Source: Petrimonas sp. IBARAKI
GTDB taxonomy: Bacteria > Bacteroidota > Bacteroidia > Bacteroidales > Dysgonomonadaceae
NCBI GenBank assembly: GCA_002356435.2
Contig: AP018040.2
Coordinates: 2,604,001 to 2,668,000, forward strand
Length of the DNA stretch: 64,000 bases
Direction of reading: 5' to 3'
Made by a program: the position numbers and the translations under genes
Notes under the pieces: model-generated
Seen by the model: the letters and a program-made list of their open reading frames with translations, nothing else
The model's database searches: none
Told to the model about the DNA's origin: nothing
Shown here: piece after piece, positions 1-64,000 of the stretch
Numbering within the stretch: the stretch's first letter is position 1
Layout: every line of letters starts with the position of its first letter

Positions 1-1604
1 TTAGCTTGTTCAGTACCTATGCTCAGGAAGATTTCTATAAAGCGTACCGACAAGAATGGCTCCAAAAGGCTGAAGACAACAAACCCCAGCTAGTGATTAC
101 TGAAAAGAAACCCGTCCGGGTAATCAACATTGTCCGCGATGAAAATTCTTTTCAACACTGGAAAATTGTTCCTCATTCAGCTATCGATTCATTTTACTCC
201 ACCACATTCAAAAAAAATCAATCGACGATCCTCGATTTCAAGGAACATATAACCGGTTATTTTACGTTTTCTATTCGCCCTACCAACATAACCCCGGATG
301 CTCCATTGCGGTTAAAATTCACATTCGGTGAAGTGCCATCGGAACTGGCAGTATCCTTTGAGCCATACACGGGTAGTTTAAGTAGAGCCTGGCTTCAGGA
401 TGAAACCGTCACGGTTACTGCCTTGCCACAAACGATAACCATACCCCGGCGCCTCTCTTTCAGGTATGTTAAAATTGAACTGATCGCGTCACCTTCGTAT
501 GATTTTTATGTATCGGATATAAAATGTAACGCCGGTACTTCAGTAACCTCTGTACCACAAGAACTGGCTCCCTCTACTGAAGAAATAATAAAAAAAATCG
601 ATCAGACAGGGTTAGCCACTCTAAAAGAATGTATGCAAACGGTTTACGAGGACGGGCCCAAAAGAGACCAACGGTTATGGATAGGCGACCTGTATTTACA
701 GGCGATGACCAATAATTATTCTTTCGGGCAACATGACCTGACAAAGCGTTGTCTGTATTTGTTAGCAGGCCTGAGCCACCGGAATGGCTACCTGCATCCC
801 TGCATCTATGAAACACCGGAACCCCGTGGTGATGAACGGCTGTTCCTATTGGAATACGCCCTTCTCTTTAATGCAACCCTTAAAGATTACCTTCTGGCAA
901 CCAACGACAAACAAACTGCTTTGGATTTATGGCCAGTAGCCAAAAAACAATTGGACATCATCTATCAATATGTAGACAAGGATGGATTGATGGATTTTGC
1001 CAGAGCAAACAGGGAATGGTGGATCTTTATTGACTGGCGTGAAGGATTACACAAAGAAGTGCCTTTACAGGGAGTGTCCATTTTTGCTTTACAAGAAACG
1101 TATAAGCTGGCACAACTGATCGGAAAGGAAGATGAAGTAAAAAATGTTCCTCCGTTGATAAAAAAAATGAAAAGCACGGCACGTAAAAAATTTTACGATA
1201 AGAAAACCGGTTTTTTTGCCGGCACAATCAACCATCAGGTTTCTTATGCGTCGCAGTTATGGATGATTTTAAGCGGTGTAGCAACTACAAAAGAAGCGCA
1301 AACTGCACTATTGAATCTCTCCCATGCCCGCGATGTAAGTTATCCGGGAACTCCCTATCTTTATCACTATTACATTCAATCGCTTATAAATAGCGGGTTA
1401 CACAGTCTTGCAAAACAAGAATTAAAAAAATATTGGGGCGGGATGCTAGAGAAGGGAGCTGATACCTTTTGGGAGGCCTATGATCCTAATGACGATTTTC
1501 TTTCCCCTTACAATTTTTTTCCGGTGAATAGCTATTGTCATGCCTGGAGCTGTACTCCGGTCTATTTCATCAGAAAATATCCGGAAATATTTCAGCTAAA
1601 ATAA
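1..1604 (+). CDS. GH78-like alpha-L-rhamnosidase family protein, 5' end outside window
   Basis: The frame is open to the left edge, so the start codon is missing. The first visible residues (FSTYAQEDF) look like the end of a Sec signal peptide, so only some 15-20 residues are probably lost. A beta-sandwich region is followed by an (alpha/alpha)6 domain with the family motif KRDQRLWIGD about 218 residues from the first visible codon, TFWE near 486-489 and a C-terminal HAWSCTP. In canonical GH78 enzymes the first motif reads RDERxGWxGD and its Glu is the proposed general acid; here that position is Gln. The fold call is firm, but rhamnosidase activity is uncertain. It is followed by three more GH78-type genes on the same strand, so it is probably periplasmic and part of a rhamnose-containing glycan degradation locus. 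Confidence 0.85.
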   Translation, partial: SLFSTYAQEDFYKAYRQEWLQKAEDNKPQLVITEKKPVRVINIVRDENSFQHWKIVPHSAIDSFYSTTFKKNQSTILDFKEHITGYFTFSIRPTNITPDAPLRLKFTFGEVPSELAVSFEPYTGSLSRAWLQDETVTVTALPQTITIPRRLSFRYVKIELIASPSYDFYVSDIKCNAGTSVTSVPQELAPSTEEIIKKIDQTGLATLKECMQTVYEDGPKRDQRLWIGDLYLQAMTNNYSFGQHDLTKRCLYLLAGLSHRNGYLHPCIYETPEPRGDERLFLLEYALLFNATLKDYLLATNDKQTALDLWPVAKKQLDIIYQYVDKDGLMDFARANREWWIFIDWREGLHKEVPLQGVSIFALQETYKLAQLIGKEDEVKNVPPLIKKMKSTARKKFYDKKTGFFAGTINHQVSYASQLWMILSGVATTKEAQTALLNLSHARDVSYPGTPYLYHYYIQSLINSGLHSLAKQELKKYWGGMLEKGADTFWEAYDPNDDFLSPYNFFPVNSYCHAWSCTPVYFIRKYPEIFQLK

Positions 1605-1627
1605 ATCTACACACCAACAATAATTTT

Positions 1628-4129
1628 ATGGAGAAAAAAGAAAAAACGAAATTATCCGTCACAGGCAATCACTGCGTAATTAGTTATTTTTACGTCATCG
1701 TGCTCGTCCTGTTGCTGGGAAGCTGTGTCGCAAACAACACTAAAGGAGAGGAATCGGCTGAGCAGATGAGCAAAGCTGTCCCGGTATGGGCAGAAGGCCG
1801 CGAAAAAGAGATGAACCTCACCCTGGGATTCCGGGGTACCTTCAACGCAGACCCACACTCAGAGGCCATCCTGCGAGTTGCGGCTTCTACTGTTTACAGG
1901 CTCTTCCTCAACGGTGAGTTTGTGGGATCGGGACCGGCCCGCGCCGGGCACGGTTATTTCCGGGTGGACCGGTATGACCTCTCGGAACGCCTGAAAGCGG
2001 GAGAAAATATCGTGGCGATCGAGGTAGCCGGGTACAACGTAAACACGTATTACACCACCGACCAGCCCTCCTTTCTACAGGCAGAGGCAACGGTGGATGG
2101 CAAGGTGGTGCTGCATACCGGTGAAAACGGCCGTTTTGAGGCTACCGAAATAAGGGAACGCCTGCAGAAAGTAGAGCGCTATAGTTTCCAGCGTCCTTTT
2201 ACCGAATATTACCGGTTGGAGGAGGGATACGACCAATGGCGTTCGGACAAGACCCGGACCCTGGAAACGGTCAAACTCGTTCCGATGCCCTTAGTAAACC
2301 TCTTACCGCGGGGAGTGGACCAACCTGCCTACACTCTGCTGAAACCGGTACAACTCTACTCCAGGGGCACTTTTGCCAGCAAGATACCGGGGCAATACTA
2401 CAAAGACCGTTCGCTGGTAAATATCAGCGAACAATTCAAGGGCTATCCTGAAACAGAGTTGGAGGCCGTACCGTCACAGCACATACAGGAGTTGCAGACG
2501 GTGACGAAAGAATCGTTGAACACACCTTATGTTGGTTCAACCACGATCGATCTGAAAACGAATGAGTTCTCCATCCTCGACTTCGGCATTAATCAGACCG
2601 GATTCATCGGAGCCGTAATTCGTTGTACGGAACCCACCGAGGTGTGGTTTCATTTCGATGAGATGCTGACAGACGATGATGTGATCAGCAAGAAACGGAT
2701 GGCCGACGTCAACAACCAAGTAGTCTACGAACTTCAGCCGGGAGAATACCGCATCGAGTCGTTCGAACCCTACACCTTTAAATTTCTAAAGATACTGGTT
2801 ACACAAGGGGCCTGTCGGGTAGAAAAAATCTTCCTCAGGGAGTTTGCAGCACCCGAACATCCGGATGCTGCCTTCTCCAGCAGCAACGAAAAATTAAACC
2901 GGATCTATGATGCGGCCAAACAGACATACCGGCAAAACGCCCTGGATGTTTTTATGGATTGTCCCTCGCGGGAGCGTGCCGGCTGGCTGTGTGACAGTTA
3001 CTTTACCGCAATCATGGAGAAAGAATTCACCGGGTATTCAAAAGTAGCCCATAATTTTTACGAGAACTATGCATTGCCGGAGAAATTTGAGTTCCTTCCG
3101 GAAGGCATGATCCCGATGTGTTATCCCGCCGATCACAACGACGGCGTATTTATCCCCAACTGGTCACTCTGGTTTATCGTTCAGATTGATGATTATGCCA
3201 AACGCGGCGGCGACAGGCAACTGGTCGCTAACCTGAAAACACGGATTACCGATCTGCTGGCATATTTCGAAAAGTTCGAAAACGAAGACGGACTGCTGGA
3301 AAAACTGGAAAGCTGGATCTTTGTGGAATGGTCCAAAGCCAACAGCCTCGTACAGGATGTGAACTATCCCACGAACATGCTCTACAGCGCTGCACTCCAA
3401 AGTGCGGCGCGTCTCTACGACAATGAAGCGTGGCAAATGAAAGCGGACCATATCCGCAGTCAGATACAGAAACAATCCTTCAATGGCGAGTTTTTTGTGG
3501 ACAATGCAGTAAGAAAAGACGGGGTTTTACGGGTAACCGACCAGATTACCGAAGTTTGCCAGTACTACGCTTTCTTTTTCAACATCGCAACCCCGGAGAG
3601 TTATCCTGCCTTGTGGAAAAAACTGACCGATGAATTCGGGCCGCACCGCAACACCGCCATCACCTATCCCCAGGTGGCCGTTGCCAATGCATTTATCGGC
3701 AATTATCTCCGGATGGATATCCTTTCCCGGTACGGACTCCAGTCCCAACTCATCTCCGAAATCGAGGAGTACTTCTTCTATATGGCCGAACGTACCGGAA
3801 CCCTTTGGGAGAATGTACACAGCCAGGCCAGCTGCAACCACGGATTTGCCTCCTACATCGGCCATGTGCTTTACCGTGACGTACTGGGCATCAGTAACAT
3901 TGACTATGAGAACAAGAAAATCGTTCTTCGCTTCACCGATCTCGACCTGGAACAATGCAGCGGTTCCATTCCTGTGGAAGATGAGGTAATCCGGCTCGAA
4001 TGGAAAAGAGTGGATAACCAAATACAATATCGGTTGGATGTACCCGCAGGTTATGAAGTAACGATAGAGAACCGGAGCAAAAACCAGCTTGTCGACCTGG
4101 ATAAAATCAGCACTTACCGACAAGGATAG
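1628..4129 (+). CDS. GH78-type alpha-L-rhamnosidase, lipoprotein
   Basis: This 833-residue protein is predicted to release terminal alpha-L-rhamnose from glycans. The frame is open further upstream (to 1535), but that part overlaps the previous gene. ATG 1628 gives a basic N-terminus, a hydrophobic stretch and the lipobox LLLGSC with Cys33, so I chose it. Beta-sandwich modules come first. The catalytic (alpha/alpha)6 domain carries DCPSRERAGWLCD near 443-455, with a Glu at the general-acid position, and RTGTLWE in the C-terminal third supplies the second acidic residue. The gap to the previous stop is 23 nt and to the next start 28 nt, which fits one transcript. It is likely anchored to the outer membrane or facing the periplasm. 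The exact linkage cannot be read from sequence. Confidence 0.9.
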   Translation: MEKKEKTKLSVTGNHCVISYFYVIVLVLLLGSCVANNTKGEESAEQMSKAVPVWAEGREKEMNLTLGFRGTFNADPHSEAILRVAASTVYRLFLNGEFVGSGPARAGHGYFRVDRYDLSERLKAGENIVAIEVAGYNVNTYYTTDQPSFLQAEATVDGKVVLHTGENGRFEATEIRERLQKVERYSFQRPFTEYYRLEEGYDQWRSDKTRTLETVKLVPMPLVNLLPRGVDQPAYTLLKPVQLYSRGTFASKIPGQYYKDRSLVNISEQFKGYPETELEAVPSQHIQELQTVTKESLNTPYVGSTTIDLKTNEFSILDFGINQTGFIGAVIRCTEPTEVWFHFDEMLTDDDVISKKRMADVNNQVVYELQPGEYRIESFEPYTFKFLKILVTQGACRVEKIFLREFAAPEHPDAAFSSSNEKLNRIYDAAKQTYRQNALDVFMDCPSRERAGWLCDSYFTAIMEKEFTGYSKVAHNFYENYALPEKFEFLPEGMIPMCYPADHNDGVFIPNWSLWFIVQIDDYAKRGGDRQLVANLKTRITDLLAYFEKFENEDGLLEKLESWIFVEWSKANSLVQDVNYPTNMLYSAALQSAARLYDNEAWQMKADHIRSQIQKQSFNGEFFVDNAVRKDGVLRVTDQITEVCQYYAFFFNIATPESYPALWKKLTDEFGPHRNTAITYPQVAVANAFIGNYLRMDILSRYGLQSQLISEIEEYFFYMAERTGTLWENVHSQASCNHGFASYIGHVLYRDVLGISNIDYENKKIVLRFTDLDLEQCSGSIPVEDEVIRLEWKRVDNQIQYRLDVPAGYEVTIENRSKNQLVDLDKISTYRQG

Positions 4130-4157
4130 GTTCAATCTGAAAAATAATTTTAATCAT

Positions 4158-6944
4158 ATGAGAACAAGAAACTTACTTTTAATAGTTATTTTTTTATCAG
4201 CCAGTTTTTCAATATTTTCCCAGAAGCAAGGTGCTTTATATCCTATGGAATTAACCACAGAATACCTTGTCGACCCCACAGGATTGGATGTCCGACAACC
4301 ACGGTTTAGCTGGAAGTTGGCTACTGCAAACCCGCAAGTTTTCGGCCAGGCGCAGACAGCGTACCGCATTTTGGTTAGCTCGACGAAACGGGATCTCGAT
4401 AAAAACAAGGGCAATATTTGGGATACGGGATGGATCTCTTCAGATAACATGCAGCTTGTTGATTATAAAGGAAAAGAGCTAGAATCTGATCGGAGTTACT
4501 TTTGGAAAGTTGCAGTAAAAGACGAAAAGGGTAACCCATCTGCATTCAGTAAATCAGCGTCTTTCACCACCGGGCTGTTCGATGATGCTGAATGGACAGC
4601 AAAATGGATCGGCACCACGGAAATCTATGACCCTTCGGCAGGACCCAACAAAATTTCTGATCCGTGGTTCAGAAAATCTTTCGATTTAAAACAAAAACCC
4701 TCCAGGGCAACCCTATTTGTAGCATCGGTAGGTTATCACGAAGTGTATGTGAACGGCCAAAAAATAGACGATCACGTGTTGGCACCGGCTGTGACCGACC
4801 ACACACAGCGCGCCCGATACATTGCCTACGACATCGCTCCGCAGTTAAAACAAGGGAAAAATGTCATCGCGTTGTGGCTGGGAGCATCCTGGGCAATCTA
4901 CGCACCCTATGCCACTCCCGATAAACCCCGGACACCCATTGTGACAGCCCAAACCGATATTTTCGGAAAGAACGACCAAAAACTGGTGAGGATCATCACC
5001 GACGAGTCGTGGAAAACACATCCCAGTCCCAATAAACTCATCGGAAACTGGGGGTTTGGCGTTGGCGGATACGGTGGTGAAATTTGGGATGCCAACAAAG
5101 AAATCGACAACTGGAACCTGGCGACCTATAATGATCAGGTATGGAACAGGGCAACGGTTTATACACCGGCACTAAAACTGTCCGCTCAACGCGTGGAAAC
5201 AAATACCCTGTTCAACGAAATTCAACCCGTAGAGATCGTAAGCCGCCCCGATGGGACATTCCGGGTAGACATGGGGGTAAATTTTGCGGGATGGACGCAG
5301 ATCAACGTTGACGGAAACCCCGGCGACACGGTTCGTTTCCAATTTTCTGAACGCCAGCAGGACGATATGACCTTTGGGTTATACAACTTATACGTCATCG
5401 GCCCTTCCGGGAAAGGCACATTCAAAAACCGGTTTAATTACAGTTCCGGTAGATGGATCACCCTTAAAGGCCTGAAATCAGCCCCGAAGAAGGAAGACAT
5501 AAAAGGTTGGATGGTTCGTACCAACTTCGCGGATGCTACCTCGTTTGAATGTTCCGATCCGTTGCAAAACTGGATTTACAATACCGTAAACTGGACATTC
5601 GAGAACCTGTCTCTCGGCGGGTACGTTGTTGACTGCCCGCAACGTGAACGGTTCGGCTACGGTGGTGACGCCCACGCCACATCCGAAACCGGAATGCTGA
5701 ATTATCAGCTGGGCGCGTTCTACAACAAATGGCTCGAAGATTGGCGGGATGTACAAGGGACCGAACCGATGGTCGGAAACATGAACGATCCAGACTGGGC
5801 GCGCAAGAAGGAAGGCAGCGGCAGAAGACTCGGCGGGGGTATATTGCCCCAGACGGCACCCACCTATCACGGCGGCGGCGGCCCTGCTTGGGGCGGAATT
5901 GTGGTTACCCTACCCTGGTTCATGTACCAATACCAGGGTGATGTGCGGGTACTTGAGGAAAATTTCGAGATGATAAAAGGCTGGCTCGCTTTTCTGGACA
6001 CCCATGTGGAAAATAATCTACTCAAACGATACGGCGGCCGGTGGGATTTTTTGGGCGACTGGCTTTGGCCCGGTGCAACCACACAAGGGATGAACAACTA
6101 TTCCGACGAAAACCTGTTTTTCAACAACTGTTACTGGATTTACAACTTAAAGACAGGTGCAAAGATAGCCGAAGCAATCGGAAAAACGGCCGAAGCGCAA
6201 AAATGGAAACACCAGGCTGAGGTATCGGGCAAAGCCCTTCACGACAAATACTTTCACGCCGATGACCACAATTATTCCGATAAAACCATGCGAAGCCTCT
6301 CTGCAGCGTTATACGGAGACATAATGCCGGTGAAACTCCGTCCGTTGGTAATGAAACGGCTCGAAAAAGAAATCCTCGTCAACCGCAACGGCCACATCGA
6401 TGTGGGAATTACCGGCGGTGCGATGCTTTTCAAGGTATTGCGCGAAGAAGGCCGCGACGACCTCATCTACTCCATGACATCACAAACCACCTATCCCAGC
6501 TGGGGGCTGATGCGTGAAAGCGGAGCTTCCACCATGTGGGAAATGTGGGAGAAAGACTTACCCGGCCATTCACTTTTACACAGCTCCTATCTCTATCCCG
6601 GCGCATGGTACATAGACGGTGTAGCCGGAATCCGCAGAAGAGACGATTCGCCTGGATTCAGAAAGTTCGATATCCGCGTCCCAAAATTTGCAGAAGAGCA
6701 CGTTTCATGGGCAAAAGCAGGCTTCAACTCTCCTGCCGGTATGATTCAATCACATTGGAAAAGAGAAAACGGTAAAACGACGCTCTCCGTTACCATTCCA
6801 CCCAATTGCGCAGCAACCGTTTATTTCCCCGATGAATCCGGTAGGAAAATACGTGAAAGTTCTGGTTTTGCAACCGAAACGGGCAAAAAAAACGGATACG
6901 TTCTGTTTGAAATTAATTCGGGAAACTATATCTTTGAGAACTAA
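4158..6944 (+). CDS. GH78 alpha-L-rhamnosidase, secreted
   Basis: This 928-residue protein is the most canonical of the first three GH78 genes. ATG 4158 is preferred over the longer frame from 4089 because it opens with a clear Sec signal peptide (MRTRNLLLIVIFLSASF, then SIFSQ) and does not overlap the previous gene. The N-terminus has the fibronectin-like module usual in GH78 (TPxxTEYLVDPTGLDVRQPRFSW type), then the carbohydrate-binding sandwich (SVGYHEVYVNGQKI). The catalytic domain holds VDCPQRERFGYGGDA near 491-505 and STMWEMWE further on, followed by the HSSYLYPGAWYIDGVAGI segment. Its signal peptide has no lipobox, unlike both neighbours, so it is probably soluble in the periplasm. Confidence 0.93.
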   Translation: MRTRNLLLIVIFLSASFSIFSQKQGALYPMELTTEYLVDPTGLDVRQPRFSWKLATANPQVFGQAQTAYRILVSSTKRDLDKNKGNIWDTGWISSDNMQLVDYKGKELESDRSYFWKVAVKDEKGNPSAFSKSASFTTGLFDDAEWTAKWIGTTEIYDPSAGPNKISDPWFRKSFDLKQKPSRATLFVASVGYHEVYVNGQKIDDHVLAPAVTDHTQRARYIAYDIAPQLKQGKNVIALWLGASWAIYAPYATPDKPRTPIVTAQTDIFGKNDQKLVRIITDESWKTHPSPNKLIGNWGFGVGGYGGEIWDANKEIDNWNLATYNDQVWNRATVYTPALKLSAQRVETNTLFNEIQPVEIVSRPDGTFRVDMGVNFAGWTQINVDGNPGDTVRFQFSERQQDDMTFGLYNLYVIGPSGKGTFKNRFNYSSGRWITLKGLKSAPKKEDIKGWMVRTNFADATSFECSDPLQNWIYNTVNWTFENLSLGGYVVDCPQRERFGYGGDAHATSETGMLNYQLGAFYNKWLEDWRDVQGTEPMVGNMNDPDWARKKEGSGRRLGGGILPQTAPTYHGGGGPAWGGIVVTLPWFMYQYQGDVRVLEENFEMIKGWLAFLDTHVENNLLKRYGGRWDFLGDWLWPGATTQGMNNYSDENLFFNNCYWIYNLKTGAKIAEAIGKTAEAQKWKHQAEVSGKALHDKYFHADDHNYSDKTMRSLSAALYGDIMPVKLRPLVMKRLEKEILVNRNGHIDVGITGGAMLFKVLREEGRDDLIYSMTSQTTYPSWGLMRESGASTMWEMWEKDLPGHSLLHSSYLYPGAWYIDGVAGIRRRDDSPGFRKFDIRVPKFAEEHVSWAKAGFNSPAGMIQSHWKRENGKTTLSVTIPPNCAATVYFPDESGRKIRESSGFATETGKKNGYVLFEINSGNYIFEN

Positions 6945-6970
6945 TAACATATCTAGAACTAATTTTTCTT

Positions 6971-9697
6971 ATGAGACACACCCTTTTATTCACCGTAATT
7001 TTACTTTCCGTCCTGTTGGCCGGATGTAAAGAAGGAAAGCTGAATGTAGCTTCCCTGAAAATTGAAATGCAGGAAAATCCGGAAGGATTAAGCACACTTA
7101 CTCCACGGTTTTCGTGGCAGATTAGTTCCAATTCTCCCGATCTTATCCAACAATCGTATCAGATTCAAGTTGCCCGGTCGGAAGATGATCTGAAAAAAGA
7201 AGTAAATCTTTTGTGGGATTCGGGAATCGTCAGCAGCGACGGGTCGGTACTCATTCCTTACCAGGGCCAACCCCTCTCGTCGGGAAGCAAATACTTCTGG
7301 CGCGTAAAAATTAACACCAATCAAGGCGACGGCAACTGGAGCAAAGTCAATTATTGGTCGATGGCTCTATTGAATGATTCGGAGTGGCAGGCAAAATGGA
7401 TTGGTGAGGACTCATTGTCCAATCCCGGTGAGACGGATAAGGACAACACACGCCTGGCCGCACGTTACCTGAGAAAGTCCTTTGAGACGAGAAACAGTAC
7501 AATCCATCGGGCCGTCCTTTATGTTGCAGGCCTCGGAGCGCATGAAGCTTACCTGAACGGGAATCGGGTTTCGGAAGATGTCTTTGCCCCAACGGTTTCC
7601 TGGTATCCCAACCGGGTTTATTACAATACGTACGACGTAACCCCGCTCCTGCAGAAAGACAAAAACCTGCTGGCCGTTAAACTGGGCAACGGCAGGTATT
7701 TCGGAATGCGGGGATCACGCAGCCAGATGTTCGGGTTGCCCCGTTTGCTGGCTCAACTCGATATAGAATATGCCGACGGGACCCGGGAGGTGATTGCCAG
7801 TGATGAATCCTGGAAAGTTACTTCAAAAGGGCCCATCGTGGCCAACAATGAGTTTGACGGAGAAGAATACGATGCCCGCCTCGAACTGACCGGATGGGAA
7901 ACAGCCGGCTACGATGATGCCTCGTGGCAACAAGTGGACATAATGACTGCTCCCGAAGGCAAACTCACGGCCCAACCCAACCCGAATATCCGGGTGATGG
8001 AAGAGATAAAACCCGTCCGGATCTCCAAGCTTGCCGATGGTAAATTTATCCTCGATATGGGCCAAAACATGGTCGGGTGGCTGAAGATAAACAAGTTGAA
8101 CGGGAAAAAGGATCAACCCGTGACGATGCGTTTTGCTGAGATACTCAATCCGGACAGCACCATTTACCTGGCAAATATCCGCTCCGCAAAGGTAACGGAC
8201 ATCTACACCCCTGCGAAAGACGGAGCGTTTAGCTGGGAACCTTCCTTTGTTTATCACGGCTTCCGTTTCGTTGAAATATCCGGATTGAATGAACAACCCG
8301 AATTATCCAGTTTTACCGGGAAAGTGGTGTACGACAACATGGAGACCACCGGACAGTTCGAAACTTCCAACAACATCATCAACCAGACCTTCAAAAACGC
8401 ATATTGGGGAATTCGCGGAAACTACCGCGGAATGCCCACCGACTGTCCGCAACGCGATGAACGCCAGGGCTGGCTGGGCGACCGGGCAACCGGATGCTTC
8501 GGCGAAGCGTTTGTTTTTAATAACGCCTTGCTGTACAGTAAATGGGCACAGGACATAGAGGATTCTCAAAGTCCGGAAGGAAGTATTTCGGTGGTTTCAC
8601 CCCGTTACTGGACCATTTACAACGACGACGTAACCTGGCCGGCTGCTTATTTCTATGCAGCAAAAATGCTTTACCACCAATACGGTGATACGGAACCCAT
8701 CAGAAAACATTATCCCTCCATGAAACGTTATCTGGAGCGTATCCAGCAGGTATCCATGCAAGACTTTATCCTCACAAAAGACACCTACGGCGATTGGTGC
8801 ATGCCTCCCGAAAAACAGGAGCTGATCCACTCCCAGGATCCTTCGCGCAAGACAGCGGGAGCGATTCTGAGTACAACCATGTATTACAGCCTGCTTAACC
8901 TGATGGTTGAGTTTGCCCAGTTGACCGGGAACCAACAGGATATTCAGGGATTTAAGGAGCTGGCAGGCCGGATAAAAGAGGCATACAACACGACGTTCTT
9001 CAACACCGACTCGGCAAAATACGACAACAACACGGTAACGGCAAACATGCTGTCACTCCGGCTGGGCCTGGTTCCCGAAGGAAAGGAACAGCAAGTGTTT
9101 GAAAATATCGTTCAAAAAACAGAAGTCGATTTTAACGGACACGTCAGTACCGGTGTGCTGGGGATACAGCAGTTGATGCGTGGACTTACACAGTACGGAA
9201 ACGTGGACCTGGCATATAAAATTGCGACAAATGAGACCTATCCGAGCTGGGGGTACATGATCAAAAAAGGTGCTACCACCATTTGGGAACTTTGGAACGG
9301 GGATACAGCCGACCCGGCAATGAACTCCGCCAATCACGTCATGTTGCTCGGAGATCTCATCATCTGGTATTACGAAGATTTGGCCGGAATTAAAAATTAT
9401 CCCGGGAGTGTAGCTTACAAAAAGTTGTGGATGGAACCCCGGTTTCCTGAAGGACTTTCACATGTGAAAGCTTCGTACAAATCGGTTTACGGAGAAATCA
9501 AGAGCGAATGGACAAAAGAAAACGGGTCGTTTAACTGGAACATCTCTATTCCGGGAAACACTTCCGCTGTGGTGAAATTGCCGAAAGAGCTACAAATCAT
9601 AAAACCGGGTCAAAATGGCGTAAGAAGCTTTAAGGAAACCGACTCGGGAGTTGAAATAGAATTAGGATCAGGCAACTATACCCTGTCCAACCGGTAA
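6971..9697 (+). CDS. GH78 alpha-L-rhamnosidase, lipoprotein
   Basis: The 908-residue protein has lipobox LLAGC with Cys19. It starts with the GH78 N-terminal module (ENPEGLSTLTPRFSWQI), then the sandwich domain (VAGLGAHEAYLNGNRVSEDV) and the helical catalytic domain with TDCPQRDERQGWLGDRA near 489-505. That is the full consensus, including the proposed acid Glu. GATTIWELWNGD and ANHVMLLGDLIIWYYEDLAGI complete the active-site region. It lies 26 nt after the previous gene and is the last of the row. The 122 nt after it contain a fresh promoter for the next gene, so the glycosidase transcript probably ends here. Confidence 0.94.
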   Translation: MRHTLLFTVILLSVLLAGCKEGKLNVASLKIEMQENPEGLSTLTPRFSWQISSNSPDLIQQSYQIQVARSEDDLKKEVNLLWDSGIVSSDGSVLIPYQGQPLSSGSKYFWRVKINTNQGDGNWSKVNYWSMALLNDSEWQAKWIGEDSLSNPGETDKDNTRLAARYLRKSFETRNSTIHRAVLYVAGLGAHEAYLNGNRVSEDVFAPTVSWYPNRVYYNTYDVTPLLQKDKNLLAVKLGNGRYFGMRGSRSQMFGLPRLLAQLDIEYADGTREVIASDESWKVTSKGPIVANNEFDGEEYDARLELTGWETAGYDDASWQQVDIMTAPEGKLTAQPNPNIRVMEEIKPVRISKLADGKFILDMGQNMVGWLKINKLNGKKDQPVTMRFAEILNPDSTIYLANIRSAKVTDIYTPAKDGAFSWEPSFVYHGFRFVEISGLNEQPELSSFTGKVVYDNMETTGQFETSNNIINQTFKNAYWGIRGNYRGMPTDCPQRDERQGWLGDRATGCFGEAFVFNNALLYSKWAQDIEDSQSPEGSISVVSPRYWTIYNDDVTWPAAYFYAAKMLYHQYGDTEPIRKHYPSMKRYLERIQQVSMQDFILTKDTYGDWCMPPEKQELIHSQDPSRKTAGAILSTTMYYSLLNLMVEFAQLTGNQQDIQGFKELAGRIKEAYNTTFFNTDSAKYDNNTVTANMLSLRLGLVPEGKEQQVFENIVQKTEVDFNGHVSTGVLGIQQLMRGLTQYGNVDLAYKIATNETYPSWGYMIKKGATTIWELWNGDTADPAMNSANHVMLLGDLIIWYYEDLAGIKNYPGSVAYKKLWMEPRFPEGLSHVKASYKSVYGEIKSEWTKENGSFNWNISIPGNTSAVVKLPKELQIIKPGQNGVRSFKETDSGVEIELGSGNYTLSNR

Positions 9698-9762
9698 CCG
9701 GTAGTTTGAATTGAACAAATCGTTAATAAAGGAAATAAACTGACTTTTAGACAGGGGCAACG

Positions 9763-9791
9763 GCTTTTATTTAAATATTTTCTTACTTTTG
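9763..9791 (+). promoter_or_regulatory. Bacteroidota-type promoter upstream of the DUF3316 gene
   Basis: TACTTTTG at 9784-9791 matches the -7 consensus TAnnTTTG. A T-rich element (CTTTTAT, 9763-9769) sits where the -33 element should be, although it is not TTTG. The ATG follows 28 nt after the box. Confidence 0.5.
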
Positions 9792-9819
9792 TAAGTTGAA
9801 TATCGAATTATAAGTAAGA

Positions 9820-10665
9820 ATGAAAAGGTTACCCGCTGAAATTACAATAACGGTCACTTTATTTTTAACGATTTGTTCAATTTCGCTTTCTGCTCAGGAG
9901 AGTACGACAAAATCCACCAATCAAGCTACGCTTCTGGGAGTGGGCAAATCTTTTCTGACTGACACCTATTTATCTCCTTTAGAGTACAGAGGGTTGACTA
10001 TGTCTTTGTTGCACGACCGCATCAGTCCCACCAAGCACTTCAACGAAAAGTTACTCCTGCAGCAGCAGTTTCAAATACAACTGGCATTTACCAAAAATCC
10101 TTCTGCATCCGCATCGGAATATGCCGGCGAAGTTTCCTACAACGTCAACGCTTTCTATCCCTTTTTCAAAAACACGAAGTTCAGCCTTCTCGCTGGTGGC
10201 GGAGGAGATGCATCACTGGGAGGTATTTATAATGTACGAAACTCCAACAACCCGGGTTCACTGAAAGCTTCCGTGAACCTTGACCTCTCGGCAATGGCAA
10301 GCTATAACTGGCGAAGGCTCACTTTTCGCTGGCAGGTAAGCACACCGTTTCTGGGCATGTTCTTCTCTCCCGCATACGGACAATCCTACTACGAGATTTT
10401 CTCCCTGGGCAACGGAAAAGGAACGGTAAGGTTTGCCTCGTTCCAGAACCAGTTGGCGTTACGTAACTATTTCACCGTTGATATTCCCCTCAACAACCTG
10501 ACTATCCGTACCGGATACCTGGGTGATTTTTACAGAACCGATGTAAACGATATTGTTACAAACATTGTTTCGCACCAGTTTATGGTCGGGTTAGCCGTCG
10601 AGTCGCTTAATTTTGGCGGGTTGAAGGCAAAAAACAGTAAACTAATAAAAAGCAGCTATTATTGA
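9820..10665 (+). CDS. DUF3316 family outer-membrane protein
   Basis: The 281-residue protein has a signal peptide ending at SLSAQ. The following sequence is full of short amphipathic beta strands with aromatic ends (LEYRGLTMSLLHDR, YNVNAFYPFFKNTKFSLLAGGGGD), as expected of a small outer-membrane barrel. It resembles the DUF3316 family of Bacteroidales, whose function is unknown. It has its own promoter and ends 1 nt before the aminotransferase start, so the two are probably co-transcribed. I see nothing linking it to the glycosidases. Confidence 0.75.
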   Translation: MKRLPAEITITVTLFLTICSISLSAQESTTKSTNQATLLGVGKSFLTDTYLSPLEYRGLTMSLLHDRISPTKHFNEKLLLQQQFQIQLAFTKNPSASASEYAGEVSYNVNAFYPFFKNTKFSLLAGGGGDASLGGIYNVRNSNNPGSLKASVNLDLSAMASYNWRRLTFRWQVSTPFLGMFFSPAYGQSYYEIFSLGNGKGTVRFASFQNQLALRNYFTVDIPLNNLTIRTGYLGDFYRTDVNDIVTNIVSHQFMVGLAVESLNFGGLKAKNSKLIKSSYY

Positions 10666-10666
10666 T

Positions 10667-11839
10667 ATGCAATATAATTTCGACGAAATCATCGACCGGT
10701 CAACCTCACACAGTGTAAAGCTGAATAAGCTGAAGACGGTTTTCGGGCGCGATGACCTCATCCCCCTCTGGGTGGCCGACATGGATTTTCTATCGCCTCC
10801 GGCAATTACCGAAGCGCTGATCGAGAGAACCCGACACGGTATTTTCGGATATACGGTCCCTTACGACGGGTATTTCCTTTCCATCATCAACTGGCTCAAA
10901 GACAGACACAGTTATGAAGTTTACCGCAATGAAATCACTTTCGTTCCGGGTGTAGTGAAAGGCTTTGCCTTTGCTATTGATGCGTTTACCAAAAAAAACG
11001 ACAAGATAATCATTCAGCCGCCGGTTTATCATCCGTTTCGGATTGTTCCCGAAGCGCTTGAAAGACGGGTTGTAAACAATCCTTTGCTTTTGGAGAACGG
11101 AAAATACTCTATCGATTTTGAAGGATTAAAGGAAATTATCGCCGAAAACGATTGCAAGATGCTTATCCTCTGCAATCCTCACAATCCTGTAGGAAGAGTA
11201 TGGAATGAAGATGAACTGATACAACTGGCAGAAATCTGTTGTGACAACAACATCCTGGTTGTTTCCGACGAAATTCATTCCGACCTGACCTTGCCCGGGT
11301 TCAGGCACCGACCCTTTGCCACGGTGTCGGAAAAGGCAAAAGAGAACAGTATCACGCTGATGGCCCCAAGCAAAACCTTCAACATTGCCGGGATTGTCAG
11401 TTCTTTTGCCGTTATCCACAACCCGGAGATAAGGAAGCTGTACTTGAATTACCTGGCTCCCCGGGAACTCGACCAGGCAACTATTTACGCACTGGCTGCT
11501 ACCGAAGCCGCATACAATTACGGTGAGGAATGGCTGGATCAGGCACTGGCATACATTCAGAAAAATATCGATTTCGTTGAAAATTACCTAAAGGAATACA
11601 TTCCGCAAATCAACGCAGTGAAGTCTGAAGCTACCTTTCTCGTCTGGCTGGATTGCAGGGCGTTGAACCTTACGCAGCAGGAACTGGTTGACCTGTTTGT
11701 CAACAAAGCAAAACTGGCGCTAAACGACGGCACTGTTTTCGGGAAGGAAGGAGAAGGATTTATGCGGTTGAACGTGGGTACACCCCTTTCGAACATCGAG
11801 AAAGCACTCGATAATCTGAGAAAAGCGATAAACAGCTAA
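10667..11839 (+). CDS. PatB/MalY-type aminotransferase (cystathionine beta-lyase family)
   Basis: The 390-residue protein is a PLP-dependent fold-type I enzyme. The N-terminal motif PLWVADMDF, the nucleotide-site segment CNPHNPVGRVW, the conserved SDEIHSDL and the PLP lysine in APSKTFNIAG (near residue 235) place it in the MalY/PatB branch. Members cleave cystathionine or other cysteine-S-conjugates to pyruvate, ammonia and a thiol, and are usually cytoplasmic. Length is typical. It follows the DUF3316 gene almost directly. Confidence 0.92.
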   Translation: MQYNFDEIIDRSTSHSVKLNKLKTVFGRDDLIPLWVADMDFLSPPAITEALIERTRHGIFGYTVPYDGYFLSIINWLKDRHSYEVYRNEITFVPGVVKGFAFAIDAFTKKNDKIIIQPPVYHPFRIVPEALERRVVNNPLLLENGKYSIDFEGLKEIIAENDCKMLILCNPHNPVGRVWNEDELIQLAEICCDNNILVVSDEIHSDLTLPGFRHRPFATVSEKAKENSITLMAPSKTFNIAGIVSSFAVIHNPEIRKLYLNYLAPRELDQATIYALAATEAAYNYGEEWLDQALAYIQKNIDFVENYLKEYIPQINAVKSEATFLVWLDCRALNLTQQELVDLFVNKAKLALNDGTVFGKEGEGFMRLNVGTPLSNIEKALDNLRKAINS

Positions 11840-11899
11840 AACTATTTTCCCCGCACATTGTTAAAATTTCACACACTTAATCATATAAAAACAAATTCA

Positions 11900-12487
11900 A
11901 TGAAAATTTCTGACAGCAAATATGTAACCCTGACATACGATCTAAACGTAGGCGAAGGGGACGAACGTGAACTCATGGAACAGGCCACTCCCGAAAAGCC
12001 GCTCGAATTTATTTTCGGCACAAACTCGATGCTGAAAGCTTTCGAAGACAATATCTACGGGCTTTCGGAAGGCGATCCATTTAAGTTTACACTGAGTCCT
12101 GAAGAGGCTTACGGTGATTTTGACGAATCAAGGATCATTGACCTCCCCAAAAACATTTTCGAGGTGGACGGAAAGATAGACAATGAAATGCTTTTCGAAG
12201 GCAATACATTGCCCATGATGGATACCGATGGAAACCGGCTGATGGGATCGGTTGTCTCCATTACTGGCGACACGGTAACCATGGATTTCAACCATCCCCT
12301 GGCAGGCGAAACCATGCATTTTGAAGGGACTGTGCAAGGTGTACGTGACGCCTCTCCCGAAGAGATAGCGGCCCTGTTTTCCGGAAGTGGATGCGGTTGC
12401 GGAAGTGGAGGTTGTGGCGGTTGCGATGAGGAAACCGAGTCCGGAGGCTGTGGAAGCGGCGGTTGCGGAAGCGGTTGTAGCTGTTAA
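11900..12487 (+). CDS. SlyD-like FKBP-type peptidyl-prolyl isomerase with Cys/Gly tail
   Basis: The frame extends upstream to 11858, but ATG 11900 gives the standard SlyD start (MKISDSKYVTLTYDL) and a 195-residue product. An FKBP half-domain (PLEFIFGTNSMLKAFEDNIYG), the inserted IF chaperone domain and the closing DFNHPLAGETMHFEGTV are in the usual order. These proteins isomerise prolyl bonds and help folding or metal delivery. The tail after residue 163 is made of Gly, Ser and eight Cys with no His. E. coli SlyD has a His-rich nickel-binding tail instead, so this one may bind a thiophilic metal or selenium species (inference). Confidence 0.9.
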   Translation: MKISDSKYVTLTYDLNVGEGDERELMEQATPEKPLEFIFGTNSMLKAFEDNIYGLSEGDPFKFTLSPEEAYGDFDESRIIDLPKNIFEVDGKIDNEMLFEGNTLPMMDTDGNRLMGSVVSITGDTVTMDFNHPLAGETMHFEGTVQGVRDASPEEIAALFSGSGCGCGSGGCGGCDEETESGGCGSGGCGSGCSC

Positions 12488-12506
12488 CCGTTTCGTCCCA
12501 AAAAGT

Positions 12507-12544
12507 AAAAAATCACAGACATGGATAATGCCTGCGATTTTTTT
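12507..12544 (+). terminator. Rho-independent terminator after the slyD-like gene
   Basis: Arms 12507-12522 and 12528-12544 pair over about 16 bp with two imperfect positions and a 5-nt loop, ending in a run of T. The two odd positions are A-C mismatches on the plus strand but G-U wobbles on the minus strand. The hairpin is therefore tighter when read leftwards. Confidence 0.65.
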
Positions 12545-12573
12545 ATATACACGTTTATTGTAAGCCCAAGCTT

Positions 12574-14691
12574 ATGATTCTGGCATTAGATCTGGCATTA
12601 CCCGTTTCGAACCCGACGGTCCAGTTTCTGCTCCTGTTCTCGATTGTCCTGATTGCACCCATTGTTTTCAATCGAATAAAAGTGCCGTCACTTATCGGAC
12701 TAATCATTGCCGGAGCTGTAATTGGCCCTTTCGGACTGTTTATCATGTCGCGTGACAGCAACATGATCATGCTCGGCAATGCCGGCTTGTTATACATCAT
12801 GTTCCTGGCAGGCATTGAAATCGACGTTGCCGAGTTTAAAAAAAACAGCTCCAGAAGCTTGGTTTTTGGCCTGCTCACCTTTTCAATTCCTATGACAATA
12901 GGTGTTTTTGCCGGATATTACCTGCTCAGCTTAAGCTTGATCTCTTCGGTGCTGCTGGCCAGTATGTTTGCGTCACACACCCTTATTGCCTACCCCATAA
13001 TCAGTAAGTTAGGAGCCGGGAAGAACAGAGCGGTAACCGTTGCTATCGGCGGGACTATGATTACCGACACGCTGGCATTGTTGGTGCTGGCAGTTATCAT
13101 CAGCATGAACGAAGGCCAGGTCACAACTGCGTTCTGGGCACAACTGACACTCTCCATCATCGTCTTCACACTGGTGGTTGCTTTTCTTTTTCCCCTTGTA
13201 GGCAGGTGGTTTTTCAAAAAATTCCAGGACAGTGCGTCGCAGTTCATTTTCGTGATGGGGATGATCTTTCTGGGAGGTTTCCTGGCAGAACTGGCGGGGA
13301 TTGAAGCCATCATCGGCGCCTTTCTGGCCGGATTGGCTATGAACAAGCTTATTCCACACATTTCACCGCTGATGAACCGGATCGATTTCGTAGGAAATGC
13401 CATTTTCATTCCCATATTTCTGATCAGTGTGGGGATGCTTATCGATTACCGGGCGTTCGTTACCGGATTTGAAACTATCAAGGTAGCCATCGTGATGACG
13501 GTTGTGGCCATTTCAGCAAAGTTTCTGGCGGCTTGGGCCACACAGAAAATTTACGGTTATTCCAACGCCGAACGGAAGCTTATTTTCGGCTTGAGCAACG
13601 CTCAGGCCGCAGCCACGTTGGCTGCTGTCATGGTAGGACATCGAGTGGGCTTACTCGACGACAACATCCTGAACGGCACCATCGTGATGATTCTCGTTAC
13701 GTGCACCATCGCTTCGTTTCGTGCACAGAAAGGTGCTATCGACCTCTCTTTTGCCGAAGGTAACCTGGAAGACGAGAACACCTTAACCGAGGAACGGATC
13801 CTCATCCCCATCGCCAACAAGGATACGCTGAAAGATTTGGTCGAACTGAGCCTGGTTATTAAATCCAGAACCAACACGCAGGATTTATATGCGCTCAACA
13901 TCATCAAGAGCACCGGGACAACACCTCAAGCGGAGAAAGAGTCGCTAAAGCTACTGGAAGAAGCCGTCAGGCTGGGTGCAGGTGCAGAAACCGTTATTCA
14001 GCCCCTCCGCCGGTACGACATGAATGTGTTGAACGGAATTTTGGGTATTGTAAAAAAATACGCCATCACCGATGTGGTTATGGGTTTGCATGTAAAACAG
14101 GAAATATCGGAATCGTTTCTGGGCGACCTTATCGAGGGTATCCTGGAAAAAACACGTTCAACCACCTTTGTTTACAAAGCCATTCAGCCGCTATCGACAA
14201 TCAAAAAGAGGTTGGTAATCATTCCTCCCAACGCCGATAAGGAAATCGGGTTCCCGTTCTGGCTTTCGAAAATCTGGAACTTGGGCAGAAATACGGGAGC
14301 AAAACTCAGTTTTTACGCCACCAATGATATACTTGAAATTTTAAAGCAAATCAACAAAACACATCCCATTGATGTTGATTTTAAAGAATTCAGCGATTGG
14401 AACGATTTTTTGGTCTTATCGAAGGAAGTTGGTAAAGATGTGGGATTGATTATCGTGATGAGCCGTTTACGCAAAGCTTCGTACCACGAAACCATGAAAC
14501 GTGTTCCCGATTACATCAACAAGTATTTCAAGAACACCAACTTCATGCTGCTCTATCCGGTTCAGTCGGCCACTACGGATAATTATCACAACGACATGGC
14601 CAACGCCTCACTGCTTGCCTCCATCAGGAATCTCGGCGGATTTGGCGAAGCCCTCCTTTCGACGGTAAAGAAAAGCGACCCGTCTGAGTAA
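12574..14691 (+). CDS. CPA2-family cation:proton antiporter with C-terminal cytoplasmic domain
   Basis: The 705-residue inner-membrane protein has about 12 transmembrane segments in residues 1-385, beginning with SNPTVQFLLLFSIVLIAP and including GNAGLLYIMFLAGIEID and GLSNAQAAATLAAVMVG, both typical of Kef/NhaS-type Na+/H+ or K+/H+ exchangers. Residues from about 405 to the end form a soluble region (ERILIPIANKDTLKDLVELS, then a second unit starting KKRLVIIPPNADKE) that looks like two universal-stress-protein-like units, as in some Bacteroidota antiporters. The transported ion cannot be decided. It stands alone behind a terminator. Confidence 0.88.
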   Translation: MILALDLALPVSNPTVQFLLLFSIVLIAPIVFNRIKVPSLIGLIIAGAVIGPFGLFIMSRDSNMIMLGNAGLLYIMFLAGIEIDVAEFKKNSSRSLVFGLLTFSIPMTIGVFAGYYLLSLSLISSVLLASMFASHTLIAYPIISKLGAGKNRAVTVAIGGTMITDTLALLVLAVIISMNEGQVTTAFWAQLTLSIIVFTLVVAFLFPLVGRWFFKKFQDSASQFIFVMGMIFLGGFLAELAGIEAIIGAFLAGLAMNKLIPHISPLMNRIDFVGNAIFIPIFLISVGMLIDYRAFVTGFETIKVAIVMTVVAISAKFLAAWATQKIYGYSNAERKLIFGLSNAQAAATLAAVMVGHRVGLLDDNILNGTIVMILVTCTIASFRAQKGAIDLSFAEGNLEDENTLTEERILIPIANKDTLKDLVELSLVIKSRTNTQDLYALNIIKSTGTTPQAEKESLKLLEEAVRLGAGAETVIQPLRRYDMNVLNGILGIVKKYAITDVVMGLHVKQEISESFLGDLIEGILEKTRSTTFVYKAIQPLSTIKKRLVIIPPNADKEIGFPFWLSKIWNLGRNTGAKLSFYATNDILEILKQINKTHPIDVDFKEFSDWNDFLVLSKEVGKDVGLIIVMSRLRKASYHETMKRVPDYINKYFKNTNFMLLYPVQSATTDNYHNDMANASLLASIRNLGGFGEALLSTVKKSDPSE

Positions 14692-14743
14692 CGGATGATC
14701 TCAACAAATTGTGCTAATTCATCTTTTTCACGTTAATTAATCG

Positions 14744-14751
14744 TATTTTTG
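14744..14751 (+). promoter_or_regulatory. -7 promoter box for aroC
   Basis: TATTTTTG matches TAnnTTTG and ends 14 nt before the chorismate synthase ATG. The -33 region is T-rich (TTTTTC) but lacks a clear TTTG. Confidence 0.5.
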
Positions 14752-14765
14752 CAAAAAAGAACTCA

Positions 14766-15827
14766 ATGAATACTTTCGGAAATATTTTCAGGCTTACATC
14801 GTTTGGAGAGTCCCACGGTGAAGCCGTGGGGGGAGTTATTGACGGTTGCCCGCCGGGGATCGAGCTGGATTTGGAATTCATCCAAAACGAACTCGACAGG
14901 CGACGCCCGGGACAATCGCGCATTACCACACCACGCGTCGAATCGGACAAGGTGGTTTTTCTGTCCGGCATCTTCGAAGGCAAAACAACCGGAACCTCCA
15001 TCGGTTTTATCATTAAGAATGAAAATCAACACTCGGCCGATTATAACAACCTGAAAGATATTTATCGCCCTTCACACGCCGATTATACCTATTTTCAAAA
15101 ATACGGCATCCGCGATCACCGCGGCGGTGGCCGGTCATCAGCACGAGAAACCATAGCCCGAGTAGTGGCGGGAGCTGTGGCCAAATTGTACCTGAAGCAG
15201 GCCGGTGTATCGGTTACCGCCTACACTTCACAGGTAGGTGAAATTAAACTGGACAACAACTACAAACAATACGACCTTACCACTATCGAAGACACGCCCG
15301 TTCGATGCCCCGATACCGAAAAGGCAAATGAGATGATCAACCTTATCAAGGAAGTCCAGTACAAAGGGGATACCATCGGGGGAGTGGTTACCTGCGTTAT
15401 ACAGGGGACACCCGTAGGCCTTGGCGAGCCGGTCTTTGGGAAGCTGCACGCGGCACTGGGCTCGGCCATGCTCAGCATTAACGCCGTGAAAGGATTTGAG
15501 TACGGACACGGCTTCGATGTAAGTCGCCGGGGTTCGGAAATGAACGATTCATTTTTCAACGACAACGGGAAAATAAGTACCCGCACCAACTATTCCGGCG
15601 GTATCCAGGCGGGTATTTCCAACGGACAGGATATTTATTTCCGGGTGGCCTTCAAACCTGTTTCCACCATTTTAATGGAACAGCAAACCGTGGATGTCCA
15701 CGGAAACGACACGACCATTAAGGCCCGCGGGCGACACGACGCATGCGTTCTTCCCCGTGCTGTGCCCATCGTTGAGGCTATGGCCGCCATGGTTATCCTG
15801 GACTACTACCTGCTGGCTAAAATGTAA
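14766..15827 (+). CDS. aroC: Chorismate synthase
   Basis: The 353-residue cytoplasmic enzyme converts 5-enolpyruvylshikimate-3-phosphate to chorismate, the last step of the shikimate pathway, using reduced FMN. Signature stretches are [14 protein letters not shown] at the start, [20 protein letters not shown] in the middle and [18 protein letters not shown] near the end. Length and start are standard. It is a single gene with its own promoter box, and no other aro genes are adjacent. Confidence 0.97.
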
Positions 15828-16027
15828 TTTTCCTGTCGCCCATTTGGCTTTACAAAGATTTTTTGCATCTTTGCAAATTATTGTATTTTAACAACAGGGT
15901 CTGTCCCAAAAATAAAAAAATGATTTTCACAATCCATAATATACAGATAATCAGATTATGCTTGTTGGCATTTGAGGTAAAAATCACTTTTTGAGGAGAC
16001 TAAATACAAGATACCCTACTGTAAGTG
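15828..16027. promoter_or_regulatory. aroC-sigma intergenic region with promoter-like element and long inverted repeat
   Basis: TTTG at 15843-15846 is followed after 19 nt by CATCTTTG (15866-15873), close to a Bacteroidota promoter that would give the sigma gene a leader of about 150 nt. The same bases also form a hairpin, CAAAGAT/ATCTTTG (15854-15860 and 15867-15873), so they may instead end the aroC transcript. Further on, A-rich arms at 15915-15927 and 15980-15992 (core TGATTTT/AAAATCA) are complementary and enclose a partly palindromic stretch, CATAAT...ATTATG, at 15935-15960. The region also begins with GGGTCTGTCCCAAAAA, a string reminiscent of insertion-sequence ends. Confidence 0.4.
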
Positions 16028-16615
16028 ATGAACACGGATTTGATGTGGCAAAAATTTATCAAAGAAAGAGACGATCTTTCTTTCTCTCTTGTATACAATA
16101 CCTATGTGGAAGTACTATATGCCTACGGAATTCACTTGGGCTTTCGTGACGAACTATGTAAAGATGCCATCCAGGATGTTTTTTACAACATATATGTAAA
16201 GAAAAGCGAATTAAAAAAAGTTAAAAACCCCACGGCATATCTTTTTAAATCTTACAAATACCGCCTTATCGACCTTGCCCGTAAAGAAGCAAAAATTGAA
16301 ACCATAGACTCGTGCAGCGATTCTTTTACACTAGACATCACCATTTTAGACAATATAATCGATGCGGAAGAATCGATCCTCCTGAAGAACAAGGTTAAAA
16401 AATTGCTGGAATGCCTGTCGGGGCAGCAGCGCGAAGCCGTGTATATGAAATACATGCTTGGCCTGGGTTACGACGAGATAAGCGAAATATTGCAGATTAA
16501 TCCCGATTCCGTAAGAAAATTAATGTACCGCTCCATGGAAAAAATAAGACAAAACATCGATAATGACCACCCCGAATGGCTACCCTTGTTCATAGTCCTG
16601 TTCCTCAGCTTTTAG
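16028..16615 (+). CDS. ECF-type RNA polymerase sigma factor of the SusCD locus
   Basis: The 195-residue protein has sigma region 2 in the first half (CKDAIQDVFYNIY, then PTAYLFKSYKYRLIDLARKE) and region 4 in the second (LSGQQREAVYMKYMLGLGYD, EISEILQINPDSVRKLMYRS). ATG 16028 was chosen over the GTG one codon earlier. The next gene is a FecR anti-sigma factor, then an STN-domain SusC, the standard Bacteroidetes trans-envelope signalling layout. It is predicted to direct transcription of the downstream susCD operon when the glycan is bound outside. A degraded near-copy lies at 26299-26883. Confidence 0.93.
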   Translation: MNTDLMWQKFIKERDDLSFSLVYNTYVEVLYAYGIHLGFRDELCKDAIQDVFYNIYVKKSELKKVKNPTAYLFKSYKYRLIDLARKEAKIETIDSCSDSFTLDITILDNIIDAEESILLKNKVKKLLECLSGQQREAVYMKYMLGLGYDEISEILQINPDSVRKLMYRSMEKIRQNIDNDHPEWLPLFIVLFLSF

Positions 16616-16722
16616 CTATCCCTACAGGTTCCCCTCCCCTAAAAAACATTAATTTTATATTTTTTTCATTTTTTTTGTCCACAAATGAAAAAAATAAACG
16701 TCCTATATATAAAACAATATAT

Positions 16723-17886
16723 GTGAAAAACGATCGGTATTTTCTTTTCAACGAAGATTTTATACAATGGAGACTTTTCCGGACGGAGGAGCAAAACAGA
16801 CAATGGGAGAAGTTCAGGTTAGAGAATCCGCATCTTAAGGAGGACCTGGACGAAGCCATAAGACGGTTCAATGCCCTGGGAATGAATCGCGTCTCTTTGT
16901 CGAAAGATGAAAAAGATGCAATTTACTCTGCCGTTATGCAAAACATCCGTAAACACGAAAAGCGGAAGCACCGACTGCAAGTCTGGTTGACGGCAACTGC
17001 AGCTATCCTCGTCATCACAATCCTGTCCACCTTGTTTGTTCGGTTGAATAAAGACAATGGATCGGCTTTTTTGACCGAGAATAGCAGCATTATAGGAGAG
17101 ACTCTGCCTAAAGAAGAAATATGTCTCTTCTCAGGTGGAGATAAAATCAATATTGCCAACCAATCGGACATCCAGCTGCAAAAGAATGCCAAAGTTCTGA
17201 TTACAAACAATACTGAAGCAAAAAAAGAGTTGGTATTGAATTCCGTGAAAATGAATAAGCTGGTGGTCCCTTTCGGCAAGCAATCAACGCTTATGCTGGC
17301 CGACGGAACGAAAATCTATATAAACTCCGGGACACAGGTCGATTTTCCGTCCGAATTTAATGGAAAAACAAGAGAAATTCATGTTAACGGCGAAGTTTTC
17401 ATTGATGTTGCAGAAGATACAAAAAAACCGTTTATCGTTCATACCGACCGGATGGATATCCGTGTACTCGGCACATCATTCAATGTTTCGGCCTATCGCG
17501 ACGATATGGAAAAAACAGTCGTTCTGGTAAAGGGAAAGGTCTCCGTAAAAACGGAACAACAGGTAACAGAGATGCTTCCCAACGAAAAAGTGGAATTGAC
17601 AAACGGTCAGATAACAAAAGAAACGGTGGATGTCTCTGAATACATCAGTTGGACGAATGGCGTACTGGAATTTTACGAAACCCCTGTTTCGGAAATACTA
17701 AAAAAAGTAGGGAGGTATTACAACGTGCAGTTCGAAAGCAGTCCGGATATTCCGCTCAGTGCCCGGACCTGTTCGGGAAAGCTTTTTCTATCGAATAACC
17801 TGGACAGCGTGATGACCTCGGTCTCCGTTTTGTCGTCAACTAAGTATCACCGCGAAAATAACATTATTTATATTACTAAAAAATAG
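16723..17886 (+). CDS. FecR-family anti-sigma factor
   Basis: GTG 16723 gives a 387-residue protein that starts MKNDRYFLFNEDFIQWRL, the usual beginning of Bacteroidota FecR proteins. The longer frame from 16576 would overlap the sigma gene and adds unrelated residues. Residues 1-80 form the cytoplasmic sigma-binding part, about 86-106 a single membrane span (WLTATAAILVITILSTLFV), then comes a periplasmic FecR domain (LADGTKIYINSGTQVDFPSE, VHVLGTSFNV type) and a C-terminal DUF4974-like domain ending YHRENNIIYITKK, expected to contact the STN domain of SusC. It holds or activates the sigma factor according to transporter state. Confidence 0.92.
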   Translation: MKNDRYFLFNEDFIQWRLFRTEEQNRQWEKFRLENPHLKEDLDEAIRRFNALGMNRVSLSKDEKDAIYSAVMQNIRKHEKRKHRLQVWLTATAAILVITILSTLFVRLNKDNGSAFLTENSSIIGETLPKEEICLFSGGDKINIANQSDIQLQKNAKVLITNNTEAKKELVLNSVKMNKLVVPFGKQSTLMLADGTKIYINSGTQVDFPSEFNGKTREIHVNGEVFIDVAEDTKKPFIVHTDRMDIRVLGTSFNVSAYRDDMEKTVVLVKGKVSVKTEQQVTEMLPNEKVELTNGQITKETVDVSEYISWTNGVLEFYETPVSEILKKVGRYYNVQFESSPDIPLSARTCSGKLFLSNNLDSVMTSVSVLSSTKYHRENNIIYITKK

Positions 17887-17904
17887 ATTGCCTATGAAAA
17901 AATA

Positions 17905-18007
17905 AAAAAAGAAACAAAAAGATCGGGCGACGGTGGCACATCGCCCGATCGGGTGGAAATTTAATTCACAGATAATCCTTAGAAAATAAATTACCTAAAC
18001 TAAAAAT
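17905..18007 (-). ncRNA. Candidate antisense small RNA opposite the susC leader
   Basis: Arms 17921-17930 and 17941-17950 are a perfect 10-bp inverted repeat (GATCGGGCGA/TCGCCCGATC). On the plus strand no T-run follows. Read on the minus strand the hairpin is followed at once by TTTTTGTTTCTTTTTTT (17904-17920), a strong intrinsic terminator. On the same strand a -7 box lies at 18013-18020. The predicted transcript is roughly 90-100 nt, entirely opposite the susC 5' leader. cis-antisense RNAs at this place in polysaccharide loci are known from Bacteroides fragilis (DonS type). Expression here is inferred. Confidence 0.6.
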
Positions 18008-18012
18008 TCATT

Positions 18013-18020
18013 ACAAATGT
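18013..18020 (-). promoter_or_regulatory. Minus-strand -7 box for the candidate antisense RNA
   Basis: The plus strand reads CAAATGTA just before the susC ATG, so the minus strand reads TACATTTG, a full match to TAnnTTTG. No TTTG is seen 19-21 nt further upstream on that strand; only GGTT is present. The -33 part is therefore weak. Confidence 0.45.
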
Positions 18021-21000
18021 ATGGAAAATAAAATAAGATTTAACCAGAGAGCATTTAAAAAGTGCGACAAAACCCTAAAAATCATGAAGATTTCATTTTT
18101 AATGCTTTTTCTCTGCTTTTTTACCATTACCGCAGGTAACGTTTTCTCCCAGCAAAAAGAGCTCTCATTGGAGCTGAATAACGTCACCCTAAAAAAAGCT
18201 ATTTCGGAAATCGAAAAGACAAGCGATTATGTTTTTCTTATTACCGACGAAGCACGGAGAGAATTGAACCGAAAAATATCGGTGCGGGCAAAGAAAGAGA
18301 GTATTCAAACCATCCTGAAAAGTATCTTTAACGATACTAACCTGGATTATACGACTATAGAACGACAGATTTCGGTATATAAAAATCATAAACCCAAAAC
18401 GGAGGAGAGTGAAAAAGTTGCCAAAATTGAGCCTGAACAGCAAAAAAGAACAATTACCGGGATCGTCGTGGATGCAACAGGTGTACCCATTATCGGGGCT
18501 AACATTATTGAAGCCGGAACAACCAACGGAACGGTCACCGATGTGGACGGGAAATTTTCATTAAGCGTGGATAACAATGCCACTATTCGTATTTCTTATA
18601 TTGGATATTTAGAGCAAAACATTGGTACGGCTGGACAAAATTCATTCATTATCACCTTGTTAGAAGATGTGCAGACATTGCAGGAAGTTGTAGCTATCGG
18701 ATACGGGACTCAACGTAAAGAAAATCTCGTTGGAGCTGTATCTGCTGTTTCGGGCGAAGAGATTCAAGCAGTTCATTCTGGTGATGTAACAAACGCTGTC
18801 TCTGGACGTTTACCGGGGGCAATTGTTATGCAACCTTCGGGAGAACCAGGTCGCAATGAAGCAAAAATTTTGGTACGCGGTAGAACAACTCTCGGCGATA
18901 ATACAGGACCACTTGTTGTAATCGATGGAATTCCAGACAGAAGCTTATACGAAATAGATCCAAATGATATTGAAAGTATTTCTCTATTGAAAGATGCCTC
19001 TGCCGCCATTTACGGATCTCAGGCAGCTAATGGTGTAATTCTAGTAACGACCAAAAGCGGCTCAGAAGGTAATTGGATGAGTTACAGGTTTTATCAGGGA
19101 TTTAAAACACCTACGGTTCTGCCTAAAGTTGCCAATGCTGGAGAATATGCTCAATATATCAGCGATTATCAAGATTATGAAGGTCTTGCAAGACTTTATT
19201 CTGATAAAGATGTTGAATTATATAAAAATGGAAAGGATCCCTGGGAACACCCACAAACTGATTGGATGAGTGACCTTGTTAGAAAATGGACGACAGAAAG
19301 CAACCATCATCTATCCTTAAGCGGTTCACACAATAAAATGAGATATTACGCATCTCTCGGCTTCAGAAACGACCAAGCAATGTACGCCCAAGAATCTACA
19401 AATTACAAGCAATATAACTTAAGATTAAAGTTGGATATTCCTGTAACTGATTGGCTGGAAACGTCGGTTTATTATGGAGGGTTCATGACCACAAGAAAAT
19501 ATCCCACTACCTCAACTTATCAATTAGTGGGTTGGGCAACAATGGCATTACCCACACAACCTTCTTTTTGGCCGACCGGGGAACCGGGCCCTGACTTTGA
19601 AGGAGGAGTCAACCCAGTGGTAAATACAAGTTTCGATGCGGGCTATGATCAGCAAGATAATTATAAAAACGAGGTAACATTCAGAGGAACCTTTAAGCCG
19701 AAAAAAATAAAAGGTTTTACTCTTAACGGATTTTACACTTTTGATGTGAACAATCAAAATAGAAAACTCTTCAGGAAACCCTGGACTTTATATTACCCAG
19801 ATTGGGATTCCGCGGTGCGCAATTCTGAGGGGTATATTACCAGTATGGAGTTAACACCGAGAAAAAGAGGATTGGAGAATCCGGAACTTACCGAAGCAAA
19901 TTTTAGGTATTTGAAAAAAATGTACAACATAAACGCAACCTATGAGAAAGACCTAGGCGATCATGCTTTTTCTATTTTTGGCGCTTTCGAAGAATTAAAA
20001 GAAAATATATACGGATTTGATGCGTACAGAAAATACTTTATTTCCGATCTTGTTCAAACTCTTGATGCGGGGGGAGAAAAAGACAAAACAAACTCCGGGC
20101 AGATGAGTATTTATGCAAGACAATCGTGGATTGGAAGACTAAATTATAATTTCAGAGAAAAATATCTTCTCGAGTTTATCTTACGCCGAGACGGCTCCTT
20201 GAAATTTCCACCAAACAGCAGATGGGGAAATTTTCCCGCAGTTTTGTTTGCTTGGCGTGCTTCTGAAGAAGATTTTTGGAAAAACAACCTTTCTGTAATT
20301 GACTATTTTAAACTAAGAACATCATACGGACAAATGGGTATGGACCCGGGAGACCCTTTTCAATATATCAATAAATACAGTCTGGGAACTGGAATGACAT
20401 TCGGTAGTAATAAAGATGTAGTAACAAAGATATATCAATCTGTTATTGCCAATCCGAAAATAACATGGGAAAAACAAACGACATTCAATTTCGGCTTCGA
20501 TTCTCAATTCTTGAATCAAATGTTCCACCTCAATACCGAGTTTTTCTATAACAAACGTTCTGATATTTTAGCTGCGCGCGACGCATCTGTTCCTGCATAT
20601 ACAGGTCTAGCCTTACCGTTGGAGAATATTGCAATTGTTGATAACAGAGGATTTGAAATTGATGCCGGATTCCATAAAAAGATTACGTCTGATTTAAGTT
20701 TGGACTTAACTGGAAACGTAAGCTGGAACAAGAATAAAATTGTTTTTATGGATGAACCTGAAAGAGCTGTCCCCTGGCAACGATTAACAGGACATCCATA
20801 CGGAGCACAACTGGTTTACAAAGCCATTGGCATATTTAAAACACAAGCCGAAATAGATGCTTATCCACATTGGAGTGGGGCAAAACCGGGAGATGTTATT
20901 TTTGAGGACGTAAGTAAAGACGGAAAAATAAATGCAGATGACAGGATTCTTTTGGACAAAACCGATGCTCCACAAGTTTTTTATGGAATGATCTTGGACC

Positions 21001-21440
21001 TAACTTATAAAAATTGGGCGCTTTCTTTACAAGGACAAGGACAAGGTACATATTATAAAAGTCCAATTGAAGGCAACAGAGGAATCGGACAAAACGTTTA
21101 CAAATGGATGGCAACAGATTATTGGACTCCGGAAAACAGTAATTCCAATAAGGCTCGTCCGTTCCATAGAGCCGACCAATACTGGTCTTATATCAGCAAT
21201 GCAAATACATACTGGTATGACAATATGGCTTATTTCCGCTTGAAAAATGTAGTTGTAAGTTATAATTTACCAAAAGAATTAACAAGTAAAGCCGGATTGG
21301 CAAATGTGAACATTTTCGCCTCGGGTTACAATTTATTTTTGATTTACTCCAAGCAAAGAAATTACGATCCGGAAGTTGGGAATCCCCAATATTATCCGGC
21401 AATGAGAACAGTATCACTGGGAGTAAAGGTTAATTTTTAA
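18021..21440 (+). CDS. SusC/RagA-family TonB-linked outer-membrane transporter with STN domain
   Basis: The 1139-residue protein has a long signal peptide ending near NVFSQQ and an STN signalling domain at about 45-115 (LSLELNNVTLKKAISEIEKT). A carboxypeptidase-regulatory-like domain follows at about 143-215 (RTITGIVVDATGVPIIGANI), then the plug at about 222-345 (VVAIGYGTQRKENLVGAV, DASAAIYGSQAANGVILVTT) and a barrel ending MRTVSLGVKVNF. It imports oligosaccharide with TonB energy, and the STN domain should report to FecR. From about 18600 onward the coding sequence becomes visibly richer in A+T than its first 570 nt. SusD follows 30 nt downstream. Confidence 0.95.
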   Translation: MENKIRFNQRAFKKCDKTLKIMKISFLMLFLCFFTITAGNVFSQQKELSLELNNVTLKKAISEIEKTSDYVFLITDEARRELNRKISVRAKKESIQTILKSIFNDTNLDYTTIERQISVYKNHKPKTEESEKVAKIEPEQQKRTITGIVVDATGVPIIGANIIEAGTTNGTVTDVDGKFSLSVDNNATIRISYIGYLEQNIGTAGQNSFIITLLEDVQTLQEVVAIGYGTQRKENLVGAVSAVSGEEIQAVHSGDVTNAVSGRLPGAIVMQPSGEPGRNEAKILVRGRTTLGDNTGPLVVIDGIPDRSLYEIDPNDIESISLLKDASAAIYGSQAANGVILVTTKSGSEGNWMSYRFYQGFKTPTVLPKVANAGEYAQYISDYQDYEGLARLYSDKDVELYKNGKDPWEHPQTDWMSDLVRKWTTESNHHLSLSGSHNKMRYYASLGFRNDQAMYAQESTNYKQYNLRLKLDIPVTDWLETSVYYGGFMTTRKYPTTSTYQLVGWATMALPTQPSFWPTGEPGPDFEGGVNPVVNTSFDAGYDQQDNYKNEVTFRGTFKPKKIKGFTLNGFYTFDVNNQNRKLFRKPWTLYYPDWDSAVRNSEGYITSMELTPRKRGLENPELTEANFRYLKKMYNINATYEKDLGDHAFSIFGAFEELKENIYGFDAYRKYFISDLVQTLDAGGEKDKTNSGQMSIYARQSWIGRLNYNFREKYLLEFILRRDGSLKFPPNSRWGNFPAVLFAWRASEEDFWKNNLSVIDYFKLRTSYGQMGMDPGDPFQYINKYSLGTGMTFGSNKDVVTKIYQSVIANPKITWEKQTTFNFGFDSQFLNQMFHLNTEFFYNKRSDILAARDASVPAYTGLALPLENIAIVDNRGFEIDAGFHKKITSDLSLDLTGNVSWNKNKIVFMDEPERAVPWQRLTGHPYGAQLVYKAIGIFKTQAEIDAYPHWSGAKPGDVIFEDVSKDGKINADDRILLDKTDAPQVFYGMILDLTYKNWALSLQGQGQGTYYKSPIEGNRGIGQNVYKWMATDYWTPENSNSNKARPFHRADQYWSYISNANTYWYDNMAYFRLKNVVVSYNLPKELTSKAGLANVNIFASGYNLFLIYSKQRNYDPEVGNPQYYPAMRTVSLGVKVNF

Positions 21441-21470
21441 TATAAATAACCCTGTAATCACACAAATAAT

Positions 21471-23393
21471 ATGAAAAAATATAAAAACATTCAATACTGT
21501 TTAATTGCATTTCTACTCTCCTTCATTCTTTCCTCTTGTGAGAACGCATTGGATCAAAAGCCTGTAGATTCATTCAATGAAGAGTCGCTCTTTCGGGATA
21601 TAAATCTTGCGGAAGCATTTCTATACCAATGTTACGATGTGATGGGCGGAGACAGGGAAGAAGTTTTAGGGATGCGTGAAGATTTATTGTCATCTTCAAC
21701 GGATGAACTTCTGAATATTCATAGAGCTGGACAAGTCACTTTTACAAAAGGGAACCTTACTCCCGATTATTTAGGCCACTTTGGTAATTGGCGATATGGA
21801 TGGATACTGTGGGACTTTAATTACTCTAATATTAAAAACGTTAACACTCTTTTGGGAGGTATCGACGAAGTTCCTACACAATCAAAAGCCGATGAGGATA
21901 AAATTGAACAGATTAAAGCGGAAGCTTATTTTATAAGAGCTTTTAATTATACAAACCTCCTTCGTTCATACGGAGGAGTAGTGCTTATCGATAAAAAGTT
22001 TAATTTAGACGATGATTTTTTATCCCAGGAAAGAGCTTCATTGGAAGAAACGTTGAATTTTATTTTAGTCGACTTAGACAAAGCGATTGCCGGATTACCT
22101 GATAAAAACGAGATAGCTCAGGGCAGAGCCACCAAAGGTGCGGCTGCTGCACTAAAATCAAGACTTTTAAGTTTTGTTTCAGGAGAATTGATGAATGGCG
22201 GATATGAATCTTCGAACGATTTAGTTTCCTTTCAAGACAATAACAGAAGACAACGACTTACGGATGCGAAAAATGCGGCCAAAGATATTATTGACGGAAA
22301 ATTTGGACATTATGCCCTTTCAGGTGCCACCCATGAGCCCCCTTTAAATATGACGAATGAAGAACTGATGGCTTACGCTGAAAATTATAGCAATATTTTT
22401 CTACAAAAAGGAGCTTGGAATGACGAGGTTATTTTTGGAATACAATACCTTAACAGGCAGGGAAACAGAGCCGTCAACAACCTGTATTGGGGACCAAACG
22501 GATACAATTGTTGGGGGAATAACGAACCCACAGAACATATTGTTAGACAATTTGAAATGGAAGATGGAACTTCGTTCAAATGGGATAAGTACAATCCGGG
22601 ACAAATAAACATTCGGGAATTTACAAAAACGCAATTGGATGCAAATCCGGAACTAAACCCTTATGTTGGCAGAGAACCTCGTTTCTATGCAAATATTCTT
22701 TTCGATGGAGCTCCTTGGCGCGATAGATCATCAACAAATAACAAGATTCAAATAGCCTCACAAGTAGATGCTCCCGGAGCAAGTATTATGGGTGCGAAAA
22801 GCGTGGCCGAAAAAATGCAAGCCATAGCAACGCTTGAACCTGTCATTACGGGAGGAAACGACTCCAGACAAGCCGCTAACCAAGCATGGAACGGAACAAA
22901 AACAGGTTATTACCTAAGAAAAATGCTGGACATTAGTATTGATGGAGAGATAGATAATAATGAAAATACTTGGCTCGAAATGCGTTTTGCAGAAGTATTG
23001 TTGGATTATGCCGAAGCCTGTATCGAATTGGGAGAAATAGAAGAAGGCATTACAACCATCAACAAAATCAGAAACCGTGCCGGGCTACCAGGACGTTCAA
23101 TTACCGTTAGTCAAGAGCAGGCAAGAGAATGGTATAGACACGAAAGATTAATTGAAATGTTCGCCGAAGGAGATAGATGGTACAGTATACGAAAATGGAT
23201 GATTTGCGATAAAGTAATTGCAGATTTCCATCCAATGTATATTTACCACTTTAATGACGGAGTATCAATGTACATATATAATACAACAGCTCTGGCAGAT
23301 ACAAGAAAATGGGATAATAAGAATTATTGGCTGCCTATTTCAAGGACAGAAATAAACAAGGCTCCCCAGTTAAAACAAAATCCGGGTTACTAA
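21471..23393 (+). CDS. SusD/RagB-family glycan-binding lipoprotein
   Basis: The 640-residue surface lipoprotein has lipobox ILSSC with Cys23. Typical SusD features are the early LDQKPVDSFNEESLF, the TPR-like IKAEAYFIRAFNYTNLLRSY with GGVVLIDK, and the late RFAEVLLDYAEACIELGE, INKIRNRAGLPG and RHERLIEMFAEGDRWYSIRKW. It caps the SusC barrel and captures the glycan. The coding sequence shares the A+T-rich character of the susC barrel. The next gene starts 17 nt after its stop and is clearly richer in G+C. Confidence 0.96.
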   Translation: MKKYKNIQYCLIAFLLSFILSSCENALDQKPVDSFNEESLFRDINLAEAFLYQCYDVMGGDREEVLGMREDLLSSSTDELLNIHRAGQVTFTKGNLTPDYLGHFGNWRYGWILWDFNYSNIKNVNTLLGGIDEVPTQSKADEDKIEQIKAEAYFIRAFNYTNLLRSYGGVVLIDKKFNLDDDFLSQERASLEETLNFILVDLDKAIAGLPDKNEIAQGRATKGAAAALKSRLLSFVSGELMNGGYESSNDLVSFQDNNRRQRLTDAKNAAKDIIDGKFGHYALSGATHEPPLNMTNEELMAYAENYSNIFLQKGAWNDEVIFGIQYLNRQGNRAVNNLYWGPNGYNCWGNNEPTEHIVRQFEMEDGTSFKWDKYNPGQINIREFTKTQLDANPELNPYVGREPRFYANILFDGAPWRDRSSTNNKIQIASQVDAPGASIMGAKSVAEKMQAIATLEPVITGGNDSRQAANQAWNGTKTGYYLRKMLDISIDGEIDNNENTWLEMRFAEVLLDYAEACIELGEIEEGITTINKIRNRAGLPGRSITVSQEQAREWYRHERLIEMFAEGDRWYSIRKWMICDKVIADFHPMYIYHFNDGVSMYIYNTTALADTRKWDNKNYWLPISRTEINKAPQLKQNPGY

Positions 23394-23410
23394 ATCAAAA
23401 TAAAACAACA

Positions 23411-24733
23411 ATGAACTATTCAAGAAGAAAATTTATCAAAACTGCAGGACTGGCTACTGCCGGAACAATTATCTCTTCCAGGGTCGCCTTGGGGTCTAAC
23501 TCCATCTGGACGTCCAACAGCAACACGCTGAAAGTGGGGCTGATCGGTTGTGGTGGCCGCGGGACAGGTGCCGCAGGAGAAGCATTGAATGCCGATCCGA
23601 ACGTCATCTTAACCGCAATGGCGGATGCTTTTGAAGATCAGCTGCAAACATCATTCAACACCCTTAAAGAAAAGTACGGGAATAAAGTGCAGGTGCCGGA
23701 AAGCAATAAATTCGCCGGTCTCGATGCCTTCCAAAAATTGATCGACTCCGATGTGGATGTTGTCCTGCTTGCCGCGCCCCCCTGTTTCAGGCCTCAACAC
23801 CTGGAAGCAGCCGTTAACGCCAACAAGCATGTCTTCTGTGAGAAACCCTTTGCCGTGGACGCTCCCGGTTTACGAAGGGTGATGGATGCCGCAAAGAAGG
23901 CCAAGGCAAAAAACCTGTCCCTGGTTTCCGGATTCTGCTGGAGGTACCATCAACCCAAAAGAGATACCTTCGGAAGGGTTCTGAACGGTCAGATCGGAGA
24001 GATCCTGGGTGGGGAGGCAACTTACAACACCGGTGAACTGTGGTTCAAGGAAAGACAACGCGGCTGGTCAGACATGGAGTACAAACTCCGTAACTGGCTT
24101 TATTACAACTGGCTTTCGGGAGACCACCTTATTGAACAGGCCATCCACAGTATCGATATGTTCTCCTGGGCAATGGGGGACAAAGCTCCGCTGAAAATCA
24201 GCGGTACCGGCGGAAGGCAAAAGAGAACCGATCCGAAGTTCGGAAATGTATACGACCATTTCGGACTGACCTACGAATATGATAACGGCGTGAAAATATA
24301 TTTCTTCTGCCGTCAACAAGCGGAAACAACCCCTTCCTATGCGGTTGAATTAATTGGAAAGGACGGTAGATGCTACGTAGACTGTCGAACCGGCGAACAT
24401 AAAATTACCGGAAAAAACGCGTGGAACCTGGCTGACGTGACCAAATTCACAGATGCGGAAGCTTACAAGCAGACAAAGGTAAGAGGCATGTACCAGGTGG
24501 AGCACGACGAATTGTTTGCTTCCATCCGGGCAAACAAGCCGATGAACGACGGCGAGTGGATGACGCGCTCCAACCTGCTCGCTCTGGCCGGCCGCATGGC
24601 TGCCTACTCGGGACAGACCATCACCTTTGACCAGGCGCTGAACTCATCGGAGGTATTGTTCCCGGGAGATATTTCCCGGGATACAAAGTACGACCTTCCC
24701 ATTGCGATACCGGGGGTTACAGCATTTAAATAA
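23411..24733 (+). CDS. Gfo/Idh/MocA-family oxidoreductase with twin-arginine signal
   Basis: ATG 23411 gives 440 residues starting MNYSRRKFIKTAGLATAG, an intact SRRxFIK twin-arginine motif. The longer frame overlaps susD. A Rossmann fold follows (LKVGLIGCGGRGTGAA), then EKPFAVD with the family lysine and DHLIEQAIHSIDMFSWAMG, where the His is the likely catalytic or substrate residue. Members oxidise or reduce sugars, inositols or sugar acids with NAD(P) that is often tightly bound, and secreted versions are frequent in Bacteroidota glycan loci. The substrate is unknown. It probably acts in the periplasm with the next gene, whose start is 6 nt away. Confidence 0.92.
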   Translation: MNYSRRKFIKTAGLATAGTIISSRVALGSNSIWTSNSNTLKVGLIGCGGRGTGAAGEALNADPNVILTAMADAFEDQLQTSFNTLKEKYGNKVQVPESNKFAGLDAFQKLIDSDVDVVLLAAPPCFRPQHLEAAVNANKHVFCEKPFAVDAPGLRRVMDAAKKAKAKNLSLVSGFCWRYHQPKRDTFGRVLNGQIGEILGGEATYNTGELWFKERQRGWSDMEYKLRNWLYYNWLSGDHLIEQAIHSIDMFSWAMGDKAPLKISGTGGRQKRTDPKFGNVYDHFGLTYEYDNGVKIYFFCRQQAETTPSYAVELIGKDGRCYVDCRTGEHKITGKNAWNLADVTKFTDAEAYKQTKVRGMYQVEHDELFASIRANKPMNDGEWMTRSNLLALAGRMAAYSGQTITFDQALNSSEVLFPGDISRDTKYDLPIAIPGVTAFK

Positions 24734-24739
24734 ACCAAC

Positions 24740-25669
24740 ATGAACAAAAGAGATTTTATCAAATCGGCAGCGGTGATGGCGGGAGTTTCTGCCATCACCC
24801 CGTTTGCAACCGTATCGGGCAAAAATAAAACACCATCTGCGGCGGCACAGCAAAAATCCAAGGTGTCGTTAAAAAAAGCGTTGGTCTTCGGGATGATCCA
24901 GGACAAGGGTTCACTCACGGACAAGTTCAAGATTGCCCGGGATGCGGGTTTTGACGGAGTTGAGCTCAATAGTCCGACCGACCTTTCCTTAACCGATCTC
25001 CTTCAGGCAAAACGGAATGCCGGCATAGAACTGCCCAGCGTGATCAATAAGGACCATTGGTCAAAACCGTTATCGGATCCGGATCAACGAATCAGGCAGC
25101 AATGCATTGAATCGGTGATCAAGTCTATGCATGAAGTGAAAGAACTGGGTGGAGACACCGTATTGGTCGTTCCAGGCGTAGTGAATGAAAAGGTATCCTA
25201 TGAACAAGCGTACATAACCTCGCAAAGCGCGATCAGAGAACTGATTCCCCATGCTGAAAAAACGGGTGTGCAAATTGCCCTGGAAAACGTTTGGAACAAC
25301 TTTATACTCAGCCCCGTAGAAGCAAAGCGATTTATCGATGAACTCAACCACCCGCTGGTCGGCTGGTATTTCGATATCGGAAATGTGCTCCGGTACGGAT
25401 GGCCGGAACACTGGATCCACACCTTGAAGTCCCGTATCATGCGGCTGCACATCAAGGAGTTCAGCCGTGAGAACATGAACTCGAAAGGATTAAGGGAGGG
25501 CTTTAAGGTAGAACTCCTTGAGGGAGACAACAACTGGCCGGTGGTCATGAAAGCCGTACGGGACACTGGCCATAAAGGAGGTTGGCTGACCGCTGAAGTT
25601 CCCGGTGGAGATTTAACGCATTTAAAGAAAATCTCCGCACTGATGGACAAGATCATTTCCTTTCTGTGA
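24740..25669 (+). CDS. Secreted TIM-barrel sugar isomerase/epimerase family protein
   Basis: The 309-residue protein is of the AP-endonuclease-2/xylose-isomerase-like fold. The start MNKRDFIKSAAVMAGVSA looks like a Tat signal in which the first Arg is Lys (KRDFIK). Barrel signatures include IARDAGFDGVEL, QIALENVWNNFILSP, VGWYFDIGNVLRYG, RIMRLHIKEFSR and LTAEVPGG, supplying the Glu, Asp, His and Glu metal ligands expected of this family. It is the last gene of the locus and pairs with the oxidoreductase, so both likely rearrange the same sugar (inference). Specificity is unknown. Confidence 0.88.
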   Translation: MNKRDFIKSAAVMAGVSAITPFATVSGKNKTPSAAAQQKSKVSLKKALVFGMIQDKGSLTDKFKIARDAGFDGVELNSPTDLSLTDLLQAKRNAGIELPSVINKDHWSKPLSDPDQRIRQQCIESVIKSMHEVKELGGDTVLVVPGVVNEKVSYEQAYITSQSAIRELIPHAEKTGVQIALENVWNNFILSPVEAKRFIDELNHPLVGWYFDIGNVLRYGWPEHWIHTLKSRIMRLHIKEFSRENMNSKGLREGFKVELLEGDNNWPVVMKAVRDTGHKGGWLTAEVPGGDLTHLKKISALMDKIISFL

Positions 25670-25978
25670 AAGGTAATAAACTCATAATGGGATAATTATT
25701 TTTTACAGGGTGAGTTTCTGTGAAAAACCATCAAGATTCGTTAACGGTCGGATAGGAGGAAAACAAAGCAGTTTTCTTCCTATTTGACTTCTTTTGTTTT
25801 CAAACGAAAATTGACTCAATCTCTTGACTCGCGAGTGAACACTTTTTGTTGATAATCGTTGTAAAAAGCTTAAAATGACTAAGCTGAAGAGAACCCCGCT
25901 ATTTCCATTCATAGTGAAGAAATGCCAGAAAATCTAAAAAATAGCACAAGCACTAATGGATCACATTATTTATTGAAT
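25670..25978. other. Non-coding stretch with a strong hairpin after the SusCD locus
   Basis: No credible gene is seen. At 25751-25784 a near-perfect hairpin (14 bp with two wobbles, loop AAAGCA, core AGGAGGAAAAC/GTTTTCTTCCT) stands 82 nt after the last stop codon of the locus. It is not followed by a clean T-run, although ATTTGACTTCTTTT comes next. It could end the operon, protect its 3' end, or belong to a mobile repeat. Confidence 0.4.
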
Positions 25979-26298
25979 TTATAGCAATTCCGTGTTCATA
26001 ATGACCTGCCCACTCGCCTCTGGCGTACTAGTCCCGTGAGTATCATTGATGTTCATCAGCACCATTGTGGTAGTACTCAACTCAAACACGTTAAAATTGA
26101 AATATAATACCAGCAATAAAATTAAAGACAGAGTTTATCTGATCACAGTCACGGGCACATCTTTAAACATATAACCATTATCACTTATTCTTAAAGGCTT
26201 GCCACTTTCTACAGTCACATTTTGAAGGACAACCTCCTTTGTGATGATATAGGGAAAGTTTTCTACATGGGTTTCGTCATTTCTGTCTTTATTAAAAT
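25979..26298 (-). pseudogene. C-terminal remnant of an unknown secreted protein
   Basis: On the minus strand 26298-26135 encodes about 54 residues ending in a stop, with coding-like composition: ANFNKDRNDETHVENFPYI, then EVVLQNVTVESGKPLRISDN and FKDVPVTVIR. The regular beta-strand pattern resembles the last rungs of a right-handed beta-helix such as pectate lyases or GH28 enzymes, but I cannot name the family. No start codon exists, and two stops sit immediately upstream where the sigma-like pseudogene begins. After the stop the same frame continues for 51 codons to a second stop at 25979 (including NDTHGTSTPEASGQVIMN), also coding-like but unrecognised. Confidence 0.45.
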
Positions 26299-26883
26299 TG
26301 GCAAAAATTTATCAATAAAAGATACGACTCGTTTTTTTACATTATTTATAATACTTATGTAGAATCGCTTTACGCTTATGAAATTCATTTGGGTTATAAA
26401 AAAAAATTATGAAAAAATGCCATTCAAGACGTTTTTTATAGAATATATAGTTCGAAAAACAAATTGAAAAATATTTAAAATCCTACGGCATATCTCTTTA
26501 AATCCTATAAAAACCGATTGATCGATCTTGCCCGGAAAGAGCAAAAAATCAACTATTTTGACTTGTGCAGTACCGAAGATACTTCTACCATCGATATTAC
26601 TATTTTAGACGATATAATTGATGCAGAAGAATCAATGCTATTGAAAAATAAGGTCGAAGAAATATTAGGGTGCCTGTCGGAACAACAGCGAGAAGCATTG
26701 TTTATAAAATACGCACTTGAGTTAAACTATGAAGAAATAAGCGAAATACTGCAGATTAATCCCAACTCGGTAAAAAAACTAATATACCGTTCCATGAAGA
26801 AGTTAAGGCAAAATATAGGAGATAATCACCTGACATTATTACTCATTTTTCTTCTAAACTGCAACATTTATTTTAATCCATAA
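26299..26883 (+). pseudogene. ECF sigma factor pseudogene, near-copy of the gene at 16028
   Basis: One uninterrupted frame from TGG 26299 aligns with the intact sigma factor from its residue 7: WQKFIN.., YNTYVESLYAYEIHLGY, AIQDVFYRIYSSKNKLKN, then NPTAYLFKSYKNRLIDLARKE and the full region 4. Two in-frame stops break it, TGA 26410-26412 and TAA 26476-26478, and no start codon is left. The part after 26518 could still be read as 121 residues, but that lacks most of region 2. Similarity to the sigma-fecR intergenic DNA continues weakly for about 80 nt beyond the stop, after which no fecR remains. Confidence 0.88.
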
Positions 26884-27072
26884 ATATTAAATTTTACACT
26901 TTTTTGTCCACTTATTTAAGAATCAAACATCATATAGTAAATGCCATATATTAAAAAAGTTTCTATGTTTGAAAACGGGAACACCGGTTAAATAGGCATA
27001 AAAAAGCTATCTCATTTTAGTTAACTTTGTATTTAAAAGATAAACAGAGAATTAACTTCAATAATATAGCTT
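26884..27072. other. A+T-rich region with element upstream part and promoter box
   Basis: The first 70-80 nt still resemble the sigma-fecR spacer (TTTTTTGTCCAC and following). TTAAAAAAGTTT at 26951-26962 recurs, with one extra A, at 28233-28245 on the other side of the IS110-type gene, so the two could flank the element. TAACTTTG at 27022-27029 is a good -7 box for the transposase gene. Functional IS110 elements carry their bridge RNA in a non-coding end such as this. Confidence 0.35.
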
Positions 27073-28157
27073 ATGAAACGAGTACAAATTAACGAATTAA
27101 ATTTCAAAGGACAAAATATTTATATAGGAATAGATGTCCATTTGAAAAGTTGGTCGGTTACGATTCTCTCTGAACATTCGGTTCTGAAGAAATTCAGTCA
27201 AGATCCACAAACGGAGGTCTTACACAAATTTTTGACGTGTAATTATCCCGGAGCAACTTATTATTCGGTTTACGAGGCGGGGTTCTGAGGATTTTGGATA
27301 CACCGGGAGTTGGTTCACTGGGGAATTAACAATATCGTTGTTAATCCGGCGGATGTACCGACCATGAGTAAAGAGAAGTTGCGCAAGACCAATTCGGTTG
27401 ACAGCAGCAAATTAGCCAGAGAGCTGCGTTCGGGAACGTTGAGAGGTATTTATGTCCCGGATGATGTGATTCTGGAAATGCGTTCTTTGATAAGGTTAAG
27501 AAATATGGTTGTAAAAGACACGACAAGAGAGAAGAACCGGATAAAATCCCTGTTGCGTTTTCACGGGATTGATATTCCCGATCAGTTTACCAGGCATTCG
27601 GTTGGTAACCGGTCAAAACGCTTTTTGCAGTGATTGCAATCGGTTGAACTTTCCACCGAGTATGGCAAGAAAACCTTGGATTTGCACATTGAGCAGCATG
27701 TCCGTTTGCGCTCAACGCTTTTGGAGCAAACAAGAACAATCCGCAGCATATCGCTCAAAGAACCGTTTAAAGAAGATATTCGTCTGCTCACCTCCATTCC
27801 CGGCATCGGAATGACTACCGCCACATCATTGCTCTTTGAGATAGACGATATCTGACGGTTTGTCAACGCGGATATGTTAGCCTCCTTTGTGGGGTTGGTG
27901 CCGATGTGTCATTCCAGTGGGAAAAAAACGGAACGGGTAATATAACCCTGCGTAAGCACGCGACCCAGAGAAGCCTTTTAATTGAAGCCGCATGGATAGC
28001 TATACGAAAAAATCCGGCAATGACATTGGCTTATAAAGGATTTCGTAAAAGAATGAACGCCCAAAAGTTCATTGTCAAAATTGCCCGTAAATTACTGAAC
28101 AGAATATTTTTCGTGCTTAAACGTAAACATGAATATGTACCTTGTCTTGTCGGATAA
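27073..28157 (+). pseudogene. IS110-family transposase, decayed
   Basis: Taken together the frames rebuild an IS110-type DEDD recombinase of about 360 residues: YIGIDVHLKSWSVTIL, VYEAGF, VNPADVPTMSKEKLRKTNSV, DSSKLARELRSG, then the helix-hairpin-helix stretch SIPGIGMTTATSL and the C-terminal HSSG...GNITLRKHATQRSLL. Three TGA stops interrupt the frame (27286-27288, 27631-27633, 27853-27855). A frameshift falls in a run of seven A at 27922-27928, after which the reading continues in another frame to the stop at 28157. The element is dead in cis. Family assignment is firm from the motifs. Confidence 0.9.
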
Positions 28158-28540
28158 CAGACAATCCTATAACGTAAACAGCTTTCTACCCAGGAGAGAC
28201 CCCTATCATTATATTGCAGCTTTGAAGTCTGCTTAAAAAAAGTTTGTGACTCCCGCCTATACTAAACTAATAAAGGAACTTGCAGCTCTTGATAAAACAA
28301 ATAGCCTGCTGTGGAAAGTCTATTACGATAGGATTTACAATTGGTTTTTTTTAGCCATATGGACAGTGTCAGTAATACTGAAAAAGGAGGCGGAATATCC
28401 ACCTCCTAAAGTAGCATTACTGCATACCGTCAGGGTACTTATTGCTGATAGGTTGCCCCCCGGCAGAGCCTGTTTCCTCTTAACGCACTGATAAAAAGAT
28501 AAAATTTAAAAGTTAATTAAAATGAATTGTCCAATTTTAT
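28158..28540. other. Stretch between two transposase remnants, no supported gene
   Basis: The sequence after the IS110-type gene presumably includes that element's right end. An open frame at 28246-28491 (81 codons) gives LIKELAALDKTNSLLWKVYY and similar, which I do not recognise. It has no promoter and ends in residues of doubtful coding quality. It may be a fragment of the gene the elements inserted into. Confidence 0.3.
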
Positions 28541-28928
28541 TTGGATTTTAGATGGAAAGTCTACGCCGCCGTCAATCTTGAAACAGCCGAAGATGAGTTG
28601 GACAACCTCGAACTCAAATGGGGTGAAGACTATCCCATAGTGATAAAATCGTGGCGCAATACTGGTATAAACTTTCGGCTTATTTCGGGTTTTCGGATGC
28701 CATCCGGCGCATCATCTACACTACCAACACAGTGGAAGGATATCATCGACAGATACGTAAAGTGACTAAAAACAAGGGTGTCCTTCCAAATGATACGGCT
28801 CTGGAAAAACTGGTTTATCTTGTCTTCCACAATATCCGCAAGAAATGGACTACGCCTCTTTCCTATTGGGGCAAACCGCTCAGCAACTGACAATTAAGTT
28901 CCCCGAGAGATTTAGGCTCTTTGATTGA
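28541..28928 (+). pseudogene. IS256-family (mutator type) transposase, C-terminal fragment
   Basis: The visible protein is DFRWKVYAAVNLETAEDELD, LELKWGEDYPIVIKSWR, then after a frameshift near 28645 YKLSAYFGFSDAIRRIIYTT, NTVEGYHRQIRKVTKNKG and KKWTTPLSYWG. A second shift near 28885 restores QLTIKFPERFRLFD and the natural stop at 28926-28928. This is the last third of an IS256-type transposase. The N-terminal two thirds and the first catalytic Asp residues are missing, so this is a dead fragment. Confidence 0.85.
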
Positions 28929-29076
28929 ATGGAATTTACACTTTTATTTGTAAATTTGCACCGACCAACAAACGGTGGATCTGGCGTTGTACCATTGAAA
29001 AGAAAAATTGACACTGTTTAATTTACGCTACCAATTTTAGATAAGCCCGGAGACTTCTGATCACCAGGCGTCGTCC

Positions 29077-31785
29077 TTAATCAAACAGACTCATCTGTCC
29101 GGTGATTTCGTCCAATAGGTCGGTATCGTTGATATTGAGAGGTTCTTCGGCTTCAATCTCTACTTTCGACGGCTTGTCATTTTCATCCTCTTCGGGTTCA
29201 GGAAAACGTGTAGGCTCCAATTCCTTCACCTCTTTCACCTCGTAATTGGAAATCCTTTTTCCTTTGGCTTTAAAACTTTTCACGCCGATAAATTCTTCCA
29301 CATCAATTTCAAGCGGCTCGCGGAAATCATCACCGCCGCCGAAAATGGCCTCCACACGCGGATAAACCACATCGGTCAGCAAAAACAACTTCGAATCGGG
29401 ATTGTCTCCTAAGAAATTGGCTGCCTTATCGGTTGCATCGAACGTAAAACGCTTCAAATAAGCATATCCCTGATCGGCATCGAAAAGAGCAGCAGACCAT
29501 ATCTTGCCTTCATCGTACTTTTCAATGCGGACAAAATCGGGCTCAAAATGGTTACTCAAATCAAAATTGCACGTATAGAAATCCCCGTCCCTATTGACAA
29601 CCAATATCTTATCCGACCCTAAAAATTCACCCAGATACAAGCCCTCTTCATCGTAGTTAAGCCGCAGCACGTCTGGATCGAACCAAACCTTCCGTCCTCC
29701 CAGTGTTGAGAGTCCTTTTTGTTTAAGCATAATGCGATGTACGTCGGCTTTTGTCAGAATATTTCCCATCGCTCCCCTACCCTTGATGGCGATCTCGCTG
29801 AAATCCTTCTCAAACTGTAAAATCCGTTGACGGGGTTTGGGTTTCAGGATGACCCGCACGGTCTCAGCTTCGCCGTTGGGGTTTGCGCTGAAATAAACGA
29901 TGCGTGAAGCAGTCTTTCCCTGCGTCACATCATAATCCTTGTCTCGTGTAACTCCTGTTACCGGGAAACGCTTGATGTAATGTGCACCCGATTTCCCGTG
30001 ACGGTAAATCACGTTATAAATGGTTCTCTTATCGTTCTTCTTAAAGACGTTAGCATATAAAATTCCTTTTCCCACAAACATTTTATCGCTAACCTTTACC
30101 ACTTTGTATTTTCCGTCCTTGAAGAAAACGATGATGTCGTCAATATCGGAACAGTTGCAGACAAATTCGTCTTTCTTCAACCCGGTTCCGATGAATCCTT
30201 CTTCACGATTGATGTATAATTTTTCATTGGCTTCCGCCACCTTAACAGCTTCGATATTCTCAAAACTGCGAATTTCCGTACGTCGTGGATAATTCTTGCC
30301 GTACTTTTCTTTCAGCATCAGGTACCACGAGATGGTGTAATCGGTCAGGTTATCCAAATGGTGGTTGATCTCTTCTATCTCGCCCCTGAACCTGGCAATA
30401 TTCTCTTCGGCCTTGTCGGAATTGAATTTCAGGATACGCGCCATCTTTATCTCCATCAGCCTCAGGATATCCTCCGATGTTATTTCGCGGATAAATGACG
30501 GCTTGTACGGTTCCAGGCGCTTATCGATATGGGCGACAGCAATCTCCATATTCCGGGCATTCTCAAACTCATTGTCCTTGTAAATGCGCTCTTCGATAAA
30601 TATTTTCTCGAGTGATGCAAAAAGGAGGGCCTCCTGTTTTTCCTGTTTTTCAATTTCCAGTTCCAAACGGAGAAGCTCTTTAGTGCGATCGGTGGAGATG
30701 CGGAGCACATCGCTGACGGTAAGAAAATGCGGTTTGTCGTCCTCAATGATACAGCAATTGGGTGAAATATTGATCTCACAATCCGTAAATGCGTATAGGG
30801 CGTCGATGGTCCTGTCGGACGAAACCCCGGGAGCAAGCTGCACATGAATCTCCACATTTGCAGCCGTAATATCATCCACTTTCCGGATCTTTATCTTTCC
30901 CCGGTCGTTTGCTTTGATGATCGATTCTACAACAGAAGCCGTTGTTTTTCCATACGGCAGGCTAGTGATAACCAATGTCTTGTTATCGAGTTTTTTTATC
31001 GAGGCACGTACTTTTACCGACCCGCCCCGTTCGCCATCGTTGTATTTCTCCACATCGATATATCCACCGGTTTGGAAGTCGGGAAACAGGCTGAACTTCT
31101 TCCCCTGCAGGTATGCAACAGATGCATCGCACAGTTCGTTGAAGTTGTGCGGTAAAATTTTAGAGGTCAGGCCCACAGCAATACCCTCCGTGCCTTGCGC
31201 CAGCAGCAGCGGGAACTTAGCCGGTAGTGTTACGGGCTCTTTGTTTCGCCCGTCGTACGACGGTTTCCATTCGGTAGTTTTGGCATTAAAAAGAACCTCG
31301 AGAGCAAATTTTGTCAAGCGTGCTTCTATATACCTGGGTGCAGCAGCTCCATCTCCGGTATGTACGTTTCCCCAGTTACCCTGACAGTCGATTAGCATGT
31401 CTTTCTGGCCAAGCTGAACCAGTGCATCGCCGATGGAGGCATCACCGTGCGGGTGAAACTGCATGGTAAAACCGATAATGTTCGCCACCTTGTTGTACCT
31501 CCCGTCATCCATTCGCTTCATAGCGTGAAGAATACGGCGCTGTACCGGCTTCAGTCCGTCAGTAACATGCGGAACCGCACGCTCCAGAATCACATACGAC
31601 GCATAGTCCAGAAACCAGTCCTGATACATCCGGGAAAGGTTCATGGGGGAGTCTTCGGCTAGCCGGGTAATAATTCGGGGATTGGAGTGTTGCGAAGAAT
31701 CGGAAAGAAGAATATCGTCCTCTTCCGGATTCATTTGCATATCTTTATCTTCAAAATATTCTTCGTTGCTATCTTTTAATGACAT
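29077..31785 (-). CDS. parC: DNA topoisomerase IV subunit A (GyrA/ParC family)
   Basis: The 902-residue protein has the GyrA/ParC core: SYVILERAVPHVTDGLKPVQ, the resistance-determining-type segment HPHGDASIGDAL and the catalytic Tyr152 in AAPRYIEARL. A long helical tower region and a beta-pinwheel-like C-terminal domain follow, with an acidic tail ending GQMSLFD. It lacks a clear GyrA-box (QRRGGKG) in the C-terminal domain, which favours the decatenating ParC over GyrA. It would act with ParE, which is not in this window, to unlink daughter chromosomes. A strong promoter lies just upstream. Confidence 0.9.
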   Translation of the reverse strand: MSLKDSNEEYFEDKDMQMNPEEDDILLSDSSQHSNPRIITRLAEDSPMNLSRMYQDWFLDYASYVILERAVPHVTDGLKPVQRRILHAMKRMDDGRYNKVANIIGFTMQFHPHGDASIGDALVQLGQKDMLIDCQGNWGNVHTGDGAAAPRYIEARLTKFALEVLFNAKTTEWKPSYDGRNKEPVTLPAKFPLLLAQGTEGIAVGLTSKILPHNFNELCDASVAYLQGKKFSLFPDFQTGGYIDVEKYNDGERGGSVKVRASIKKLDNKTLVITSLPYGKTTASVVESIIKANDRGKIKIRKVDDITAANVEIHVQLAPGVSSDRTIDALYAFTDCEINISPNCCIIEDDKPHFLTVSDVLRISTDRTKELLRLELEIEKQEKQEALLFASLEKIFIEERIYKDNEFENARNMEIAVAHIDKRLEPYKPSFIREITSEDILRLMEIKMARILKFNSDKAEENIARFRGEIEEINHHLDNLTDYTISWYLMLKEKYGKNYPRRTEIRSFENIEAVKVAEANEKLYINREEGFIGTGLKKDEFVCNCSDIDDIIVFFKDGKYKVVKVSDKMFVGKGILYANVFKKNDKRTIYNVIYRHGKSGAHYIKRFPVTGVTRDKDYDVTQGKTASRIVYFSANPNGEAETVRVILKPKPRQRILQFEKDFSEIAIKGRGAMGNILTKADVHRIMLKQKGLSTLGGRKVWFDPDVLRLNYDEEGLYLGEFLGSDKILVVNRDGDFYTCNFDLSNHFEPDFVRIEKYDEGKIWSAALFDADQGYAYLKRFTFDATDKAANFLGDNPDSKLFLLTDVVYPRVEAIFGGGDDFREPLEIDVEEFIGVKSFKAKGKRISNYEVKEVKELEPTRFPEPEEDENDKPSKVEIEAEEPLNINDTDLLDEITGQMSLFD

Positions 31786-31811
31786 ATACTGTTTCAGGTT
31801 GAAAAAACATT

Positions 31812-31843
31812 CAAAGTTACCTTTTTTTTGCGTGATTTACAAA
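31812..31843 (-). promoter_or_regulatory. Bacteroidota promoter for parC
   Basis: On the minus strand TTTG (31840-31843) is separated by exactly 20 nt from TAACTTTG (31812-31819), a near-ideal match to the primary-sigma consensus. The parC ATG is 26 nt further on. Confidence 0.75.
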
Positions 31844-32050
31844 CGAAAGCCAAGGGCATTTCTATTTTCCGTCATGTGGACAATTCTCGGAAAAATTACA
31901 GTGGATGTGTGTTTTTTTGATGCCGGGTAAACTACTTCCCCAAAAATGTGTTATTAGTAAAAGGAAATACTAGTTGTTTTAGTCTCGCATACATTAATGA
32001 TTAATATACGGCTAAAGTAAAACTCAAAAATTAACAACAAAACAAAAACT

Positions 32051-32962
32051 ATGGAAAGAAAAAAATTAAATCAACCGGTGAAATTTTCTTTAGTAATGGT
32101 CATCGCCCTCGCTCTTTTACAAGGCTGTGGAAGCGTTCCCTTCACTGGAAGAAGACAATTAAGCCTGGTTTCGAACGAACAGGTGGTTGCACTTAGCTTG
32201 CAGCAGTACCAGGATTTTATGCGTTCTGCGCCTCTTGAAAGGAGTACGACCAACGCCGAGATGGTAAAAAGGGTGGGCTCCCGGATTGCCAACGCCGTGG
32301 AAACATTTTACAAGAATAACGGTTATGAATCTGAGCTGCAGTATTATCAGTGGGAGTTTAACTTGGTTAAAGACAAAAGCGTGAATGCATTTGCCATGCC
32401 CGGTGGAAAAATAGTTATCTATGATGGATTACTTCCGGTGACACAAACGGAGGAAGCTTTAGCAGTGGTGGTCGGACACGAAGTTGCCCATGTCATTGCC
32501 CGGCATGCTCAGGAAAGAATCAGCCAGCAGATGGCCCTGCAATACGGGGGAGCTGTTGCCGGCGGCCTTTTAGGCAATTCGGTAGGGGCACAAATCGGTC
32601 AACAGGTATTCGGTCTTGGCGCTCAATTTGGAGTGATGATGCCGTATGCCCGTAAACAAGAATACGAAGCCGATGAAATAGGGCTCATTGTCATGGCCCT
32701 GGCAGGATACAATCCTCAGGCAGCAGTTCCCTTCTGGACGAGAATGGCACAAAGTTCTCAAGGTGGTGCTCCACCCGAATTTCTTAGTACTCACCCGACG
32801 GACGAAAAGCGTATCGCACGCATTCAGCAAATTATGCCCAACGTACAGCAGTACTATAAAGGAACCGGCGTTCAGAACACGACGAGTGAGCCCATAAAAA
32901 CCCAGGCTCCTGTTCCCGCAAAAACGGAAGAAGCAAAAACTTCGAAAGAGTGGACGTTTTAG
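32051..32962 (+). CDS. M48-family metalloprotease, lipoprotein
   Basis: The 303-residue protein has lipobox LLQGC with Cys26, so it is membrane-anchored facing the periplasm. The zinc site HEVAHVIARH begins at His143, with the third ligand in YARKQEYEADEIG. NAFAMPGGKIVIYDGLL and LSTHPTDEKRIARIQ complete the M48 (LoiP/BepA/Oma1-like) pattern. Such enzymes clear misfolded outer-membrane proteins. It has its own 5' region and ends in a good terminator. Confidence 0.93.
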   Translation: MERKKLNQPVKFSLVMVIALALLQGCGSVPFTGRRQLSLVSNEQVVALSLQQYQDFMRSAPLERSTTNAEMVKRVGSRIANAVETFYKNNGYESELQYYQWEFNLVKDKSVNAFAMPGGKIVIYDGLLPVTQTEEALAVVVGHEVAHVIARHAQERISQQMALQYGGAVAGGLLGNSVGAQIGQQVFGLGAQFGVMMPYARKQEYEADEIGLIVMALAGYNPQAAVPFWTRMAQSSQGGAPPEFLSTHPTDEKRIARIQQIMPNVQQYYKGTGVQNTTSEPIKTQAPVPAKTEEAKTSKEWTF

Positions 32963-32993
32963 TCCGGATAATACCTCAATGACAAATTTAGTT

Positions 32994-33021
32994 AAGGGGT
33001 CGCTATGCGATCCCTTTTTTT
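32994..33021 (+). terminator. Terminator after the M48 protease gene
   Basis: Arms AAGGGGTCGC (32994-33003) and GCGATCCCTT (33007-33016) pair over 10 bp with one G-U, loop TAT, running into seven T. Confidence 0.85.
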
Positions 33022-33091
33022 GGGACTGTCACCAGCGAGGGGAAATCATGTTTTAAAGATCGATAAAGTAGCTTTAATACAAAATAATGGC

Positions 33092-33099
33092 TAACTTTG
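33092..33099 (+). promoter_or_regulatory. -7 promoter box for aspA
   Basis: TAACTTTG matches TAnnTTTG 60 nt before the aspA ATG. No clear TTTG is present at the expected distance upstream. Confidence 0.5.
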
Positions 33100-33159
33100 G
33101 CCAATGTGAAAAAACCAATAGACCATTCACCTTGGATTACTTTAAATATTCGATTTATT

Positions 33160-34596
33160 ATGAACAAGACAACCTCTAAGTTTAGCAGAGACACACGCAC
33201 CGAGCACGATCTTATCGGAGCTATGGAAATCCCCACAGCAAGTTATTTCGGTATTCAAACCCTCCGGGCAGTAGAAAACTTTGACATTAGCCGTTCAAAA
33301 CTTCATCATTACCCCCAGCTCATCCGGGGTTTGGCAGATGTGAAAGCAGCTGCAGCACTGGCCAACAAAGAACTTGAATTGTTAAACCCCGCCATTGCCG
33401 ATGCCATTGTGGAAGCCTGCAGGGAAATTAAACACGGCAAACTCCACGATCAGTTTGTGGTGGATATGGTACAAGGTGGTGCAGGCACCTCAACCAACAT
33501 GAATGCCAACGAAGTAATTGCCAACCGGGCATTGGAAATTCTAGGGTTCGAGAAGGGAGATTACACCCATTGTCACCCCAACAACCACGTAAATCTTTCT
33601 CAATCTACCAACGATGCTTATCCCACAGCGCTAAAAATAGCCTTATACCGAAGTATCGGCGAATTGATTAACGCATTGGAGAAATTGATTGTCGTTTTCC
33701 GGGAAAAAGGGAAAGAGTTTGCAGAAGTCATAAAAATGGGACGCACGCAGTTACAAGACGCCGTTCCTATGACACTTGGGCAAGAGTTTGATGCATTTGC
33801 CACAACTTTAGAGGAAGAAGTATCACGATTGAGCCAAAACCGCCAATTACTTCTCGAAACCAATATGGGAGCAACGGCTATTGGGACAGGAATCAACTCC
33901 GACCCGGAATACACGGTAATCTGCACCCGTTACCTGGCAGAAATATCGGATATTGCCGTCGTTGCTGCCGATAACCTGATCGAAGCCACCAGCGACACGG
34001 GGGTTTTCATCATGAACTCATCGGTTATTAAACGGTTAGCCGTAAAACTATCAAAAATCTGCAACGACCTGCGATTACTTTCCTCTGGACCAAGAACAGG
34101 ACTGAACGAGATTAACTTACCCCCCATGCAGCCTGGTTCTTCCATTATGCCCGGCAAAGTAAATCCGGTTATTCCCGAAGTGGTCAATCAAATTGCCTAC
34201 AAGGTCATTGGCAATGATTTAACCGTGACCATGGCATCGGAAGCCGGACAACTCCAGCTGAATGTTATGGAACCCATAATCGCCTATTCGCTGATGGAGA
34301 ACATCGAAATGCTTATCAACGGCATCAATACACTGAGAAGCAAATGTATTTCCGGAATCACGGCAAACCAAGATCGCTGCAGGGATATGGTGTTAAATAG
34401 TATTGGCTTGGTTACGGCATTAAATCCGTACCTGGGATATGAAGACTCTACCCGGGTAGCTGCCGAAGCATTAAGAACAGGAAAGGGCGTTTATGATATC
34501 GTACTGGAAAACAAACTGATTGCCCAAGAGGAGTTGGATGAAATACTGAAGCCGGAAAATATGATCCGGCCTCGAAGAATAAACAAGTTAAAATAA
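33160..34596 (+). CDS. aspA: Aspartate ammonia-lyase
   Basis: ATG 33160 gives 478 residues; the frame is open to 33097 but those residues overlap the promoter. The cytoplasmic enzyme splits aspartate into fumarate and ammonia. Family marks are GAGTSTNMNANEVIANRALE, the HPNNHVNLSQSTNDAYPTA segment, TGTGINSDPEY-type binding residues and the fumarase/aspartase signature GSSIMPGKVNP near 326-336. The EIPTASYFGIQTLRAVENF start and MGRTQLQDAVPM favour aspartase over fumarase C. In anaerobic Bacteroidota it feeds fumarate respiration (established for the group). Confidence 0.93.
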   Translation: MNKTTSKFSRDTRTEHDLIGAMEIPTASYFGIQTLRAVENFDISRSKLHHYPQLIRGLADVKAAAALANKELELLNPAIADAIVEACREIKHGKLHDQFVVDMVQGGAGTSTNMNANEVIANRALEILGFEKGDYTHCHPNNHVNLSQSTNDAYPTALKIALYRSIGELINALEKLIVVFREKGKEFAEVIKMGRTQLQDAVPMTLGQEFDAFATTLEEEVSRLSQNRQLLLETNMGATAIGTGINSDPEYTVICTRYLAEISDIAVVAADNLIEATSDTGVFIMNSSVIKRLAVKLSKICNDLRLLSSGPRTGLNEINLPPMQPGSSIMPGKVNPVIPEVVNQIAYKVIGNDLTVTMASEAGQLQLNVMEPIIAYSLMENIEMLINGINTLRSKCISGITANQDRCRDMVLNSIGLVTALNPYLGYEDSTRVAAEALRTGKGVYDIVLENKLIAQEELDEILKPENMIRPRRINKLK

Positions 34597-34599
34597 AAG

Positions 34600-35055
34600 T
34601 TATTTCCGCAGCCGATGGAATGATCTGACTAAAATCTCGTCGGCACCGATCCTACGGATGGCGAGATAGGTCAAGATAATGGCAATAACCGGCATAATTG
34701 CACCAATACCGATCTTTTGAAACTGTAATCCGGCTTCGGGATTGATATTGAAAATCAAAAACCCAAAATAAAGGTAAAATCCGACCATCAGAAAGATATT
34801 AAAAATAGATATCCGGATTTGTAAAATTCGGGTTTTGTACAGGAAAACTGTCACAATCGGCAAAAGAGCGCTGATGGCACCAATAGCAAAAAGTGCCCAA
34901 GTGGAACTTTCAAGGTCTCCGCTCCTGTACATTCCCATCGCTTCAAAAACAACAGGATCACCGTTATAGAAAAAAGAAGCCAGAGGGGTTACCGTAGCCA
35001 CCAGCATACAAACTGAGGCAAGCAGTAAAAACAGGGTTTGAATTCTCTGAAGCAT
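34600..35055 (-). CDS. DUF4293 family membrane protein
   Basis: The 151-residue protein has four predicted transmembrane segments, starting MLQRIQTLFLLLASVCMLVA. The second begins WALFAIGAISALLPIVTVF, the third IFNIFLMVGFYLYFGFLIF and the fourth IGAIMPVIAIILTYLAIRRI. This matches DUF4293, a Bacteroidota-specific family without known function. It is the last gene of the bamD-omega-DUF4293 row (9 nt after the omega gene) and converges on aspA with a gap of only 3 nt. Confidence 0.85.
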   Translation of the reverse strand: MLQRIQTLFLLLASVCMLVATVTPLASFFYNGDPVVFEAMGMYRSGDLESSTWALFAIGAISALLPIVTVFLYKTRILQIRISIFNIFLMVGFYLYFGFLIFNINPEAGLQFQKIGIGAIMPVIAIILTYLAIRRIGADEILVRSFHRLRK

Positions 35056-35064
35056 ACCGTTCTG

Positions 35065-35397
35065 TTAAAACTGCTCTTTTTCTTTGGCAGGATTGCGGTA
35101 ATAAATTTCCCCTTCCTTCCAGTCTTGCAGGGCTATCAGTGAAGGTTTCGGGAGTTTTTCGTAAAAACGCGAAATTTCTATCTGTTCGTGATTTTCAAAA
35201 ACTTCCTCCAGATTGTCTGTATATGAAGCAAACTCCTGTAATTTGGTATCCAGGTCCTGCTTCATCTCGACAGAAAGCTGATTAGCTCTTTTACTGATTA
35301 TGCGGACCATCTCATAGACATTCCCCACCGGCTCGGCAAGTTTCATCACATCACGGGTTTCGGTGTTCTGAGGTGCATTTGTTCTTCTGTAATCCAT
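35065..35397 (-). CDS. rpoZ: RNA polymerase omega-type subunit (Bacteroidota form)
   Basis: The 110-residue protein has GNVYEMVRIISKRANQLSVE, the Rpb6/omega core helix in the form used by Bacteroidota, and a C-terminal half (RFYEKLPKPSLIALQDWKEG) typical of the lineage. Omega helps assemble and stabilise the beta' subunit. Its place between bamD and DUF4293 is conserved in Bacteroidales and supports the call. Confidence 0.85.
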   Translation of the reverse strand: MDYRRTNAPQNTETRDVMKLAEPVGNVYEMVRIISKRANQLSVEMKQDLDTKLQEFASYTDNLEEVFENHEQIEISRFYEKLPKPSLIALQDWKEGEIYYRNPAKEKEQF

Positions 35398-35444
35398 TTT
35401 ATATGCTAATTCTTAGTTATATTCCTTGTGTTCAATTAATTGAT

Positions 35445-36257
35445 TTATGACGGCAGCACGTCTATTTTACTTTGCGCCTTCTTGTAGTATCTGTCAACTT
35501 CCGGCATGTATTTTCCGTTTGGGAAAGTATTTTTGTAATTGAAATACTCATCAAGCACCATACGGTATCGTTCGGGCTGGGTCCCTAATGTACTGCGTTC
35601 GGCATACTCAAAACGGGCACGGAGGATAATCATCTGATACTCCTCGTTGTATTTCGAAAACGGGTAGCTTTTCATTGCTTCACGAGCAGTTATGACTGCC
35701 GATTCGTAATTGTTACCCATATAATTTCCCAGGTTCAAGTATAACTGCGCAGCCAACAGCTCTTTATGAGCCAATTTCTCCTGCAACTCAAACATATAGT
35801 TCTTGGCTTGTTCCGATCGCTCACTTTGAGGATATTCTTCCATGTAGCGCTGAAACTCGGCAATGGCCTTATATGTTTTAGATTGATCCAGCTTGGAATC
35901 GGGAGAATCGAGATATAAACCGTAAGCTGCATAAAACAAGGCCGGCTCAGCATACTCTCCCTTGGGGTATGTATTGTAGTAAGTAGTAAACATCTCCGTT
36001 GCAGACAGGTAGTCCTTTGAATTATAATAACTTTGTCCCAACAGATATAACGACTCCTCTGCCCTGGCAGTTCCTTTGAAAAAAGGCACCAGTTCCTCGA
36101 GCAAGGTAATAGAGCGACTGTATTTACCTTCTTCGAAATACTTCTTTGCGTATGTGTATTTCACATCCTTATCGGTACTTTTCAAAATCTTGTTGTATTC
36201 GCCGCACGAAGTCAGCAACACAGCAAGCAATAAAAAATATACAGGTTTTACTCTCAT
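35445..36257 (-). CDS. bamD: Outer-membrane assembly lipoprotein BamD
   Basis: The 270-residue lipoprotein has lipobox LLTSC with Cys18. Tandem TPR-like helices follow (YTYAKKYFEEGKYSRSITLL, SLYLLGQSYYNSKDYLSATE, MFTTYYNTYPKGEYAEPALF), as in BamD/ComL. It is the essential periplasmic partner of BamA in inserting beta-barrel proteins. It is first in its operon; a minus-strand -7 box TAAATTTG lies at 36281-36288, about 24 nt before the ATG. Confidence 0.92.
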   Translation of the reverse strand: MRVKPVYFLLLAVLLTSCGEYNKILKSTDKDVKYTYAKKYFEEGKYSRSITLLEELVPFFKGTARAEESLYLLGQSYYNSKDYLSATEMFTTYYNTYPKGEYAEPALFYAAYGLYLDSPDSKLDQSKTYKAIAEFQRYMEEYPQSERSEQAKNYMFELQEKLAHKELLAAQLYLNLGNYMGNNYESAVITAREAMKSYPFSKYNEEYQMIILRARFEYAERSTLGTQPERYRMVLDEYFNYKNTFPNGKYMPEVDRYYKKAQSKIDVLPS

Positions 36258-36336
36258 TTCGTAAAATCGATTTTAGCGCACAAATTTACGGAAACTTTCT
36301 CAGTTTTAGTTCATCGAAAGCCAATTTTATTCTATT

Positions 36337-37848
36337 TTAGGATTTTATACCCAACACGGACAAAATACTTTCAACATACTTTCTGTCGTTAGATAGTTTG
36401 GGAACTTTATTTTGCCCACCCGTTTTCTCCCTGAATTTCATCCATTTATAAAAATCTCCCGGTTCCAGCATACGCACTACAGGCTTACCAAGAGACAGGT
36501 TGTATGAGCGTTTGGCCTCGTAATCGGAGTTCAGCTTTTTCAGGTTTTCATCCAAAACAGATTCAAATTGCTTCAAATCAGACGGTTTATCTTCAAACTC
36601 GATAAGCCATTCGTGTGCTCCCCCGTGATTATCGCTGAAGTAGATAGGGGCTACCGTGTATTCGGTCACCTTAGCTCCGGTAATCCGGCAGGCCTCTGTC
36701 AAAGCACGATCGGCATTATCCACAATCAGTTCTTCACCAAAAGCGTTAATAAACTGCTTGGTGCGACCCGTAATCCTGAATAAATACGGATTGGTGGAGG
36801 TAAATTCGATGGTGTCGCCTATTTTGTAACGCCACAAGCCCCCGCTAGTTGAAATCACCAACGCGTACTGCTTCCCAATCTCCACATCAGCCAGCGTCAG
36901 AGCCTGAGAACACTCTTTGTCCCACTCTTCCGCGGGAAGAAATTCGTAGAAAACCTCATTATCCAGCAACAGCAACATATCGTTGGATTTGCTCGAATAC
37001 TGAACGCCAAAGAACCCTTCAGAGGCATTGTATGTTTCCCAGTAACGCATTTTCTTCGTAGGAATCAGTTTTTCATATTGCTCGCGAAACGGGCCGAAAC
37101 TCACTCCCCCGTGAAAGAATACCTCTAAATTTTTCCACAGGTCGGGAAGTGGCTTGCCGGTATCCTCCACAATTTTTTTCAACAACACCATCATCCACGA
37201 CGGGACTCCCAAAAATGCCCGGATATCTTCCTTTACTGCGTAATCCGACAGTTTCTTCAATTTTTCCTCCCAATCGGGAAGTAAGGCAATCTCTTCGGGT
37301 GTTCGTGCCAGCTTGGCTATAAAAGGGAGGTTTTTCATTAAGATAGCAGAAATATCACCGGTGAACGTACTGTCACCAATATTGTTAATTTGCTGACTTC
37401 CTCCCAACACCAGCGTTTTGCCAAGAAAAAACTCCGTATCGGGATAGTTGTTTGTGTACAGGCCAAGCATATGATATCCGCACCTGTAATGACAATGCTC
37501 CAACGACTCCTGTGTTACGGGAATATATTTGCTCTTGTCTTCAGTGGTTCCGCTCGACATGGCAAACCACTTTACAGGCGAGTCCCAAAGCACATTTTGC
37601 TGCCTGTCTCTAATTATTTTATCAAGATAAGGCCGTAAATCTTCATAAGAAGTAACAGGAACTTTTTTCTGAAAATCGGAAACCGTAAGAATATCCCCAA
37701 ACTGATTTTCTGCACCGTAAAGCGTATTTCGTCCGTGCTCCAACAGGTATGAAAATATTTTCTCTTGCGTAGCGACGGGATGGTCGATGAATTTTTCGAC
37801 TGACTTATAATAGGATTTAAAAACGGCTCTTGTAATTTGCTTGATCAT
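36337..37848 (-). CDS. GH3-type acyl-acid amide synthetase (auxin-responsive GH3 family)
   Basis: ATG 37848 (two codons inside a TTG-started frame) gives 503 residues. The family joins adenylate-forming enzymes, and the ATP loop MSSGTTEDKSKYIP sits at 97-110. FHGGVSFGPFREQYE, YNASEGFFGVQ and GLWRYKIGDTIEFTS are further GH3 marks. Plant members couple acyl acids to amino acids; the bacterial substrate is unknown. A minus-strand -7 box TACCTTTG is at 37877-37884. It stands alone. Confidence 0.9.
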   Translation of the reverse strand: MIKQITRAVFKSYYKSVEKFIDHPVATQEKIFSYLLEHGRNTLYGAENQFGDILTVSDFQKKVPVTSYEDLRPYLDKIIRDRQQNVLWDSPVKWFAMSSGTTEDKSKYIPVTQESLEHCHYRCGYHMLGLYTNNYPDTEFFLGKTLVLGGSQQINNIGDSTFTGDISAILMKNLPFIAKLARTPEEIALLPDWEEKLKKLSDYAVKEDIRAFLGVPSWMMVLLKKIVEDTGKPLPDLWKNLEVFFHGGVSFGPFREQYEKLIPTKKMRYWETYNASEGFFGVQYSSKSNDMLLLLDNEVFYEFLPAEEWDKECSQALTLADVEIGKQYALVISTSGGLWRYKIGDTIEFTSTNPYLFRITGRTKQFINAFGEELIVDNADRALTEACRITGAKVTEYTVAPIYFSDNHGGAHEWLIEFEDKPSDLKQFESVLDENLKKLNSDYEAKRSYNLSLGKPVVRMLEPGDFYKWMKFREKTGGQNKVPKLSNDRKYVESILSVLGIKS

Positions 37849-37948
37849 CCACAATGATGTTTATGATTTGACGGCACAAAGGTAAGAAGGACTTTTTGAA
37901 AATTGACCATTAAAAAATTTTGAAAACATAAAAAAAGTAAAAAGAAGG

Positions 37949-38581
37949 TCAAGGCTGTTTTTTCATCTCCAAGTCAAAACCCAACAACATACCATCGTAG
38001 AGATCAGCCATGGCAGCCAGAATTTCAACGGAATTATTCTTGGTGAACATGCTCAGGGTTTTCATCATTTGAAGAAAACTATCGGCATCAAACAGCAGTT
38101 TTAACCCCGAACCCGACCGGTGAACATGGGCCGTCATACGTCCCAAACCACGCATATAACTCATGGAAAGGACTTTCTTTTCTTCGTCTAATCTAAACTT
38201 ACCCGAAAGCTTCAATAAACCCAGTTTCGCAGAGTAAGTGCTGTCCTCCTTAAAAGTAAAATCGCACTTCTCCTCGCTGATCCCGATCTTCATACAGTAT
38301 TCGTTAAACGTTTTCTCTACTTGTGAGGCTACTACTGCACCGCCGGCTTTTTTCAACAGGTTCTCGGTTTCGAACGTACAGGCAGTACCCTTATATCCCC
38401 AGTCACCTATCAGGTCTTTATCCGACAATGATGAATTTGCAAACAGGCTCCATACTTGCTGAAACACGTTCTTCGATTCCACTTTTTCCTGAGCCGAAAC
38501 GCTGAAAAAGAGGGTAGACAATGAGAAAATAAAAACGACAACTTGTGGTTTTTTAATCAGGGGTATGTTAAAGGCATTCAT
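37949..38581 (-). CDS. DUF4923 family secreted protein
   Basis: ATG 38581 gives 210 residues; a GTG at 38590 that overlaps the upstream stop by one base is an alternative. A signal peptide ends at FFSVSAQ. The mature part contains LIGDWGYKGTACTFETENLL, a mid-region FTFKEDSTYSAKLGLLKLSG and LSMSYMRGLGRMTAHVHRSG, matching DUF4923 of Bacteroidales, a lipocalin-like domain of unknown role. It is directly behind the Crp/Fnr gene, likely translationally linked. Confidence 0.8.
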   Translation of the reverse strand: MNAFNIPLIKKPQVVVFIFSLSTLFFSVSAQEKVESKNVFQQVWSLFANSSLSDKDLIGDWGYKGTACTFETENLLKKAGGAVVASQVEKTFNEYCMKIGISEEKCDFTFKEDSTYSAKLGLLKLSGKFRLDEEKKVLSMSYMRGLGRMTAHVHRSGSGLKLLFDADSFLQMMKTLSMFTKNNSVEILAAMADLYDGMLLGFDLEMKKQP

Positions 38582-38589
38582 CAGCGCCA

Positions 38590-39291
38590 CTATCCTATTT
38601 TGCTTATTTTCAGTAGTTTATCCTCATCGATTATTTTTATCTTTCTCCCGTCGAGAGAAATGATGCGCTCGTTCACAAAGTTGGCGAGCGTTCTGATAGC
38701 ATTGGCTGTGGTCATGTTGGAAAGATTGGCCAGATCTTCGCGAGCCAGATAAATATTTATGGTTGCACCGTCTTCTTCCAGGCCGTAGCTTTCTTTCAGG
38801 AAGATAAGCGATTCAGCAAGCCTTCCCCTGACGTGTTTTTGGGTAAGATTGACCACCCGGTTATCGGCGACCCCCAGATCACAAGACAGCATCTGGATGA
38901 AAAACAGTGCCAGGTTACCGTTTTCTCTCAACATATCTTCGATCAGCTCCATCGAAATAAAACAAACGGTTGAAGCCTCAAAGGCCGAAGCGGCAGTAAC
39001 ATAAGGTTCCCGTGCAAAAAAAGCGCGGTAGCCGAAATACTGGATGGGGCGGATCATCCGGATAATCTGCGTCCTTCCACCTACGCCGCTCTTATAAATT
39101 TTCACTTTCCCCTTAAGCAGACACATCAAATCGAGGGGTTGTTCCTCTTCAATGTATATAGTTTCATTTTTCTTATAATGAACAAACCGGGCATTTTTCT
39201 TGATCTGTTCACGTTCCTCTTCCGAGAGCACACGCCAGATATCTGCCAAAGTGGATGATAAATCAATTATTTCCTTTGCTTTTCTGCCCAT
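38590..39291 (-). CDS. Crp/Fnr-family transcriptional regulator
   Basis: The 233-residue protein has an N-terminal cyclic-nucleotide-binding-type beta-roll (YIEEEQPLDLMCLLKGKVKI, IRPIQYFGYRAFFAREPYVT), a dimer helix and a C-terminal winged helix (HVRGRLAESLIFLKESYG, LAREDLANLSNMTTANAIRT). No N-terminal cysteine cluster of Fnr is present, so the effector is unknown. Possible minus-strand -7 boxes are TAGTTTTG (39301-39308) and TATTTTTG (39321-39328). A 14-bp dyad about 100 nt upstream could be its own operator. Confidence 0.92.
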   Translation of the reverse strand: MGRKAKEIIDLSSTLADIWRVLSEEEREQIKKNARFVHYKKNETIYIEEEQPLDLMCLLKGKVKIYKSGVGGRTQIIRMIRPIQYFGYRAFFAREPYVTAASAFEASTVCFISMELIEDMLRENGNLALFFIQMLSCDLGVADNRVVNLTQKHVRGRLAESLIFLKESYGLEEDGATINIYLAREDLANLSNMTTANAIRTLANFVNERIISLDGRKIKIIDEDKLLKISKIG

Positions 39292-39386
39292 CACATGTTA
39301 CAAAACTATGTTATAAAGCACAAAAATAAGAAATTATTCACTCAAAAAATAAATAAACCGTCAAAAACTTGAGAATTAAGGGATGA

Positions 39387-39417
39387 AAGGTGTCATTTTT
39401 GACATTATTTACACCTT
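39387..39417. promoter_or_regulatory. Nested dyads between the Crp/Fnr gene and the DUF5686 gene
   Basis: TGTCA-TTTT-TGACA (39391-39404) is a perfect dyad with the 4-nt spacing of Fnr-type sites. It lies inside a second inverted repeat AAGGTGT/ACACCTT (39387-39393 and 39411-39417). The position between divergent genes fits an operator bound by the adjacent Crp/Fnr regulator. Confidence 0.4.
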
Positions 39418-39488
39418 GAGCACAATTAAACCGGGTGCTTTGTAAAAAAATTTACCCCGATTAAAATCATTCTGTTTTCAAAATTAAG

Positions 39489-39496
39489 TAGATTTG
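39489..39496 (+). promoter_or_regulatory. -7 promoter box for the DUF5686 gene
   Basis: TAGATTTG matches TAnnTTTG and ends 10 nt before the ATG, so any leader would be very short. No TTTG is seen at the -33 distance. Confidence 0.45.
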
Positions 39497-39506
39497 CAAC
39501 TTAGAA

Positions 39507-41666
39507 ATGAGAATAAGATCGGGCATATTGATTTTGTCGATTTTTATAACTTCAAGCATGTTTAGCCAGACTGCGATTCCGCTTGATACCGTTTTGAAAA
39601 GATCGATGAGTGCGGCAGAAAAATACAACGGATTGGTTGAAAATTACACGGCCGATGTTTATATGCGTACTTATGTGGAAACATTGAAAAAAAATTTCCT
39701 CTTTAAGTACACTCACCTTGTGCCCCGATTCGTACTTCACGATCCGAAATCAGACGAAGCCTTGATTGAAACCCTAAGCACACTGAGCTTCACCTATCCG
39801 AATAATTACCTGCAGGATATCAAAAACGTGACCGGGACGCTGACAGGCAAAAAAGACATCGACATGATTCCCTTTTACCTGCTGAACATCAACGTCTACG
39901 GAGAAACAACAAACACCGAAAGTTTCTTTATGCCCGTCCGGTTTTCTACTGCCAGGTACTATACCTACCACCTGAGGCAAATGCAGTTTGAAAATAACAA
40001 GACTTATTACACCGTAGAATTTAATCCGATATACAGCAATCAAAAACTGCTAAAGGGCCATTTTGTAATTGAAAGCGGCACCTGGCGCATTGTGCATTTC
40101 AGCGCCGAAGGCGTGGAATCTTTCTCTAATTTCTCGTTTGAAATAACAATGGGCAACACATGGATAACCAATTACTTACCAGTACATTTCGTGATTTATC
40201 ATACAGCAAACTACCTGGGAAATGTAGTGGCAAGCCGACACCTTGCCTCCATGAATTACAACAATGTTGTTCTGCGGGTAAATGAGAAAAAAGAAAAGAT
40301 ACTAAACATCAGCGATTTCTTCAGGGTAAGATTAGACTCCGTTCCGGTCAACAACGATTCGGTTTTTTGGGCACAAAACAGGGCTATACCCCTACAAGCC
40401 AGGGAGGTGGAAGTTATCAGGAATTATGAAAAAACGAATCAGCAAAAACCGGCCGAAGAGAAGGTCGACATTTCACAGCAAAACGGCAAAAGGGTACAAC
40501 AGTTTGCACAGCGGATGGTTATGGATTCGCGGTATAAAATAAAATCCACCATGATCGGGTATAGCGGACTGTTGAACCCGTTGATGCTGGGATATTCATC
40601 GATCGACGGAGTGACGTACAGGCAAAAACTCTCTTTCAATTTCGATTTGAAAAGGAGCAGAACATTCAAAGTAAATGCATTTGCCGGTTATATGTTCAGA
40701 CGTAAAGAGTTTTTCACCGACGTAACCAGCACTTGGAATTACGAACCTTTTTATCACGGCAACGTTTCCTTATCGGCAGGGATAGGAAACCCCACCTACA
40801 GTTCATTATTCATCCATGAAATACAAAAAAACCTGCAAAACAGCGGTATCAAGTTCGAAGATATTTCCGTAAATTACTTCAAGGATTATTACGTGAAATT
40901 ATTCAACGACTATGAACTATTCAACGGTTTTGTATCTACGATCGGCATTGAATACCACATCCGACAACCCAAAAAAAACGGTCAACCGTTATTATCCCCT
41001 GTCACCCTAGAAAGTAATCCGATAGAAAATATCCTTGTCACAAAGAAGGCGTTTGCGCCTTACCTGAGGCTCAGCTGGACTCCGGAACAATATTACCGTT
41101 ATGAAGGACGCCAAAAAATTTACGTCCGCTCCCGGTTTCCTACTTTCAAGATAGAACTCTCAAGAAGCTACCGGAATGTTTTTGGTAGCACATCACAATA
41201 CAACCGGGTGGAGTTCGACATGAGCCAGAATATTCCTCTCGGGCCGATGAGTTCATTTAAGTATCGAGTGGGTGCAGGACGGTTTGTTAACCAGAGCACT
41301 GAATATTTTGCCGATTTTACCTTCTTTGCCAAAAATAACTTTCCCGACAACTGGCAAGACGGCATAGGTGGGACATTCAGTTTGCTGAACCGCCACCTGT
41401 ACAACGCTTCCGACTCTTATGTGCAGGGACATATTATGCTTGAGACCCCTTTTCTTATCATCCGGAACATTCCTTTAATCTCTGATTACATCAACCGGGA
41501 ACGTTTGTACATAAGCCAGCTTTATACCCCCTACATTGTTTCGTACACTGAATTTGGATACGGTGTCGGCAACCGGTTTTTCAAAACTGCAAATGCTGCG
41601 ATTTTCTGCTCGTTTCATAAAACCAAATTCAGGGAAATCGGCGTCAAGGCATCTTTCGAGCTGTAA
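39507..41666 (+). CDS. DUF5686 family outer-membrane protein
   Basis: The 719-residue protein has a signal peptide ending SSMFSQ. The N-terminal half (DVYMRTYVETLKKNFLFKYT, LNINVYGETTNTESFFMPVR) and a barrel-like C-terminal half (FKVNAFAGYMFRRKEFFTDV, YRVGAGRFVNQSTEYFADFT) match the DUF5686 family of Bacteroidota. Many relatives carry an N-terminal carboxypeptidase-regulatory-like domain; this one does not. The function is unknown; an outer-membrane barrel is likely. Confidence 0.85.
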   Translation: MRIRSGILILSIFITSSMFSQTAIPLDTVLKRSMSAAEKYNGLVENYTADVYMRTYVETLKKNFLFKYTHLVPRFVLHDPKSDEALIETLSTLSFTYPNNYLQDIKNVTGTLTGKKDIDMIPFYLLNINVYGETTNTESFFMPVRFSTARYYTYHLRQMQFENNKTYYTVEFNPIYSNQKLLKGHFVIESGTWRIVHFSAEGVESFSNFSFEITMGNTWITNYLPVHFVIYHTANYLGNVVASRHLASMNYNNVVLRVNEKKEKILNISDFFRVRLDSVPVNNDSVFWAQNRAIPLQAREVEVIRNYEKTNQQKPAEEKVDISQQNGKRVQQFAQRMVMDSRYKIKSTMIGYSGLLNPLMLGYSSIDGVTYRQKLSFNFDLKRSRTFKVNAFAGYMFRRKEFFTDVTSTWNYEPFYHGNVSLSAGIGNPTYSSLFIHEIQKNLQNSGIKFEDISVNYFKDYYVKLFNDYELFNGFVSTIGIEYHIRQPKKNGQPLLSPVTLESNPIENILVTKKAFAPYLRLSWTPEQYYRYEGRQKIYVRSRFPTFKIELSRSYRNVFGSTSQYNRVEFDMSQNIPLGPMSSFKYRVGAGRFVNQSTEYFADFTFFAKNNFPDNWQDGIGGTFSLLNRHLYNASDSYVQGHIMLETPFLIIRNIPLISDYINRERLYISQLYTPYIVSYTEFGYGVGNRFFKTANAAIFCSFHKTKFREIGVKASFEL

Positions 41667-41674
41667 CCTACTGC

Positions 41675-41833
41675 TTACGAGTGGCCTCCTGCTACTATAC
41701 GCATCACTTTAAAGCCTATGACAAAAAACCGCACTGTCTGATACAAAATGCAGGTTCGCCAGAATTTTGTCCAGCCTGTGGGAACCGTGGCAAACGATTC
41801 CAGGCTATAGGGTATTGTATTTTTATTATCCAT
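41675..41833 (-). CDS. Small 52-residue protein following the SQR-like flavoprotein gene
   Basis: This short frame runs from ATG 41833 to TAA 41675, 27 nt after the flavoprotein stop on the same strand. It begins MDNKNTIPYSLESFATVPTG, followed by WTKFWRTCILYQTVRFFVIG and FKVMRIVAGGHS. The second half is an aromatic and basic amphipathic helix suited to a membrane surface. The only Cys is in the middle of it. The tail of the flavoprotein is similarly aromatic (HWFKLIMHYMFLYK), so the small protein may help dock it to the membrane (inference). I do not recognise a named family. Confidence 0.6.
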   Translation of the reverse strand: MDNKNTIPYSLESFATVPTGWTKFWRTCILYQTVRFFVIGFKVMRIVAGGHS

Positions 41834-41860
41834 ATCCGTGTTTTCTAATGGTTATCGAAA

Positions 41861-43318
41861 TCATTCAGGAATCAGCCACCAAAAAGGGTTTGCCTTTGCC
41901 TTGTATAAAAACATATAGTGCATAATCAGCTTAAACCAATGTCCAGCAAGTCCTATTTCGCCTAAGGTATAACGGAGGTTCCTGCCCCATTTCGGATATT
42001 TTTCCCAATCGGGGACAATAGGAAAAACCGTCATTGATGCGGCCTTCCCTTTCTTTATTCCAAATCCGGCAGAGATAACGCAGGCAGCCCCCATACGTGC
42101 CATGGAAGCCTTGTGTTTGTACTCGCGTCTGCCTGTTTTAATCCTGTCGGCAATATTTTCAGCAACCACTTTTCCGATAACCCCCGAAGGCATTCCTGTA
42201 CGGGGAGCAGTGGCTGAGATTGCCGTTCCTTTCGTGCTCACCATGGGTTTAGAAATAGCATGCGGAGGAGCAAACGCAATCCCAGTAGCAAAAACATTGT
42301 TGTAAGTGGGGTTCTCGTAGATAGAAGGCCAATCCGATGGTTTCCATTCACTGTAGGGTTTTAACGTATAATCGGCATCCACCTTGAGAAACCCGTTTGC
42401 GGCAAACAGAACTGTTGTTATATCGTCTCCACTTTTGTTATAAGCCTTTAAACCAACTCCTGCAAAACCGGGGATGAGCATGGCAAAATCAAACTCTTTG
42501 GTCAATTCTTCTCCCGCCAGTGTCTCGTAATGGATTATTCCCGGTTCAATTTTCTTGACTCCCGCGCCCACAGTCCAGGTAATGCCATACTCAGTGAAGA
42601 GCGACTCGGCAAGAATCTTGGTAGGGGTAATGTAACCGCTTCGTTTTATAAAAGCCCCTCCCATACCGAAATCGCCTAATTCATATTCGTTGGAGATCCA
42701 ACTTATTTCTGCCAGATGATCGAGTTTCCTCCGGGCTACCTCAAATGCGATGTTTAACGCAAATTCAAAAGCCGCTCCCTGACAAGTGGCCAGAGGATGT
42801 CCCGTTCCGACAACTATCCGCTGCCTTTCGCCTTTTTCCATTTTGGCAAAACAGGCTTGTAGGTGCTCCCACGTCAAGGCCGCATGTTGATAAGTACATA
42901 CGGAATCGGTGTAAAATTCCGGCCCCAGACCCTCGGTGGCTCCAAAATTAAGCTTGGGTCCGGTAGCGTTAATCAGGTAATCGTATTCCAGGATTTCCTC
43001 CCGGTCTTTTCTATCTTCAGAAACATACCTGATTTTCACAAATCCCTTATCGGTTTCCGCATTTCCTTCGGGATGAATGGAGAGCGCCAGCGCCTGCTTA
43101 AAAACAATGTGGTTCTTTTTATAAACCGGAGCCAGTTCGAAAATAACTTGTTTTACTTTCATTAAACCGATTCCAACCCAGATATTGGAAGGAACCCACT
43201 GGTAGTAGGCATTTGGGCTGACAACCACTACTTCGTGTTCTTTTCCCAATTTCCGTCTTGCCGACAATGCCGCTGTGTGGCCGGATATACCGGCGCCTAA
43301 GATGAGTAATCTTGCCAT
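41861..43318 (-). CDS. Sulfide:quinone oxidoreductase-like FAD-dependent flavoprotein
   Basis: The 485-residue protein has the dinucleotide site LLILGAGISGHTAAL at 3-17, a second segment RIVVGTGHPLATCQGAAFEF with a candidate redox Cys, NNVFATGIAFAPP typical of SQR/NDH-2 relatives, and a conserved ARMGAACVISAGFGIKKGKA. The C-terminus is aromatic and amphipathic, as in monotopic membrane enzymes that reduce quinone. It most resembles the type III SQR branch, but NADH dehydrogenase-like activity cannot be excluded. A minus-strand -7 box TACATTTG is at 43366-43373. Confidence 0.8.
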   Translation of the reverse strand: MARLLILGAGISGHTAALSARRKLGKEHEVVVVSPNAYYQWVPSNIWVGIGLMKVKQVIFELAPVYKKNHIVFKQALALSIHPEGNAETDKGFVKIRYVSEDRKDREEILEYDYLINATGPKLNFGATEGLGPEFYTDSVCTYQHAALTWEHLQACFAKMEKGERQRIVVGTGHPLATCQGAAFEFALNIAFEVARRKLDHLAEISWISNEYELGDFGMGGAFIKRSGYITPTKILAESLFTEYGITWTVGAGVKKIEPGIIHYETLAGEELTKEFDFAMLIPGFAGVGLKAYNKSGDDITTVLFAANGFLKVDADYTLKPYSEWKPSDWPSIYENPTYNNVFATGIAFAPPHAISKPMVSTKGTAISATAPRTGMPSGVIGKVVAENIADRIKTGRREYKHKASMARMGAACVISAGFGIKKGKAASMTVFPIVPDWEKYPKWGRNLRYTLGEIGLAGHWFKLIMHYMFLYKAKANPFWWLIPE

Positions 43319-43419
43319 AGTATTTCTTGGATTAGTTAAACATTGAAGATTAAGACATATTGCTGCAAATGTAGCAATAAAACTTTTGTTTATAACGACT
43401 TAAGTACTCTTTTTTTCGT

Positions 43420-44766
43420 TTATCGCATTTCATCGTAATAGGTAAGCACTTCCGGTTTCTCCAACCGGCTTTTGAGCCATTCCCCTATCTTGTTCTTATC
43501 GGCAGTACGCAATGTGTTTCGGGACACGGTAAAAATAACAAGCGGGGTTCTGTTGCTGCGAAGAATACTGTCTTTTCGCATAAAGTAAGAAAAAGTTTCC
43601 GTATAAGAACAACCGTTTATCTGCGGATACAACGGTTGTATTTCCGATAACAGCTTTTCTCCCAAAGCAGGAATATTCCGAATGCTGTCTATTCTGTTTT
43701 CAGCTTGCCTTAAGGCAAACGTCGTAGCATTCAGCCTGTTGTTTAGGATTTCGGTCTCCGACTGGTACCTTCTTGTATTTTCCTGTACGAAGGAAGCCTC
43801 AAAACCCTGGCTGATGCTTAATTTTGCTGTATCGATTTTGTTAAAAAAAGCCACCAGTTTAATGGAATCGATGTGTTTCGGGGAAAGTCCGTAGCCATTA
43901 TACACCAGATCCACATTTTTATTTGATGGATTAATGTTGCTTTTTTGGAGGTAATTCCCCTCCACTACCGACACCTGACTGATGAAATATTCGGCATGCT
44001 GGCTAAAATTTTCATTCTGCACGAGTTGATATCCGAAATAGACACTCGGAACTAACGTGATAAGAATTACGGCTGTAAGGGCTCGATTTACCCGCTTCTT
44101 TCTGTCGGGATCGACAATGCTTCTGATGGGAAACTTCAGGTATTGACACACAATCAATGCCGCAAAGGCAATAAAAACCGTATTGATCGTGAAGAGGTAC
44201 AGGGCTCCGAAGAAAAAGTTGAATTGTAGCGTGGCCAATCCGTACCCGGCAGTACAGATAGGCGGCATAAGTGCTGTAGCTATAGCTACTCCGGGAATAA
44301 CATTACCTTTAAGCTTACTGCTGATGGCCACAATACCGGCTAACCCACCGAAAAGAGCAATCAAAACATCGTAGATAGTGGGGCTGGTCCGGGCCAACAA
44401 TTCCGAATGAGCTTCATTTATCGGAGAAAGGAAAAAATAGAGTGCGGAGGTGAGCAGGCTTACCCCTACAGCATAGATAAAGTTTTTAAGCGACCGCCTG
44501 AAAAGATAAAAATCGTAAGTTGCCAAACTATACCCCATCCCGTTTATTGGACCCATCAACGGAGAGATAAGCATAGCGCCGATAATTACAGCCGTAGAAT
44601 TCATGTTCAATCCCACCGATGCTACCACAATGGCAAACATCAAGATCCAGAGGTTGGTCCCCCTGAACTGAATCCCTTTTTCTATTTCTGCATGAATGGT
44701 TTCGTAATCCTCCAACTCTGAACGAAGATTAAAAATTGTAACGATTTTCCGGACTTGTTTCTCCAT
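43420..44766 (-). CDS. DUF389 family membrane protein
   Basis: The 448-residue protein carries the DUF389 membrane domain: FRGTNLWILMFAIVVASVGL, NSTAVIIGAMLISPLMGPIN, LFGGLAGIVAISSKLKGNVI and PGVAIATALMPPICTAGYGL. About six membrane segments are followed by a soluble C-terminal region of 220 residues with a coiled-coil stretch (TRRYQSETEILNNRLNATTF). Function is unknown. It follows the PspC gene in the same direction but is separated by a terminator. Confidence 0.88.
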   Translation of the reverse strand: MEKQVRKIVTIFNLRSELEDYETIHAEIEKGIQFRGTNLWILMFAIVVASVGLNMNSTAVIIGAMLISPLMGPINGMGYSLATYDFYLFRRSLKNFIYAVGVSLLTSALYFFLSPINEAHSELLARTSPTIYDVLIALFGGLAGIVAISSKLKGNVIPGVAIATALMPPICTAGYGLATLQFNFFFGALYLFTINTVFIAFAALIVCQYLKFPIRSIVDPDRKKRVNRALTAVILITLVPSVYFGYQLVQNENFSQHAEYFISQVSVVEGNYLQKSNINPSNKNVDLVYNGYGLSPKHIDSIKLVAFFNKIDTAKLSISQGFEASFVQENTRRYQSETEILNNRLNATTFALRQAENRIDSIRNIPALGEKLLSEIQPLYPQINGCSYTETFSYFMRKDSILRSNRTPLVIFTVSRNTLRTADKNKIGEWLKSRLEKPEVLTYYDEMR

Positions 44767-44825
44767 AGCTATGCGGTTGTTTTTACAAAACTACAAAAAA
44801 AGGAAAATCCCTCCTCTTTTTCAAC

Positions 44826-44855
44826 AAAAAAACAGCCGGAAAAAACGTCCGGCTG
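44826..44855 (-). terminator. Terminator after the PspC-domain gene
   Basis: On the minus strand CAGCCGGA and TCCGGCTG (44848-44855 and 44833-44840) form a perfect 8-bp stem with a 7-nt loop, followed by seven T (44826-44832). Confidence 0.85.
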
Positions 44856-44893
44856 CTTTTGAACACATGAAGTTATTAATGCAAAAGTAAAAC

Positions 44894-46879
44894 TTATATA
44901 GAATCCGTAAGTATGACCGTCTTGTTTAAACCTCCGTTTTCGAGAATATATTCTTCCCCATAATCCCAATCGAAAGTCTTGTTGTTGCGGCTTTTTTTCA
45001 ATTTTCGGCGAACAGACGAATTTGAGGTAAAATTATCGTAATCGTCCAACCGTTCGTCGATCTCAATTTTTTTGCCAAGCGGCACAGCTATTTCCACGAT
45101 CATCCCCTGCAAGCGGAAACCTTGTGAAATTGGTGCCGAGAAAAACTCGGGCAAAAACAACAGGGAATCTTGTTGTTGTAAGGGATAAGTAAACTCTCCG
45201 GCATTCTTTCTGGCAATCTTCAGGTCTCTTTCCGAACTTGACGAAATGGTTCTCACGTAATACAAAGAATCCTGGCTTTGAACAATCTGTAGCTTAATGT
45301 TTGAAAACAGCAGGGAGTCCTCATTTATGGTATAATAGGGAAAATTATCCAAATCTGAACCCGGTCCGAAGTTACGGCTGAAAGAGTAGTAGTCTGACGG
45401 ATAAACCGCCATATCCACGTATAACTTGTCGCCGCTAAAAGCAGAAAGAGCCTGTACATTTTCAGCAGATGACTCCACACTAAATTTTTCGGCCACTTTA
45501 AATCCGAGCATAGTAGCAGAAAAGATTCCGACGACCCACAAGATAATCGACACGACTCCGATAACCGGACGTGATTTTGCTTTCATTGACCGACGAACGA
45601 TCCACACGATAATGGATATAATGGGAACTGCAAACAGTAATCCTGCAGACAACCACAACAGGGTATTTTCGTAACCCTGGTCAATAAATAACGACTTTAG
45701 AGGGACAAATTTTGTGCCGGCTACAAGAAAAGCGATCATCATTCCCGTCGTAACTACAGCAAAAATTCCGGCGAACGCAAAGAATATAATTTTGAAAAGG
45801 ATTCCCAATGCATTCAGACAACCCGTATTACCGGAACCAGCCGTTGCGTTTGCTGACGCTTTCGCGGCATGGAACCGTGGAGGCTCGGGCGGCATGGCAT
45901 CCAGAGACACTTTTTCCGGATCACCGGCAACAGCAGCTGTTGCAGCGTACGGCTTGGTATAATTATCACCGTCGTCAGTTTTGCTTTTCACACTTGCCAC
46001 GTTATCGCTTACAGTTTCACGTATGGATTTGATATATTCCTCCTCTCCCATCATTTCGAGTTTCTGCTTTACGGTAGTGGCCCTCGGAATAATTACCCAT
46101 AGAACGGCATAGATCACGACAACCGACATATTGATGTTCCAGTTGAAATCCACGTTGTCAAAAAAACGGTTCCACGGGAAAAAAGGTATGGAGATCATCC
46201 CCATCAAATTCAGAAATAACGGAGCTGCAAAGAGCAAACGCGGAATCCACGTGTCAATTTTGAAGTACGCTGCAATTCCTCCGCAAACCCCTCCCAGGAA
46301 ACGGTCATTGGGATTCCGATAAAGCCTTCTGGCAACATTTGTCTCCAGCGCTATGGGCTTTAAGACAATCCATAAAATGAGGTATACCCAAAACAACACA
46401 CTGAAAAGCACAACAAAAACAATACGCATCCACACCGGATCTATTTTGAAGTAATGAGCGAGGCCGCTGCACACACCAGCAATTATTTTATCGTTTGCAT
46501 TGCGGTAAAGGGTCTGCCGCCTTTCGCTTCCGTCAGGTTCCGATTTCGGCTGCTCCGAAGTTGAGGCAAACTGTTCAAAAGGTGTTTCACCATAGGCGTA
46601 AACCGACTCCTGATATTCCGTGTCAAAATCTTCCGGTCTTCCTATGCTGGAGATAATGGACTGAACATCTTCATCAGTAATGCAATTGATACCCAGCTTC
46701 AGCCGGTTTCCAAACAATTCGGCAATACGGTTTTCTATATCGTTTACAATCTCTTCTCCGCCCTCCTCCCGCGAAAAATATTTTTTCAGACTGTCTATGT
46801 ATTGCTTCAAAAGTTCATAAGCAGTTTCTTCGATAGCGATGACCTGCCCCTGGAAATTGATATTAATCACTTTTTTCAT
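44894..46879 (-). CDS. Membrane protein with two PspC domains
   Basis: The 661-residue protein starts with a cytoplasmic region, MKKVININFQGQVIAIEETA, then has two successive PspC domains, RNANDKIIAGVCSGLAHYFK with IDPVWMRIVFVVLFSVLF and RNPNDRFLGGVCGGIAAYFK with IDTWIPRLLFAAPLF. Three further membrane segments and a C-terminal periplasmic beta-rich domain follow. PspC proteins sense envelope stress. Its ATG overlaps the stop of the PadR gene (ATGA), so the two are translationally coupled. Confidence 0.9.
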   Translation of the reverse strand: MKKVININFQGQVIAIEETAYELLKQYIDSLKKYFSREEGGEEIVNDIENRIAELFGNRLKLGINCITDEDVQSIISSIGRPEDFDTEYQESVYAYGETPFEQFASTSEQPKSEPDGSERRQTLYRNANDKIIAGVCSGLAHYFKIDPVWMRIVFVVLFSVLFWVYLILWIVLKPIALETNVARRLYRNPNDRFLGGVCGGIAAYFKIDTWIPRLLFAAPLFLNLMGMISIPFFPWNRFFDNVDFNWNINMSVVVIYAVLWVIIPRATTVKQKLEMMGEEEYIKSIRETVSDNVASVKSKTDDGDNYTKPYAATAAVAGDPEKVSLDAMPPEPPRFHAAKASANATAGSGNTGCLNALGILFKIIFFAFAGIFAVVTTGMMIAFLVAGTKFVPLKSLFIDQGYENTLLWLSAGLLFAVPIISIIVWIVRRSMKAKSRPVIGVVSIILWVVGIFSATMLGFKVAEKFSVESSAENVQALSAFSGDKLYVDMAVYPSDYYSFSRNFGPGSDLDNFPYYTINEDSLLFSNIKLQIVQSQDSLYYVRTISSSSERDLKIARKNAGEFTYPLQQQDSLLFLPEFFSAPISQGFRLQGMIVEIAVPLGKKIEIDERLDDYDNFTSNSSVRRKLKKSRNNKTFDWDYGEEYILENGGLNKTVILTDSI

Positions 46880-47265
46880 TGTTCTGTGGTGTTAGGTTCA
46901 TTTAAATTGTCATTGACAACAGTGTCTTCTTTAGAATAATTGCCGTTGACAACGACGTTTACTCCGGTGGATAATTCTATCCATGTCGATTCTAAAAGAT
47001 CATAAAATTTTTCACCTTTCTCTGTCAGGATAAAATATTTTCGAGGAGGGCCCGAAGTACTTTCCACCCAGCGATAAGTGAGTATTTCGGCGTTCTTCAA
47101 CCGATTGAGCAAAGGATATAGCGTTCCTTCAAGAAGCTGCAGGCCTGCATTTTTCATTTCGTCGATTATATCACCCGGATATGCTTCGTTCCGCCTGATA
47201 ATCGCCAAAATGCAGTACTCCAGTACTCCTTTCCTCATTTGACTTTGGGTATTTTCAATATTCAT
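46876..47265 (-). CDS. PadR-family transcriptional regulator
   Basis: The 129-residue protein has the PadR winged helix: MRKGVLEYCILAIIRRNEAY, the segment LQLLEGTLYPLLNRLKNAEI and SGPPRKYFILTEKG. Its stop overlaps the start of the PspC gene by 4 nt, so it very likely controls that gene and itself. The C-terminal 30 residues are Asn-rich and unstructured. Confidence 0.93.
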   Translation of the reverse strand: MNIENTQSQMRKGVLEYCILAIIRRNEAYPGDIIDEMKNAGLQLLEGTLYPLLNRLKNAEILTYRWVESTSGPPRKYFILTEKGEKFYDLLESTWIELSTGVNVVVNGNYSKEDTVVNDNLNEPNTTEQ

Positions 47266-47291
47266 TTTTCAATAAATTTTTATTTACACCA

Positions 47292-47322
47292 CAAAGATAA
47301 ATTAAACAAGGTAATATGCAAT
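47292..47322 (-). promoter_or_regulatory. Promoter for the padR-pspC operon
   Basis: On the minus strand ATTG (47319-47322) is followed after 19 nt by TATCTTTG (47292-47299), a full -7 consensus, 26 nt before the padR ATG. Confidence 0.65.
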
Positions 47323-47475
47323 GCAAAGTACCAATGAATTTCTTTATTTTAATTTTATTTAACAAAATAACCCTACCTGACGCTATCCTCGCCTACTCCT
47401 CGTAAAAATGCGGCATTTAGAGTGTATGCTCCGTTCTTCAAAACGGATTATGAATCGATTGTATGCGGAATTCCT

Positions 47476-47507
47476 ATTGTTGTTTTACTCTTTTATACCT
47501 ATGTTTG
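47476..47507 (+). promoter_or_regulatory. Promoter for the M23 protein gene
   Basis: ATTG (47476-47479) and TATGTTTG (47500-47507) are 20 nt apart. The box lies 18 nt before ATG 47526, which supports that start over the earlier one at 47463. Confidence 0.6.
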
Positions 47508-47525
47508 CAAATCAAACAAGGATTT

Positions 47526-49226
47526 ATGAAGTTCAATATACTATTTTCATGCGTTTTTCTTTTCTTTTCCATGGCTCGTTTCTCGGCTTATACACAACAT
47601 CCCTATACCAACCCGCTTGATATTCCTCCGGCACTCAGTGCCAACTTCGGGGAGTTGCGAAGCAACCACTTTCATTCAGGCATTGATTTCAAAACACAAC
47701 AAACGGTAAACAAATCGGTTGTGGCCATCGAAGACGGCTATATTTCGCGCATAAGTGTTTCCCCTGGAGGATATGGGTTGGCACTCTACATCGACCATCC
47801 CAGCGGACATACCAGCGTTTATGCGCACCTGAACAGTTTTTCCAGCCCTATTGCCGATTTTGTGAAAGAAAAGCAATACGAGCAAGAAAGTTACCGGGTG
47901 GAGCTTTACCCCGAACCGGGTTTGCTGATCGTAAAAAAAGGTCAGCAAATAGGATTGAGTGGAAATACAGGCAGTTCCGGTGGCCCACACCTGCACTTTG
48001 AAGTACGCGATACCCAGACGCAGGACCCACTGGATCCGCTTTCTTTTTTCAGCCGGGCCATCCTCGACACTCAAAAGCCCGAGATTCGTGGCATTGCGTT
48101 TTATACTATTGAGGGGAAAGGAATCGTGAACGGAAGCAGCAATCCCCTACGGATGAATATTCTGAAAAACGAGTCCGGGGTACCCCTGGCACCGCCTCAA
48201 GCGATAAACGCATGGGGTAGAATCGGTGTAGCCGTAAAAGCATACGATCGGATGAACGGTCAATCCAACATCTACGGTGTCAAACACGTCAGGTTATTTG
48301 TAGACGAAAAGCAGGTTTTCAGTAGTTCCATCGACAGGTTTTCTTTCAGTAAGACGCGCATGTTGAATTCATTTATCGACTTTGAAGAATGGCGGGAACG
48401 AAGTTCTTTTTACATGAAGTCATTTATAGAGCCGGGAAACACGCTCAAGTTCTACGACGCAGTCAATAACGGATTTATCGATATCAACGAAGAGCGAGAT
48501 TACCGCATGCGCTATGAACTTGAAGATCATAACGGAAATACCCTTGTATACTCTTTTGTGGTCGTAGGACAGCAACAACCCGTCGCAAAAACGGATTCCT
48601 GCAAAAACTTTATGCCGTGGACACTACACAATACATTTGTAGACTTTGATTTTATGCTCGACATACCTTCTGGAAATCTATACAACAGCTTTTGTTTTTC
48701 ACACCGTAAAACTGGCTCAACGGTCTATTACTCCGATATACACCGGGTGAATGACTCACCGGTACCGCTACACCAAAACGCTACCGTATGGATAAAATTA
48801 AACGCGGACACCCTGGATAACAAGCAGCAATACGGTATTGTGGAAATCACGGAAACAGGTAACGACAACTGGATAGGCGGTACTTACAAACGGAACGGCA
48901 TGGAGGTTTCCATCCGCGAGCTGGGCAGGATGTATGCCGTTGATTCAGACACCTTCCCACCGAATATCGTCCCCGTAAATCCGGAAAAATGGGTGGCTTC
49001 ACGCAGGATCCAAATCCGGCTATCGGATAACAAAAGCGGAATATCCGCCTTTAAAGGAACCATTAACGGGAAATTCGTCCTCTTTTCACACGATATGAAA
49101 TCCTCCCTATATACTTACCGGTTCGACGATTCAAGGCTGGAAAAAGGCAAAACACAGGAACTTGTTTTTGTGGCTACCGACGGAGCGGGAAATACAACGG
49201 AATACAGGTATGCCTTCGAGTACTAA
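47526..49226 (+). CDS. M23-family peptidase (LytM-like), secreted
   Basis: ATG 47526 gives 566 residues with a clear signal peptide, MKFNILFSCVFLFFSMARF. The LytM domain follows at once: NHFHSGIDFK with zinc ligands His50 and Asp54, and GPHLHFEVRD near 151-160. The rest (about 380 residues) is beta-rich with Ig-like repeats of unknown function. M23 enzymes cut peptidoglycan cross-bridges or act as scaffolds; the intact ligands suggest activity. It converges with pncB. Confidence 0.9.
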   Translation: MKFNILFSCVFLFFSMARFSAYTQHPYTNPLDIPPALSANFGELRSNHFHSGIDFKTQQTVNKSVVAIEDGYISRISVSPGGYGLALYIDHPSGHTSVYAHLNSFSSPIADFVKEKQYEQESYRVELYPEPGLLIVKKGQQIGLSGNTGSSGGPHLHFEVRDTQTQDPLDPLSFFSRAILDTQKPEIRGIAFYTIEGKGIVNGSSNPLRMNILKNESGVPLAPPQAINAWGRIGVAVKAYDRMNGQSNIYGVKHVRLFVDEKQVFSSSIDRFSFSKTRMLNSFIDFEEWRERSSFYMKSFIEPGNTLKFYDAVNNGFIDINEERDYRMRYELEDHNGNTLVYSFVVVGQQQPVAKTDSCKNFMPWTLHNTFVDFDFMLDIPSGNLYNSFCFSHRKTGSTVYYSDIHRVNDSPVPLHQNATVWIKLNADTLDNKQQYGIVEITETGNDNWIGGTYKRNGMEVSIRELGRMYAVDSDTFPPNIVPVNPEKWVASRRIQIRLSDNKSGISAFKGTINGKFVLFSHDMKSSLYTYRFDDSRLEKGKTQELVFVATDGAGNTTEYRYAFEY

Positions 49227-49267
49227 ATTCAGTTATTGAGAGCTTATCACCTGGCCCAAAACGCGTT

Positions 49268-50440
49268 TCAGAGTCCCAGCGTTTCCTGTGCCAGGCGGAT
49301 TTCTTTTTCGCTTCCGGTATGCTTCCCTTCCACATCCGACAGTTTCACACATTCGTGCCATTGTTCTTTGGCAGTCATTTTACATCGGAACAATTTCATC
49401 ACAATATTCATTCCCTTGATGTTGTTGCCCACATCATTGGTCAGGTTCGTTCCTATACCGAAAGTAGCCCCTATACGTTCTCCGCAATAGTTTTTGATAA
49501 GGATCGCCTTGTCTACATTCAAGCTGTCCGAAAAAACAATGTATTTCAACTTGGGGTCTATCCGCAGTTCTTCATACCGTCGAATGACTTTATCGGTAAA
49601 AACAAAAGCATCGCCACTGTCATGCCGGAGGCTGGTAAACAACGCCGCATGCTTTTTGCTGAAGTTTCGAAGAAAAACATCGGTGGTATAGGTATCGGTG
49701 AGTACGGTTCCCAGATCACCGTCGTACACGTTAATCCAGTTCTCCATCGACATGTAATTGGCCATTTTATATCCGTAAATTGATCCGTGAAACTGTACCC
49801 ATTCATGCGGATGTGTTCCCGACACATTCACGTTGTGTCTATATGCCAGGTATACATTGCTGGTACCGAACAGGGAATCTCCTGCGTATTGCTTCAACAA
49901 TCCGGTAACCCGGTCCTCCACTTCGAAACTAAACCGGCGTCGCATGCCGAAAAGTGAAAACGTGATACCGTTTTCTTTCAGGCTAAGTGCTTTCTCTATG
50001 GCCGCCTTTTCCATGTATTGCGTGTCGGGATACTGCTTCGTTTCCCGGAAATAAAGTTCAGATACCGTAGCGAGGATAGGCGTTTCCCAAAGCGTAATGC
50101 GATAAAGCAACCCCGTGGCACGGATTTTTAATTTACGGCCTTCGAGAGAAACCTCCACTTCCGACGGATCAAAACGGAACCCTTTCAAAAAATCGATATA
50201 AATTGGTGGTAGATACGGCATCTTTTTTCTCACAAACTCCTCCTCCCCTATCGTTAGGCTCAGTTCCGACATCTTGTCCAATTCTTGCCGTACCCGTTCA
50301 TCAAATCCGTCGGGATAATCGCCATTACTTCTGTCCACAAATACAAACTCTCCAAAGGCACGGGGAAAAAGCTTGCTGTATGCATAGCTGGTGGTAAACT
50401 TATACAAATCCGTATCAAGAATACTTTTGATAATTGCCAT
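49268..50440 (-). CDS. pncB: Nicotinate phosphoribosyltransferase
   Basis: The 390-residue cytoplasmic enzyme makes nicotinate mononucleotide from nicotinate and PRPP at the cost of ATP, in NAD salvage. Marks include LDTDLYKFTTSYAYSKLFP at the start, SVELYFRET-type helices, SGTHPHEWVQFHGSIYG, the SLRHDSGDAFVFTDKVIRRY phosphate-site region and FGIGTNLTNDVG. Length is typical. Confidence 0.96.
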   Translation of the reverse strand: MAIIKSILDTDLYKFTTSYAYSKLFPRAFGEFVFVDRSNGDYPDGFDERVRQELDKMSELSLTIGEEEFVRKKMPYLPPIYIDFLKGFRFDPSEVEVSLEGRKLKIRATGLLYRITLWETPILATVSELYFRETKQYPDTQYMEKAAIEKALSLKENGITFSLFGMRRRFSFEVEDRVTGLLKQYAGDSLFGTSNVYLAYRHNVNVSGTHPHEWVQFHGSIYGYKMANYMSMENWINVYDGDLGTVLTDTYTTDVFLRNFSKKHAALFTSLRHDSGDAFVFTDKVIRRYEELRIDPKLKYIVFSDSLNVDKAILIKNYCGERIGATFGIGTNLTNDVGNNIKGMNIVMKLFRCKMTAKEQWHECVKLSDVEGKHTGSEKEIRLAQETLGL

Positions 50441-50571
50441 TTTTCGCAGATAATTAGTTTTAGTTCTAAAACACTTAAAAGAGTAATCGGTTCACACCTG
50501 TAAAAAAAGCATTTCTTCCAAACTATATGTATCTCGTTTGTTCCCTTCCGGGGACAAGAAATTATGGTAAT

Positions 50572-50602
50572 TTTGAATTTTGGCAGTTAAGCCCTATCTT
50601 TG
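50572..50602 (+). promoter_or_regulatory. Promoter for the PhnA gene
   Basis: TTTG (50572-50575), 19 nt, TATCTTTG (50595-50602): an almost ideal Bacteroidota promoter, ending 21 nt before the ATG. Confidence 0.75.
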
Positions 50603-50623
50603 GGAAAAACAATTTAGAACAAC

Positions 50624-50959
50624 ATGACTCAAACTCCCCATTGTACAATATGCCAAAGTGCGGTTACTTATTTCGACGGCACGTTATTCCATTGTACGGA
50701 ATGTTTTCACGCATGGACGCAAGAAGACATGACAGCAGCCGAAAATTCGAAAAAGGTACTGGATAGCAACGGAAACGAACTTTTTGACGGTGACGATGTT
50801 ACCGTAATAAAAGACTTAAAGGTGAAAGGTTCGTCCATGGTAGTAAAACGGGGAACCCGGGCACGCGGAATCCGTCTTTCAGCAGACGATCCTACGCACG
50901 TGCAGGCCAAAGTTGACGGACAAACTATTTTTATCCTCACCGATTTTTTAAAGAAATAA
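50624..50959 (+). CDS. PhnA/YjdM-family zinc-ribbon protein
   Basis: The 111-residue protein begins with a zinc ribbon (CTICQSAVTYFDGTLFHCTEC) and continues with the PhnA domain: DSNGNELFDGDDVTVIKDLK, KGSSMVVKRGTRARGIRL. Despite the old name, members are not shown to take part in phosphonate breakdown in general. It stands alone; no phn genes are near. Confidence 0.9.
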   Translation: MTQTPHCTICQSAVTYFDGTLFHCTECFHAWTQEDMTAAENSKKVLDSNGNELFDGDDVTVIKDLKVKGSSMVVKRGTRARGIRLSADDPTHVQAKVDGQTIFILTDFLKK

Positions 50960-50989
50960 ACAAACAAGCGGGGAGGGCACAGTGGGCTT

Positions 50990-51598
50990 TTACAGCTCCG
51001 CCCTCTCTTTTCCCTGGAGCGCTTTAATGGTTTCCTCCATCAGGTAATCAAGCTCCCAGCCGAGGAGATCGGCTCCTTTGCGGATGACCTCACGCGAACA
51101 CCCTGCAGCGAACTTTTTATCCTTGAACTTCTTTTTTAACGACTGTACCGTCAAATCGAGCGTACTCTTGCTGGGGCGCATCAAAACGGCAGCGCCGATT
51201 AACCCGGTTAATTCGTCGGCGGCGTAAAGCACTTTCTCCATCTGATGTACAGGCTTTACATCGTGTTGCGTAAACCCGTAAGCATGGGAAACCACAGCAC
51301 GCTTTAGCTGAGGATCAATGCCCTCGTCATCGAATATTTCGCGGACTTTGATGCAATGCTCATCCGGAAACTGTTCGAAATCCAAGTCGTGCAACAAACC
51401 CACCAACCCCCAAAAATCCACCTCACCGACATACCCCAGATTAGTGGCGAAGTAACGCATCACGGCTTCAACCGTCTCCGCGTGCTGAATATGAAACGAC
51501 TCCTTGTTGTATTTTTCCACCAGCGCAAAAGCTTCCCGGCGGGTGATTCCAGGGGCTAAACGACCGGTATTGTCCTCAGGTAAATGTTCAAACACCAT
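50990..51598 (-). CDS. HD-domain phosphohydrolase (HDIG type)
   Basis: The 202-residue protein has the HD pattern: His in SFHIQHAETVEAVMRYFA, the HD pair in VGLLHDLDFEQFPDEH, AVVSHAYG and YAADELTGLI. These metal-dependent enzymes hydrolyse phosphomonoesters or nucleotides; the substrate is unknown. It is oriented towards phnA and away from the MFS gene. Confidence 0.88.
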   Translation of the reverse strand: MVFEHLPEDNTGRLAPGITRREAFALVEKYNKESFHIQHAETVEAVMRYFATNLGYVGEVDFWGLVGLLHDLDFEQFPDEHCIKVREIFDDEGIDPQLKRAVVSHAYGFTQHDVKPVHQMEKVLYAADELTGLIGAAVLMRPSKSTLDLTVQSLKKKFKDKKFAAGCSREVIRKGADLLGWELDYLMEETIKALQGKERAEL

Positions 51599-51703
51599 AC
51601 GTTTTACATTTTTTTCGCGTAAAGATAACCATTTTCCGCAAAATTACCGTCCGAACAAAAAATCAGTTGTGTTGTTTAAAAGTCTGTTTTCCGGGATACA
51701 CGA

Positions 51704-53002
51704 ATGAAACGATTTCTCCATGTGCTCATCAACATAGCCGTAGCCAACACCTCCACTTTCTTTCTGTGGAGTGCATTGTCTTTCTGGCTTTACCTGGAAA
51801 CGCATTCGGTACTTATTCTCTCTATCCTCAGCGGGACTTTCATGACACTCGTCACCCTTTCGGGAATGTTTTTCGGCACGATTGTGGACAAACACCGGAA
51901 AAAGGAGGTCATTGCTGTTTCATCTATTGTAGCCCTTATTTTTCTGCTACTTGCCGGTTCTGTCTTCTTGTTTTTCGACCGGAAAGAAATTGCCGATATA
52001 TCGTCATCCGCCTTCTGGATTTTCTCCCTTTCCATCTTATTGAGCGCGCTTGTCAGCAACCTTCGTTCGATAGCGCTTTCAACCACCGTATCCATCCTGG
52101 TACCGAAAGAGGATTATGCCCGAGCCAATGGGATGGTGGGAATGGTTCAGGGTGTTGGAATGATAGCCAACACGGTTTTCAGCGGACTGGTGATCGGCCG
52201 GCTGGGGCTTGAATGGGCCATGTATATCACGCTTATTTTATCGGGACTGGCTCTGTTGCACCTGCTTTTCGTCCCGATACCGGAAGACCACCTGCATCAC
52301 GATCCCGAAGTCCTCAATAAACAAGTGGATTTTAAAGGCGCCATAAAGGCCATACGTTCCGTTCCCGGGTTAATGGCCCTTATCTTCTTCACTACGTTCA
52401 ACAACTTTATCGGCGGAGTGATCATGGTTCTTCTCGATCCCTACGGGCTGGAAATGTTCTCGGTAGAGATGTGGGGCATTGTTCTCGGCATCACCGGAAC
52501 AGGCTTTATTTTTGGGGGGATGGCCATTACGAAAAAAGGGTTGGGCAAACAACCGTTACGGACGTTGCTCTACGGCTATGTTATTGGAAGCCTTATCTGT
52601 TTACTTTTTACCGTTCGCGAATGGGCATGGCTGTTTCTGGCGGGAATTTTTTTGTATATGTTTTTCGTTCCGTTCATCGAGGCTGCAGAACAAACCATCA
52701 TTCAAACCGTCGTACCGAAGATCAAACAAGGTCGGGTTTTTGGCTTTGCACAGACCGTGGAGTCTGCAGCCACTCCAGTTTCAAGCTACCTGATCGGACC
52801 GATCGCGCAATTCTCCATTATTCCTTTTATGGAAAGCGATGCCGGAAAACAAACCTTCGGCTGGCTGCTGGGAGAGGGAAACGCCCGGGGTATAGCGCTT
52901 ACGTTTGTGTTAGCGGGTCTCTTTATGCTTCTTCTTTCACTGCTAGCTTTCCGCACCAGGGCATATCACCGCCTCTCCGAATCGTTCAAAAAATCGAAAT
53001 AA
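51704..53002 (+). CDS. MFS transporter (MFS-3-like)
   Basis: The 432-residue inner-membrane protein has about 12 membrane segments. The loop between segments 2 and 3 reads GTIVDKHRKKE, the MFS motif A region, and ARANGMVGMVQGVGMIANTV resembles the macrolide-efflux-like subgroup. The substrate is unknown. It is on its own transcript, followed by a new promoter box. Confidence 0.88.
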   Translation: MKRFLHVLINIAVANTSTFFLWSALSFWLYLETHSVLILSILSGTFMTLVTLSGMFFGTIVDKHRKKEVIAVSSIVALIFLLLAGSVFLFFDRKEIADISSSAFWIFSLSILLSALVSNLRSIALSTTVSILVPKEDYARANGMVGMVQGVGMIANTVFSGLVIGRLGLEWAMYITLILSGLALLHLLFVPIPEDHLHHDPEVLNKQVDFKGAIKAIRSVPGLMALIFFTTFNNFIGGVIMVLLDPYGLEMFSVEMWGIVLGITGTGFIFGGMAITKKGLGKQPLRTLLYGYVIGSLICLLFTVREWAWLFLAGIFLYMFFVPFIEAAEQTIIQTVVPKIKQGRVFGFAQTVESAATPVSSYLIGPIAQFSIIPFMESDAGKQTFGWLLGEGNARGIALTFVLAGLFMLLLSLLAFRTRAYHRLSESFKKSK

Positions 53003-53021
53003 ATTTTATCCAATTATTTTT

Positions 53022-53192
53022 TATCTTTGCAAAAACAAGAACCCCGGAAACAGTCCTGATAACGTTATAGAAATGGTATCGATTGAACAAGTTCTGCTAC
53101 GGCCTGAAAAAAGTGTCGTGTCTCAACTCTGCAATGACAAAACACCATCAGATAAGAAAAAAATATAACTTAATTGTAATAATATTTCACCC
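53022..53192 (+). promoter_or_regulatory. Promoter box and long leader of the second MFS gene, with a possible short ORF
   Basis: TATCTTTG at 53022-53029 matches the -7 consensus and would give a leader of about 155 nt. Inside it, ATG 53073 to TAA 53168 encodes 31 residues (MVSIEQVLLRPEKSVVSQLC then NDKTPSDKKKI), ending 24 nt before the MFS ATG. It could be a regulatory leader peptide or chance. Confidence 0.35.
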
Positions 53193-54641
53193 ATGACAAA
53201 TTCAGTTCAGTTCAAAGGGAATGACAAACTGTTGTTTGGTATCATTCTGGGTGTTTTAGCCTTTTGGTTATTCGCACAAACCACGTTGAACATAAACGTG
53301 GATATGGCAAAGGATTTAGGTATGGAAACGTCGATGATGAACATTGCGGTTTCAGTCACCTCCTTGTTTTCCGGTATTTTTATCGTAGTTCTCGGCGGTT
53401 TGGCCGATAAGGTCGGAAGGGTAAGGATGATACAATTCGGGTTTTATTTCAGCATCGCCGGTTCGTTATTGGTAGGATTAACTCCCGCCGGAACCGCCTC
53501 TAACCCGGTGTTGATATTGGGACGAATTTTCCAGGGACTTTCCGGTGCGGCGATAATGCCCGCAAGCCTGGCACTCGTAAAAACCTATTGGGAAGGTAAA
53601 GAACGTCAGCGCGCCATCAGCCTTTGGTCTATGGGCTCGTGGGGCGGATCAGGGTTTGCATCGCTTTTTGGCGGATTGATGGCAGGCATTGGCTGGCGGT
53701 ATATTTTCTTTGCCGCTGCAGCCTTGTCTGTTATCGGACTGATGATGATCAAAGGTACTCCCGAAAGCAAAGCCGGCACCACAGGCAACAAAAAAGCCGA
53801 TTTTGCAGGAATTATCACCTTTATGCTGGCGATGATTGCCTTACAACTACTGGTAAGCAAAGGTTCCGAATTTGGATGGACGAGCCCGACAGGCATTATG
53901 CTGATTGTGGGCACCCTGATTTTTGCACTCCTGTTCTTTAGAATTGAAAAAGGAAGAGAGGGGGCATTTATTGATTTCAGGTTGTTCAAAAACATGACTT
54001 TCACCGGGGCAACCATTTCAAACTTCATGCTGAACGGGACTGCCGGAATGCTAATTGTATCGTTGGCACTGCTACAGATCGGAGGAGATCTGAGTGCCCG
54101 TGAAGCTGGAATGCTTACACTGGGATACGCCCTTGCAATTGTCGCATTTATCCGTGTGGGAGAAAAGCTGCTGCAACGCTTCGGCGCCCGCAAACCGATG
54201 ATTTGGGGCTCATTTGTTGTTGGTGCAGCTGTTATACTGCTGATGTTTACCAACGTGATGACCGGCACATACAAGATGCTGGCGATGGTTTCCTACACGC
54301 TGTTCGGACTTGGACTGGCATTCTACGCCACACCGTCTACCGATGCGGCACTATCCAACCTGCCCGAAGCACAGGCCGGCGCTGGTTCGGGGATTTACAA
54401 AATGGCCTCTTCACTAGGTGCAGCTTTTGGCGTAGCGATTTCTGCCGGAGTTTTTTCGGCGCTCAACGTGGGTGAAAATATCACCTGGCTGGAAGGGGTT
54501 ATTACTTTCGTGGGAAGACAAGACAACGTGGTGGTTCGTGAGGCTGCAACCATTGCATTGGGCATAAACCTGCTGATGGTAGGGCTAGCGATAATCAGCA
54601 TTGTGGTGACCATTCCGAAATCGGGTGGGAAAAGAAAATAA
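53193..54641 (+). CDS. MFS transporter, drug-efflux type (DHA2-like)
   Basis: The 482-residue inner-membrane protein has about 14 predicted segments. GGLADKVGRVRMIQFGFYFS is motif A, and ILGRIFQGLSGAAIMPASLA is the antiporter-type motif C region typical of multidrug exporters such as NorB/SdrM. The M20 amidohydrolase follows at 48 nt, so the pair may be co-transcribed, and the transporter might move that enzyme's substrate or product instead of a drug (inference). Confidence 0.88.
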   Translation: MTNSVQFKGNDKLLFGIILGVLAFWLFAQTTLNINVDMAKDLGMETSMMNIAVSVTSLFSGIFIVVLGGLADKVGRVRMIQFGFYFSIAGSLLVGLTPAGTASNPVLILGRIFQGLSGAAIMPASLALVKTYWEGKERQRAISLWSMGSWGGSGFASLFGGLMAGIGWRYIFFAAAALSVIGLMMIKGTPESKAGTTGNKKADFAGIITFMLAMIALQLLVSKGSEFGWTSPTGIMLIVGTLIFALLFFRIEKGREGAFIDFRLFKNMTFTGATISNFMLNGTAGMLIVSLALLQIGGDLSAREAGMLTLGYALAIVAFIRVGEKLLQRFGARKPMIWGSFVVGAAVILLMFTNVMTGTYKMLAMVSYTLFGLGLAFYATPSTDAALSNLPEAQAGAGSGIYKMASSLGAAFGVAISAGVFSALNVGENITWLEGVITFVGRQDNVVVREAATIALGINLLMVGLAIISIVVTIPKSGGKRK

Positions 54642-54689
54642 AGTAATCCGTAAAATGAGTCATAAAACAACCTGAAAAATTTAAATAGT

Positions 54690-55853
54690 ATGAAAGAAAA
54701 ATTATTATCCCGGGTTTCAACATTTCAGGATGAAATGAAAGAGTGGATGGATGTTATGCATCAAAATCCAGAATTGAATATGGATACGCTCGAAACTGCA
54801 AAATTTATTGCCGGAAAGTTGAATTCGTGGGGCTACGCCGTGGAAGAAGGCATTGGCGGAACGGGAATTGTGGCTTCGATGACCGTGGGCGACGGCGAAA
54901 AAGCCATCGGGTTGCGTGCCGACTTTGATGCGCTGCCGATTACCGAAGACAACGATTTGCCGTACAAAAGCCGAAATGAAGGCAGAGCACATCTCTGCGG
55001 GCACGATGCACACAGTACAATGTTGCTGGGCGCAGCCAAGTATTTAGCAGAAACCCGGGATTTTAATGGGACTGTTCGACTGATTTTCCAGCCCGGTGAA
55101 GAAACAATGGAGGGTGCCCCCGCGATGGTTGCCGACGGACTTTTCGAACGTTTTCCCGTGGATGCCGTTTACGGCATGCACAACATGCCCGGATTGCCGT
55201 TGGGTAAATTTCATTTCCGCGAAGGTGAAACCATGGCAGCGGTAGATAACTGGGCAATTGAACTCACGGGAAAAGGCAGCCACGGCTCCATGCCCGAACT
55301 GAGCATCGATCCGCTGGTATGCGGAGCATCGCTTGTGATGGCTTTGCAAACCATCGTAAGCCGCAACGTGTCTCCGTGGAAAAACTCGGTGGTAAACGTG
55401 GGAGCTTTTCAATCGGGAATTGCCGGAAATGCTGTTCCTCAGAAAGCCATTTTACGGCTAAGCATCAGAAACATGGAAGCCGGCCTGCGCACGATGGTAC
55501 TCGACAAAGTGCGCAGCATCACCAAAGCGCAAGCCGAAGCCTTTAACTGCGGATACGAAATCCATGAAGGAGTGGCTGGTGCCGTGCTTGTCAACACTCC
55601 CGAAAACACACAATGGGCTTACAAGGTTGCTCAGGAAACTTTTGGCGAAGAGAACGCCGTTTACGGAATGCACCCGTATATGGGTAGCGAAGATTTTGCA
55701 TTTATGCTGCAAAAGAAGGCGGGTACTTACTGCATGATGGGTAATGGCGACACGTTTATGGTGCATCACCCCAAGTATGTGTTTAATCAGGATCTGCTCT
55801 CACGCGGTGCTACGTATTGGGTAGCATTGACAGAAGCATATTTGTCTTGCTGA
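54690..55853 (+). CDS. M20-family amidohydrolase (N-acyl amino acid/hippurate hydrolase type)
   Basis: The 387-residue metalloenzyme has its metal site formed by GLRADFDALPITE, HLCGHDAHSTMLLGAAKYL, FQPGEETMEGA with the catalytic Glu, MHNMPGLPLG, and a late HPYMGSEDFAFML. Members hydrolyse N-acyl amino acids, hippurate or indole-acetyl conjugates. Notably the window also holds a GH3-type conjugating enzyme, though 17 kb away. It probably shares a transcript with the upstream MFS gene. Confidence 0.93.
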   Translation: MKEKLLSRVSTFQDEMKEWMDVMHQNPELNMDTLETAKFIAGKLNSWGYAVEEGIGGTGIVASMTVGDGEKAIGLRADFDALPITEDNDLPYKSRNEGRAHLCGHDAHSTMLLGAAKYLAETRDFNGTVRLIFQPGEETMEGAPAMVADGLFERFPVDAVYGMHNMPGLPLGKFHFREGETMAAVDNWAIELTGKGSHGSMPELSIDPLVCGASLVMALQTIVSRNVSPWKNSVVNVGAFQSGIAGNAVPQKAILRLSIRNMEAGLRTMVLDKVRSITKAQAEAFNCGYEIHEGVAGAVLVNTPENTQWAYKVAQETFGEENAVYGMHPYMGSEDFAFMLQKKAGTYCMMGNGDTFMVHHPKYVFNQDLLSRGATYWVALTEAYLSC

Positions 55854-55879
55854 TGCCGAACATCGTTGGCTCAAAACTC

Positions 55880-56872
55880 TTATTCCACAATCGCTTCCGT
55901 GAGTTCATCCAGTGAAAATCCGGCAAAAAAGTGGTTGAACTCTATGTTGGAAAGCGCTTTACGAACATCCTCCGGGGTATATTTTACACCGATAAGCGCA
56001 TTTTCCACTTCCGACAGGTTGCTGTTGTTTCCAAAAAAAGTTCCGTAGAAACGGATTTGCTGAATAAGAGCGTTCTTCACATCGGCAAAAACCTGAATTT
56101 TTCCGGCCGTATACCGGGATTGCCTTTCGATGCCAAATTTAGGAGAATGCCCATAATTCCATTCCCAGGCACCGAATTTCGAAGCACGCAACTTCTCTAT
56201 ATCAGCCAACTCTTCTTCCGAAAAAGTGTACTCTTTCATCTCGGGGAATTTAGATTTCATGTGTTCCAGCAACTTATCGGAAAATTCATTGACCGATATC
56301 TTTACCGGCAGGTTGGGCAAAATATTATCCACCACACTTCGTACGGACTTCACGCTTTTGCTTTCGATCTTGTCTTTAGGCACTTCAAGAGCCTTTGAAA
56401 GAACGGTCAGGTCGGTATCAAAAAGCAGGCATCCATGGTGCATGATCCTTCCCTGCATGTATGCCTGTGCATTTCCGCAAATCTTTTTCCCGTCGATAAC
56501 CAGGTCGTTTCGTCCCGTAAACTCGGCCTTAACGCCTAAATCAGCCAAGGTATCGATGACTGGTCTGGAAAATGTTTTGAAATCGAAATCGGCACCCTTA
56601 TCCTCGTTTGAGATAATGGTGTAATTGAGGTTGTTCAGGTCGTGGTACACAGCTCCCCCACCCGATATACGCCGAATGACGTGAATCCCGTTCTGTTTTA
56701 CGTATTCCGAATTAATCTCTTCTATTGTGTTCTGATGCTTTCCCACAATAATAGCCGGCTCGTTTATCCACAAGATAAACACTTTATCGTGGTGCAGCAT
56801 TTTTTTGAAGCAGTACTCTTCCAGCGCTATATTATAATCGGGTTTATTGGATTTGTTGACTATATAAATCAT
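55880..56872 (-). CDS. lplA: Lipoate--protein ligase
   Basis: ATG 56872 gives 330 residues starting MIYIVNKSNKPDYNIALEEY; an in-frame TTG 7 codons earlier is less likely. The ligase core has IVGKHQNTIEEIN, RRISGGGAVYHDLNNLNYTI and FTGRNDLVIDGKKICGNAQA, followed by the accessory C-terminal domain (FGAWEWNYGHSPKF). It attaches free lipoate to 2-oxoacid dehydrogenase or glycine cleavage proteins using ATP. A minus-strand -7 box TATCTTTG lies at 56893-56900. Confidence 0.94.
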   Translation of the reverse strand: MIYIVNKSNKPDYNIALEEYCFKKMLHHDKVFILWINEPAIIVGKHQNTIEEINSEYVKQNGIHVIRRISGGGAVYHDLNNLNYTIISNEDKGADFDFKTFSRPVIDTLADLGVKAEFTGRNDLVIDGKKICGNAQAYMQGRIMHHGCLLFDTDLTVLSKALEVPKDKIESKSVKSVRSVVDNILPNLPVKISVNEFSDKLLEHMKSKFPEMKEYTFSEEELADIEKLRASKFGAWEWNYGHSPKFGIERQSRYTAGKIQVFADVKNALIQQIRFYGTFFGNNSNLSEVENALIGVKYTPEDVRKALSNIEFNHFFAGFSLDELTEAIVE

Positions 56873-56892
56873 TTTTTTTATTTTTTGTGCCA

Positions 56893-56900
56893 CAAAGATA
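56893..56900 (-). promoter_or_regulatory. -7 promoter box for lplA
   Basis: The minus strand reads TATCTTTG, a full TAnnTTTG match, 20 nt before the lplA ATG. No TTTG is found at the usual distance. Confidence 0.5.
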
Positions 56901-56997
56901 AAAATTTTATCGAAGATTTGGTCGACGGCTTTTCAAACAAAACAGCAGCTGTCTTTTGAAACAACTGCTGTTTTAAAAACTCGGACGGTAAACCCAT

Positions 56998-57291
56998 TTA
57001 AATCATATCTTCCACGTTCCACACGAAAGCCCGGAGCCCCAGGTTTTCGTATGCCTTGTCTAATTTCTTCAAATAATCCATCAGCGGCGCTACCCGGTGA
57101 TCCTCCACTACAGTAAGGACAGCATTGTTTACCGATGGCCAGGCATGGCTGCCATAATGCGGCTCGCCGGCCTTGCTTCCTCTGCCGAATACTTCGCGCC
57201 ACGAAGTGAATCCCCGGATATTGAGTTTGGAAAGGTCATCGATTATTTGTGAATAATGTGCCTGGTCTAATATTATCATTACTGCTTTCAT
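56998..57291 (-). CDS. PII-like protein coupled to the RND pump gene
   Basis: The 97-residue protein has the PII-type ferredoxin fold: MKAVMIILDQAHYSQIIDDL, a T-loop-like segment FGRGSKAGEPHYGSHAWPSV, and NAVLTVVEDHRVAPLMDYLK. The start overlaps the RND gene by 4 nt (57288-57291), so the two are translationally coupled and the protein probably senses a ligand for, or modulates, the pump. The residues modified in GlnB (Tyr51 uridylation) are not evident. Small PII-like proteins next to RND pumps are known, but their role is unsettled. Confidence 0.8.
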   Translation of the reverse strand: MKAVMIILDQAHYSQIIDDLSKLNIRGFTSWREVFGRGSKAGEPHYGSHAWPSVNNAVLTVVEDHRVAPLMDYLKKLDKAYENLGLRAFVWNVEDMI

Positions 57292-60200
57292 GCTTTTGCT
57301 CCTTTCAAATAAGTTGTTGTTTCTCCCTGTCCGATTTGATTGTGAATTTCCTCACGATGCTTGCGACGCCGGCGCTTCACGCCGTTTCCTCCGAAAATGG
57401 AGTAGAGTGCAGGAACAAGGATAAGGGTTATGATGGTAGAGAAAGTCATCCCTCCGATAATGGAAATTCCGAGTGACTTCCACATTTCCGAACCTTGTCC
57501 GGTACCGATAGCCAACGGAACCATACCCAGGATGGTCGTCAGCGTAGTCATCAAAACGGGACGTAACCTCGACCTTCCACCGTGGACCACGGCTGTTATG
57601 ATGGACATACCGCGTTCTCGGTTCAGGTTGATATAGTCGATAAGCACAATCCCGTTCTTTACGACCATACCCACCAGCATAATCAATCCCACGAAGCCCA
57701 TGATGCCGAGGGGTTCGCCGGTTATCGACAGCAAAAGTAACGAGCCTATGAACGCAAACGGGACGGTCAGGATAATGATGAACGGATAGGTCAATGATTC
57801 GAACTGGGACGCCAACACGATGTAAACCAACAACGAAACAATCATCAACAGTAATCCCAACTGCGAGAAAGACTCCTGCTGTTCCTCCAGCGATCCGCTT
57901 ATTTCTACCTGTACACCAGGCGGGACATCAAGTGAAGCAAGAGTGGCATTTACATCTTTTACAATCTCGCTTAACGCACGTTTGTATATGGTCCCCTGAA
58001 CGGTTACTATGCGCTGGCGGTCTTTCCGGTCGATTTGCGGAAGCGACGAGTTTTCTTCAACCCGTCCCACATCGCGTACACGAATACCGACACCCATAGG
58101 ATTGTAGATCATTATATTTTCGATATCTTCGATCGATTGACGGTATTGTTCGTCGTACCGCACACGTATGTTATACTCTTCGCCGTCTTCCCGGTAACGC
58201 GACATAATAAGCCCGTTGATCCGGTTCCTTACGGCATTTGCCGTTGTTGCCATATTCAGCCCGTTTAACGACAGCTTCTCCCGGTCAAAAACAATGTTAT
58301 ACTCCATCCGGTAATCTTTACGCGAGATAGTGATATCGCGTAATCCGGCAATAGCCTCCAACTTAGGTTTCAAATCGGCGGCCAATTTATCGGTTTCCGT
58401 CAGGTCGTAACCGTAAATCTCAACGGCTACGTTGCTACCTCCTGTCATTCCCATATCCCCACCGCCGGGCATTACCCTGAAGCGGTGTACTTCTGGCATG
58501 GCTGCGAGTTCGGTACGCAGTTCGTCGGAAACATCGTATATGGATTTCTTCCTGTTTTTGGCTTCGGTCAACCGGATGTTATAGCTAAGAATGTTGGATC
58601 CGTTATCCTGCATGGCAGCCCACGCATTATCGTCACTAGCCTGTCCCACAGCAAAAGAAACTATCTCTACCTCCGGATGTTGTTTCTCCATCATTTGGGC
58701 AATCTTGTGTCCGGTTTCCCGAGCTAGTTCCATTCTTGTTCCCGTAGGCATCTCAACGGTCATAGCTATATCGTTGTTGTCCGAGGCAGGCATAAATTCC
58801 GTTTTAAGCGTTAAGGCGCTGATAACAACTCCCAATATAAATATGGCTAAAACAGTGGTAACGGTCGTTCTTCTGTTGGTCGCCACCTTTTTCACCAGTC
58901 GGGAATACCCTTTGTCGAGCTTATCCAGCAAGGGTAGTACATTCTTGTTGTACCATCTATCAAACATACTCATTTTCTTATCCTTATCGGCTCTCATCAT
59001 TTTCGCACTCATCATCGGCGTTAGTGTCATGGCAATAATCAAAGAAAGTGAAATAATGATAGTCACCATCCACCCAAGCTGTTTAAACATAACTCCTGCA
59101 AAACCGCCAACCATTGTCATTGGCAGGAACACAGCCACGATAGTAAGTGTGGACGCGATAATGGACAACGAAACTTCTTCGGTTCCGTAAACAGCCGCCT
59201 GTTTGGGACGACTACCCCGTTCGATGTGGGTGGTGATGTTTTCGAGTACCACGATAGCATCGTCAACCACCATGCCTATGGTAATAGACAGGGCCGACAA
59301 CGATATGATATTGATCGAGTTGCCTGTTAGATACAGGTAAATAAACGATCCGATCAACGAAATAGGAATGGTTACCATGATAATGACCGTTGCCCGCCAA
59401 CGCCCGAGGAAGAAAAGTACAACCAGCCCCACAATTACCAAGGCAAGCAAAATGGTCTCGAGCAAACTGTTGATAGACACCTTCACATACTCCGATGTAT
59501 CCATCACGGTTACAATCTCGATGTCGGGCGGAAGGTTTTTCTTCAACTCCACAATTTCTTTTTTAACAGCATTGGCAATTGCTACCGTGTTGGAACCCGA
59601 TTGCTTTTGCACCACAAGAGAAGCACTTCTCTCCCCGTTGGTATAATTTTCCATGATACGGTCCTGCAGCGTATCCTTCACAACGGCCAAATCTCTTAAA
59701 TAAATGGGCCGGCCTTGATTACTCCCCACAATGATGTTGTTGAGTTCACGGCTTTCGGAAAATTCACCTTCAAGACGCAGCATATACGTTTGTGATCCTA
59801 TATCGAAGTTTCCGGCAGGGACGTTAACATTTTCAGCGGAAATAACCTGAGCGATCTGTTCCAGGGAGATATTGTAGGCTTCTAACTTCTCAGGCATGAT
59901 ATTTACCTGAATCTCCCGCTCCGGCGCACCTGATACAGCTACGGTCCCTACACCCGGGATACGGTTGAGCGGATTGGCCACCTGCTCGTCGAGAATTTTA
60001 TACAACGCCCCTGCACTCTCCCGGGCCGTTGCCGAGAGAATGATTACGGGAATCATATCGGAGCTGAATTTCAGGATCATGGGATCTTCAGCACCTTCAG
60101 GAAGAAATCCCGAGATCATGTCCACTTTGTCCCGGACGTCGTTCATCACATTATCCATATTCGTTCCGAAATCAAACTCAAGCATCAGCATAGACATTCC

Positions 60201-60458
60201 GTCTCTCGACTGGGAAGTGATTTCTTTAATGCTCTCCGTAGAGTTCAGCACGTCCTCCAACGGCCTTGTGACGTTGGCTTCAACGTCGTCTGATCCGGCT
60301 CCGGGGTACGAGGTCATCACCGAAATAATGTTCATGTCTATTTCGGGATATAAGTCGATGGGAAGCTGACGGTAAAACATAAACCCGATAATCACAACTC
60401 CAATAAATATTAGTGAAGTTCCGACGGGATTCTTTACCGCGGTTTCATATATTTTCAT
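57288..60458 (-). CDS. RND-family efflux permease (HAE1/AcrB-like)
   Basis: The 1056-residue inner-membrane pump has 12 membrane segments and two large periplasmic loops. The proton-relay residues are present: the Asp pair in SITIGMVVDDAIVVLEN and the Lys in LVGMVVKNGIVLID. MKIYETAVKNPVGTSLIFIG and PGAGSDDVEANVTRPLED are typical of HAE1 pumps for organic compounds and not the heavy-metal CusA type. It works with the adaptor and TolC proteins encoded just upstream. Confidence 0.96.
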   Translation of the reverse strand: MKIYETAVKNPVGTSLIFIGVVIIGFMFYRQLPIDLYPEIDMNIISVMTSYPGAGSDDVEANVTRPLEDVLNSTESIKEITSQSRDGMSMLMLEFDFGTNMDNVMNDVRDKVDMISGFLPEGAEDPMILKFSSDMIPVIILSATARESAGALYKILDEQVANPLNRIPGVGTVAVSGAPEREIQVNIMPEKLEAYNISLEQIAQVISAENVNVPAGNFDIGSQTYMLRLEGEFSESRELNNIIVGSNQGRPIYLRDLAVVKDTLQDRIMENYTNGERSASLVVQKQSGSNTVAIANAVKKEIVELKKNLPPDIEIVTVMDTSEYVKVSINSLLETILLALVIVGLVVLFFLGRWRATVIIMVTIPISLIGSFIYLYLTGNSINIISLSALSITIGMVVDDAIVVLENITTHIERGSRPKQAAVYGTEEVSLSIIASTLTIVAVFLPMTMVGGFAGVMFKQLGWMVTIIISLSLIIAMTLTPMMSAKMMRADKDKKMSMFDRWYNKNVLPLLDKLDKGYSRLVKKVATNRRTTVTTVLAIFILGVVISALTLKTEFMPASDNNDIAMTVEMPTGTRMELARETGHKIAQMMEKQHPEVEIVSFAVGQASDDNAWAAMQDNGSNILSYNIRLTEAKNRKKSIYDVSDELRTELAAMPEVHRFRVMPGGGDMGMTGGSNVAVEIYGYDLTETDKLAADLKPKLEAIAGLRDITISRKDYRMEYNIVFDREKLSLNGLNMATTANAVRNRINGLIMSRYREDGEEYNIRVRYDEQYRQSIEDIENIMIYNPMGVGIRVRDVGRVEENSSLPQIDRKDRQRIVTVQGTIYKRALSEIVKDVNATLASLDVPPGVQVEISGSLEEQQESFSQLGLLLMIVSLLVYIVLASQFESLTYPFIIILTVPFAFIGSLLLLSITGEPLGIMGFVGLIMLVGMVVKNGIVLIDYINLNRERGMSIITAVVHGGRSRLRPVLMTTLTTILGMVPLAIGTGQGSEMWKSLGISIIGGMTFSTIITLILVPALYSIFGGNGVKRRRRKHREEIHNQIGQGETTTYLKGAKA

Positions 60459-60473
60459 TTTTCTGCTTTTAGC

Positions 60474-61493
60474 TTATTCTACAACTTCTACTTCGGTTCC
60501 GTCTATCAATCCGGCGTTACCTTGCACAATAACCCTGTCGCCTGCACTCAAGCCGGAAACAATCTCGTATTTATCTTCGATGCGGGTTCCTAATTGAACG
60601 AGGGTGTAAACCGCCTTTCCGTCTTTTTCAACGAAAACATACCTGTCGTTTGACCCGGTTTGTTTCAACACTGCCATATCGGGTACAAGCGGGCGATCGT
60701 TTGTTCCAAAATTCATGGTTACACGAGAAAACATTCCCGGACGGAGCCGCTGATCAGAATTATTGACTTCTATTTCTACCGGAAAAGTATGCGAAACAGG
60801 ATTTAACGTAGGATGGATCAACGATACTTTTCCCTCGAAAACTTCGTCAGAGAGCGCATCTACCTGTACTTTTGCGGGCATTCCTTTTACCACCTGGCTA
60901 TAGAACGATTCAGAAACATTGATGATAACCTTCACCGGATTAATGTTCTCAATGGTGAGAATAGGCTGACCACCAGCCATGTCTCCCGGATCGTAGTTTC
61001 GTACTGTCACCACTCCGTTGATCGGGCTCGTCAGGCGGGTGTTTTCACCCAGATTGTTCAGTGCAGTTTGAGCGACGTCGAGCTGGGCTTTTACCTGGTC
61101 GAGTTGTTGTTTGGAGATCCCTCCGACATTGTAGAGCTCCAGGTATCGCTCATAATCCCTTTTCAGTGTAGCCAGTTGCGTTTGCTGCTGTGAATAGTTG
61201 GCAGCATCCATAGTCACAACCGTCTGTCCTTTGCCTACCCGGCTGCCTACATCCACGTGAATGCTTCTGATACGCCCACCCATTGCCGGAGCAATGTTAT
61301 TTACCGTATTGGCCTCAACCGTCGCGGTGAAAGTCGATAATTGGTCAACGGGGGTCAGCCGGACCTCTTCCACCTTTACGTTTTTCTTAACTGTTTCGGT
61401 TTGCGTTTCGTTCTTTGTCGTTTCTCCTCCGCAAGATGCGAAAAAAAAGAGAGCTGCCAGCGGCATAAATTTCAGCACGTTTTTCCGTTTCAT
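60474..61493 (-). CDS. RND periplasmic adaptor (membrane fusion protein), lipoprotein
   Basis: The 339-residue protein has lipobox FFASC with Cys21. The order is beta-barrel, lipoyl (GGRIRSIHVDVGSRVGKGQT), helical hairpin, lipoyl (INGVVTVRNYDPGDMAGGQP) and barrel, as in AcrA/MexA. It bridges the pump and TolC. It lies 15 nt before the pump gene. Confidence 0.94.
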   Translation of the reverse strand: MKRKNVLKFMPLAALFFFASCGGETTKNETQTETVKKNVKVEEVRLTPVDQLSTFTATVEANTVNNIAPAMGGRIRSIHVDVGSRVGKGQTVVTMDAANYSQQQTQLATLKRDYERYLELYNVGGISKQQLDQVKAQLDVAQTALNNLGENTRLTSPINGVVTVRNYDPGDMAGGQPILTIENINPVKVIINVSESFYSQVVKGMPAKVQVDALSDEVFEGKVSLIHPTLNPVSHTFPVEIEVNNSDQRLRPGMFSRVTMNFGTNDRPLVPDMAVLKQTGSNDRYVFVEKDGKAVYTLVQLGTRIEDKYEIVSGLSAGDRVIVQGNAGLIDGTEVEVVE

Positions 61494-61514
61494 ATTTAAA
61501 TTTGTTTGTATTTC

Positions 61515-62957
61515 TTAATTTGTTGCCTGGATATCATATCCGAGTGTCTTTTCCAAATCGGCTTTAGCAGCCAGATAATCGTAAATAGCGTTGCGATACT
61601 GCAGTTCTGCGTTTGTTATTGCCAGGGCAGCTGCGTTGACCTCAACAATGGTACCCATACCGGTTTCGTAACGCTTCTGTGTAATTTGATACCCTTTGCG
61701 CGCTTGCTCCACCGCCGATTCAGATGCCACTACTTGTTCCATACTCTTTGCCATCAGGTCCCAATTGTTTTTAATCGAGAGTTTCAATCCACGTTCCACG
61801 TCTTTTCGTTGTTCCTTCAACTGATAAAGCTGAATTTCGGACTGCTTCATGTTGTGATAGCGCTGCCCGCCGTTGAACAACGGAATGGAGAGCGTGACAC
61901 CCAGCATGGAATACGGATCCCAGCGATAAGTGCTGAACTTGAAATCGTTGTTCTGACTCATATACATGTAATTAAACGACGAGATAAGTGTCGGTGCGAA
62001 TTGGGATTTCTGCATCTCGTAGCCCTTTTTCGCCATATCAGCTTGCAGATCAAATTGCTTGATGTCGCTATTGTTCAGAAGCGACGTATCTGCAGGAATG
62101 ATTGTATCGAACATGGCTTTCCGGTAATTATCGAGCGAACCGACTACTTTCAGCGGTATCTCGCTATCAATTCCCATAAGCATTTTCAATTGCAACTCGG
62201 CAATCTTCATCATGTTCTCCGACTGTAAGATACTTGGAATAAGGCTTTTGAGGCGAACATCAGCGGTAATCACATCGTATTCAGCCACCACACCCTGTTT
62301 AAAACGGTCCCTGATGTTCTCCAGGTTGAGCGAATCGGTAGCATACGTTTTCTTAAAAACATCGTAACTGTCTTGAGCTAGCAACAAGGAGTAAAACGAT
62401 TTTTTTACCTGGTTCGTCAAATCAATGCGCGACGAACGGGCTTTCTCCATAGCGAGTTGAATATCCACCCGGCTCATCTGAATATTCTTCCATAACGAGG
62501 GCACCACCAAAGGCATACTTACGTTCAGGCCGGCGGTGTAAACATTCAGACGCCCCATTTGAATGCCTTCGCCGGCACTTTCAGGGTCTGGGGCAAACAT
62601 TTTACCCACGGTCTCCATTATCTTCAATTCTTCGGGTGTATATTTTGTTGGATCGATAGCGCCGCCACCCAGCCCGAAACCTTCATCAAAATATACGGTC
62701 TGCCGTTTAATAGCGCGTTGATATTGGCCGATAAGATCAAACTGTGGAAACAACGCCCCGTAAGCCGATTTCCGGGCATACTCTTTTTTGGTGATTTCCA
62801 TATCGGCCACTTTTACGTTGGGATTTTCGCTGAGCGCGATCTCCAAAGCCGTGTTCAAATCTATTCGTAAACTGTCTGAATCCTGTGCAGCTGCCGTGGA
62901 TAAACACAGCCCTCCCCAAGCCATCAGTAAAACGATACTTAATTGCTTTGCTCTCAT
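61515..62957 (-). CDS. TolC-family outer-membrane efflux protein
   Basis: The 480-residue protein has a signal peptide ending STAAAQ. The two structural repeats are visible (LNTALEIALSENPNVKVADM and the later GYQITQKRYETGMGTIVEVN, ALAITNAELQYRNAIYDYLA). It forms the outer-membrane exit duct of the efflux system. It is first after the regulator and 21 nt before the adaptor gene. Confidence 0.95.
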   Translation of the reverse strand: MRAKQLSIVLLMAWGGLCLSTAAAQDSDSLRIDLNTALEIALSENPNVKVADMEITKKEYARKSAYGALFPQFDLIGQYQRAIKRQTVYFDEGFGLGGGAIDPTKYTPEELKIMETVGKMFAPDPESAGEGIQMGRLNVYTAGLNVSMPLVVPSLWKNIQMSRVDIQLAMEKARSSRIDLTNQVKKSFYSLLLAQDSYDVFKKTYATDSLNLENIRDRFKQGVVAEYDVITADVRLKSLIPSILQSENMMKIAELQLKMLMGIDSEIPLKVVGSLDNYRKAMFDTIIPADTSLLNNSDIKQFDLQADMAKKGYEMQKSQFAPTLISSFNYMYMSQNNDFKFSTYRWDPYSMLGVTLSIPLFNGGQRYHNMKQSEIQLYQLKEQRKDVERGLKLSIKNNWDLMAKSMEQVVASESAVEQARKGYQITQKRYETGMGTIVEVNAAALAITNAELQYRNAIYDYLAAKADLEKTLGYDIQATN

Positions 62958-62966
62958 ATACAGTAA

Positions 62967-63581
62967 TTAATTGTTTTCGTTTGTTTTGTTTGTAAGATAA
63001 TCATCAATAATTTGAATCCCTTTATAGGTAGAAATTCCGCGAATAAAATTTACCATCATCGTAAAAAAAAGCTGCTGAAAGGAAAAAGGCGGTTTCTCAA
63101 GATACGCTGCACGAATATACGTGTAGGTACTCTCCTCCACCAGGAAGGCCGCCACGTCCACGTTCAGGTTCCCGCGGATATAACCTTGATCGATTCCCTG
63201 CTGCAGGTATGTTTTTATATGTATTTTATTGTTTTCAACATCTTGCTGAATCAGCTTGTAGATCCGGGGATAATACTTATAGATATCTTCGTAAAATTTA
63301 ATGGAAGGCAGTTCCTTATTTTTATGGTATTCAATCAAATAAAGAAATACCTCAATCATATTTTCCGACCGGTTTATTACCTCCACAATCTTATTGTTCC
63401 TTTCATCGCGCTTGCCAGCCAGGTAAGTCAATAAGACCTCTTCCTTATCCCGGAAATTCTCGTAAAGGGTGCGTTTCGAAATGCCTAAAGAAGACGCTAG
63501 GTCATCCATAGAGACGTTTTTGATACCGTACTGGTAAAAAAGAGTACCTGCTCTTCTGACTATTCTTTCTTTTAGTGTCAT
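62967..63581 (-). CDS. TetR/AcrR-family regulator of the efflux operon
   Basis: ATG 63581 gives 204 residues starting MTLKERIVRRAGTLFYQYG; the frame is open further, but the promoter lies there. The DNA-binding helix-turn-helix is MDDLASSLGISKRTLYENFR. The ligand-binding C-terminal part is generic. It is first in the operon (TolC starts 9 nt after its stop), so it most likely represses itself and the pump. Confidence 0.94.
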   Translation of the reverse strand: MTLKERIVRRAGTLFYQYGIKNVSMDDLASSLGISKRTLYENFRDKEEVLLTYLAGKRDERNNKIVEVINRSENMIEVFLYLIEYHKNKELPSIKFYEDIYKYYPRIYKLIQQDVENNKIHIKTYLQQGIDQGYIRGNLNVDVAAFLVEESTYTYIRAAYLEKPPFSFQQLFFTMMVNFIRGISTYKGIQIIDDYLTNKTNENN

Positions 63582-63600
63582 CGTATTTAAAAAAACGCCA

Positions 63601-63632
63601 CAAAGGTAATTCAGAAAACTCAAAACATCAAA
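63601..63632 (-). promoter_or_regulatory. Promoter of the tetR-efflux operon
   Basis: On the minus strand TTTG (63629-63632), 20 nt, TACCTTTG (63601-63608): a near-ideal promoter 19 nt before the tetR ATG. Confidence 0.75.
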
Positions 63633-63673
63633 TCGGTTTTCCAGGTTTTAACAAACTTTACAATAAGATTTTG

Positions 63674-64000
63674 TTACAAGCCCAGCCTTTCCCGAAGCCG
63701 CTTGTATCCGGAGGCACTGATTTTTATTTTATCACCGTTACTCAAGGTAAGCAGTTGATTTTGTTTCTCGTACAATTCGATGCGCAATATTTTTACCGTG
63801 TTGACCAAATAAGAACGATGCACCCTTACAAACTGCTTCTCAGGCAAATGAAGTTGGAAATACTTCATGGTTTCTTCTTTCAAAAACTTGTCGGAATCGG
63901 TAAAAATACGCACATAATCGCCTTCGGCCCGGAAATAAACAATTTCTGAAACCTGAATCATGTTTATCTTTTGTCCCGATCTGATAACAATACGTTCGAG
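63674..64000 (-). CDS. LytTR-family response regulator, C-terminal part (runs off the window)
   Basis: The frame is open past the right edge: ERIVIRSGQKINMIQVSEIV, then YFRAEGDYVRIFTDSDKFL, MKYFQLHLPEKQFVRVHRSY and LVNTVKILRIELYEKQ. This is a complete LytTR DNA-binding domain; the receiver domain expected before it lies outside. It belongs to two-component systems of the LytS/LytT or AlgR type. It reads in the same direction as the efflux operon and ends about 90 nt before that operon's start codon. Confidence 0.9.
   Translation of the reverse strand, partial: LERIVIRSGQKINMIQVSEIVYFRAEGDYVRIFTDSDKFLKEETMKYFQLHLPEKQFVRVHRSYLVNTVKILRIELYEKQNQLLTLSNGDKIKISASGYKRLRERLGL

Follow-up and report, generated by a model that had tools for sequence, protein, structure and literature searches.

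The question raised by this locus was whether the spacer between a fecR-type and a susC-type gene holds a gene of its own on the opposite strand and, if so, what that gene would do. The sequence analysed (the window) was a stretch of 64 kb from Petrimonas sp. IBARAKI, whose whole genome has 3,693,233 bases. The genes around the spacer were assigned by Pfam as follows:

16025..16615, plus strand: ECF-type sigma factor gene (PF08281 Sigma70_r4_2, 6e-13)
16576..17886, plus strand (listed ORF): fecR-type anti-sigma gene (PF04773 FecR and PF16344 FecR_C)
18021..21440, plus strand: susC-type TonB-dependent transporter gene, the proposed cis target (Plug, CarbopepD_reg_2, STN)
21471..23393, plus strand: susD gene, in the same PUL as susC (SusD_RagB)

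The sigma factor gene product also matched PF07638 Sigma70_ECF, barely above the cut-off, and the real start of fecR probably lies downstream of the listed ORF start at 16576. Beyond susD, Pfam matches gave a GFO/IDH/MocA oxidoreductase and then a xylose-isomerase-like protein. The explanation favoured as a whole, which we consider highly likely, is that the spacer contains a gene for a structured antisense RNA that represses susC from a promoter placed on the susC start codon. The following elements were assigned to this RNA:

17921..17950, minus strand: antisense terminator hairpin, a perfect 10-bp inverted repeat (covarying helix 4, 97.1% of cells paired)
17904..17920, minus strand: U-tract of the antisense terminator (from the sequence and from minus-side T-richness in 69/74 loci)
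18014..18021, minus strand: TAnnTTTG -7 box of the putative antisense promoter (TACATTTG), sharing the A of the susC ATG (18021)
17954..18010, minus strand: 5' hairpin of the antisense RNA, consensus arms 18010-17995 and 17969-17954 (RNAalifold, alignment A1)
17911..18009, minus strand: predicted antisense RNA of about 95-100 nt (from the box, an invariant TGA and the terminator)

The original prediction was of a perfect 10-bp hairpin that resembles a terminator on the minus strand alone, and this was confirmed in the window: the inverted repeat at 17921-17950, GATCGGGCGA-N10-TCGCCCGATC, is followed 3' by a U-tract on the minus strand (TTTTTGTTTCTTTTTTT, 17920-17904) and by none on the plus strand (GGGTGGAAATTTAATT). 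With wobble included, the stem has 12 pairs on the minus strand. A search of both strands of the 64 kb for stems of 10 bp or longer (7 or more G-C pairs, loop length 3-12, 6 or more T among the 10 bases behind) returned this stem alone, and none turned up in four Markov shuffles of the window, each run on one strand. The minus-strand TAnnTTTG box predicted for the start codon of susC was found there as TACATTTG at 18021-18014, overlapping the ATG. CAAAnnT before the first ATG occurred at susC alone among the 38 non-overlapping window ORFs of at least 150 aa; a T at -1 is uninformative by itself, since 19/38 window ORFs have one. Genome-wide, CAAANNTATG was not enriched (180 versus 203 in the reversed control). 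Among the traits of sigma-ABfr promoters, the TAnnTTTG -7 box is present and the -33 TTTG is absent, no TTTG near -33 being seen in the logo of the aligned family loci.

The likely first base of the RNA is at the invariant TGA 5-6 nt past the box (alignment of 19), with a predicted start at about 18009/18008 and a predicted end at about 17916-17910. An earlier estimate of a transcript of about 90-100 nt covering the susC leader held for the length, predicted here as about 95-100 nt, but its coverage of the leader would reach no nearer than about 12 nt from the ATG. Folding of the predicted transcript gave z = -4.7 against 200 shuffles.

Relatives were collected by a DNA search with 260 bases round the site against 101 genomes, of which 31 matched. 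From the 44 places listed, one being the window, 19 were taken for comparison, namely the best 18 of the 43 non-own places listed and the weaker L082, which is of another subtype and was left out of the 18 homologous spacers. Since the 18 were picked by similarity to the window spacer, selection explains part of their likeness; this choice has no bearing on the model tests described below. The minus-strand TAnnTTTG box at the susC start, whose conservation in aligned spacers had been proposed as a check, was present in 18/18 homologous fecR-susC spacers (at -7 from the first ATG in 17/18, and at -3 in L066, where the first ATG comes 4 bases earlier). Alignment A1 (19 sequences, the window and the 18) was made blind to structure. 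RNAalifold placed 25 pairs on A1; they form two hairpins, one being the terminator and the other, at the 5' end, being made of two conserved blocks. This 5' hairpin, found by alignment and RNAalifold, was an additional feature absent from the original prediction. A sense ECF promoter made of the two conserved blocks, TTAATTTAC and GTAAACTAA, was considered and rejected on the variable spacing of the blocks and on their pairing with each other.

A covariance model (R1) was built from the 19 sequences and used to search the 101 genomes at E up to 0.001, which returned 74 matches from 41 genomes, including the 19 training sequences; counts of model matches here and below represent related genomes, not independent events. 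The two strands of these loci were then compared. The consensus fold of the 19 sequences had an energy of -23.6 kcal/mol on the minus strand versus -6.5 kcal/mol on the plus strand, the consensus folds of both strands beating 200/200 column shuffles, and the minus-strand fold was the lower in 74/74 loci. At least 6 T of 10 behind the hairpin were present on the minus side in 69/74 loci and on the plus side in 2/74, and the refuting outcome set for the proposal, loss in relatives of the hairpin with its minus-side U-tract, was thus not observed. Over 25 pairs and 19 sequences, 387 cells were Watson-Crick, 64 G-U, 3 A-C and 21 other, and in the 55 sequences outside the first model G-U outnumbered A-C by 206 to 9. 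Minus-strand G-U cells are A-C mismatches if read on the plus strand, and by the excess of G-U over A-C on the minus strand, the minus-strand RNA is therefore the one under selection. In alignment A3, which was fitted to the model, compensatory changes were found in 25/25 pairs and 95.2% of cells were paired, with a covariation of 0.644 versus 0.266 when shuffled and at most 0.171 when slid. By eye, a U(U/G)GCAGCA-like sequence in the terminator loop was retained in many loci despite a freely varying stem. The loop sequence is possibly a kissing or protein-binding site.

The surroundings of the model matches tied the RNA to the same genes. At the R1 sites outside the training set, a susC-like gene lay on the opposite strand in 55/55, its start codon at the exact predicted base in 51/55 (the model contains just its A), and a fecR-like gene upstream in 52/55. 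A second model (R2) was built from the 74 sequences and matched 6/6 named Bacteroides genomes (six among those listed) at 18 sites with E up to 0.01; 17/18 were at an ATG, 16/18 with a susC-like gene and 16/18 with a fecR-like gene. B. fragilis Q1F2 had 6 R2 matches (E up to 0.01), 6/6 on susC-like genes behind fecR-like genes. In 295 genomes drawn from the order of the window, 38 had R2 matches, and the 77 matches listed comprised 4 own, 7 training, 60 examined and 6 outside examination. The 60 non-training matches included 56 at an ATG, 54 with a susC-like gene and 53 with a fecR-like gene. Six of the 60 had no susC-like ORF by the automatic test: L360 is susC-like yet frame-broken, L364 and L367 are stand-alone RNAs, L378 has a fecR-like frame where the susC-like ORF was expected, L382 is probably a false match, and at L391 the contig ends after 52 codons. 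Of 295 genomes of the class, 9 had R2 matches; outside the order of the window there were 7 sites in 5 genomes, 7/7 with susC-like and fecR-like genes and 6/7 at an ATG. As all scans of more than 40 genomes were run under strict filters, these prevalences are lower bounds. Rfam 15 gave nothing at gathering score, one search returning four weak, implausible matches.

Within the genome of the window, FecR_C matched 23 times, with 15 matches falling in frames of FecR size (L031-L045), and the box was found at the susC-side ATG in 6/15 (L036, L037 at an inner ATG, L038, L040, L042 and L043). The antisense element is therefore carried by a subset and is not a general trait of FecR loci; the model found 5 of the 15. 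The gene, its strand, structure and promoter position and its tie to fecR and susC are established at the level of sequence comparison. Because many Bacteroidota share its shape, its promoter and its location, the structured minus-strand RNA is very probably a real regulator.

Expression of the RNA, repression of susC and pairing as the mode of action are what we infer, and repression of susC is proposed as the likeliest function by analogy with the systems discussed below. RNA polymerase with a housekeeping sigma factor of the sigma-ABfr type would start at the TAnnTTTG box over the susC start codon and read the minus strand backwards across the leader of susC, and the intrinsic terminator before the fecR stop codon would end the RNA. 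The product, of about 95-100 nt, would fold into the 5' hairpin and the terminator hairpin and span most of the susC leader, excluding the start codon. As long as FecR retains the sigma factor, the antisense RNA would base-pair with the few susC leaders made, or its transcription would oppose them; either way the susC mRNA would be translated less or be less stable. Once substrate releases the sigma factor, the antisense RNA would be outnumbered by sense transcripts. Counted against this explanation were the absent -33 TTTG and the presence of the box in just 6/15 loci of the genome.

DonS and the PUL cis-antisense RNAs of Bacteroides were reportedly described by Cao et al. 2016. Later papers describe antisense RNAs of PULs that measure 78-128 nt and affect susC homologs negatively (PMC7366714), 32 PUL-associated antisense RNAs in B. 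thetaiotaomicron with negative and positive correlations (PMC10994844), and repression by DonS of its PUL in B. fragilis, the mechanism being stated as unknown (PMC11697453). Antisense RNAs in the present arrangement have been detected in B. thetaiotaomicron, and repression of a susC homolog by such an RNA in B. fragilis (DonS), to which the original prediction had pointed, agrees with the same papers (PMC7366714, PMC10994844, PMC11697453). PMC10994844 calls for functional study of the class, and the positive correlation of some antisense-PUL pairs in it was likewise counted against the favoured explanation. The idea that the RNA may be a 'second brake' on susC comes from these Bacteroides papers.

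By place, predicted length and promoter, the predicted RNA of the window is a PUL antisense RNA of the DonS type: both are divergent to a susC homolog and overlap its 5' region in a PUL, and the 95-100 nt predicted from box to terminator would fit the 78-128 nt described. DonS is from B. fragilis, whereas the window RNA is from another genus and another PUL. The two-hairpin fold and the start-codon promoter were found here and are unmentioned for DonS in the excerpts of PMC7366714, PMC10994844 and PMC11697453, and susC-free copies, which exist in the present family, were listed as a further difference from DonS. When the don locus was sought through a GH18 gene beside an RNA match, a single weak GH18 match turned up at 960963, with the nearest RNA match about 110 kb away. 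FopS of B. thetaiotaomicron, as described in part of PMC11697453, is likewise short, sigma-ABfr-driven, with a terminator hairpin and action near susC start codons; its members regulate in trans and have a single-stranded 5' stretch bearing the R1 seed, and a terminator. The 5' part of the window RNA is instead a covarying hairpin, and the RNA is antisense to susC and lacks the single-stranded 5' stretch, which sets it apart from FopS as described. GibS shares with it the character of a conserved Bacteroides sRNA with metabolic targets, but is intergenic, has promoter motif 2 and seeds R1 and R2 (PMC7366714 and PMC11697453, in part); it was compared by description and by Rfam searches.

The class was known already, and the window RNA is an added member; the results suggest that the class, or much of it, is one structured family. 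A full-text search, with Cao et al. 2016 outside it, returned no paper describing the shared two-hairpin structure, which may be in print. A comparative study of Bacteroides RNA structures from 2022 is said to exist and may already cover it. The shared structure, the constant place of the promoter, the predicted ends and a model usable for searches make scattered transcripts look like one RNA family, of which the 5' hairpin, the terminator loop and the start-codon promoter are testable parts. The arrangement is also carried beyond gut Bacteroides, into the genus of the window and, in other orders of the class, into five genomes.

Copies without the PUL genes were found in four genomes:

L335:5049-5143, L336:5240-5334, L364:1464-1562 and L367:1481-1576: stand-alone RNA copies near buk, with no sigma factor gene, fecR or susC start adjoining

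The full order of pnp, sigma, fecR, antisense RNA, susC and susD is present in B. fragilis, B. salyersiae and B. timonensis, and B. cellulosilyticus has the same gene order, with pnp matched over its last 240 residues only. In B. finegoldii and B. faecichinchillae the order is pnp, then the RNA, then buk. Within the 11 kb examined, no sigma or fecR match was found near the RNA of these two species, and the sole susC-like match was remote (30% over 247 aa) and about 5 kb off, in B. finegoldii. Over 3 kb examined in each of two further genomes, the RNA lay between pnp and buk (G229) and between buk and another ORF (G124), which from its sequence looks like the end of a TonB-dependent receptor. 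Identity to the B. fragilis copy was 92/95 in B. finegoldii, 91/95 in B. faecichinchillae, 92/96 in G229 and 86/99 in G124. Between B. finegoldii and B. faecichinchillae, 87/92 bases were identical over RNA and box, 64/101 towards pnp and 134/308 in the remaining spacer.

A cis-antisense RNA without its target should decay; the retention of the stand-alone member in some gut bacteria suggests a trans role for that member, and hints that such RNAs may act on distant targets as well. The stand-alone copies were also counted against the favoured explanation, as they show that at least one member does more than act as a cis-antisense RNA, and they are a natural means to separate cis from trans action. 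The RNA could be made and act chiefly in trans on other mRNAs, with the susC overlap mostly its birthplace. This is possible, although we hold it with some doubt, and it is compatible with the favoured explanation. In its favour, near-unchanged copies persist in four genomes with none of sigma, fecR and a susC start adjoining, and at complete loci the RNA is far better kept than the neighbouring proteins: the B. finegoldii RNA shared 93-97% of bases with five other named Bacteroides genomes, whereas in the complete loci SusC was 60-67% and SusD 49-52% identical in amino acids to B. fragilis. On the other side, 125/133 non-training matches (R1 in 101 genomes, the six Bacteroides genomes and the order scan) were on a susC-like gene, and a 95-base query matched once in each of the six Bacteroides genomes.

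Antisense transcription itself, through collision in the leader, could also lower susC, the RNA being a by-product. The promoter on the start codon and a terminator that halts polymerase at or before the end of fecR would fit such interference, but a by-product would need neither a covarying 5' hairpin nor strand-specific wobble and would not be retained without susC, and we regard this as unlikely. A plus-strand role of the inverted repeats, either as a terminator of fecR or as a fold of the susC leader, is highly improbable and was rejected on the side of the U-tract, the direction of wobble and the energies, for although the same DNA folds on both strands and the weak plus-strand consensus beats all column shuffles, the plus side has no T-run, the wobble pairs become A-C mismatches there and the fold is weaker in every locus.

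The sense leader contains one further conserved element, just before the antisense terminator hairpin:

17889..17905, plus strand: TGCCTATG element with a micro-ORF (ATG AAA AAA TAA, 17894-17905), assigned by conservation of CCTATG

CCTATG was present between the fecR stop and the hairpin in 49/74 loci (shuffled mean 0.31, highest 2), at 0-224 bases from the fecR stop, and within 90 bases upstream of the hairpin in 58/74 loci; 49 of 57 distinct cases lay 28-41 bases before the hairpin. An in-frame stop followed within 6 codons in 51/57 (shuffled 22.1, sd 3.6, highest 35), compared with 79/158 other ATGs in the same stretch, and stops at offsets 3-20 were distributed by frame as 64/14/29. The ATG was in frame with a long upstream ORF, mostly fecR, in 10/57. 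As read from the sequences, the genome of the window has CCTATG in 6/6 spacers with the box and in 0/9 others. The in-frame stop bias would argue for translation of the micro-ORF, though half of the other ATGs in the stretch meet such a stop too. A reading of TGCCTATG as a two-part promoter was disfavoured, as no second element was found at fixed spacing except an A-run, and as the stop bias would speak against it. TGCCTATGRA was not enriched genome-wide (18 versus 23 in the control).

Taken with the stand-alone copies, these data allow a joint reading in three parts. It is conceivable, and put forward tentatively, that a single structured PUL antisense family in Bacteroidia, with its promoter overlapping the start codon of susC, includes a trans-acting stand-alone sRNA and, with the micro-ORF, makes up a composite switch. 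The buk-side RNA of the B. finegoldii group might, with equal caution, have retained its sequence through the loss of the sigma-fecR-susC-susD operon, or have preceded the gain of that operon. Also as a provisional suggestion, the element could be more than a plain antisense RNA and work as a composite RNA switch, with a conserved TGCCTATG...stop micro-ORF of 1-5 codons.

TGCCTATGRA was also seen before two susC-like genes of the genome of the window (L322 and L329), at which neither fecR nor an antisense RNA of the present kind was seen (L329 by eye). In five loci (L072, L073, L079, L080 and L081) the FecR frame enters the TGCCTATG element and ends in Met-Pro-Met-Lys, and in other loci FecR stops before the element, across which the stop codon of fecR has apparently shifted.
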